A stretch of DNA of 33,998 nt from Thermococcus celericrescens (lineage in GTDB: Archaea; Methanobacteriota_B; Thermococci; Thermococcales; Thermococcaceae): NCBI RefSeq assembly GCF_001484195.1, contig NZ_LLYW01000010.1:1-33998 (forward strand), in the 5' to 3' direction. How positions within the stretch are numbered: position 1 is the first letter of the stretch; every line of letters begins with the position of its first letter. Positions 1 through 33,998 of the stretch are shown here, piece after piece. The translations under genes were made by a program, and so were the position numbers. The notes under the pieces are model-generated. The model ran no database searches. It was not told the DNA's origin and worked only from the letters and a program-made list of their open reading frames with translations.

Positions 1-185
1 TTCTCCCTTTGATGTAGGTTTGGTGGTTTGGGTTTGAGCCAGTTGGGGGTTCTCCGTTCCGCGTGTTCCTTAAGAGTGAGAAGAAGCTTCTCCAGCTTTC
101 GGCGTTCTTCCTGCAGATTTGTTGAACTGTTGCCGAGCCTATTTCGGATTTGAATGTTCCTCTTGGGTTTTTGAGGGTTGTAGTT
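1..185 (-). other. Unrecognised open frame at the window edge
   Basis: On the minus strand a frame stays open from just after a TAA at 188-186 down to base 1, about 61 codons. Its conceptual translation is Lys/Arg/Glu-rich with a likely helix (QEERRKLEKLLLTLKEH) followed by a Pro-rich stretch. There is no ATG, GTG or TTG and no Shine-Dalgarno site, so it is either a gene fragment that continues beyond the window or chance. No family is recognised. Confidence 0.2.
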
Positions 186-420
186 TTACCGTTATTGACC
201 GCTTCATTCTAAAGTATGGTAATGTTTTTTAGGCTTTAAAATAGTTTTGCTTTCCTGTTTAAAGGCTGTTGGGCGGTTTACTGCATCCCCACCCTAAAGG
301 ACGAGGCCTTCAGAAGAAAAAAGTAACAGAAGGGCAGGGTTTTTGCGCCGTCGTGGATTTGTGCAAAAATTTTAAAAGCACATGCCTGTACTCTCGTTAG
401 AAAATTTTTGCAAGGCTCAG
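186..420. other. Non-coding gap with possible insertion-sequence end remnant
   Basis: No supported gene lies here. At 280-316 a GC-richer stretch (CATCCCCACCCTAAAGG followed by ACGAGGCCTTC) stands out from AT-rich surroundings. It resembles, from memory, the conserved right-end/omega-RNA region of IS200/IS605-type tnpB elements of Thermococcales, on the minus strand. No tnpA or tnpB is present, so at most this is a solo scar. A TATA-like TTTTAAAA at 370-377 may be a distal promoter for the downstream operon. Confidence 0.2.
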
Positions 421-421
421 G

Positions 422-428
422 TTTATAA
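422..428 (+). promoter_or_regulatory. TATA box of the aIF1A operon
   Basis: TTTATAA preceded by a purine-rich BRE-like stretch. Transcription would begin near 450, almost at the Shine-Dalgarno site GGAGGTGAT (448-456), so the leader would be very short. The TTTTAAAA at 370-377 is an alternative giving a ~60-nt leader. Confidence 0.5.
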
Positions 429-460
429 GGGCTCGGGCCTATTCGCTGGAGGTGATGATC

Positions 461-835
461 ATGGCGTACCACAGAGGAAGAGGTGGAAGAAGTGGGGGGA
501 AGAAAAAGAACAGACAGGTTCAGGGTGACGAGGTCATCCGTGTTCCCCTCCCGAAGGAAGGACAGCTGTTCGGTGTAATCGAGCAGGCCCTGGGATCTGG
601 ATGGATGGATGTGAGGTGCTCCGACGGGAAGATTAGAAGGTGCAGGATACCGGGCAAGCTCAAGAGGCGCATGTGGATGCGCGTGGGCGACGTCGTCATA
701 GTCCAGCCCTGGGACGTGCAGACCGAGGAGCGTGGGGACATAGTCTACCGCTACACCAGGACTCAGGTGGACTGGCTCCTGAGGAGGGGCAAGATAAGTC
801 AGGAATTCCTCAGCGGTGGCGAGCTCCTGTTCTGA
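461..835 (+). CDS. Translation initiation factor aIF1A
   Basis: The 124-residue product is the archaeal counterpart of eIF1A/bacterial IF1. It binds the A site of the small ribosomal subunit and helps assemble the initiation complex. The basic Gly/Lys/Arg N-terminal tail (about residues 2-20) precedes an S1/OB-fold core with the family's [19 protein letters not shown] and [15 protein letters not shown] blocks. Length matches the archaeal family. The ATG at 461 was chosen over the in-frame GTG (452) and ATG (455) because these lie inside the Shine-Dalgarno site GGAGGTGAT (448-456), leaving a 4-nt spacer to 461. It is first in a run of seven co-directional genes that continues with RIO1 kinase and a KH protein, both tied to the small subunit. 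Confidence 0.95.
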
Positions 836-878
836 GCCCGCTTCTTCTAAAATTCCAGCTGCCAGCGAGTGATGGGGA

Positions 879-1655
879 ATGCGCGAGGATGTAATAGAGC
901 GCGAAATCGAGGGAATGCTGGGCCTCCGGGAGAGGCGGGAGAAGGACAGCGACCTCTACAAGATAGCCAATGAGGTATTCGACAGAACGACGAAGGAGAC
1001 CCTCGCCTATCTCCACAGGAGAGGAAAGATCGAAGCCCTCTACGGCGTCATCAGCACGGGCAAGGAGGCCAACGTCTTTGCCGGCGTGGACGCCGAGGGG
1101 AACAGGATAGCCGTCAAGATATACCGCACGTACACGACCGAGTTCCGGCGCATATGGGAGTACCTCGCAGCCGACCCACGCGTCGGCTACCTGCCCAAGG
1201 ATATGCGCAAGCTGGTCTTTGTGTGGACCCGGAGGGAGTTTAAGAACCTCCAACGGGCGATAAAATATGCGGTTCGCGTTCCGGAACCCGTGATCTTCCG
1301 CAACAACGTCCTCGTGATGGAGTTCATCGGGGACGAGCTCCCCGCACCCCGCATCAAAGACGTCGAGCGTTCGCTCGAGCCTTCGGACTTTGAGGAACTT
1401 TATGACTTCACGATGGGCGTCATCGAGAGGCTCTGGAAGCGCGGGGACATGGTGCACGGCGACCTGAGCGAGTACAACATACTGCTCCACGACAGGCCCG
1501 TTGTGATAGACTGGTCGCAGGCGACGGTGAAGAGGAACAGGATGAGCGTGGAGCTGCTCAGAAGGGATCTGAGGAACGTCATAAACTACTTTGGGCGGAA
1601 AGGCGTTGATGTTGATGATTTCGACGATAAGTTCCGTGAGCTGGTTGGGGTTTAG
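879..1655 (+). CDS. rio1: RIO1-type serine protein kinase
   Basis: 258-residue atypical protein kinase of the RIO1 family, which acts as an ATPase/kinase in late maturation of the small ribosomal subunit. The RIO1 signature STGKEANVF is at residues 59-67 (flexible phosphate-binding loop), the ATP-anchoring lysine is K80 (AVKIYR), the catalytic loop HGDLSEYN starts at H193 with D195, and the metal-binding aspartate is D211 (VIDWSQAT). STGKEA and the Ser in the DxSQ-like element favour RIO1 over RIO2, which has a winged-helix N-terminus absent here. The start ATG at 879 lies 43 nt after the aIF1A stop, with a weak GGGGA ribosome site. The next gene follows after 11 nt, so co-transcription with the KH-domain gene is likely and fits a shared role in 30S biogenesis. 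Confidence 0.92.
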   Translation: MREDVIEREIEGMLGLRERREKDSDLYKIANEVFDRTTKETLAYLHRRGKIEALYGVISTGKEANVFAGVDAEGNRIAVKIYRTYTTEFRRIWEYLAADPRVGYLPKDMRKLVFVWTRREFKNLQRAIKYAVRVPEPVIFRNNVLVMEFIGDELPAPRIKDVERSLEPSDFEELYDFTMGVIERLWKRGDMVHGDLSEYNILLHDRPVVIDWSQATVKRNRMSVELLRRDLRNVINYFGRKGVDVDDFDDKFRELVGV

Positions 1656-1666
1656 AGGGTGAGAGC

Positions 1667-2413
1667 ATGGACGAGTTTGAGAGACTGCTGAGGAAGTATG
1701 AGCGGATAGACAAGGACGGCCGGCCCACCCGGGGCGGTCGCGATGAGGAGATCACCTACGCCGCGGAGGGCGAGCAGGAGGAGTTCATAAGAATCCCCCG
1801 CGACAGGGTTGCCGTCGTCATAGGCAGAAAGGGGCAGACCAAGAGGGAGATAGAGGAGAGGACCAAGACCAAGATAGAGGTGGACAGCGAGACCGGCGAG
1901 GTCTTCATAACCTCCACCGAGGAGACCGCCGACCCCTTGGCCGTCTGGAAGGCGCGTGACGTGATAATGGCCATAGGCAGGGGTTTTTCCCCCGAAAGGG
2001 CGTTCCGGCTCTTCAACGAGGGGGAGGTCCTTGAGGTCGTTAACCTGACGGACGTGATAATCGGCAACGATAAGAACGCCCTTCCCCGCATCAGGGGAAG
2101 GATAATCGGAAGGAGAGGAAGGACGCGCGAGATAATCGAGGAGATGAGCGGTGCGGATGTGAGCGTTTACGGAAAAACCGTCGCGATAATTGGCAACCCA
2201 ATCCAGGTCGAGGTTGCCAAGACCGCCATAGAGAAGCTCGCCAGGGGCTCCCCGCACGGCGTCGTTTACAAGTACCTCGAGCGCAGAAAGAAGGACCTTG
2301 AACTCGAGAGCACGACCTACTACGAGGCCCTTGAAGGGGAGCCGGGCGATTTCGGGGAGAACTACGAGGGCCCCGATGAGGACTACGATGACGAAGACTT
2401 TTGGGAGGACTGA
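1667..2413 (+). CDS. KH-domain RNA-binding protein (Pno1/Dim2-like)
   Basis: 248 residues with two KH modules. KH1 has the GxxG loop GRKG at residues 53-56, preceded by IRIPRDRVAVVI. KH2 has GRRG at 148-151, within GRIIGRRGRTREIIEE. This is the universal archaeal relative of eukaryotic Pno1/Dim2/Krr1, which binds the 3' end region of small-subunit rRNA during assembly. The C-terminus (225-248) is a highly acidic tail (GPDEDYDDEDFWED). The start ATG has GGGTGA upstream and lies 11 nt after the rio1 stop. The stop lies 2 nt before the top6B ATG, and the top6B Shine-Dalgarno site overlaps its last codons, indicating translational coupling. Function in rRNA processing is inferred from the family and neighbours. 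Confidence 0.88.
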   Translation: MDEFERLLRKYERIDKDGRPTRGGRDEEITYAAEGEQEEFIRIPRDRVAVVIGRKGQTKREIEERTKTKIEVDSETGEVFITSTEETADPLAVWKARDVIMAIGRGFSPERAFRLFNEGEVLEVVNLTDVIIGNDKNALPRIRGRIIGRRGRTREIIEEMSGADVSVYGKTVAIIGNPIQVEVAKTAIEKLARGSPHGVVYKYLERRKKDLELESTTYYEALEGEPGDFGENYEGPDEDYDDEDFWED

Positions 2414-2415
2414 AT

Positions 2416-4113
2416 ATGGCCGAGGCGAATCAGCTGTTTAAGGAGTTCAAAATCCAGAGTGTCAGCGAGTTCTTCAGACGGAACGCGGCAATGCTCGGCT
2501 ACACGGGCAAGATACGCTCCCTCACCACGGTGATCCATGAGGCAGTGACCAACTCACTCGACGCCTGTGAGGAGGCGGGTATACTTCCCTACGTCCGTGT
2601 TGAGATAGAGGAGCTTGGAAGGGAGCACTACAAGGTCATAATCGAGGACAACGGACCAGGAATCCCCGAGAAGTACATAACCCACGTCTTTGGTAAGATG
2701 CTGGCCGGTACGAAGGCTCACAGGAACATACAGAGCCGCGGCCAGCAGGGTATTGGTATAAGCGGCGCCGTTATGTTCGCCCAGATAACGAGCGGAAAGG
2801 CAACGCGCGTCATCACCTCCACGGGCGACGACAGTATCATCGAGGCATGGGTTAAGATAGACGTTGACAGGAACGAGGGCAAGATTGTGAAGAAGGAGAA
2901 GCACCCCAACCCAAAGGGCTGGCGCGGCACCAGGATAGAGCTGGAGGTGAAGAACGTCCGCTACGTGCGCTCAAAGCAGGGCATCTACTGGTACCTCAAG
3001 CTCACCGCGATAGCCAACCCGCACGCCCACATAGAGCTCATTGAACCGGACGGGAAACTCATAGTATTCCCGCGCTCCAGCGAGGACGTTCCCGAGCCCC
3101 CGGTGGAGATGAAGCCCCATCCGCGCGGCGTCCTCACCGATGACGTTTACAGGATGGCCAAGAAGACGAGGAGGAGTTCCGTCAAGCGCTTCCTCGTTGG
3201 GGAGTTCTCAAGGATAAGCGACAAGAAAATCGACGAGCTCGTTGAGTACATCGCGGCGCTGAGGCTCATAAAGACGGAGGACGACAAGAACGTCCAGGAA
3301 CAGCTCTACGAGAGGCTCATGAAGGGCGAGGTAAAGGCCGTCCTGCGCTCGTTCAAGGGCTACATGAAGGTCGTAAAGCAGGTTGCGAAGCTCATGGACA
3401 AGCCCCCCGAGAAGCTGAGCTGGCACGAGGCGGAAGAGATAGTCGAAGCCTTCAGGTACATGAAGTTCCTGGCCCCTCCAACCCACGGCCTCAGGCCCAT
3501 AGGCGAGGAGAACATAGAGAAGGGCCTCACCAACATCCTCAAGCCGGAGTTCGTCACCGCGGTCACCAGGTCGCCAAAAGTCTACTCCGGAGGTATCCCG
3601 TTCCAGGTCGAGGTCGGCCTCGCTTACGGCGGTGAGATTCCCGGAGGTTTCGAGCTCCTCCGCTACGCCAACCGCGTGCCGCTGCTCTTCGATGCCGGTT
3701 CCTGTGTGACGACGCTGGCGGCGCGCTCCGTTGATTGGAGGCGCTACAAGGTTGATGACCTTGACCGCGCCCCCCTCGTGCTCATGATAAACGTCATCAG
3801 CGTTCACGTTCCGTATACCGGCACAGGAAAGCAGAGCATAGCCAACGTGGAGGAGATTCAGAACGAGATAAGGCTGGCGATAATGGACGCGGCCAGGAGA
3901 CTTCAGACCTACCTCAGCGGAAAGCACCGCAGGCTCCACCAGGCCAAGAGGAGGAGGACCTTCGAAAAGTACGTGCCCGAGATAGCGAGGGCCCTGAGCG
4001 TACTCACCGGGGAGCCCGAGGAGGAGGTTAAGAACTACTTCCTGTCCTACATAGAGGGCCACTTCGCGGCCAAGGAGGCAGGTGGGGCGGAGGAGGTGAG
4101 CGAGAATGCCTAA
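2416..4113 (+). CDS. top6B: DNA topoisomerase VI subunit B
   Basis: 565-residue ATPase subunit of type IIB topoisomerase, which passes one duplex through a break made by subunit A to relax and decatenate DNA. The GHKL ATPase motifs are clear: N-box [14 protein letters not shown] (E42, N46), DNGPG at residues 78-82, and [11 protein letters not shown] at 107-117. An H2TH-like and transducer region follows, including the lysine-bearing [13 protein letters not shown] segment that acts as the switch-lysine loop in the family. ATG 2416 was chosen because GGAGGACT (2404-2411) lies at correct spacing; an in-frame TTG at 2401 would put the start inside the upstream gene. The end overlaps top6A by 8 nt, so the two subunits are translationally coupled. 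Confidence 0.96.
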
Positions 4114-5266
4114 ACCCAAAGCAGTCCGGCGTGAGAAGCCGAGGGAGCGCTTCAGCTACGACCCGGCCAAAGTGCTCACCAGGCTCGAGGAGTACGGAAA
4201 GAGAATCCTTGAGGACATAAAGATCGGAAAGAACCCCTACTTTGACATCCCCATGCGCGGCATCGGCAACGTTTACTTCGACGAGAAGAGGCGCGTCATC
4301 AGGATGGGCGACAAGCTCTCAAGGCGCTACTTCCTCAACGTTGCCCACGCGAGGAAGTTCATGCAGACGCTCCTCATAATGGCCTACGTCAAGCGCCTCG
4401 TGAGCGAGAACAAGCACGCGAGCCTTCGTGAAGCCTACTACGCCAACAAGCACACCATCCCCGGAACGAAGGAGAACACCTTCGAGGACCAGCGCGAGAG
4501 CGACCCCATCATAGAGGACCTCGAGAGGATGATGGGCGTCCTGCGTGAGGAGATGCACCTCACGGCGGACAGGCGCGGCTACATCTACGGTGACATAGTC
4601 ATACGCGATGGCGAGGATGAGTTCAACACCAGCAAGCTCGGTATGGGCGGCTGGGCCGTCCCGGGAACCGTCGAGCACCTCCAGTTCGTTGAGGTCAACG
4701 TCGACTACGCCCTGGTCGTCGAGACCGCCGCTATGGCCGACCGTCTCATCGAGGAAAAGTTCCCGAAGAAGGAGAAGGCCCTCATCATAGCCACCCAGGG
4801 ACAGGCCTCGCGCGGTGTCAGGAGGCTCATCCACAGGCTCCACTACGAGGAGGGCCTGCCGATTATCGTCTTCACCGATGGCGACCCCTACGGTTGGTAC
4901 ATCTACTCCACCATAAAGCAGGGCTCCATCAACCTCGCCTACCTCAGCGACAAGCTCGCAACACCGGAGGCGAAGTTCGTTGGAATGACCATGGATGACA
5001 TAGAGCGCTACGGCCTCAAGAACGTCACCGAAAAGCTCAAGGGAATCCCGCCGAACAAGAAGGGCGGCCCGACGGCGGATTACAAGAGAATCCTGGAGGA
5101 GATGGAGTACCCGTGGTTCCAGAACAGGGAGTGGCAGAGGCAGCTCAAGATGGCGATCAAGATGGGGGTCAGGATAGAGCAGCAGGCCCTCGCCAACAAG
5201 AGCCTCGAGTTCGTCGCGAAGAAGTACCTCCCCGAAAAGATAAACAACGGTGAGCTCCTGCCATGA
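4106..5266 (+). CDS. top6A: DNA topoisomerase VI subunit A (Spo11-like)
   Basis: 386-residue DNA-cleaving subunit, the archaeal relative of the meiotic Spo11. The winged-helix/5Y-CAP part contains SLREAYY, where Tyr112 matches the R-(D/E)-x-(F/Y)-Y catalytic tyrosine that forms the 5'-phosphotyrosyl link. The Toprim domain follows with E206 ([11 protein letters not shown]) and the DGD pair D258 and D260 ([10 protein letters not shown]), which bind Mg2+. Start ATG 4106 is preceded by AGGAGGTGAG (4091-4100) and overlaps the top6B end. Its own stop overlaps the next start as ATGA. No oddities: all catalytic residues are present and length is normal. Confidence 0.96.
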
Positions 5267-6510
5267 CGACGACTGAAGAGCTCGTCGCACAGGTTAACAA
5301 GATACTGGACGATATCGGGATAGACATGGACGGGTTATTCGAGACCTTCGACATCCCGTCCATCTCCTTCCGTTTAAAGGAGAACCTCTCGCTCCTTCAG
5401 GAGCTTGAGGACGACCTCTCAAGGCGCGTGGGTGAGACCACACCCTCGGCCGGATTCTCGGACAAAAAGAACAAGGACCCCCACATCCAGTGGATATACA
5501 AGAAGAAGCGCAACCGCGTCCTTGCCCTTGAGAGGCTCCGCTCGGCCATAACAGCCCACAAGATGGCCCTCGCACTCATATCCGCCAACTACACGTTCCT
5601 CATGGGGAAGAAACTCGTGAGCCTCAGGGAGCTCACAAGGGAGAACGTCGAACGGATCAAGGCCGTTCCCAACCCTATTCAACTCGGGCGCGTTGAGGTT
5701 CTTCCCCACCTTGCCTACTCCGGCGACGTCCTCCGTCTGCTCGCCAGGGAGAGCGTGGACGTCAGGGAGTCGTTCAAGTTCATAAAGGGCAAGCTCCGCG
5801 AGAAAGGAACCGTCAGGAACCGCGGGATCAGGATAGAGGTCGAGTACTGGGAGAACAACCGGCTGAAGAAGGCCCGCCTCGACCTGCCCACGGATGCGGA
5901 CATAGAGGCTGAACTCCGCCAGAGGTACGGGAGGCGCTTCCGCTGGCGCGTGCTGAGCTTCGTCAAGACGCGTGGAGTGCTCATAAACAACCACTACACG
6001 GTTGACAACCTGGCCCTGGCCTACTCCATCCTCGATCCTGAAAACGGCGCCAGGAAGCTCGGCCTCGACCTCTTCCGCTACTACTTCCTGACCTCCGAGA
6101 ACGAGAGGGAGGGCCTGGGCCTCTATCCGGACATAAGGCTCTGCATCGACTGCCACTATTCGATATTTGACCTTCCCTTCGCCGACGAGAAGGGATTCAG
6201 AACGGGCCACGGCAGCATGCTCCTCATAAGGAAGTGCGAGATGGAAAAGGCCCTCGTGGGGAGGAGGAAGGACATAGCCAACGTTCCCAACCACCTCCTT
6301 GGGGGGGTGCTCCTCTACGGGATGAGCGAGTACAGCGAGGACAAAGTCGCGGAGCTTCTCGGCATTCAGGCCGACGAGCTGGTTGAGGCCGTGAAGAAGT
6401 TCGTCATCTCCGGCCTGCACAGGAGGCTCTTCGCCGACACAAAGAAGTTCGAGAAGTTCATGCCCAAGAGCGACAAGGCCAAACAGTTCCTGGCCCTCCT
6501 CCAGGGGTGA
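5263..6510 (+). CDS. Uncharacterised archaeal protein (DUF530-like)
   Basis: 415 residues of unknown function. From memory it resembles the DUF530 family of methanogens and Thermococcales; this is not verified. The N-terminal 100 residues are helical and acidic with [11 protein letters not shown], then a basic segment (IYKKKRNR), then a mixed alpha/beta middle. A CxxC pair in RLCIDCHYS could bind metal. The C-terminal 70 residues look like a helix-turn-helix ([23 protein letters not shown]). No signal peptide or membrane segment is seen. The start overlaps the top6A stop as ATGA, and it is followed after 4 nt by a second unknown gene, so it belongs to the topoisomerase VI operon. That placement suggests a nucleic-acid role, which is inference only. 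Confidence 0.75.
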
Positions 6511-6514
6511 GGGT

Positions 6515-6931
6515 ATGAGGGTGGAGATAAAAGCGCGCAACAACGCCGAGCTGATAACAAAGCTCAGGGAGTCCCTGAACGAGGAGGTTACTGAGGTCTA
6601 CATCAACCTCCGCCCAACGAAGGAGATACTCGTCAGGATACTCGAGCGGGCGCCCAACGTGCGCAAAATCTCCTGCCCACCCAGCCTCTACCCCAAGGTC
6701 TCCAAGAGGGTCATCGCCGCACTCGCCCAGATGGGCATAGAACTCGTCCCCGAGGGCTACCCCCGCGGAAGGCCGCGGAAGTACAACGAACGCACCATCC
6801 GGGAGGTCCAGAACCTCCTGATGAAGGGGGTGCCCGCCAAGGAGATAAGCACCCGCATGGGCATCCCCCTGAGGACAGTTTACTACCTCGTTGAGCAAAC
6901 CGAGAGGAAATCTAATCTTAAGGGTACCTAA
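6515..6931 (+). CDS. Small putative DNA-binding protein (DUF1699-like)
   Basis: 138 residues. The N-terminal half (1-80) has alternating beta/alpha elements (VEIKARNNAELITKL, EVTEVYINLRPTKEILVRIL) reminiscent of DUF1699 proteins. A basic linker GYPRGRPRKYNE follows, containing an AT-hook-like GRPRK. The C-terminus carries a resolvase-like helix-turn-helix (IREVQNLLMKGVPAKEISTRMGI, then PLRTVYYLVEQ). The start ATG has GGGGTGAGGG just upstream and lies 4 nt after the preceding stop; it is the last gene of the operon. A DNA-binding regulator is the simplest reading, with targets unknown. Confidence 0.7.
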   Translation: MRVEIKARNNAELITKLRESLNEEVTEVYINLRPTKEILVRILERAPNVRKISCPPSLYPKVSKRVIAALAQMGIELVPEGYPRGRPRKYNERTIREVQNLLMKGVPAKEISTRMGIPLRTVYYLVEQTERKSNLKGT

Positions 6932-6963
6932 ACCTCTCCACCCTGCCGTTTTTCTGCCAAAGG

Positions 6964-6971
6964 TTTATATA
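6964..6971 (+). promoter_or_regulatory. TATA box of the McrBC operon
   Basis: TTTATATA preceded by AAAGG (BRE-like). Predicted start of transcription is near 6992, giving a ~10-nt leader that includes GGTGGTC before the ATG at 7003. It separates mcrBC from the upstream operon. Confidence 0.65.
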
Positions 6972-7002
6972 CCGGGATTCCTAGTTCCTTTTGGTGGTCG
7001 TA

Positions 7003-9120
7003 ATGGCGGATATAGAACCTCTGAGAAACTCCGTTTACTCCATAAACTCATTCCTGAAAGCCGAGTACAATGAATTCGGCTTCGTTATCGAAGAAGCGGC
7101 CATAACCTCGATTGGAAGCCACATAGCGATCGTGGTGAGGCTTGAAGATGACTCTAGGTTCCTCCATGTTTTTGACATAGAAGGGGCCATCGTTCCCGGG
7201 TGGGAAAGAGGGATGCCCATTCCCTGCGCCGATGAGGTTGTTCTCCTTCCCGGAAAAAACGAGTTCGTCGTTTTCACGAAATGCATCCCTGGAAGGGTGG
7301 TTATCTATCCAGTCACTTTACAGGGGTCTGAAAAGGAGTCCAGTGTGATAGAATTTTCAAAGCTACCCCTATACGTAAGCTTTACCCCCAACGGGCGGGT
7401 CATAGTTTTTGGAGACCCGCACCTGGATTACCTCTCACCGGAGGGGGTTGAAGTTGTAAGACTTCCCACTCCTGCCGATGGGTATGCCTACCTTCACTCA
7501 ATCACCGATGATAACGATTCGGTCTATGTCCTTCACACGTGGAAAGCCGAAGGTGGACACGAGCTCAGGGTGGGTAGAATAACCCTGCCCCTGTTCCCGT
7601 ACTACACACCCCGTCAGTTCTGGGAGGGGATGGAACTTCTTGCAAGCACCAGGGTATCCCCAAGCGGTAGGAAGACCGTTGGGGACCTGTACATTATGGA
7701 AAACGGGTCCTTTGTTTCGGTTCTTGGAGCCAAGGGGAGTCGGGAGCTGATCTTTCTCTCCCCGCAGAAAAGGGGGAGTATTCTTCTACCCGGCGAGCTG
7801 ATCTACCTGAGGTTTACCTCCAGGGGGCTGTTTTTTATATTCGGGGGATACAGAGGAGGCATAAACGCTGGAGTGGTTCCTCTGGAACGTCTCCTTGAGG
7901 TGAGGGAGCTAAGCAGGGACGATTTTGAGGGATTTTTCTCGCTTGGAAGATACGTCCCGGGCGTCGTGGATCCCAAGTACGCCGGGATCTCCGACGACTG
8001 CAGGGTTCTCTACTTCGGAAGAACTGCATACCGGGCGATGGGGCAGAGGTTCTACTACTACCTCCGCAGGGACGTGGACTACCTCTACGGGATACACTGG
8101 GATACCGGCGGCGGGATTCAGTGGGAGGAGATGGCTTCCCCGGAATCAGAAGAAATCGGAGCCGAAGTGGAGTCCATAAGGGCCCTGTTGAGGAAGTTCA
8201 GGCAGGTTATACTCTACGGTCCCCCCGGCACCGGAAAGACGTACCTGGCCAGGAAGGTGGCTCTTAAGCCGGAGTTCGTCTCATTCCATCAGTCCTTCAG
8301 CTACGAGGACTTCGTTGAGGGCTTCCGACCGACGAAGGGAAGCGACGGGGTGGTTTACGACGTCGTCGATGGCATCTTTAAGAGGATCGCGATAGAGGCG
8401 ATCTACGACTCCCTCCCTGGAAAGTTCAGGAAAAAGAACGCCACGTATGGGGAGATGAAAAAAGCGGTTCTCGGGTTCCTTGAACAGAGAAAGGCCGGAG
8501 AAAACCTAAAGCTCACACCGAGGAGAGAGTTCTACCTAGTCATAGACGAGATAAACCGTGGAAACATCAGCAGGATCTTCGGAGAGCTGATAACCCTTCT
8601 CGACCCCGACAAGAGACTTGGCGGCCCGAACGAGACGATAGTCAGGCTTCCGTACTCAGGCGAACTTTTCGCCGTTCCGCCCAACCTTTACATCATCGGC
8701 ACGATGAACTCGGCCGATAGGAGCATAGCCCTCCTCGACATAGCCCTAAGGCGCAGGTTCGCGTTCTACGAGGTTCTTCCGAGGCCGGAGCTGCTGGCTG
8801 GAATGGAGGTCGGCGGGGTGAACCTCGAGCACCTCCTATCGCGGCTGAACGCCATAATCGAGAGGGAGAAGGGCAAGGACTACACCATCGGCCACGGCTA
8901 CTTCCTGGATATAGTCTCATCTGAGAACCCCGAGGAGGACCTCTACCTGGTGTTCTACCACAAGATACTGCCCTTCTTCCAGGAGTACTTCTACGGGAGC
9001 TGGGAGCAGCTGGGGTCGTTCTATCCCGGATTCGAGTTCATAGACGACAGGGGCAGGATAGTGATGATGGACAGGGAGTCCTTCATGGAGGCCCTTCGCC
9101 GGCTGGTGAGGGCGGAATGA
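7003..9120 (+). CDS. McrB-like AAA+ GTPase with beta-rich N-terminal domain
   Basis: 705-residue motor subunit of a McrBC-type modification-dependent restriction system. The C-terminal half is a classic McrB AAA+ domain: Walker A GPPGTGKT at residues 406-413, Walker B YLVIDE at 511-516 followed by INRGNISRIFGELI, and the McrB signature MNSADRS at 568-574 with sensor arginines in LRRRFAF. The N-terminal ~385 residues are not a recognised McrB targeting domain. They are a run of short beta-strands with turn motifs (SFTPNGRVIVFG, RVSPSGRKTVGDLYI, GISDDCRVLYFG) like a WD40/propeller. ATG 7003 was chosen over an in-frame TTG at 6991 for its spacing from GGTGGTC. It overlaps mcrC as ATGA. The first ~900 bases are less GC-rich than the AAA+ part, which may mark domain swapping. 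Confidence 0.88.
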   Translation: MADIEPLRNSVYSINSFLKAEYNEFGFVIEEAAITSIGSHIAIVVRLEDDSRFLHVFDIEGAIVPGWERGMPIPCADEVVLLPGKNEFVVFTKCIPGRVVIYPVTLQGSEKESSVIEFSKLPLYVSFTPNGRVIVFGDPHLDYLSPEGVEVVRLPTPADGYAYLHSITDDNDSVYVLHTWKAEGGHELRVGRITLPLFPYYTPRQFWEGMELLASTRVSPSGRKTVGDLYIMENGSFVSVLGAKGSRELIFLSPQKRGSILLPGELIYLRFTSRGLFFIFGGYRGGINAGVVPLERLLEVRELSRDDFEGFFSLGRYVPGVVDPKYAGISDDCRVLYFGRTAYRAMGQRFYYYLRRDVDYLYGIHWDTGGGIQWEEMASPESEEIGAEVESIRALLRKFRQVILYGPPGTGKTYLARKVALKPEFVSFHQSFSYEDFVEGFRPTKGSDGVVYDVVDGIFKRIAIEAIYDSLPGKFRKKNATYGEMKKAVLGFLEQRKAGENLKLTPRREFYLVIDEINRGNISRIFGELITLLDPDKRLGGPNETIVRLPYSGELFAVPPNLYIIGTMNSADRSIALLDIALRRRFAFYEVLPRPELLAGMEVGGVNLEHLLSRLNAIIEREKGKDYTIGHGYFLDIVSSENPEEDLYLVFYHKILPFFQEYFYGSWEQLGSFYPGFEFIDDRGRIVMMDRESFMEALRRLVRAE

Positions 9121-10520
9121 AGAGGATAACCCTCTACGAGTTTCAGAGGAAGTACCTCAGCACGGTCCATACCGAGGGAGTGGACGTAACTCCGGAGAGC
9201 CTTCAGAGGTTCTTCGAGGCTATAAACGGGCTTTACGGCAGGGGGCACGAGGTTTTGAGCCTCAGGTACGACACCCGGAGGAGGGAGTACTACATCAAGG
9301 CCCACGGCAGCGTGGGCTTCGCCTACCACCTGGGGAAGCCGGGCTTCATGATCCAGGTTCTCCCGAGGCCCTACAAACGCGACCCCGACGAGGCGCGCTC
9401 CCTGCGCTTTTTTCTCAGCCTGATGAATCTCAGCGGCGGACTGGGGCTGGGAAGGCGGGAGATAGAGGAGGCGGTATCGACATACGCCCGCGGTGAAGGA
9501 GGCGTTCACGAGCTCTTCCTGTATCTCTACGTGTACCTTCTGGGCAGGGAGCTCTTCCACGGTCTCTACCGGGAGTACTCCGAGGTCGAGGAGGAACTCC
9601 AGACGATACGGGGAAGGATTCTCCTCTCGCGCCTTGCCAGAAGGCCTCCCCTCGGCAGGGACGTTCCGGTGAGGCACGCGGTTCTCGACGTGGACACCGC
9701 CCTTAACAGGGTCCTGAAGGCGGCCCTGGAGGTGGTCGTGGAGGTTTCAGCGTGGGAGGGCATAGCCAGGGCCGCGGAGGCTCTGATTCGATACTTTGCC
9801 GACGTTGGTCCGCTCAGGCCTGAGGACATAGAGAGGGCCACCTTCAACCCGCTGAATGAGAGGTTCCGGCCGACCTTCCACCTGGCGACCATGATACTCA
9901 CGGGATTTGGGAAGCTTTCCCGTGGGGGCTTCACGGCTCCGGGGATATTCATAGAGATGGACCGCCTGTTCGAGGACCTCGTTTACCACACGGTCCTGAC
10001 GGCCCTCTCAGGGAAGGGACGGGTCCACAGGCAGCAGCCCCTGCCGCCGATCGTCAGGGGTGCCGCGGAGATAGAGGCCAAAATGGACGCGGTGTTCACC
10101 TTCGGCCCCCCGAGGCCCGACATCTTCGTCCAGATGCCCGATGGCAGGTGCATTCTGGAGGTGAAGTACAGGAACCTGAGCGTGAAGATGGGCGACACTT
10201 GGTGGCGCAAGCTCGTCAGGAGCAGCGGGGAGCTCTACCAGGTGTACTCCTACTCCCGCATCTCCGGCGGCGGGGCACTCATCGTCTACCCGAAGCTGAG
10301 GGGGCAGTACAACGAGTGGCTTCCCGACATGTTCGATGAGAGAGTCGAGACCTTCAGCTTCTTCGACGGCACGCCCCTTGGAATCGTCGGGTACGAACTG
10401 TCGCACATTGGCAGGGACGTGCTCATAGCGCGCAGGGGGGTGGTCCTCGACGGAAAAATCGCGGGAAACGTCAGGAGGCTTCTCGAGTCTGTGTGCGTGA
10501 TGAATGGAGAAAAGGTTTAA
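9117..10520 (+). CDS. McrC-like restriction endonuclease subunit
   Basis: 467-residue partner nuclease of the upstream McrB. The N-terminal ~270 residues match McrC-type proteins, with a helical region LYVYLLGRELFHGLYREYSEVEEEL then the RGRILLSR and FRPTFHLATMIL blocks. The C-terminal PD-(D/E)xK fold has RPDIF with D335, and ILEVKYRN with E348 and K350, the metal-binding and catalytic residues. The McrC bridge inserts into the McrB ring and links NTP-driven translocation to cleavage. The start overlaps the mcrB stop as ATGA, so the pair is coupled. All nuclease residues are present, so the system should be active if McrB recognises its target. Confidence 0.9.
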   Translation: MKRITLYEFQRKYLSTVHTEGVDVTPESLQRFFEAINGLYGRGHEVLSLRYDTRRREYYIKAHGSVGFAYHLGKPGFMIQVLPRPYKRDPDEARSLRFFLSLMNLSGGLGLGRREIEEAVSTYARGEGGVHELFLYLYVYLLGRELFHGLYREYSEVEEELQTIRGRILLSRLARRPPLGRDVPVRHAVLDVDTALNRVLKAALEVVVEVSAWEGIARAAEALIRYFADVGPLRPEDIERATFNPLNERFRPTFHLATMILTGFGKLSRGGFTAPGIFIEMDRLFEDLVYHTVLTALSGKGRVHRQQPLPPIVRGAAEIEAKMDAVFTFGPPRPDIFVQMPDGRCILEVKYRNLSVKMGDTWWRKLVRSSGELYQVYSYSRISGGGALIVYPKLRGQYNEWLPDMFDERVETFSFFDGTPLGIVGYELSHIGRDVLIARRGVVLDGKIAGNVRRLLESVCVMNGEKV

Positions 10521-10522
10521 AG
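10516..10522 (+). promoter_or_regulatory. TATA box before the DUF4129-like gene
   Basis: TTTAAAG preceded by GAAAAGG inside the last codons of mcrC. Start of transcription is predicted near 10545, which is itself an ATG. See the frameshift note for the next gene. Confidence 0.5.
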
Positions 10523-10579
10523 CGGGTGCCCATTACTTCCACCGATGGGCATGATCAGCGGAAAACTGCGGCGCTCCCC

Positions 10580-11320
10580 ATGTTTGCCCTCGCGGTTACT
10601 TTCGCCCTCATCCAGTCCTCAACCGTCCACGGCGGCACGACGGCCTTTAACTTCGAGTGGTACTTCTTCCTCTCCGCACTCTTCCTTTTCGGTGCCGCGG
10701 GCTACGTCGTCAAGCTGGCCATCGAGGGCCGTCTCGGCGCACACGGTGTGAGGAACAGGAAGAGCAACCCTCTGGCAGGGATAATAACGCTCATTGCTAT
10801 GATGGTCGCGGTTTATCTGCTCTTCTTCAACAGAAGGCCGGAGAAGCTGGTGGAGGGCGGGGAGGTAGGCAGGACCCTCGAGGGAGTCTGGTACAACGTC
10901 ACCTCGGGCGATTTCGTGGTGGTGTGGAGGCAGTTCCCGGGCTGGGCCTACCTGATCCCGTTCAGTCTCTTCATCGTCATCGTGCTCACCGCCAGGAGGG
11001 CGAAAAAGGGCCTGCCCGTTCCGGAGGTCAAGTTTGAACCTGAACTTACCTACGACGCCATAGAGGGAATCCCCGCGGAAAAGGTTATCCGAATGTACAA
11101 GAACGTGGTCGCGGGCCTCGTGGAGAAGGGCTACCCGTACCAGAGTAGCTGGACCCACTGGGAGCACGAGGAGAGGCTGAAGGAGATATTCCCCGACCTC
11201 AAGGACCTGGACGTTCTTACCCGGCTCTTCGAGAAAGCCAGGTACGCCGAGAGATTGAGTGATGGGGACGTCGCTGCCGCCCGCGAGAGCTACGACAGAC
11301 TCATGGAGTTCCTCAGGTAG
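10580..11320 (+). CDS. Membrane protein with C-terminal DUF4129-like domain
   Basis: 246 residues from the first in-frame ATG. Four hydrophobic segments are visible: MFALAVTFALI, WYFFLSALFLFGAAGYVV, LAGIITLIAMMVAVYLLFF and WAYLIPFSLFIVIVLTA. A cytosolic C-terminal region with a DUF4129-like helix bundle follows (EKVIRMYKNVVAGLVEKGY to LTRLFEKARYAERLS). In other archaea such domains often accompany DUF58 and MoxR genes or transglutaminase-like proteins, but none is adjacent. The start is uncertain. The frame is open back to a GTG at 10493 inside mcrC, without a ribosome site. An ATG at 10545, 27 nt after a TATA box, reads MGMISGKLRRSP and would join this frame if the C-run at 10576-10579 had one more C. 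Function unknown. Confidence 0.7.
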   Translation: MFALAVTFALIQSSTVHGGTTAFNFEWYFFLSALFLFGAAGYVVKLAIEGRLGAHGVRNRKSNPLAGIITLIAMMVAVYLLFFNRRPEKLVEGGEVGRTLEGVWYNVTSGDFVVVWRQFPGWAYLIPFSLFIVIVLTARRAKKGLPVPEVKFEPELTYDAIEGIPAEKVIRMYKNVVAGLVEKGYPYQSSWTHWEHEERLKEIFPDLKDLDVLTRLFEKARYAERLSDGDVAAARESYDRLMEFLR

Positions 11321-11327
11321 CGGGTAG

Positions 11328-11336
11328 CTTTAAAAG
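11328..11336 (+). promoter_or_regulatory. TATA box of mptA
   Basis: CTTTAAAAG a few bases after the preceding stop. Transcription is predicted to begin near 11358, giving a ~24-nt leader with GGTGAT (11372-11377) before the ATG at 11382. Confidence 0.55.
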
Positions 11337-11381
11337 GGGCCGCGGTTAGAACCACCTAACTAAAAAGTGAGGGTGATGCTA

Positions 11382-12188
11382 ATGCCGATATTTGAGACCC
11401 AGGAGGAGACCCCGAAAATAAAGGAGCGCCTTCACCGTGTAGGAATCACCAACCTGCGGAGCGTTGCGAAGATAAACTGGAAGGGGAAGGTTTACACGTT
11501 CCTCCCGCTCTTCGAGATAACCATCGACGTCCCCGAGGAGAAGAAGGGAATCCACATGAGCAGGCTGGTCGAGAGCATAACCGAGGCCATGAGCGAGGCG
11601 GTTGAGGAGGAGGTCCTCAAGACCCACACCTCCCTGGAGGAGCTTGGAAAGTGCATCATCAAGCGCCTGGAGGGTAAACACCCGCACAAGCGCGCGGAGG
11701 TCTGGATCAGGACGCACCTCATAATCCCCAGGGAGACCCCCGCGAGCAAAAGGCTCTCCTACGAGCCCTACGACGTCGAGGTCGGCGTAATTAAAAACTA
11801 CGACGGCTCCTTCGAGAAGGTTCTCCGCGTTAAGGTCATCGGAAACACCGCCTGTCCCCACGCCATGGCCAACAACAACGGGAAGACGCACATACAGCGC
11901 GCTGTTGGGGAGCTTGAGGTCAGAGCGAATTTCGACGAGGAGATACCCCTTGAGGACATGATAGACGTCGTTGAGAGTTCCTTCAGCCACCCGACGTACA
12001 CGCTCCTCAAGACCATCGATGAGAACGCCGTCGTTCAGGGGATGCACGCCAACCCCAAGTTCGTCGAGGACGTTGCCAGGGAGATATTCGCCAAGGCGAA
12101 AGAGAGGTTCAACGGAAAGATTCACGTGAGGGTCATCAGCAACGAGAGCATCCACAAGCACGACGTTATCGCGGAAACATGGAGCTGA
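11382..12188 (+). CDS. mptA: GTP cyclohydrolase MptA (GTP cyclohydrolase IV, FolE2 family)
   Basis: 268-residue enzyme that hydrolyses GTP to 7,8-dihydroneopterin 2',3'-cyclic phosphate, the first step of archaeal pterin (methanopterin-type cofactor) synthesis. It uses Fe(II) and belongs to the FolE2/GTP cyclohydrolase IB family. Diagnostic segments are VGITNLRS near the N-terminus, [11 protein letters not shown], the conserved [10 protein letters not shown] loop carrying the active-site cysteine, and [17 protein letters not shown]. Start ATG 11382 follows GGTGAT with a 4-nt spacer; the in-frame GTG at 11367 is rejected because it belongs to the ribosome site, and MPIFETQEE is a typical N-terminus. 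The gene is monocistronic with its own promoter. All expected blocks are intact. Confidence 0.92.
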
Positions 12189-12196
12189 GGGAAAAG

Positions 12197-12205
12197 CTTT
12201 TTACA
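12197..12205 (+). promoter_or_regulatory. Probable TATA box of the RelBE pair
   Basis: CTTTTTACA preceded by GGGAAAAG between mptA and the toxin-antitoxin pair. Start predicted near 12228, a few bases before the ATG at 12235, so the leader would be very short and contain only GGTGGGAG. Confidence 0.45.
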
Positions 12206-12234
12206 ATTTTTCCATAACTCCAAACGGTGGGAGT

Positions 12235-12420
12235 ATGGGCGTCTCCATCAACGAAGTCCTTCATCGGATAGACGAGATAGAACGGTTCCTGCGGGAGCTC
12301 ATAGAGGTCAACCTCCAGCTCATTGAGGAAGTTGAGCCTGAGGAGTGGGAGGAGGAAGCGATAAAAGAGCGCAGAGAGGACGACTTCGTTGAGTGGGACG
12401 TGGTAAAGCATGAGCTTTGA
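12235..12420 (+). CDS. RelB-like antitoxin
   Basis: 61-residue acidic helical protein (RIDEIERFLRELIEVNLQLIEEVEP, then EEWEEEAIKERREDDFVEWDVVKHEL) immediately upstream of a RelE-like toxin and overlapping it by 11 nt. Such short amphipathic antitoxins wrap the toxin through a C-terminal helix. No canonical DNA-binding fold can be seen, so autoregulation is uncertain. The ATG at 12235 has GGTGGGAG directly upstream at short spacing. The antitoxin identity rests mainly on size, charge, overlap and the partner. Confidence 0.75.
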   Translation: MGVSINEVLHRIDEIERFLRELIEVNLQLIEEVEPEEWEEEAIKERREDDFVEWDVVKHEL

Positions 12421-12673
12421 GAACAAGGTTCTGATAAGCAGAAAAGCACTGAAAGAACTTTCCCTGGTGCTCGAAGCTGAAAGGGAGCTTCTCAAGGATC
12501 GAATATCAAAGCTCGCCTTCTTCCCTCTCGCTCGTCTGGACGTTCAGAAGCTTAAAGGTTATACCAACGTCTACCGCCTCCGGGTTGGAGAATACAGGGT
12601 AATCTTTGAGTACGACAAAAAGGAGCGCCTTGTAAAGGTTCTGAAGGTTGGCAAAAGGGAGAACGTGTACTGA
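12410..12673 (+). CDS. RelE-family mRNA interferase toxin
   Basis: 87-residue toxin of the RelE/ParE fold. After an N-terminal helical pair (RKALKELSLVLEAERELLKDRISKL) comes the family's beta-sheet with YRLRVGEYRVIFEYDKKERLVKVLKVGKRENVY. The R-x-R-x-G-(E/D)-Y-R-V pattern is the RelE hallmark, and the C-terminal aromatic ends in VY as in archaeal RelE. It would cleave ribosome-bound mRNA in the A site unless neutralised by the antitoxin encoded just before it. The start is an ATG inside the antitoxin's last codons (11-nt overlap). Intact. Confidence 0.85.
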   Translation: MSFENKVLISRKALKELSLVLEAERELLKDRISKLAFFPLARLDVQKLKGYTNVYRLRVGEYRVIFEYDKKERLVKVLKVGKRENVY

Positions 12674-12900
12674 GACATTGTCCCACGGCAATCTTGGTGG
12701 GGAGGTTGGGTTCGAGATTCGATATTTTTCTGGCATCTTTGTTCCCCGTGATTTTTCACCGATACAGCACTATTTGTCAAGTTAATCCAGCAAGTGTTTA
12801 TAACTGAGTTATTGATTTGGCAAACATCGACCAAATGTGTGAGGTTATGCCACCATTTCCCCAATCTTCCCGATTTTTTTGGAATTTGGCATTCAACTTA
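12674..12900. other. AT-rich intergenic region, no gene seen
   Basis: No coding frame with a ribosome site is supported. A TATA-like TTTATAA near 12798 could drive a short RNA toward the downstream secreted-protein gene, but nothing structured follows it immediately. Confidence 0.4.
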
Positions 12901-12908
12901 GAAGTAAA

Positions 12909-12917
12909 ATTTAAATA
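12909..12917 (+). promoter_or_regulatory. TATA box of the secreted-protein/ABC cluster
   Basis: ATTTAAATA preceded by AGTAAA (BRE-like). Transcription should start near 12940, giving a ~48-nt leader. In the leader GCCC (12942-12945) can pair with GGGC (12969-12972), adjacent to the ribosome site AGGAGGG (12973-12979). Confidence 0.6.
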
Positions 12918-12968
12918 CAGAAGTAATAGTACAAATAATCGCCCGAATGGACGTATCAACAGCCCCTC

Positions 12969-12985
12969 GGGCAGGAGGGTCGGCA
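12969..12985 (+). repeat. 17-nt direct repeat, left copy
   Basis: GGGCAGGAGGGTCGGCA here is identical to 17467-17483, at the other end of the exported-protein/ABC cluster. It also contains the ribosome-binding site of the first gene. CCC precedes both copies with two mismatched bases between. Confidence 0.6.
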
Positions 12986-12987
12986 CC

Positions 12988-13311
12988 ATGAAGAAGCTGG
13001 TTGCAGTGCTGTTCGGCCTTTTAGTAGTGACGGCAGGGTTCGCGGCAGCGACTCAGTGGGCTGTTACTTCGGTCAGAGGATACAACAGCGACTCGTATGG
13101 ATACTCTTGGACAGAGATCGGGGTTAAGTATGATGTCCAGCATCCTTACACCAACTACGACATCACATACAGACGCGGGGGAGGAGGAGCGTACCCCGGA
13201 CACATATTGACAAAGATTAGAGTCATAGCCGAGCCAAATGGTGCTGAGACTATAGTGTACATCGATGGTCCACACACGGTTACATCGTCTGCTGGATGGC
13301 CTTATATTTAA
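12988..13311 (+). CDS. Small secreted Gly/Tyr-rich protein of unknown family
   Basis: 107 residues with a textbook signal peptide: MKK, hydrophobic LVAVLFGLLVVTAGF, and likely cleavage after AFAAA, leaving ~85 mature residues. The mature part is rich in Tyr, Gly, Ser and Thr with no cysteine, and reads as beta-strands (TEIGVKYDV, NYDITYRR, ILTKIRVIAE, ETIVYIDG) around a GGGGAYPG turn. It ends in an aromatic SSAGWPYI. Start ATG 12988 follows AGGAGGG with an 8-nt spacer; a longer in-frame start at 12817 is rejected because it lacks a ribosome site and would destroy the signal peptide. It precedes two exoprotein paralogs and an ABC exporter. The arrangement recalls bacteriocin loci such as lactococcin 972 (secreted peptide, membrane protein, ABC ATPase), but no sequence match is claimed. 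Confidence 0.75.
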   Translation: MKKLVAVLFGLLVVTAGFAAATQWAVTSVRGYNSDSYGYSWTEIGVKYDVQHPYTNYDITYRRGGGGAYPGHILTKIRVIAEPNGAETIVYIDGPHTVTSSAGWPYI

Positions 13312-13360
13312 TTCCTTTTTTCTTATTTTGTCCCTAAATGTTCAACTCCAGGTGATCACG

Positions 13361-14433
13361 ATGGCAAAGGCAACTCTTTCAATTCTAGTGTCTATAATGC
13401 TAATCTTGAGCGTAGGCCAGTATGCCCTAGCAATCCCTTACTGGGCTGGTAACGCTTCCCTCACCTACGAAGCAACATACTATGCCCCGTATGTTGATTA
13501 TCGCCTTTCACAGGGAGACAGGCCGGAGTGGATAACAACATCCATCCTGGTCTACAACTACTCGGATGTGCTTTACATAATTAAAACCTACGGATCAACA
13601 ATACTGAAGTTCCATCTGAAAGGAGATGGCCGGTTTGTGGACGTTACAGCTGAGATAATCCTCAAGAATGTTAACGTGAGCGCCTTTCTACCCCCGGGCA
13701 TTTCTCCTCCTTCATTCTGGGACGAATCAAAGGTCATATCCATGAAGACCGTGAATAGTCATTACCCTGGATTCGAAGACTGGAAGTGGTATATTTTCCA
13801 TCTCAGGGAGCTCACAATAGCCGGGAAGTACAGGATACGGGTTAATGACAGCATTGTGATAAAAGACGGCACCGTTTACGGCCATACGATGCTCTGGGAC
13901 GACCCCATGAGCCCCCTTATCAACGGCTCCCCTTTTCAATCCACCCCCTCAGCACAAAAGTAAAGAGCGTTCAAATTGACAATGATAATGTTTTCAAGAC
14001 CCGGAACATAACAATTGAACCCCCCACCAAGCTCGTGGTCACGACACCCTACTCCTACAACCTAACCCAACACCTGAGGAAGGACTTTCTGATTGAGAAT
14101 AACCCATACTCAGCGATGATTTTCAGGTTCGATGCCTCCAGAGGAATCCTTCTTTCAACGTTTCAGGAGGCGCCCGATTTCTGGGCACTAGGCGTTCTGA
14201 GCGCAAGTTTCGTCGATGAGTACTCTCTGTACCATGTTGAAGTTAAAGGTGATAACTTCTACCTCACGGGACTCGTATTAGAGAACTTCACAACAAAAGT
14301 TGAGAGTTCGGAAGAAGATATCCACTACCCACGCACCAAAACGGAGCTTAAGTGGATGTTCTATGCAAGCATTGTAACACTAGTTGGGGTTTTAGTATGG
14401 AACCTGAAGCTGTTGAGGGTGGGCAGGCAATGA
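13361..14433 (+). pseudogene. Membrane-anchored exoprotein paralog 1, frame broken at ~13930
   Basis: The first frame (13361-13963) has a signal peptide (LSILVSIMLILSVGQYALA, mature IPYWAGNASLTYE) and conserved segments GKYRIRVNDSIVI and TVYGHTMLWDD. It ends at a TAA at 13961. The -1 frame continues to 14433 with the rest of the protein (PDFWALGVLSASFVDEYS) and a C-terminal membrane helix (FYASIVTLVGVLVW). The frames join at CCCCTTTT (13929-13936); reading one base back gives a product of ~357 residues with the same architecture as the next gene. In the zero frame the site is C CCT TTT, a possible -1 slippery heptamer. It could thus be a pseudogene, a programmed frameshift, or a one-base deletion in the assembly. 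Start ATG 13361 has GGTGAT upstream. Confidence 0.75.
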
Positions 14434-15520
14434 GGCGGGCGTTAAAAGCTGCAGTCCTGACCCTATTGATGCTCCTGGAGCCTCCATTGACCATCGCAAC
14501 CCCATACTGGGTCAAGCCTGGAGTCTACATCGAGTACGCAGCCCACCGATACGACCCCTACTTTCCCCTCGTCACCGGCGCCCGGCCGGAGATGGTTCGC
14601 ACGGCAATGCTCATCTACAGCGTAAACGGCACTCTGTTCAGAATAGAAGCCCACAACGACACCAGGGTTCGCTTTGAGTTCCTTGGAATGGAGGACGGTT
14701 TCCTCTTAGTTCGTGGGACGATAGAGATGGAGAACGTCACGGTCACGTCAATAGGCTTAAACTCCACCAAGTTCCCAAAATTCTGGGACGACGGGGACGT
14801 AATCTCAGAGAAGCTCGAAAAGAGCCACGATGTTGGTTCCTCGACTGCGTGTGGCTCAAAGTGAAACTGAAGAAACTGGTTCTGACCGGGAAGTACAGGA
14901 TAAGGGTGAACGACAGCGCCGTGATTGGTACGGACGGGATACACTACGGCCACACTTTCCTGTGGGTGGACACCTCGAACCCGCCAAAAACTGGGACGGT
15001 TTTTTCAAAGACCGGGGACTTTGAGATTACGTTCTCCGCGCTAAGATCCATCAACAAGTCCATGACGACCTACTATGGGCAGTTTGGGCCTCCACTTGCT
15101 TCCCTTTCCACCAACTTCACCAAGGGCGACGTATCCTTTGCCCAGCGTATAGACGGCAGGAGAAAGTACACGCTGTTGGACATTTCGCTCTATGGGTCAG
15201 GCCCCCCGCTTATATACGACCCCTCAACGGGGATTGCCGTTTATCCGGACACCTTCGGCATGGCCCCATACGCGGACTTCATGGCCCTGGGTATTCTGTG
15301 GGCCCAGTTCGTGGACGAAAAGGCCGCTTACCAAATGATGGCCGAGAAGGATGACTCCTGGGGCTACGGCCTTGTCCTTTACGACACAAACGCCGACTTT
15401 GAGGCTGTCGAAGAGGTTCCGTTTCCCCGCCCGGAGGTCCCGTCCGAATACGCCTACTAAACCTCCATTGGGCTCCTCGTCCTGGTGTCCGTCATCGCCG
15501 TTGCCAGAAGAAGGAGGTGA
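14430..15520 (+). pseudogene. Membrane-anchored exoprotein paralog 2, frameshift plus in-frame stop
   Basis: Paralog of the preceding gene, overlapping its end as ATGA. It has a signal peptide (AVLTLLMLLEPPLTIATPYW) and the same order of motifs: RPEMVRTAMLIY, FWDDGDVIS, GKYRIRVNDSAVI, IHYGHTFLWVD and DFMALGILWAQFVDE. The frame from 14430 stops at 14864, and the rest lies in the -1 frame (about 14838-15460). WFLDCVWLKVKLKKL lines up with the paralog's WYIFHLRELTIAGKYR, placing the break near 14833-14840. The second frame then meets TAA at 15458-15460, where a Tyr codon would fit. The same frame continues after it with a membrane helix (TSIGLLVLVSVIAVARRRR) to a TGA at 15518. Two independent lesions make this the stronger pseudogene; an intact form would have ~363 residues. 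Confidence 0.8.
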
Positions 15521-15524
15521 TGAA

Positions 15525-16292
15525 ATGGGAAGGCTGTACACCCTCTTCCGCTGGGAGATGAACGACCTGATAAAGGCAATCCTGCTGTTTTTTGGGATAC
15601 TGCTGGCTGGAATGTCAATGAAGCAGTCCCTCATGGGGGTTAACAATTCCATGGGTTTCGCCTCGGGAACGGATATACAGCTCTTTGGAGCCTCGCGTTC
15701 CACCGGGGTGTCAACCGCCATCCAGGGACTCCTTTCACTCGACGACGTCTGGACGCTGCTGAGCTTCCTTGTCCTGCTCCTGGGTGCCCTGACCTTCCGC
15801 TACGACAGGGACAGCGGCGTGGCGCGTTCGGTATACTCTCTGCCCTACTCGAACGACGAAATCTTCGGCGTCAAGCTCCTTTCTTTCCTCGTCTACGGGT
15901 TCCTGATGGTTCTTCTGCCCTTCGCGTACATAGCCCTGACGACCTACGCCAGCATAGCGGGCTACCTCCCGGAGATAACCTCGAACTTCCTTGGAGATGC
16001 ACTGCTCCTCCTCGCCTTCTTAGTGCTCTACATGATATCGGTCGCCACACTGGTTTCTCTCGCCTCTCCCAATGCCTTCCTCGCCTTCATGGTGGGCTTC
16101 GCGGTGATATACGCACCCAGAATCCTGGGAAACTCCAGCATGCCCCCACAGCTCTTCATAGATGCCATCTCACGGAGCGGCAGCACCAACTTCACACCCT
16201 TTACAGCGCAGTACCTCGGCTGGGGCCTGCTGGTTCCGCTGGCACTCTTCGCACTCTCGTGGGTTCTCATCAGGAGGAGGGATGTGGTGTGA
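15525..16292 (+). CDS. ABC-2 type transporter permease
   Basis: 255 residues with six hydrophobic segments: DLIKAILLFFGILLAGMS; LLSFLVLLLGALTF; LLSFLVYGFLMVLLPFAYIAL; ALLLLAFLVLYMISVATLVSL; AFLAFMVGFAVIYAP; and LLVPLALFALSWVLI. The cytosolic loop RYDRDSGVARSVYSLPYSNDEIFGVKL is the typical ABC-2 coupling region, in which a recently acting promoter-side helix contacts the ATPase. The start ATG 15525 follows AAGGAGGTGAT. It lies 4 nt after the remnant stop of paralog 2 (15520) and ends overlapping the next gene as GTGA. With the ATPase two genes on it forms a complete exporter or membrane-stress transporter; the substrate is unknown, and the secreted protein upstream is a candidate. Confidence 0.88.
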   Translation: MGRLYTLFRWEMNDLIKAILLFFGILLAGMSMKQSLMGVNNSMGFASGTDIQLFGASRSTGVSTAIQGLLSLDDVWTLLSFLVLLLGALTFRYDRDSGVARSVYSLPYSNDEIFGVKLLSFLVYGFLMVLLPFAYIALTTYASIAGYLPEITSNFLGDALLLLAFLVLYMISVATLVSLASPNAFLAFMVGFAVIYAPRILGNSSMPPQLFIDAISRSGSTNFTPFTAQYLGWGLLVPLALFALSWVLIRRRDVV

Positions 16293-16750
16293 GGTTCTGG
16301 GCGGCTCTGCTCGCGGCGATGCTGATGCTCACCGTCGGCTCACTCTGGGTCTACCACAGCTATGAGGACAGGGTTGGTTCGATAGGGCCGGTTTTCCTCT
16401 CGCCAGTAGAGCAGCAGGGAAACGTAACCAGCCTCAGCACAGTGACGGCACATACACCCACCAGCTCACTTGTTGAGACCTCCTGCAACGGCAACGGAAT
16501 CGTTGAGGTCTACGACGTCATCACGGGAAAACTGGTGGACAGGCACGCCGTCTACAGCCACGCGAAGTACCAGCTCGTTCTCCCGAGGGAAGGAGACTAC
16601 CTGATAATCAACAATGGCACGGACAAGGTAACCTGCTCCTTCCGCTTCATCAAGAACTACCCGACTGAGGAGGTTCAGAACGCTCTCTATATTAGCGGCT
16701 CCGTTTTTGCACTCCTGCTCGCTTTTGTGGTGTGGAGGTGGGTCAAATGA
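16289..16750 (+). CDS. Small exoprotein anchored at both ends
   Basis: 153 residues. The N-terminal helix (FWAALLAAMLMLTVGSLWVY) and C-terminal helix (ALYISGSVFALLLAFVVWRW) flank a ~105-residue extracellular region with predicted strands (IVEVYDVITGKLVDRHAVY, KYQLVLPREGDYLIINNG). Two cysteines (SCNGNG and VTCSFRF) could form a disulfide. The GTG start at 16289 overlaps the permease stop as GTGA and has AGGAGGAGGGA at an 8-nt spacer; longer in-frame starts would lie inside the permease. It overlaps the ATPase as ATGA. No family is recognised. Its position between permease and ATPase suggests an accessory subunit of the transporter. Confidence 0.75.
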   Translation: MRFWAALLAAMLMLTVGSLWVYHSYEDRVGSIGPVFLSPVEQQGNVTSLSTVTAHTPTSSLVETSCNGNGIVEVYDVITGKLVDRHAVYSHAKYQLVLPREGDYLIINNGTDKVTCSFRFIKNYPTEEVQNALYISGSVFALLLAFVVWRWVK

Positions 16751-17502
16751 CGCTGATAGAGGCTAAAGAACTCAGGAAGATCTTCGGCAGCATAAGGGCG
16801 CTCGACGGGGTGACCGTTGAGATTCCAGAGGGAATAACCCTCATCCTCGGTCCCAACGGCGGCGGGAAGAGCACGTTCCTCAAGCTGGCAACCGGGGTTT
16901 ACAGGCCCACGAGCGGAGAGATACGGGTGTTCGGGGAGAGACCCTGGAACAACGGAAAGCTGAAGGCCCGCTTTGGTGTTGCCTACGACCCTCCAGCGTT
17001 TCCCCAGTTCGTGACGGGAAGGGAGTGGCTCACACTGTTCGCGGAGAGCAAGGGCTTTAGCGAGGAGGATGCCGAAAGGGCCGCGGAGCTCTTCGACGCG
17101 AAATCTTTCCTGGACAAGAGGATAACCGGTTACTCCTCAGGAATGCTCAAGAGGCTTTCACTCGCCCAGGCCTTCGTCGGGAAGCCCGAGCTGATATTCC
17201 TGGACGAACCTCTGGCGAACATAGACTTCGACAGCATGGAGAGGGTCATCGAGATAATCGAGGAGATGAAAGAAAAGACGAACTTTGTGATAATCAGCCA
17301 CATCTGGGAGCCGCTCATACCAGTGGTGGACTGGGTGGTGGTCATAGGAAACGGGAAGCTCGTCCTGAGCGGAAAGGCTGAAGAGGTCCAGGAAGAAGTC
17401 GAGAGGCTATTCAAACCGCGCATAAGGCGCTCAAAAGGGGGAGGGACCCCGGAGGATCCCTCCCGTGGGCAGGAGGGTCGGCAGACCCCTGCCAACGACT
17501 GA
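16747..17502 (+). CDS. ABC transporter ATP-binding protein
   Basis: 251-residue nucleotide-binding subunit. Walker A GPNGGGKST is at residues 35-43, the signature YSSGMLKRLS at 129-138, Walker B LIFLDEP with D153 and E154, and the H-loop in VIISHIWEP. It belongs to the group of ATPases that pair with ABC-2 permeases. The start ATG overlaps the previous stop as ATGA and follows GGAGGTGG. The last ~25 residues (SKGGGTPEDPSRGQEGRQTPAND) do not look like ABC sequence. They are encoded by two strong hairpins and the right copy of a 17-nt repeat, as if the gene end had been rebuilt by an insertion or recombination. Confidence 0.92.
   Translation: MTLIEAKELRKIFGSIRALDGVTVEIPEGITLILGPNGGGKSTFLKLATGVYRPTSGEIRVFGERPWNNGKLKARFGVAYDPPAFPQFVTGREWLTLFAESKGFSEEDAERAAELFDAKSFLDKRITGYSSGMLKRLSLAQAFVGKPELIFLDEPLANIDFDSMERVIEIIEEMKEKTNFVIISHIWEPLIPVVDWVVVIGNGKLVLSGKAEEVQEEVERLFKPRIRRSKGGGTPEDPSRGQEGRQTPAND
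17439..17493 (+). other. Two adjacent hairpins at the end of the ABC ATPase gene
   Basis: Hairpin A pairs GGGAGGGA (17439-17446) with TCCCTCCC (17457-17464). Hairpin B pairs GGCAG plus GGGTC (17468-17472, 17475-17479) with GACCC plus CTGCC (17484-17488, 17489-17493), with a GGCA loop and a GA bulge. No strong T-run follows directly, so this is not a standard terminator. It may end the transcript, protect its 3' end, or be part of a small RNA. Confidence 0.5.
17467..17483 (+). repeat. 17-nt direct repeat, right copy
   Basis: Identical to 12969-12985. Here it forms the ascending arm of hairpin B at the 3' end of the ABC ATPase gene. Confidence 0.6.
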
Positions 17503-17518
17503 GTTTTCAAGGACTACA

Positions 17519-17527
17519 TTTATTAAT
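17519..17527 (+). promoter_or_regulatory. TATA box of the HD phosphohydrolase gene
   Basis: TTTATTAAT centred 26 nt before the ATG at 17549. This spacing predicts transcription starting at or next to the start codon, i.e. a leaderless mRNA. Confidence 0.6.
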
Positions 17528-17548
17528 TTTTCCTCCCACTTTGGCGTG

Positions 17549-18628
17549 ATGAAGGTGAAGCTCGTCCACGACCCCATACACGGCGGCATAGAGCTGGATG
17601 ACTTCGCGGTCAGGCTCGTCGATACGCCGGAGTTCCAGCGCCTGCGGAGGATAACTCAACTAGGACTGGCATATCTTGCCTACCCTTCAGCCCGGCACAC
17701 CCGCTTTGAGCATTCTTTGGGAACATTTCATCTTGCGAGGAGGGTGAGGGGCTATAACCCCGAGATAGAGGAGGGGGCCCTCTACGCCGCACTGCTCCAC
17801 GACCTCGGCCATTATCCCTTCTCCCACACCCTTGAAGCGCTTTATCCAAGGCACGAGGAGAACACACGGTGGATACTGAAACATGGGGAGATTGGGGACG
17901 TCATCCGCGAACGCTATTCCCTCGGGGAGTTTTTCAGACTCCTAAAGCACCCGCTCGTGAGCGGCGACATCGATGCAGACAGGATGGACTATCTGGTGAG
18001 GGACGCATACTACACGGGAGTTGCCTTCGGACTGGTCGACATGGACAGACTCATCAGAAACCTCAACTGGGACGGTGAAATGCTCGTAGTGGGCGAGAAA
18101 GGAATCATAGCGGCCCAGAACCTTCTCTTGGCGAGAAGCATGATGTACCCGACGGTCTACCAGCACCACACATCCAAAATAGCGAGTGCGATGCTCGTGA
18201 AGGCTGTGGAGCTTGAGGGGATTTCATACGAAGAAATCCGGACGATGGACGAAATCGATCTAGTCTCCAGACTTAGAGGGGATGAGAAGCCTGAAGTCCG
18301 GGAGCTTATTGGGGCCATAGACGACAGGAGGCTCTACAAGCGTGTCATCTATACCAGTGAAGACCCTGGAGAGGAGGTCGTTAGAGAACTGAAGAAGGAG
18401 CTTGAAGCGGAGTTCGGCCACTTGGCGATAGTGGATTATCCACCGAAGCCGAAGTTTGAGGAGAAGAACGCCTTCGTTGAGGTTGGAGGGGAGCTTAAGC
18501 GGTTGAGTGAAGTCTCGCCTCTCGTCCGGGCGCTGGTTGAGCTGAAGGACACTCACTGGCGCTGGGGTGCCTACGCGAGGGAAGATGTGGTGGGGGAGGT
18601 TGAGATTCTCCTGAAAAAGCTTTTTTAG
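17549..18628 (+). CDS. HD-domain phosphohydrolase (dNTPase/SAMHD1-like)
   Basis: 359-residue metal-dependent phosphohydrolase. The family opening VHDPIHGGIELDDFAVRLVDTPEFQRLRRITQLG is followed by the HD metal ligands: H55 (RFEHSLG), H84-D85 (LLHDLGHYPFSH) and D144 (DIDADRMDYLVRDA). These features match dGTPase/SAMHD1-type HD proteins, which hydrolyse deoxynucleoside triphosphates; substrate choice here is inferred. Length fits the compact archaeal members. The ATG at 17549 was chosen because the upstream in-frame extension to 17465 runs into the previous gene and hairpins, and the TATA box predicts a leaderless message. An in-frame GTG at 17546 is an alternative. Such enzymes can deplete nucleotides during viral infection, but the context does not decide that. 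Confidence 0.85.
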   Translation: MKVKLVHDPIHGGIELDDFAVRLVDTPEFQRLRRITQLGLAYLAYPSARHTRFEHSLGTFHLARRVRGYNPEIEEGALYAALLHDLGHYPFSHTLEALYPRHEENTRWILKHGEIGDVIRERYSLGEFFRLLKHPLVSGDIDADRMDYLVRDAYYTGVAFGLVDMDRLIRNLNWDGEMLVVGEKGIIAAQNLLLARSMMYPTVYQHHTSKIASAMLVKAVELEGISYEEIRTMDEIDLVSRLRGDEKPEVRELIGAIDDRRLYKRVIYTSEDPGEEVVRELKKELEAEFGHLAIVDYPPKPKFEEKNAFVEVGGELKRLSEVSPLVRALVELKDTHWRWGAYAREDVVGEVEILLKKLF

Positions 18629-18661
18629 ACCTTTCCCATACCAACTATTGGGGCGAGAAGC

Positions 18662-18934
18662 GTGAGTGAGGTCGTGGTTACCAAGGACGAGATAATCATG
18701 TACGAGAAGCTCAAGCTGATCTCGGAGCTGGCACCGATACGTGAGAGAATAGCCGAGTTCGAGAGGAAGTATGGTATGAGCTTTGAAGAATTCGAGGAAA
18801 GGCTGAAGGGGGAAGAAGAAAGCTTTGAAGCGTGGGACGACTACATAGAGTGGAAAGCTTACGTTAGAAAGCTCAGGGAACTCCAGGAGAAGCTTAGGGA
18901 GATCGAGAATGCTCAGGGAGTTAGAGTTGCTTGA
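18662..18934 (+). CDS. TumA-like antitoxin
   Basis: 90-residue charged helical protein (MSEVVVTKDE, IIMYEKLKLISELAPIRERI, FEEFEERLKGEEESFEAWDDYIEWKAYVRKL). It lies directly upstream of a TumE-family protein and overlaps it by 26 nt. Short helical proteins with EEFEERL and FEAWDDYIEWKA patterns are regular partners of TumE toxins in archaea and bacteria. The start is a GTG at 18662, 33 nt after the HD gene, with GGGGCGAGAAG upstream. Identity rests on the partner and on the pattern. Confidence 0.65.
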   Translation: MSEVVVTKDEIIMYEKLKLISELAPIRERIAEFERKYGMSFEEFEERLKGEEESFEAWDDYIEWKAYVRKLRELQEKLREIENAQGVRVA

Positions 18935-19259
18935 GAAGAGCGAAATCATCGAGTCTTATGAGATACTCGACTACAAAGAAGGCCGGGACTTTTATTTTCT
19001 AAAGATCCGTGCCAAGTTGATCGATGGTAGCGTTCTGCACATCCGGGAGTTTGTTTCTGATGAGGAGTACAACTACTCCTTCCAGTGGCAGAGGAACGGC
19101 GAGTTGATAATACGATGGGACAATGCACCGCGCCACCGAGATTTACCCACTTTTCCACATCACAAGCACGTTGGGAGTGACAAAAACGTGCTCCCATCTT
19201 CTGAAATCACACTGGAGGAAGTGTTGAAAGCCATCTCGTCCCGCATCCAAAACCCTTAA
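18909..19259 (+). CDS. TumE-family toxin (DUF6516)
   Basis: 116 residues with a beta-sandwich-like pattern. The diagnostic stretch is YNYSFQWQRNGELIIRWDNAPRHRDLPTFPHHKHVG followed by a Ser-rich turn and ITLEEVLKAI, matching the TumE toxin-antitoxin family (formerly DUF6516) as I recall it. The conserved WDNAPHH/LPTFPHHKH histidines suggest a catalytic or metal site. The ATG lies inside the antitoxin gene. In the family, TumE toxins act on nucleic acid metabolism, but the exact target is not established by the sequence. Full length and intact. Confidence 0.75.
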   Translation: MLRELELLEKSEIIESYEILDYKEGRDFYFLKIRAKLIDGSVLHIREFVSDEEYNYSFQWQRNGELIIRWDNAPRHRDLPTFPHHKHVGSDKNVLPSSEITLEEVLKAISSRIQNP

Positions 19260-19305
19260 GTAGTTTGAACGCGTTCCCGCGCTGCCGCTTCTCAACCGGG
19301 AAAAG

Positions 19306-19313
19306 CTTTATAA
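19306..19313 (+). promoter_or_regulatory. TATA box of EF-2
   Basis: CTTTATAA preceded by GGGAAAAG (BRE-like), a strong archaeal promoter. Start predicted near 19336. The ~32-nt leader ends in AGGTGGTG before the ATG at 19368. Confidence 0.7.
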
Positions 19314-19367
19314 CCGCACCTTTTAAGTGAGAGGTGAACAAGCTCATCAGGTTAGAAGGTGGTGTAA

Positions 19368-21566
19368 ATGGGAAGAAGGGAAGAGATGGTTGCGAAGATT
19401 AAAGAGCTCATGACCCAGCCCGAGAGGATCAGGAACATGGGTATTGCCGCTCACATTGACCACGGTAAGACGACGCTGAGCGACAACCTGCTCGCCGGTG
19501 CCGGAATGATCAGCGAGGAGCTTGCCGGAAAGCAGCTCGTCCTCGATTTCGACGAGCAGGAGCAGGCGAGAGGAATCACCATCAACGCGGCCAACGTTTC
19601 GATGGTTCACACCTACGAGGGCAACGACTACCTCATCAACCTCATCGACACCCCGGGTCACGTTGACTTCGGTGGTGACGTTACCAGGGCAATGAGAGCC
19701 ATAGACGGTGCGATCATAGTTGTCGACGCCGTCGAGGGTGTCATGCCCCAGACCGAGACCGTTCTCAGGCAGGCCCTCAGGGAGTACGTCAAGCCGGTTC
19801 TCTTCATCAACAAGGTCGACAGGCTTATCAAGGAGCTCAAGCTCGGTCCGAACGACATCCTCCAGAGGTTCGCCAAGATCATCACCGACGTCAACAGGCT
19901 CATCAAGAAGTACGCCCCGGATGAGTTCAAGAACCAGTGGTTCGTGAAGGTCGAGGACGGTAGCGTTGCCTTCGGTTCAGCCTACTACAACTGGGCCCTC
20001 AGCGTTCCCTACATGAAGAAGACCGGCGTTTCCTTCAAGGACATCGTCGAGCTCACCAACAGCGGCGACCTCAAGACCCTCAGGCAGAAGGCCCCGCTCC
20101 ACGTTGTGGTTCTCGATATGGTCGTTAAGCACCTGCCGAACCCGCTCGAGGCCCAGAAGTACAGGATACCGCACCTCTGGAGGGGTGACGTCGAGAGCGA
20201 GGTCGGCCAGGCCATGATGAACTGCGACCCGAAGGGCAAGATGGTCATGGTCGTCACCAAGATAATCCTTGACAAGCACGCCGGTGAGGTTTCAACCGGC
20301 CGTGTCTGGAGCGGTACCGTGAAGACCGGCCAGGAGGTTTACCTCATCAACGCCAAGAGGAAGGCCAGGATCCAGCAGGTCGGTATCTACATGGGTCCCG
20401 AGAGGGTGAACATGGAGGCCGTTCCGGCCGGTAACATCGTCGCCGTCACCGGACTGCGCGACGCCATGGCCGGTGAGACCGTCTCCCAGGAGCAGATCGA
20501 GCCGTTTGAGGCCCTCCACTACGCCAGCGAGCCGGTCGTTACCGTCGCCATCGAGGCTAAGAACGTTAAGGACCTTCCGAAGCTCATCGAGGCCCTCCGC
20601 CAGCTCGCCAAGGAGGACCCGACCCTCCACGTCAAGATCGACGAGGAGACCGGCCAGCACCTCCTCAGCGGTATGGGTGAGCTCCACCTCGAGGTCAAGC
20701 TCGTCAAGCTCAAGGAGGACTGGAAGCTCGACGTCGATGTCAGCCCGCCGATCGTCGTCTACCGCGAGAGCGTCAGCAAGATCAGCCCGATAGTCGAAGG
20801 AAAGTCCCCGAACAAGCACAACAGGTTCTACATCACCGTGGAGCCGCTTCCGGACGAGATCTACCAGGCCATCCACGAGGGACTCATCCCCGAGGGCAGG
20901 CCGAAGGACCCGAAGGCCGTCGCCAAGAAGCTCGCCGAGCTCGGTATGGACTACGAGGTAGCCAAGGGCATAGTTGACATATACCACGGCAACATATTCC
21001 TCGACAACACCAAGGGTATCCAGTACCTCAACGAGGTCATGGACCTCCTCGTCGACGGATTCCACCAGGCCATGGACGAGGGTCCGCTCGCCAAGGAGCC
21101 GGTCATGAAGGTCATGGTTCGCCTGCACGACGCCAAGATCCACGAGGACAACGTCCACCGCGGTCCGGCCCAGATCTACCCAGCCATCAGGAGTGCCATC
21201 CAGTGCGCCATGATGAAGGCCCAGCCGATCCTCTACGAGCCGTACCAGAAGGTCATCATCAACGTGCCCTACGAGTACATGGGTGCCGTCAGCAGGGAGA
21301 TCAACCAGAGGCGCGGCCAGCTCATCGACATGAGGCAGGAGGGCGAGGTCATGATCATCATCTCGGAGGCCCCGGTCGCCGAGATGTTCGGATTCGCCGG
21401 AGCCATCCGTGGTGCCACCAGCGGAAGGGCCCTCTGGAGCACCGAGCACGCCGGCTTCAAGAGGGTTCCGGGAGAGCTGGCCACCAACATCATCAGGCAG
21501 ATCAGGCAGAGGAAGGGTCTCGACCCGAACCCGCCGAGGGAGCAGGACGTCTGCCCGCAGCAGTGA
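19368..21566 (+). CDS. Translation elongation factor EF-2
   Basis: 732-residue GTPase that moves tRNAs and mRNA through the ribosome. The G1 motif is [10 protein letters not shown]3 is [10 protein letters not shown], and NKVD supplies G4. The switch region [13 protein letters not shown] is typical of archaeal/eukaryotic EF-2. In domain IV H597 ([12 protein letters not shown]) is the residue converted to diphthamide. Codon choice is strongly biased to C/G-ending codons, as expected for a highly expressed gene. Start ATG 19368 follows AGGTGGTG. The gene is monocistronic, bounded by a strong TATA box and an intrinsic-type terminator. Confidence 0.97.
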
Positions 21567-21600
21567 GGGCTTTCCGCCCTCTGAACTTTTCTCTTCTCTT
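21565..21600 (+). terminator. Terminator of the EF-2 gene
   Basis: Perfect 6-bp stem GAGGGC/GCCCTC (21565-21570, 21576-21581) with loop TTTCC, overlapping the stop codon. A pyrimidine-rich, T-rich tract (TTTTCTCTTCTCTTGTCTT) follows. Confidence 0.65.
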
Positions 21601-21674
21601 GTCTTGGATTTTGGAAGGCTGATTGGTCTTTTCCAACATGATGCACATCACTTTCAGCGTCTTTCGCGAAACTC

Positions 21675-21704
21675 TTAAATAGTTGAAGCACGAGTATTAT
21701 ACTC
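21675..21704 (+). promoter_or_regulatory. Promoter and palindromic operator of the DUF234 ATPase gene
   Basis: TATA-like TTAAATA (21675-21681) places the transcription start at about 21704, right at the ATG (21705), so the mRNA should be leaderless. The intervening GAGTATTATACTC (21692-21704) is a perfect 5-bp inverted repeat around TTA and ends at the start codon. A repressor bound there would cover the initiation site. Confidence 0.55.
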
Positions 21705-23099
21705 ATGAGTAGACAAACTTTCGTGGACAGGGAGAGGGAGCTTGAGTTTCTGGAGAAGAGATACCGCAGTGACAAAGCCGAACTGCTCATTATATACGGT
21801 CGCAGGAGGATTGGGAAGACCGAGCTGCTCCTCCAGTTCGCTCGGGACAAACCCCATGTTTATTTCCTCGCAACGGAAAAACCGTACCATGATAATCTCC
21901 GCGAGCTTCAAAAGCTCCTCGCAGAATTCCTCGGCGATGAATTATTCAGCAGAATCTCTTTCCACGATATTGATGAGCTTCTGATGGCCTTTGCTGAGAG
22001 AGTACGTGATGAACGCGTTGTCCTAGTGATTGACGAGTTTCCCCTGCTTATAGAACGCTATCGGCCGGTTCTCTCGCTCCTTCAGAGAGCATGGGACTTG
22101 AAGCTCTCGAAGGGCAGAATAATGTTGATTCTCTGCGGTTCGAGTGTTTCAGCCATGGAAACGGAGGTTTTGGGTTACAAAAGCCCGCTCTACGGAAGAC
22201 GGACCGGGCAGTGGCGCTTAACGGAGATTCCCTTCTTCTACATCGGTGAGTTCCTTCCTGGCTATTCGATCGAAGACCTCGTGAAGGTCTGGGGTGTGGT
22301 GGGAGGGATTCCGGCTTACCTCCTGAAGTTCGAGCCTGGGAAGGACTTTAACGAAAACGTCGTTGACAACGTCCTCTCAAAGAGTGCCTTTCTCTACGAG
22401 GAGGCCGAAATACTCCTGAGGGAAGAGCTCAGGGAGCCGGCCAACTACTTCGCGATACTCGAGGCGATAGCGGGTGGGAGGAATAGATTTGGGGAGATTG
22501 TGAACGCAACCGGGCTCGACAAGAGCCTCGTTTCCAAGTACCTGGGCGTCCTCCGGAGGCTTGGAATAGTCCGGCGGGAGGTTTCCGTCACCGCAACGGC
22601 CAAAGAAGCCAGCAAAAGGGGACTCTATTCCATAGACGACAACTACTTCTCCTTCTGGTTCAGGTATGTCCTCCCGAACAGGAGCTACCTTGAGGCTGGA
22701 CTGGCGAAGGACGTCTGGGAGCGTTCGCAGAAGGATTTCAACGCCTATATGGGTTCGGCCTTCGAACGACTTGTTGGAAGTCCGGAGGTTTTCATCGAGC
22801 TCACCGGCTTCCACTTCACGAAACTCGGTCGCTGGTGGCACAGAAGGGAGGAGATTGATCTCCTCGCGTTGAACGAGCGCGAGAAAAAGGCTTTGTTCGT
22901 TGAGGTGAAGTGGAAGGACTTGAGCGAGAGGGAAGCGCGGGGGATTTTGAAGGACCTGGGGAGGAAGGGCGAGTTGGTTGGCCTCGAAGACTGGAAAAAG
23001 CACTGGGGGCTGGTTGCCAGGAAAGTTGGCGGAAAGGAAAGGTTGAACGCCGAAGGCTGGCGGGTTTGGGATTTGGCCGATTTTAAAGTGCCGTCCTGA
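21705..23099 (+). CDS. Archaeal ATPase with C-terminal DUF234 nuclease-like domain
   Basis: 464-residue STAND/AAA-like ATPase of the large archaeal family often amplified in Thermococcales. Walker A is GRRRIGKT (residues 32-39), Walker B is VLVIDE with D110 and E111, and a sensor region CGSSVSAMETE follows. A winged helix (RFGEIVNATGLDKSLVSKYLGVLRRLGIV) precedes the C-terminal DUF234 domain. That domain has a PD-(D/E)xK-like pattern EIDLLALNEREKKALFVEVKWKD, with the acidic residue and E-x-K motif intact. Function is unknown; nucleic-acid sensing or defence is often proposed. It lies between EF-2 and EF-1alpha with its own palindrome-bearing promoter, suggesting an independent insertion between housekeeping genes. 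Confidence 0.88.
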   Translation: MSRQTFVDRERELEFLEKRYRSDKAELLIIYGRRRIGKTELLLQFARDKPHVYFLATEKPYHDNLRELQKLLAEFLGDELFSRISFHDIDELLMAFAERVRDERVVLVIDEFPLLIERYRPVLSLLQRAWDLKLSKGRIMLILCGSSVSAMETEVLGYKSPLYGRRTGQWRLTEIPFFYIGEFLPGYSIEDLVKVWGVVGGIPAYLLKFEPGKDFNENVVDNVLSKSAFLYEEAEILLREELREPANYFAILEAIAGGRNRFGEIVNATGLDKSLVSKYLGVLRRLGIVRREVSVTATAKEASKRGLYSIDDNYFSFWFRYVLPNRSYLEAGLAKDVWERSQKDFNAYMGSAFERLVGSPEVFIELTGFHFTKLGRWWHRREEIDLLALNEREKKALFVEVKWKDLSEREARGILKDLGRKGELVGLEDWKKHWGLVARKVGGKERLNAEGWRVWDLADFKVPS

Positions 23100-23136
23100 A
23101 AATTAACAAATTCCCGTCCAAAACCCATTAGTTAAC

Positions 23137-23226
23137 TTTTTAAACCCGCTTCGTAAGTTAAGCACGGAACTCGTGAGGCCTCCCCGATAAATGGTGGGTT
23201 TCCCGCCCGAGGGGGCCGAGGTTCGA
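23137..23226 (+). ncRNA. Candidate structured RNA upstream of EF-1alpha
   Basis: A TATA-like TTTTTAAA (23137-23144) precedes a GC-rich island in otherwise AT-rich intergenic DNA. From about 23163 three helices are visible: CACG/CGTG (23163-23166, 23172-23175); GGCCTCC with GGGGGCC (23177-23183, 23211-23217, one G-U pair); and, nested inside, GGTGGG/CCCGCC (23193-23198, 23202-23207) with a TTT loop. No box C/D or ACA box is evident, so the class is unknown. It could instead be a DNA-level or leader structure. Confidence 0.4.
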
Positions 23227-23230
23227 AAGA

Positions 23231-23237
23231 TTTAAAA
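23231..23237 (+). promoter_or_regulatory. TATA box of the EF-1alpha/S10 operon
   Basis: TTTAAAA preceded by CGAAAGA (BRE-like). Transcription is predicted near 23258, giving a ~28-nt leader with GGAGGTG (23272-23278). Confidence 0.65.
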
Positions 23238-23285
23238 AGCCATCCTAGTCAATCGGACTAGACCAAAGTTTGGAGGTGTATGGAA

Positions 23286-24572
23286 ATGGCTAAGGAGAAG
23301 CCGCACATTAACATTGTCTTTATCGGACACGTCGACCACGGAAAGAGCACCACCGTTGGAAGGCTCCTGTTCGACAGCCAGAACATTCCGGAGAACATCA
23401 TCCAGAAGTTCGAGCAGATGGGTGAGAAGGGTAAGTCCTTCAAGTTCGCTTGGGTCATGGACAGGCTCAAGGAGGAGCGCGAGAGGGGTATCACCATCGA
23501 CGTTGCCCATACCAAGTTCGAGACCCCTCACAGGTACATCACCATCATCGACGCTCCGGGCCACAGGGACTTCGTTAAGAACATGATCACCGGTGCCAGC
23601 CAGGCTGACGCCGCCGTTCTCGTCGTTGCCGTTACCGACGGTGTCATGCCGCAGACCAAGGAGCACGCCTTCCTCGCCAAGACCCTCGGTATCAACCATA
23701 TGATCGTCAGCGTCAACAAGATGGACATGGTCAACTACGACGAGAAGAAGTTCAAGCAGGTCGCCGAGCAGGTTAAGAAGCTCCTCATGATGCTCGGCTA
23801 CAAGAACGTCCAGGTCATCCCGACCAGCGCTTGGGAGGGCGACAACATCGTTAAGAAGAGCGACAAGATGCCCTGGTACAACGGCCCGACCCTCTTCGAG
23901 GCCCTCGACCAGATACCGGAGCCGCCGAAGCCGACCGACAAGCCGCTCCGCATCCCGATCCAGGACGTCTACTCCATTAAGGGTGTCGGTACCGTCCCGG
24001 TCGGCCGTGTCGAGACCGGTGTCCTCAAGGTCGGTGACGTCGTCATCTTCGAGCCGGCCTCAACGATCTTCCACAAGGCCATCCAGGGTGAGGTCAAGAG
24101 CATCGAGATGCACCACGAGTCCATGCCCGAGGCCCTTCCGGGTGACAACATCGGATTCAACGTCCGTGGCGTTGGTAAGAACGACATAAAGCGCGGTGAC
24201 GTTGCCGGACACACCAACAACCCGCCGACCGTCGTCAGGCCGAAGGACACCTTCAAGGCCCAGATCATCGTCCTCAACCACCCAACAGCTATCACCGTTG
24301 GCTACACCCCGGTCCTCCACGCGCACACCCTCCAGGTTGCCGTCAGGTTCGAGCAGCTCCTGGCTAAGCTCGACCCGAGGACCGGCAACATCGTCGAGGA
24401 GAACCCGCAGTTCATCAAGACCGGTGACTCCGCCATCGTCGTCCTCAGGCCGACCAAGCCGATGGTCATCGAGCCGGTCAAGGAGATCCCGCAGATGGGC
24501 CGCTTTGCTATCCGTGACATGGGCCAGACCGTCGCTGCCGGTATGGTCATCTCCGTTCAGAAGGCCGAGTGA
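23286..24572 (+). CDS. Translation elongation factor EF-1alpha
   Basis: 428-residue GTPase that delivers aminoacyl-tRNA to the ribosome. G1 is GHVDHGKST (residues 14-22), the switch region [12 protein letters not shown]3 [12 protein letters not shown], and G4 NKMD; domains II and III follow with the expected archaeal sequence. ATG 23286 (MAKEKPHIN) was chosen over the in-frame ATG at 23280, which lies only 1 nt from the Shine-Dalgarno site GGAGGTG (23272-23278); the second has a 7-nt spacer and gives the usual family length. Codon usage is that of a highly expressed gene. S10 follows 51 nt downstream, the common archaeal pairing. Confidence 0.96.
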
Positions 24573-24623
24573 AGGCCTTCTCTGACCTTTCCTTTACTTC
24601 CTTAATCCTTAGGAGGGACGGAA

Positions 24624-24932
24624 ATGCAGAAGGCAAGGATTAAGCTTGCGAGCACGGACATTAAGGCCCTCAACGAGGTCACCGACCAGATCAAGCAGAT
24701 CGCCGAGAGGACCGGCGTCAGGATGAGCGGGCCTATACCGCTCCCGACCAGGAGGATCAGAATCACCACCAGGAAGAGCCCGGACGGAGAGGGCACCGCC
24801 ACCTTTGACAGGTTCGAGCTTCGCGTTCACAAGAGGCTCGTCGATATAGAGGCCGACGAAAGGGCCATGCGCCAGATCATGCGCATCCGCGTTCCGGAAG
24901 ACGTCACCATCGAGATCGAGCTCATCTCCTGA
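24624..24932 (+). CDS. rps10: 30S ribosomal protein S10
   Basis: 102-residue S10 of the small subunit head (uS10). Recognised by [19 protein letters not shown], the [23 protein letters not shown] loop, and [22 protein letters not shown]. Length is normal for archaea. The start ATG follows TAGGAGGGA. It lies downstream of EF-1alpha and just 16 nt before a tRNA-Ser gene, so one transcript may carry all three. Confidence 0.96.
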
Positions 24933-24948
24933 TTCCTCTCCTTTATGC

Positions 24949-25034
24949 GCCGGGGTAGCCTAGCCTGGGAAGGCGCTGGCCTGGAGAGCCAGTGGGCTCT
25001 GCCCACCAGGGTTCAAATCCCTGCCCCGGCGCCA
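24949..25034 (+). tRNA. tRNA-Ser(GGA)
   Basis: Acceptor stem GCCGGGG/CCCCGGC (24949-24955, 25024-25030), discriminator G, encoded CCA (25032-25034). The anticodon arm is CTGGC-CTGGAGA-GCCAG, giving anticodon GGA. A long variable arm (TGGGCTCTGCCCA) and T-arm CAGGGTTCAAATCCCTG are class II serine features. It decodes UCC/UCU. No intron. Confidence 0.95.
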
Positions 25035-25083
25035 TACAAACTTTGCCTGCGCAAAGTTTGATCAAAGTTTGTATGTCTTTTTT
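25034..25083 (+). terminator. Terminator after tRNA-Ser with alternative hairpins
   Basis: CAAACTTTGC/GCAAAGTTTG (25037-25046, 25051-25060) forms a 10-bp hairpin with a CTGC loop. A direct repeat of CAAAGTTTG at 25063-25071 lets ATACAAACTTTG (25034-25045) pair instead with CAAAGTTTGTAT (25063-25074). TTTTTT (25078-25083) follows, so this is a good intrinsic-type terminator. Confidence 0.65.
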
Positions 25084-25306
25084 GAATTCGTGATTTTCCA
25101 AAGTGGTTTTCAGTTTAAATCGCTGTTTCTCAATGTTTCACTGCCCTTGGCGCTCTTCGAGCGCCTAAAATTGGGAAATCTACTAAAAAGCCGGTTTTTC
25201 AATAAAACCCTCACCCGCAAGTCAGTTTAAAGGACATACTAACTCATCCTACTTGTTCCCCAAAAGTTGTCCCTCGACGAACTTTGCCCCCTTAAAACTC
25301 GTCCGT
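25084..25306. other. Intergenic region at the edge of the restriction island
   Basis: No gene is seen. A perfect 7-bp hairpin GGCGCTC-TTC-GAGCGCC lies at 25149-25165. It may separate the converging + strand tRNA transcript and the - strand restriction operon. Base composition drops compared with the S10 side. Confidence 0.4.
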
Positions 25307-25969
25307 CTAAACCTCTCTCAGCTTTCTCCACACCTCGTTGTACTGGAGCGCAAGCCAGTACTCTCTCAGTCCCCTCTGGGCACGCATGTAATCTGGATAA
25401 TACTCTCTCACGAGCTCCCAAAATGCGCGGGAGTGCTTTTGGAACTTGAGGTGGGCCACCTCGTGGATTATGATGTAGTCCCTAAGTTCCTCTGGCAGCG
25501 CCATAAGCATCAGGTTAAAGCTTAGATTTCCTTTCTCAGAGCAACTCGCCCATTTAGTCCTCTGGAAGCGGATGTAGATTTTTCTGTACTTTACCCCAAA
25601 GACCGATGAAAAGAGTCTCACCTTGAATTCCAGCTCTTCTCTCAGCTGGCTTTTCAGCCATCTTTTTAGCATCCCCAAATCGTCCTTGGGCAGGAGAACC
25701 ACGTGAAACTTTGGATTAACCCCGAACTCCTCCGACTCGATGAGTTCGTAGAACTCCCCGTCGAGTATGAGCTTATTGGAAAGCTGGAGAAACTTCATCT
25801 TGGCTTCTTCGATTTCCCTTAACTTCTTCTCTATCCACTCCTTCTTTCTCTTCACCAGATCCTCAGCCTCTGCATTCGGTGGGACTATTACCTTAACCTC
25901 CCCAAGGGGGCTTATCTCGATGCGGGGATACTTAACGTCCCTCCGAATTACGCGGTACTCTACCCCCAC
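25307..25969 (-). CDS. YgjP-like (DUF45) metallopeptidase
   Basis: 220 residues of the YgjP/DUF45 family, which commonly accompanies type I restriction loci. The zinc-binding motif HEVAH is in IIHEVAHLKFQKHSRAFWELVREYYPDY, with the third ligand histidine about eight residues on (KHSRAFW). KWASCSEKGNLSFNLML is the other family block. The GTG start at 25969 (VGVEYRVIRRD) was chosen because GAGGTGAT lies at the correct distance upstream; an extension to 26020 lacks support and covers the preceding frame. It overlaps the 3' end of the preceding HsdR C-terminal fragment by 10 bp, so it is last in the restriction operon. Its role there is not established. Confidence 0.85.
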   Translation of the reverse strand: MGVEYRVIRRDVKYPRIEISPLGEVKVIVPPNAEAEDLVKRKKEWIEKKLREIEEAKMKFLQLSNKLILDGEFYELIESEEFGVNPKFHVVLLPKDDLGMLKRWLKSQLREELEFKVRLFSSVFGVKYRKIYIRFQRTKWASCSEKGNLSFNLMLMALPEELRDYIIIHEVAHLKFQKHSRAFWELVREYYPDYMRAQRGLREYWLALQYNEVWRKLREV

Positions 25970-26173
25970 CTTTTGATCACCTCTAGGAGCTCGTTGCGCG
26001 TCTTGATGATGTCGTCGCATTCCTCCTTATATTCCCTTACAATGAAGAGCATAACCTTCCGCGAGACTTCGCTGACGATCTCGGTTTTCTCTGTCCAGCG
26101 GGGGAACCTGAGCCCCCCGGTCTCCTTGAGCAACTTTCTAACCCCTCTGATCAGCTCGTTAGTATTGGTCTTT
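25960..26173 (-). pseudogene. Detached C-terminal segment of HsdR (frame -1)
   Basis: Just past the hsdR stop a -1 frame reads on for about 70 residues (VRKLLKETGGLRFPRWTEKTEIV, SEVSRKVMLFIVREYKEE) to a TAG at 25960. The pattern of W/F, T/D-E-K and then a basic amphipathic helix resembles the end of type I HsdR subunits, which helps bind the methylase core. In this frame the only start is a TTG inside hsdR, with no ribosome site. A one-base deletion in the purine-rich AAGAAGGAAGAAAGAAG run near 26190 explains it; some residues between the pieces may also be lost. A separate small gene is less likely. Confidence 0.55.
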
Positions 26174-28796
26174 ACGTGCTTCTTTCTTCCTTCTTGTGCC
26201 TCCAAGCTTCGATTATCCTCTCTACCTGCTCAACCAAGTCCTCCGTTAAAGGTCCCTTGTGGGTGTTTACGTAGTGTCTGACCGAGAATATGAGGTTGGT
26301 AAACGCTCTCCGCTTATCCCTCTCCCTCATTACTTTCTTAAGGAACTCATCGTCAAGTTCGATTATTGGAAAGTCAGTCTTTATCTCCTCTATGTCTACT
26401 GTCTCATGTATGAACCTGAGGGCCTCCCTGAAGAATTCGTCGGCTTTGAGCTCGACCTCCGGCGGAACGCCATCAACCTTCGCTCTGTATGCATAATAGA
26501 CCTCCGTGAGCCATTTGAAGGCTTCCCTGAACTCATCTCTGTCCTCCCTGAGGAGCTTGTAGTGGTGCCTTATCTCCCTGTACAGCCTCCCGAACTCCTC
26601 CCCTTTATTTGTTCTAAAGAGCCTTTCAACGGCAGCCATTATGGCCTCCCTACCTCTTCCCGGCTCAAGGCCATCAAAGTATCCCATAGCCTTGGAGATC
26701 TTTTTCCTGAGCTCTTCCTTTATCTCTTCGACGCTGTAAGCGGCTCCTTCGATGTCAGCCTCGTTATAGATCTCCAGTGCCCTCTTCAACTCCTTGAATA
26801 TGCCCACGTAATCTATAACGAGGCCGAAGGGCTTGACGTTCTCGCCGTTCTTGATGAAGGGCCTGTTGGTTCTCGCTATTGCCTGAAGGAGCCTGTGCTC
26901 CTTGAGCGGCTTGTCCAGATACATGGTTTGAAGGATCGGGGCGTCAAAGCCTGTGAGAAGCATATCGGTAACTATCAGGATTTTTGGAGTTTCTTTGTTC
27001 CTGAAATCCTCACGAATTCTCTCGCGGATTTCAGCCATGTCTTTTCCTGGGAAACGCTCTTCAAGTTCCCTCTGATACTCCTTAATAACCTCGCCCTCAT
27101 CCCGGTTGAACGTCATCACGACCTCGGTGTACTCCCTTGGCAAATACTTGTCGAGGGCATGCTTGTATAAGACGCAGGACTCCCTGTCAACCGCTACCAC
27201 CATTGCTTTAAACGGCTCCACGCTCTCCCTATAGTGTCTTGCTATGTCCTGGGCTATGGTTTCGATCCTCTTCGGGTTTTTCAGGAACACCTTTATCGCG
27301 TTGAGCCTCTTCTTGAGCTTCTCCTCCACCCTTCCGCGGTACTCCTCCGGGATTTCCTCAAGCTTCGATGAGAGAAATGCCTCAAGGAGCTCCCTCTTTA
27401 GGTGAACGTCCTCCTCAAGCCTCGCCTGGTAGGCTATCTTCACGGTAAAGCCGTCCTCGATGGACTGCGTTATGAAGTACCTGTCGAGGTAGGGCCTGTC
27501 CTTATAGCCGAAGGTGGCGTAGGTGTCGCGCCCTTTCTTTGCTATCGGGGTTCCCGTAAAGGCGAAGAAGGACGCGCTCTTGAGTATCGAGCGCATAGTC
27601 GAAGCAAGCTCGCCGTACTGGGTTCTGTGTCCTTCGTCTATGAGAACCACGACGTCTTTGCGGTTCATTATTGTCTTTCTTCTCCGGCTTTCCCTCTTGA
27701 GACCCTCCAGCACGTCATTGAGGTCCTCGGCGCGGAACTTGTGGATGAGCGTGATGAACGTTCCCCTCTTTCCATCTGCGTGGGTTAGGACTTCCTTGAG
27801 CTTCTCGATTGAATCTATGACTTCAAAGCTCAGCCCCACGGCTTTAAGCTCGCCGCTCAGCTGCCTCTCCAGCTCCCTCCTGTCAACGACGAAGAAAATC
27901 GTGGGGTTGCCGAGCAGGCGCTTGATTTTATAGGCGGAGAATATCATGGTCAAGGTTTTTCCACTTCCCTGCCAGTGCCAGATTAAACCCCGGTTTCTTT
28001 CCGTCTCGCCCCTCGCGTAGGCCAGAGCGATGCTCACTATCTCCCTAACCGCCCGGTACTGCATGTACCTCGGCAGAACCTTTGTAAAAGCTCCACCGCT
28101 CTCACGGTAGAAGGTGAAGTAGCGGAGGACGTCAAGGAGGGTCTCAGGTTTTAAAAGCTCAACCAGGTTGTCCAGCTCATCAAAGCTCTCGCCCTTCCAT
28201 TCATAGACTGGAACACTGCTGAGCCACGGCACTATGGGGAAATAGACAGGTTTATCTCCAACCGCAACGCCGATCTGCACGTACTTGAAGAGCTCGGGCA
28301 TCTCCTTCTCATAGCTTTTAATCTGCTCGTAGGCCTTTTTCCAGCTCACATCGAGCTTTTTGCACTCGATTATGACCAGCGGGATGCCGTTGACGTAGAG
28401 GATCAGGTCGGGTATCTTGGTCTTAAACGGGTAGCCGACCTGGTTGGCAACGAGGAACTCGTTGTTTCCGAGGTTTTCGTAGTCAATGAGCATCAGCCTC
28501 CTCGGTTGAGCGGTTTCCTCATCCTTCACGGGAACGCCGTTCTTGAGGTAGTCGAGAACCCTGCGGGAACCTTCAACGCCGAAAGGGGTAGCTTTGAGGA
28601 GATTGATTGCCTCCTCCGCTTCCCTCTCGCTAACTCCGTTTATCCTCACTATCGCGTCCTTCAACCTTGAGATCAGGAGGGGCTCGTTTTTGTCTTCGAG
28701 GACCTCAATGCCCCTCCGGTAAGTCCAGCCTTTTTCCTTTAACCGATCGATGATGGGCTTTTCGCACTGGAGGTATTCGGGGGTTTGAGCGGGCAT
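26172..28796 (-). CDS. hsdR: Type I restriction enzyme HsdR (motor/endonuclease) subunit
   Basis: 874 residues. The N-terminal PD-(D/E)xK nuclease has KIPDLILYVNG with D130 and VIIECKK with E144 and K146. The SF2 translocase motifs follow: I WHWQGSGKTLTM, II VVLIDEGHR, III FAFTGTPI, V MLLTGFDAPILQTMYLDKPL, VI QAIARTNRP. The ATG at 28796 (MPAQTPEYLQ) is chosen for AGGTG upstream; in-frame ATGs at 28832 and 28823 lack ribosome sites. The protein ends early at EAWRHKKEERST, where related subunits usually continue ~80-150 residues; that tail is visible in the -1 frame downstream. The catalytic parts are intact, but docking to the methylase core may be impaired. Two TATA candidates lie upstream (28868-28876, 28811-28820, minus strand). 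Confidence 0.92.
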   Translation of the reverse strand: MPAQTPEYLQCEKPIIDRLKEKGWTYRRGIEVLEDKNEPLLISRLKDAIVRINGVSEREAEEAINLLKATPFGVEGSRRVLDYLKNGVPVKDEETAQPRRLMLIDYENLGNNEFLVANQVGYPFKTKIPDLILYVNGIPLVIIECKKLDVSWKKAYEQIKSYEKEMPELFKYVQIGVAVGDKPVYFPIVPWLSSVPVYEWKGESFDELDNLVELLKPETLLDVLRYFTFYRESGGAFTKVLPRYMQYRAVREIVSIALAYARGETERNRGLIWHWQGSGKTLTMIFSAYKIKRLLGNPTIFFVVDRRELERQLSGELKAVGLSFEVIDSIEKLKEVLTHADGKRGTFITLIHKFRAEDLNDVLEGLKRESRRRKTIMNRKDVVVLIDEGHRTQYGELASTMRSILKSASFFAFTGTPIAKKGRDTYATFGYKDRPYLDRYFITQSIEDGFTVKIAYQARLEEDVHLKRELLEAFLSSKLEEIPEEYRGRVEEKLKKRLNAIKVFLKNPKRIETIAQDIARHYRESVEPFKAMVVAVDRESCVLYKHALDKYLPREYTEVVMTFNRDEGEVIKEYQRELEERFPGKDMAEIRERIREDFRNKETPKILIVTDMLLTGFDAPILQTMYLDKPLKEHRLLQAIARTNRPFIKNGENVKPFGLVIDYVGIFKELKRALEIYNEADIEGAAYSVEEIKEELRKKISKAMGYFDGLEPGRGREAIMAAVERLFRTNKGEEFGRLYREIRHHYKLLREDRDEFREAFKWLTEVYYAYRAKVDGVPPEVELKADEFFREALRFIHETVDIEEIKTDFPIIELDDEFLKKVMRERDKRRAFTNLIFSVRHYVNTHKGPLTEDLVEQVERIIEAWRHKKEERST

Positions 28797-28810
28797 GGAG
28801 GGCACCTGTT

Positions 28811-28876
28811 TATTTATAAACATCGGGACCATCAGAGAGGTTGGATGTTTATGGATAAACCCTTTGGTTTTAAATA
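28811..28876 (-). promoter_or_regulatory. Two candidate TATA boxes for hsdR
   Basis: On the minus strand TATTTAAAA (28876-28868) predicts a start near 28847 and a ~50-nt leader. TTTATAAATA (28820-28811) is a better TATA match, but at ~20 nt before the chosen ATG it is close for a leaderless start. Either allows hsdR to be expressed independently of hsdM/hsdS. Confidence 0.45.
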
Positions 28877-28919
28877 TTCATGCAAGTCAGAACTTCACCT
28901 GATTTTTTGAGATTGGACT

Positions 28920-29191
28920 CTTGTGGGCGGAGGTGGGGGATTCGAACCCCCTATAGTCCAACACCCCCTGGGCGGGACTTACAGCGGCGCTCCCCTCACC
29001 ACCAAGGCATGTATGAGATGGGTGGGCCCCTTATCACCCTCCGGCCGCAGGGGGCCCACCCCCGCCCATTGTGATATCTTGTAAATACTGGATTACTGAT
29101 ATCACCCCCGCGATTATTTGTAGGAGGGTGATAGTTGCCTGTGGATTCACTGAAAGCCCAACGGCGAGGAGAGCAACCACCTGCCCACAAG
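28920..29191 (-). ncRNA. Structured RNA with tRNA-like T-arm between hsdS and hsdR
   Basis: A ~272-nt GC-rich stretch in AT-richer DNA with no coding frame. On the minus strand its ends pair: CTTGTGGGC+AGGT (29191-29179) with ACCT+GCCCACAAG (28934-28931, 28928-28920), 13 bp with a CC bulge. The 3' strand is directly continuous with a perfect hairpin GGGGG-TTCGAAT-CCCCC (28951-28935), a consensus tRNA T-arm. Inside is an 11-bp hairpin GGGTGGGCCCC/GGGGCCCACCC (29061-29051, 29030-29020) with a 20-nt loop. The loop segment GGAGGGTGATA (29042-29032) matches TATCACCCTCC (29133-29123) over 11 bp, a possible pseudoknot. A strong TATA box lies ~26 nt upstream of the 5' end. It is not recognisable as tRNA, SRP RNA, RNase P RNA or a box C/D or H/ACA RNA. 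Confidence 0.7.
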
Positions 29192-29216
29192 ATAATTATG
29201 TTATAACCATCTAGGG

Positions 29217-29224
29217 TATTTATA
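29217..29224 (-). promoter_or_regulatory. TATA box of the structured RNA
   Basis: TATAAATA on the minus strand, preceded by GAAAGG (BRE). It is one of the best promoter matches in the window and lies just after the hsdS stop. The predicted start (~29195) coincides with the 5' arm of the RNA's terminal helix. Confidence 0.7.
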
Positions 29225-29246
29225 CCTTTCACCCGACAAAGAAAGT

Positions 29247-30542
29247 TTAGTCTACACAATTTACCCTCCTCCCCGTCAGCAGGTCCTTCATCAGCCCGCG
29301 CTTGACCCTCTCCAGCTTCTCCCTTCTCTTTCTCAGGAGTTTGAGCCTTCTGTCAACGGTGGAGAGTATTTCGGCGATCTGCTTTTGTTCTTCTAGGGGC
29401 GGGAGGGGGAGCCTTATGTTTAGAAGATCAGATTTTCTTATTCCCGCCTGACCCACATGTCTTATGGCGATTTGCTTGAAATACTGTATCTGCCAAAGCC
29501 GGATAAAATTGTAAACAAGCCACTCGGGTATTGTAACATCATTCTTAACGCGAATACGGGTTATGTGGTTGCTGTATGTGCAAAACTCACATTCCCCCCT
29601 AAAGACGGCACTTTTACCCAGCAAATCAACACTGTTGGTATTGTTGAACAACACATCACCAGGTCTTAGGAGGTAATCGTTAATGTTCTTGTTCTTTGGT
29701 ATTGGAACTTTCAGATACTGGTCAAGTACGACCCGTCCATCTGTGGTTATGTTATTCATTCTAAGTTGAATTATGCCATTCTCGTCTCGTTTTCCACTTG
29801 CAAAGCCTGGCTTCGCTTCTGTGATGATGTCCTCAACTTTGACAACCCTCCACTCCTCGGGAATCTCGCCCAGCTCGGTCTTCTTGAACCGCTCGTGCTT
29901 TATTCCCTTAGTCAAAAGCCTCTGCATCAGGCCCTTTTTCAGGCGTTCCGTCCGCTCGATAGCTTTGTCAGTCTTCTCGATGGCCTCGTCAACCGTTCTG
30001 AGTATCTCGGCGATTTTCCTCTGCCCGGGGAGGGGTGGGAGAGGAAGAGGTATATTTAATAAATCTGCCTTTTTAATACTTGCTTGCCCCACGTATCTAA
30101 CACAGATCTGTCTAAAGTATCCGATTCTCCAAAGTTCCATAAAATAGTACATTATCCACTCTGGGATAACTCGACTAGAATCTACCCGGATTCTTGTTAT
30201 GTGGTTGCTATATGTACAAAACTCACACTCGCCACGAAATATAGCTGTTTTACCAATTAAGTCAACACTGTTCGTGTTATTAAACAGTACATCGCCCGGC
30301 TTAAGGAGATAATCTTCAATGTTGCTTCGGACTGGAACTTCCAAGTATTCCTTTAGTGTGACCTTGCCCTCAGTAGTGATGTTGTTCATTCTAAGCTGAA
30401 TTATCCCGTTCTCATCACGTTTTCCGCTTGCAAATCCTGGTTTAGCCTCTTTGATAACATCTTTTATTTTAATGACCTCCCACCCCTCTGGAATCTCGCT
30501 GAGTGGGGTTTTCTTGAACCTAGTTTTAGTCTGAGTATGCAT
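29247..30542 (-). CDS. hsdS: Type I restriction-modification specificity subunit HsdS with near-identical TRDs
   Basis: 431 residues with two target-recognition domains, each followed by the conserved coiled spacer: first ending PLPPLPGQRKIAEILRTVDEAIEKTDKAIER, second ending PLPPLEEQKQIAEILSTVDRRLKLLRKRRE. The two TRDs (about residues 16-170 and 218-375) are strikingly alike, sharing EAKPGFASGKRDENGIIQL, DVLFNNTNSVDL and GECEFCTYSNHITRIRV. Most type I HsdS proteins have unrelated TRDs. The start ATG 30542 follows GAGAGGTGA at 6 nt; the in-frame GTG upstream is part of that ribosome site. It lies 12 nt after the small membrane-protein gene. HsdS selects the DNA sequence for both methylation (with HsdM) and cleavage (with HsdR). 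Confidence 0.93.
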   Translation of the reverse strand: MHTQTKTRFKKTPLSEIPEGWEVIKIKDVIKEAKPGFASGKRDENGIIQLRMNNITTEGKVTLKEYLEVPVRSNIEDYLLKPGDVLFNNTNSVDLIGKTAIFRGECEFCTYSNHITRIRVDSSRVIPEWIMYYFMELWRIGYFRQICVRYVGQASIKKADLLNIPLPLPPLPGQRKIAEILRTVDEAIEKTDKAIERTERLKKGLMQRLLTKGIKHERFKKTELGEIPEEWRVVKVEDIITEAKPGFASGKRDENGIIQLRMNNITTDGRVVLDQYLKVPIPKNKNINDYLLRPGDVLFNNTNSVDLLGKSAVFRGECEFCTYSNHITRIRVKNDVTIPEWLVYNFIRLWQIQYFKQIAIRHVGQAGIRKSDLLNIRLPLPPLEEQKQIAEILSTVDRRLKLLRKRREKLERVKRGLMKDLLTGRRVNCVD

Positions 30543-30554
30543 CGGATTCACCTC

Positions 30555-30908
30555 TCAAAACATCAATATTATGACACCCACAAATGCGGAGTTATACATG
30601 AATGCAACAGCATAAAAGAAGCCTGACAGTGATGTATCGCTCCAATATGCCAAGATTGCAATAATCCCAAGGATTAACCCCACGTTGGCATACAGGCATA
30701 ATAATGGTTCTGTGATTCCCCTAGCAATTAGATAAGTATTCAGCGCTATAACATTGGCAAAGAGTGAGGGACGGGAGATAAAGTGTTTCTCTACAAGAAG
30801 ACCAACGATTATCATGGCAATAGCTCCAAGTTTGTTAAGGAACTCCGGATTTGATAGTGCCGGAAAAATCTGAAGAAGAATGTAGTCATTCATTAGGCTC
30901 TCAAGCAT
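30555..30908 (-). CDS. Small membrane protein in the hsd operon
   Basis: 117 residues with three or four hydrophobic segments: LGAIAMIIVGLLVE, LFANVIALNTYLIA, CLYANVGLILGIIAILAYW and GFFYAVAFMYNSAFVGVIILMF. The start ATG follows GGAGGGA, which overlaps the last codons of the PIN gene, and lies 1 nt after that gene's stop; the two are translationally coupled. GC content is lower than in the housekeeping genes. No family is recognised. It is co-transcribed with restriction genes; a role in host membrane effects or toxin-antitoxin-like function would be guesswork. Confidence 0.65.
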   Translation of the reverse strand: MLESLMNDYILLQIFPALSNPEFLNKLGAIAMIIVGLLVEKHFISRPSLFANVIALNTYLIARGITEPLLCLYANVGLILGIIAILAYWSDTSLSGFFYAVAFMYNSAFVGVIILMF

Positions 30909-30909
30909 T

Positions 30910-31524
30910 TTATAGTCCCTCCAAAATCTGTATCATTCTCCCGGGCCTTACAATTTTGAAATTCCTCTCCTCGAAGAACTTTCTCGTTCTTTTTCTTATG
31001 CGCTTGTCCTCCAGCAAATCGTGAAAGTCCCGGTCCATGGTTACGAAATAATCCATACCGTGCTTTATCGCCGTCGTGATGAGTATTGCATCTTGCGTCA
31101 TTAGTCCAGCCCTTGCAACGAAGAAGGGATAGTATTCAACGTCGAACACTGAGTCCTCAATAACGTTCAGCCGTTCCCTGATGAGATTTGAGAGCTTGAT
31201 AATTGCATCAAGAAACTCGTCGAACTCCTCACCGGTGAGCAGGAAGTCCTTGAAGTACTTTCCCCAGTATAGGGCCGCTATTCCTTCCGAACGCATTTTC
31301 TCGGAGATTAAAAAATCGGCAAAAGCCCTCGTCATCTCCGCCAGTGCGAGGTTTGAGGTGTAGAACTCCGCCTTAAACGTCCCGTTGATAGCCCCTTCAA
31401 CAAGGCGATAGGACTGCTCCAACTTGCGATATTTGTTAATTAGCCCCTCGCCATGCCTCTCAATACCCTTCTTCAAAATCGCCCAGTGGACTATTGTGTT
31501 CGTATCAACGAACACCTTAACCAT
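30910..31524 (-). CDS. PIN-domain RNase
   Basis: 204-residue PIN-fold nuclease. The first acidic residue is in VKVFVDTNTIVHWA (D7), a conserved Glu is in NLALAEMTRAFADFL, and the C-terminal acidic cluster is in LMTQDAILITTAIKHGMDYFVTMDRDFHDL, giving the Mg2+ site typical of VapC-type RNases. It is longer than most VapC toxins (~130 residues), with a helical insert (about 35-130). The ATG at 31524 follows TTGAGGGG, 6 nt after the stop of a Lys-rich mini-protein, which is the only candidate antitoxin nearby. It sits between hsdM and hsdS; substrate unknown. VapC relatives often cut tRNA, notable because the operon also encodes a T-arm-bearing RNA. Confidence 0.8.
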   Translation of the reverse strand: MVKVFVDTNTIVHWAILKKGIERHGEGLINKYRKLEQSYRLVEGAINGTFKAEFYTSNLALAEMTRAFADFLISEKMRSEGIAALYWGKYFKDFLLTGEEFDEFLDAIIKLSNLIRERLNVIEDSVFDVEYYPFFVARAGLMTQDAILITTAIKHGMDYFVTMDRDFHDLLEDKRIRKRTRKFFEERNFKIVRPGRMIQILEGL

Positions 31525-31530
31525 AGCCCC

Positions 31531-31710
31531 TCAACCCAGAAGATCCCAAATCGACCCTTTTTTCTTTGTGCTCTTCTTCTTGGGAGGATGCCATAGTCCC
31601 ACTATTTTATACTGCCCGTTGGGCTGAATCTCGGCGAGATAGTATTTTCCTGTAAGCGGGTTGTGGATGCGCTTGTACTTTTTCTTTTTGGACTTCTTTT
31701 TTGTGGCCAT
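31531..31710 (-). CDS. Lys-rich 59-residue mini-protein
   Basis: 59 residues, 20 or so of them Lys: ATKKKSKKKKYKRIHNPLTGKYY, AEIQPNGQYKIVGLWHPP, then KKKSTKKKGSIWDLLG. Lys clusters at both ends flank a short beta-hairpin-like core (KYYLAEIQPNGQYKIVGLW). ATG 31710 follows GGGTGA; an upstream in-frame TTG at 31725 is rejected. It is located between hsdM (47 nt upstream) and the PIN gene (6 nt downstream). It could be a nucleic-acid-binding protein or an unusual antitoxin for the PIN nuclease; antitoxins are usually acidic, so the second is weak. Confidence 0.6.
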   Translation of the reverse strand: MATKKKSKKKKYKRIHNPLTGKYYLAEIQPNGQYKIVGLWHPPKKKSTKKKGSIWDLLG

Positions 31711-31757
31711 TTTTTCACCCAACAATTTCTAAGGTTGGTATTTAATAAACCCTTTCC

Positions 31758-33311
31758 TCAATATCCCAGCTCCCTCAAATACCCCTCGATCTTCTCATCA
31801 ACCTTCGCCAGCTCCTCGTTAATTCTCCTCAGCTCCTCCCACTCGGCCTTAACATCGATCTCCTCCTCTTCCTCCATCGGGAAGACATAGAGGGTGACGT
31901 TGAGGTTGTGGTCGTTCTCCTTTATCTCGTCCAGGTCAACGACGCGCGCAAAGCCATCAACGTCCTCGAACTTCTCGAAAGCGGTAACTATTTTTCTGAT
32001 GTGCTCCTCGCCGAGGCGGTTGAGCTTCCTTATTTCGGGGTGTTTCTCGTACTCCTGTGAGGCGTTGATGAAGAGGACTTTTCCCTTCCTCTCTTTCGGC
32101 TTGTTGAGGTTGAAGACCATTATAGCCCCCGGCGCGCCGGTGTTGTAGAAGAGCTTCTCCGGGAGAAGTATCACCGCCTCAAGCAGGTCGTCCTTGAGTA
32201 TCTTCGCCCTTATCTTCTTTTCAGCCTCGCCCCTGAAGAGTGCGCCATTGTCTATGACGATGCCGACCCTTCCGTTATCTTTTGCACTCGCGAGCATGTG
32301 CTGGATCCATGCCCAATCTGCTGAGTTGTTCGGCGGATAGCCGTACTTGAAACGCTCCTCCTTGAACTCGGCCTTTTTGAGAGTCTCCTCGCCGTAGCCG
32401 TCCTGGTTCCACGGAGGGTTGGCTATAACCACATCGAAGCGCTTGAGCCTTTCGCCGTCCTTGAACTGTGGCCGTAGCAGTGTATCACCGACTGCCAGCT
32501 TTGGCGACTTAATGCCGTGGAGTATCATGTTCATCTCAGCTAAAGCGTAGGTGGTTGGGTTGACCTCCTGGCCATAGAGGAAGAGCTTTTTAGCCTCATC
32601 CGCTCCGCGGTGCTCCTTAACGTAGAGATAAGCTCCGATGAGCATGCCACCAGAACCCATAGATGGATCATAAATCTCCTCGCCCGGCTCCGGCTTGAGG
32701 ATTTCAACTAGAAGCCTTATGACCTCTCTTGGGGTATAAACCTCACCCTCCTTGGCCTTCTGCGGGGCAAAATACCTCAGAATCCACTCGTAGGCATCGC
32801 CAAGAACATCGGGCGAGGCGTTCTTTAAGTCAAGCCCGCTGAAGAGCTCGAAGAGCTGCCTGAGTATTTCAGCGTTGTCCCTGTGGAGCATGAACTCCAT
32901 GAAGTCAAAGCGGTCAACGACACCCCTCAGGTTGGGGTTGAGCTCGGCGAGCTTCTTGAGCGCCTGCGAGAGGTTCTGGGGAAGGCTCTCGATGTCCTTC
33001 TCGCGGAGCTTCCTCCAGAGGTATTCAGGTGGATAGTTAATCGTGTACGCTTCCCTGTCTTTGAGGGCAAGCTCTTCGGCGGTCTTTCTGTCCAGACCTT
33101 CCTTCATGAGCTTCCTAACGTATTCCTCAAACTCCTTCTCCCACTCGTCGCTCAGACGTTTCAGGAAGAGCAGAAGGAGGATATACTTGTAATCGACCCT
33201 TGTCCTGATTAAATCTGCGGCCTTCTTAAGAACCCTCTCAAGCTCTTCCCTGGTTAAACCGTTATCCTTCCTGGAGGCATGGCCGATGAAATCGGTGAGC
33301 TTCCTCTCCAT
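31758..33311 (-). CDS. hsdM: Type I restriction-modification methyltransferase HsdM
   Basis: 517-residue N6-adenine DNA methyltransferase of the M.EcoKI type. The N-terminal helical domain contains YKYILLLLFLKRLSDEWEKEF (residues 41-61). EVYTPREVIRLL is followed by motif I DPSMGSGG (215-222), which binds S-adenosylmethionine. The catalytic motif IV NPPW is at 298-301. The C-terminal coiled region (EELRRINEELAKVDEKIEGYLREL) matches the HsdM-HsdS contact helix. Start ATG 33311 follows GGTGTGA and a TATA box. First gene of the island; two molecules with one HsdS form the methylase core. Confidence 0.94.
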   Translation of the reverse strand: MERKLTDFIGHASRKDNGLTREELERVLKKAADLIRTRVDYKYILLLLFLKRLSDEWEKEFEEYVRKLMKEGLDRKTAEELALKDREAYTINYPPEYLWRKLREKDIESLPQNLSQALKKLAELNPNLRGVVDRFDFMEFMLHRDNAEILRQLFELFSGLDLKNASPDVLGDAYEWILRYFAPQKAKEGEVYTPREVIRLLVEILKPEPGEEIYDPSMGSGGMLIGAYLYVKEHRGADEAKKLFLYGQEVNPTTYALAEMNMILHGIKSPKLAVGDTLLRPQFKDGERLKRFDVVIANPPWNQDGYGEETLKKAEFKEERFKYGYPPNNSADWAWIQHMLASAKDNGRVGIVIDNGALFRGEAEKKIRAKILKDDLLEAVILLPEKLFYNTGAPGAIMVFNLNKPKERKGKVLFINASQEYEKHPEIRKLNRLGEEHIRKIVTAFEKFEDVDGFARVVDLDEIKENDHNLNVTLYVFPMEEEEEIDVKAEWEELRRINEELAKVDEKIEGYLRELGY

Positions 33312-33345
33312 GATTCACACCGAAGAAAGGATACTCCATCGGGTT

Positions 33346-33357
33346 CTTATATTTAAC
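33346..33357 (-). promoter_or_regulatory. TATA box of the hsd operon
   Basis: TTAAATATAA on the minus strand, with transcription predicted near 33325. The short leader carries GGTGTGA before the hsdM ATG. It is the entry point for hsdM, the cargo genes and hsdS. Confidence 0.6.
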
Positions 33358-33390
33358 TCCATAAGGAAGAAGCAAAGAACGGGGCAGAAA

Positions 33391-33998
33391 TCAAATCCCA
33401 GCCCCAATATCCTCCGCGATGTCCGGGAGGTCGAGGGCCATGAGCTTGGCCTTGGTTGGGATTCCGTCCCTGCTCCAGCCGCGGGCCTGGTAGTATTCGT
33501 CGAGCATCCTATCGAGCTCCCACGGCGGGACGTGGAGGCCCTTGCTGACGCCCTCCGGGATCGGCTCCCACATGATTCTGTACGGCAGGGTGTCGTCCTT
33601 CCTGCTGAAGCCCTCGCGGACGTTGAAGGCCCTGGCGATGTTCATTATCCTCTCGCCGATGACCATCAGCTCGGCCTCGCCGATGTTCATGCCGGTGATG
33701 GCCTCGACGAGCGGCGGGAAGCCCTCGAGGAAGTACATGTGCCTTGAGAACTTGCACGTTCCGGTGGCGTCGTAGACCGCCATGAGGTTCTCGTGGAACG
33801 CTATTTCGAATCCCTTGTTCTCGCCCCTGGTCCTGTCAACGCCCTCGAACTTCCACCACCTGCCGACGAGCTCGGTTCCGTAGGCGCCGCTGGTGAGGTG
33901 GTCGGCACCGCGGACGCTGACGGCGAAAGCAAGTGCCATTCCCTTTATGCCGCGGACATCGTATGCTGGCGGCTCCATTCCCTTGACGTGCATGGCGA
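33391..33998 (-). CDS. Aldehyde ferredoxin oxidoreductase family, C-terminal part
   Basis: The last ~202 codons; the frame is open to the window edge, so the 5' part is missing. The segment ARAFNVREGFSRKDDTLPYR is diagnostic of the tungsten (tungstopterin) aldehyde/formaldehyde ferredoxin oxidoreductases. PAYDVRGIKGMALAFAVSVRGADHLTSGAYG is the domain-2/3 boundary of the same family. The usual ending (LDEYYQARGWSRDGIPTKAKLMALDLPDIAEDI) follows. These enzymes oxidise aldehydes to acids with ferredoxin as acceptor in sugar and peptide catabolism. The Fe-S-cluster cysteine motif is not in view here. Which paralog (AOR, FOR or GAPOR-like) cannot be decided from the fragment. Confidence 0.9.
   Translation of the reverse strand, partial: AMHVKGMEPPAYDVRGIKGMALAFAVSVRGADHLTSGAYGTELVGRWWKFEGVDRTRGENKGFEIAFHENLMAVYDATGTCKFSRHMYFLEGFPPLVEAITGMNIGEAELMVIGERIMNIARAFNVREGFSRKDDTLPYRIMWEPIPEGVSKGLHVPPWELDRMLDEYYQARGWSRDGIPTKAKLMALDLPDIAEDIGAGI

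Follow-up and report, generated by a model that had tools for sequence, protein, structure and literature searches.

A candidate small gene with a tRNA-like 3' domain and a putative hydrophobic peptide between hsdS and hsdR of type I restriction-modification islands in Thermococcaceae

Introduction

The type I restriction-modification (R-M) island of Thermococcus celericrescens carries, in the gap between hsdS and hsdR, a stretch of 272 nt whose minus strand can fold extensively and ends in a tRNA-like arm. What is this element, and why does it sit there? A preliminary description took it for a structured RNA of no recognised class, without a coding frame, perhaps a substrate or decoy for a PIN RNase of the same operon. 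We analysed it within the window, that is, the whole 33,998-nt stretch of DNA under study, and searched for counterparts among 94 Thermococcaceae genomes (given below by their G numbers, and their loci by L numbers).

Results

Promoter and flanking genes

Judged from the DNA, the minus strand of the 28920-29191 region appears to be a small gene that the annotation lacks, with a promoter of its own from which it would be transcribed. A TATA box (TATAAATA, 29217-29224, minus strand) was read directly, within a BRE/TATA region at 29217-29232 (minus strand) whose BRE is purine-rich (GTGAAAGG), in agreement with the upstream box described earlier. From the TATA box, transcription is predicted to start near 29194 on the minus strand. 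In the 11 family members that include this region, the distance from the first TATA-box base to the start codon downstream of it is 28-44 nt, so the mRNA should be almost leaderless. After the 3' end of the element no U-rich terminator was seen, which makes a processed 3' end plausible. The upstream neighbour is hsdS, the type I specificity subunit gene (29247-30551, minus strand; Pfam Methylase_S, 2.4e-35), and the downstream neighbour is hsdR (26172-28832, minus strand; PADLOC REase_I, 5e-110). The hsdR frame of the window is shifted near the C-terminus (26172-26205, minus strand), with the remainder in an ORF at 25960-26205; the frame is intact in most relatives (about 980-1016 aa), and the shift in the window is a mutation or a sequencing error.

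Distribution of the element in Thermococcaceae

Counterparts were found in 12 of the 94 Thermococcaceae genomes, the window's included, all of one family. BLASTN recovered G032, G039, G083 and G084, and a second query recovered G062; together with the window these six form subtype 1. The DNA upstream of hsdR homologs yielded subtype 2 in G057, G013 and G002, and a peptide search added G063, G022 and a contig-end fragment in G054, giving six members of subtype 2. The results showed that 11 of the 12 carriers adjoin type I R-M genes, so the link to the R-M island, suspected from a single locus, is real. At all loci but G039 the cassette directly follows hsdS, or follows hsdS and a membrane-protein gene of a 286-aa family, and hsdR lies downstream wherever the contig continues. 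Only the 286-aa gene and the RNA remain in G039, at the same junction between an aldehyde:ferredoxin-oxidoreductase (AOR)-like gene and tRNA-Ser-rpsJ-EF1A that holds the window's island, and the G039 locus therefore looks like a relic; apart from it, no strong match lies away from R-M genes. Among the 15 hsdR loci most similar to that of the window, the cassette is present at nine and absent from six. With the hsdR of G032, G022 and G057 the window hsdR shares 92-95% identity, yet the cassettes beside these genes belong to different lineages, so the cassette has been exchanged or evolves far faster than hsdR. In Thermococcaceae, these comparisons suggest, the element is an accessory cassette that can be swapped and has its place in the hsdS-hsdR gap of type I R-M islands.

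The surroundings of the island were also recorded. In the window (24949-33993) it lies between tRNA-Ser(GGA)/rpsJ/EF1A and the AOR-like gene; loci L054, L053 and L055 were compared with it. AOR-like genes, named by eye and not via a family search, also flank the islands of G032 and G084, and the reduced G039 island occupies the same junction as the window's; the junction is likely an insertion hot spot. An SscA RNA (RF00063, 82.6 bits) is located at 23166-23262 (plus strand), just before the EF-1A gene, and a 64-aa lysine-rich ORF conserved in G032 is located at 31531-31725 (minus strand), between hsdM and the PIN gene. Other hsdS-hsdR gaps (L097, L100, L103, L105, L106 and L108) hold other small genes, in addition or instead, encoding coiled-coil proteins with a C-terminal TM segment, vapBC, and a minimal nucleotidyltransferase-like protein.

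A conserved hydrophobic reading frame

The element had been described as lacking a coding frame, which does not hold. A 48-codon frame (MVALLAVGLSVNPQATITLLQIIAGVISVIQYLQDITMGGGGPPAAGG) runs from a GTG start to a TGA stop at 29180 to 29034 on the minus strand and is open, hydrophobic and conserved. Between the window and G032, the frame aligns gap-free over 33 codons with 14 of 33 residues identical, 10 of them through different synonymous codons. Its BLOSUM score was 59 against 8.5±14.7 after column shuffling (p=1.5e-4), whereas the other two frames scored -31 and 4, and the same coding-frame test between the window and G084 gave p=0.012. Of 13 NG86 comparisons, the eight with at least 20 differences gave a dN/dS of 0.32-0.50, although these eight share sequences and are not independent; the five close pairs gave 0.39-2.3, being too close to be informative, and no clear purifying signal was found for the close pairs G057-G022 and G084-G083. 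Fisher tests were significant for G002-G057 (p=0.007) and window-G032 (p=0.016) and not for G032-G084 (p=0.10). The frame had been picked by eye before all of these tests, and their results carry no correction for that choice.

The predicted peptides are 47-58 aa long, with a maximal 19-residue Kyte-Doolittle (KD) hydropathy of 1.5-2.3 across members (1.84 in the window), and the hydrophobic segment exceeded nucleotide shuffles in all 11 complete peptides (p 0.0005-0.029). The C-terminal part is poorly conserved, with a frame-shifted stretch in G063. The strong matches of a subtype-1 peptide profile were the known loci only, and comparison of the subtype-1 and subtype-2 profiles detected no homology. 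These results suggest that the frame encodes a conserved hydrophobic peptide of the single-pass type, which would be translated from this RNA.

The 3' half resembles part of a tRNA

The two ends of the element are complementary, as first described: 29191-29177 pairs with 28936-28920 in a duplex of -26.0 kcal/mol, and the ends of none of 3000 random 272-nt window segments paired as well. The whole 272 nt folds at -131.8 kcal/mol (z = -4.9 against shuffled sequence). The perfect T-arm GGGGG-TTCGAAT-CCCCC was also found as reported, at 28951-28935 on the minus strand (5 bp, loop UUCGAAU), and on both strands of the window just one further perfect 5-bp arm carries a TTCRANY loop, that of tRNA-Ser(GGA) at 24949.

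Comparison with relatives revised the closing helix. The end pairing stands and is strong in subtype 1 (-21 to -29 kcal/mol in G032, G084 and G062, comparable to the window), but it is weak in subtype 2 (-9 to -12 kcal/mol), and the T-arm-adjacent helix that relatives conserve is an internal one, which we call P1'. The 3' strand (CCACCUCCGCCCACAAG, 28920-28936, minus strand) thus has alternative partners. One is the 5' end (CUUGUGGGCAGGUGG, 29177-29191, minus strand), which includes the GUG start codon; the other is the 5' strand of the acceptor-like P1' (GGGCGGGGGU, 29058-29067, minus strand), which pairs with 28934-28925 through 10 pairs including one G-U and has equivalents in relatives. 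The duplex energy of the 3' strand is -32.3 kcal/mol with the internal partner versus -26.0 kcal/mol with the 5' end. A hairpin, P2, follows at 29020-29061 (minus strand), with arms GGGUGGGCCCC (29061-29051) and GGGGCCCACCC (29030-29020) and a 20-nt loop that contains the stop codon; the last bases of P1' overlap the longest form of P2, which shrinks to 7 bp when P1' is full-length.

The seven outer pairs of P2 each vary among the window, G032 and G062, and within each of them the arms still pair at 11 of 11 positions, whereas arms swapped between lineages form 6-9 of 11 pairs. The arms were chosen by eye and compared by script, since MAFFT misaligned P2 in G062. The arms change together between lineages, and comparison among homologs left the structure standing. 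In subtype 2 a three-way layout recurs, in which P1' (in G057, GUGGGGGCGG/CCGCCCCCAC) bears a stacked hairpin and directly adjoins a T-arm, and the window can form the same layout from P1', P2 and its T-arm. The minimum-energy fold of G002 was no better than shuffles (z = -0.3), so the layout is not a claim that single-sequence energy carries; in the subtype 2 alignment fold the covariation term is about zero (0.16), most pairs being invariant. By eye, a double pseudoknot (loop CUCUGGG/CCCAGAG and loop CGGAGGU/ACCUCCG) fits G032, and fits G062 with one G-U pair.

The UUCRANY T-loop is canonical in all relatives that reach the region except G062, and it is kept where the flanking sequence diverges. 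Conservation does not extend to a CCA end or to an acceptor of 7 bp, as subtype 2 shows. Taken together, the 3' half is best read as a tRNA-like domain made of an acceptor-like helix, the P2 hairpin and a T-arm with a UUCRANY loop, and the recurrence of this layout in relatives supports the acceptor/T-arm-like closing domain originally proposed.

T-arm and acceptor sequences are usual integration sites, and the element might be the remnant of an attachment site derived from a tRNA, or else a miniature inverted-repeat element, with a structure kept by descent only. An inverted repeat at the ends and a BLASTN identity with G032 that starts exactly at the T-arm fit such an origin. We regard it as highly improbable, and both versions fail on the evidence: the element is single-copy in the genome, its acceptor sequence occurs in no host tRNA, the arms of P1' and of P2 co-change between lineages, and subtype 2 lacks the end repeat.

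Comparison with known RNA families

No Rfam family reached threshold at the element, whether gathering or relaxed thresholds were applied, which agrees with the earlier view that it belongs to no known RNA class, and no match to it was found in Rfam, Pfam or PHROGs. Among the accessory proteins tested, PADLOC gave no convincing match beyond the R-M genes. Plasmid and phage records, searched with one query each, and viral contigs, searched with the peptide and the 286-aa protein, contained no relatives. The extra matches from a 3'-end pattern search proved to be unrelated DNA.

A model built from four sequences (R1) recovered two members from outside its training set where they were expected, G062 with E 1e-8 and the window with E 6e-5, the E-values being rough, and a model built from subtype 2 (R2; its E-values likewise rough) matched the window at the same bases with 29 bits. 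Real tRNAs score about 17-37 bits with R1 and R2, and the weaker matches were tRNAs where checked, so these cross-matches show tRNA-likeness more than common descent. ARAGORN labels members as tRNA-Ser(aga), tRNA-??? (the G002 element) or tRNA-Leu with intron. The genome paper of Palaeococcus pacificus lists a tRNA-Ser(aga) with a 29-bp intron, and RNA-seq data are on deposit for P. pacificus strain DY20341 (PMC6981617). The window element has the T-arm with a UUCRANY loop; neither Rfam nor ARAGORN called a tRNA in it, and it has no complete cloverleaf with D-arm and anticodon arm.

A tRNA-like domain joined to a short reading frame recalls tmRNA (RF00023), which likewise combines an acceptor-like helix and a T-arm, without an anticodon, with a short reading frame. 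Production of tmRNA was not known from any archaeon (PMC11915505). That the element is an archaeal tmRNA acting in trans-translation is extremely improbable, and the reading fails on SmpB: the protein was not found in the genome, by a search that detects it in 10 bacteria. The element also has no alanine identity pair (G3-U70, read from sequence) and no ALAA-type tag, and its frame, which brings a start codon of its own, for the most part precedes the tRNA-like portion. The ARAGORN tmRNA search was negative, and the best score of the Rfam tmRNA model was 21.2 bits (G057) against a threshold of 47.

The same tRNA-likeness could mean that the RNA itself is the effector, as a processed tRNA mimic acting as decoy or sponge for a host or viral tRNA-binding or tRNA-cutting protein, with the peptide minor or gating the fold. 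The tRNA-like register of acceptor and T-arm, the scores of real tRNAs with R1 and R2, the ARAGORN labels, the sub-threshold tmRNA match and the T-loop kept amid diverging flanks are consistent with this. Selection on the amino acids of the reading frame speaks against it, as do the unconserved CCA end and acceptor length in subtype 2 and the G062 loop that deviates from UUCRANY; on balance we think it unlikely.

Neighbouring genes

The suggestion that the RNA is a substrate or decoy of a PIN RNase is not supported by the relatives. Several loci have PIN genes; in G062 and G002, however, we recognised no such gene in the interval from hsdM to hsdS, the only one recognised in G083 sits in a separate downstream vapBC pair, and G039 keeps the RNA with neither R-M nor PIN neighbour.

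Partner genes vary among loci and include the 286-aa membrane family, a membrane family of about 400 aa, vapBC and others. The family of about 400 aa was found in G062 and G002 (28% identity, E 5e-35) and in G013, G063 and G022, where it was assigned by position and similar sequence; the 286-aa family is present at four loci. The C-terminus of the latter gave weak Hfq/Sm-like matches (Pfam E 0.04-0.08; PDB Hfq E 0.42 and 1.1), in the genes at L009:388-1248 and L055:7143-7985. Modelled with AlphaFold, once by itself and once with four sequences, the 286-aa protein reached pLDDT 48 and 45, too low for use.

A larger membrane protein adjoins the RNA at most loci, and the peptide may be a harmless small membrane subunit, or an adaptor for these neighbours or for docking the R-M enzyme to the membrane, while the 3' domain would serve only mRNA stability or 3'-end formation, for which the plausibly processed 3' end is also suitable. 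The window and G057 have neither membrane family here, and the two partner families are mutually unrelated, so we give this explanation a low probability. It is still less probable that the element acts in cis on the gene downstream (hsdR or that for the protein of about 400 aa), as a regulatory leader or an attenuator. The element ends at an ATG in G062 and shortly before the gene for the protein of about 400 aa in most of subtype 2, as a leader would; however, a separate TATA box serves hsdR in the window (28869-28876, upstream of hsdR on the minus strand) and in G032, the downstream genes differ (vapBC, hsdR, a coiled-coil protein), and G039 retains the RNA without such a gene.

Discussion

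We tentatively favour a membrane-active peptide controlled by its own RNA in the manner of type I toxin mRNAs and carried by a swappable cassette, its toxicity and its role in defence being suggested by analogy; the main competing readings are the RNA as effector and the harmless membrane subunit. From its own promoter the gene would give an almost leaderless mRNA of about 270 nt encoding a hydrophobic, single-pass-type peptide of 47-58 residues, and the end of the frame would fold with the following region into the tRNA-like 3' domain. The peptide would most likely be membrane-active, and folding of the mRNA that encodes it would restrain its synthesis. The 3' end of subtype 1 may choose between the internal P1' strand and the 5' end that holds the start codon, and could thereby pair over that codon as in the hok and aapA mRNAs; such end pairing cannot be the general mechanism, because it is weak in subtype 2. 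If the cell were disturbed or the island lost, the peptide would then be set free, to serve as a backup defence or as an addiction element.

The comparison with the type I toxin mRNAs of hok/Sok and aapA/IsoA starts from a peptide of about 50 residues, likewise hydrophobic, on a compact and highly folded mRNA. Hydrophobicity and size, the whole basis of this link, would relate the peptide to membrane toxins. Hok has 52 aa and its mRNA is activated through 3' processing (PMC8309996), aapA and hok mRNAs have a 5'-3' long-distance interaction (PMC6733600), and in both, end pairing silences the toxin and 3' trimming frees it (PMC6733600, PMC8309996). Those mRNAs are bacterial and have an antisense RNA, whereas the element is archaeal, has a tRNA-like 3' domain and is tied to type I R-M, and its peptide is a putative toxin. 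No antisense antitoxin gene was identified at the locus; a TATA-like TTTAAATA on the plus strand overlaps the palindromic hsdR promoter at 28869-28876 and is not kept in G039 and G084. A limited literature search, covering open-access papers only, found no type I toxin-antitoxin system in archaea.

The element also resembles CreTA, the RNA toxin-antitoxin of archaeal and bacterial CRISPR-Cas (PMC8501985), in that a small RNA gene containing a tiny reading frame is associated with a defence locus, with a possible guard or addiction role. In CreTA, Cascade together with CreA represses CreT, which acts by sequestering rare tRNAs; no such machinery was seen here. Plant RNA viruses carry an RNA 3' end with a tRNA-like fold and T-arm; the element, unlike these, is a cellular archaeal gene whose CCA end is not conserved.

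A further and rather improbable extension is that RNase P, tRNase Z, an elongation factor or a tRNA-cutting nuclease reads the 3' domain as a tRNA mimic, so that disturbed tRNA handling (viral or stress-induced) or loss of the R-M island would lead to a membrane-killing peptide. The element would then be a tRNA-status sensor guarding a restriction system, and we know of no such sensor.

If the favoured reading of an RNA-controlled membrane-active peptide is true, archaea would have a small gene for a hydrophobic peptide whose mRNA ends in a tRNA-like tail. The element would also account for the odd ARAGORN 'tRNA-Ser(aga)' calls at two such loci, and the gap between hsdS and hsdR would stand out as a site where accessory cassettes are swapped.
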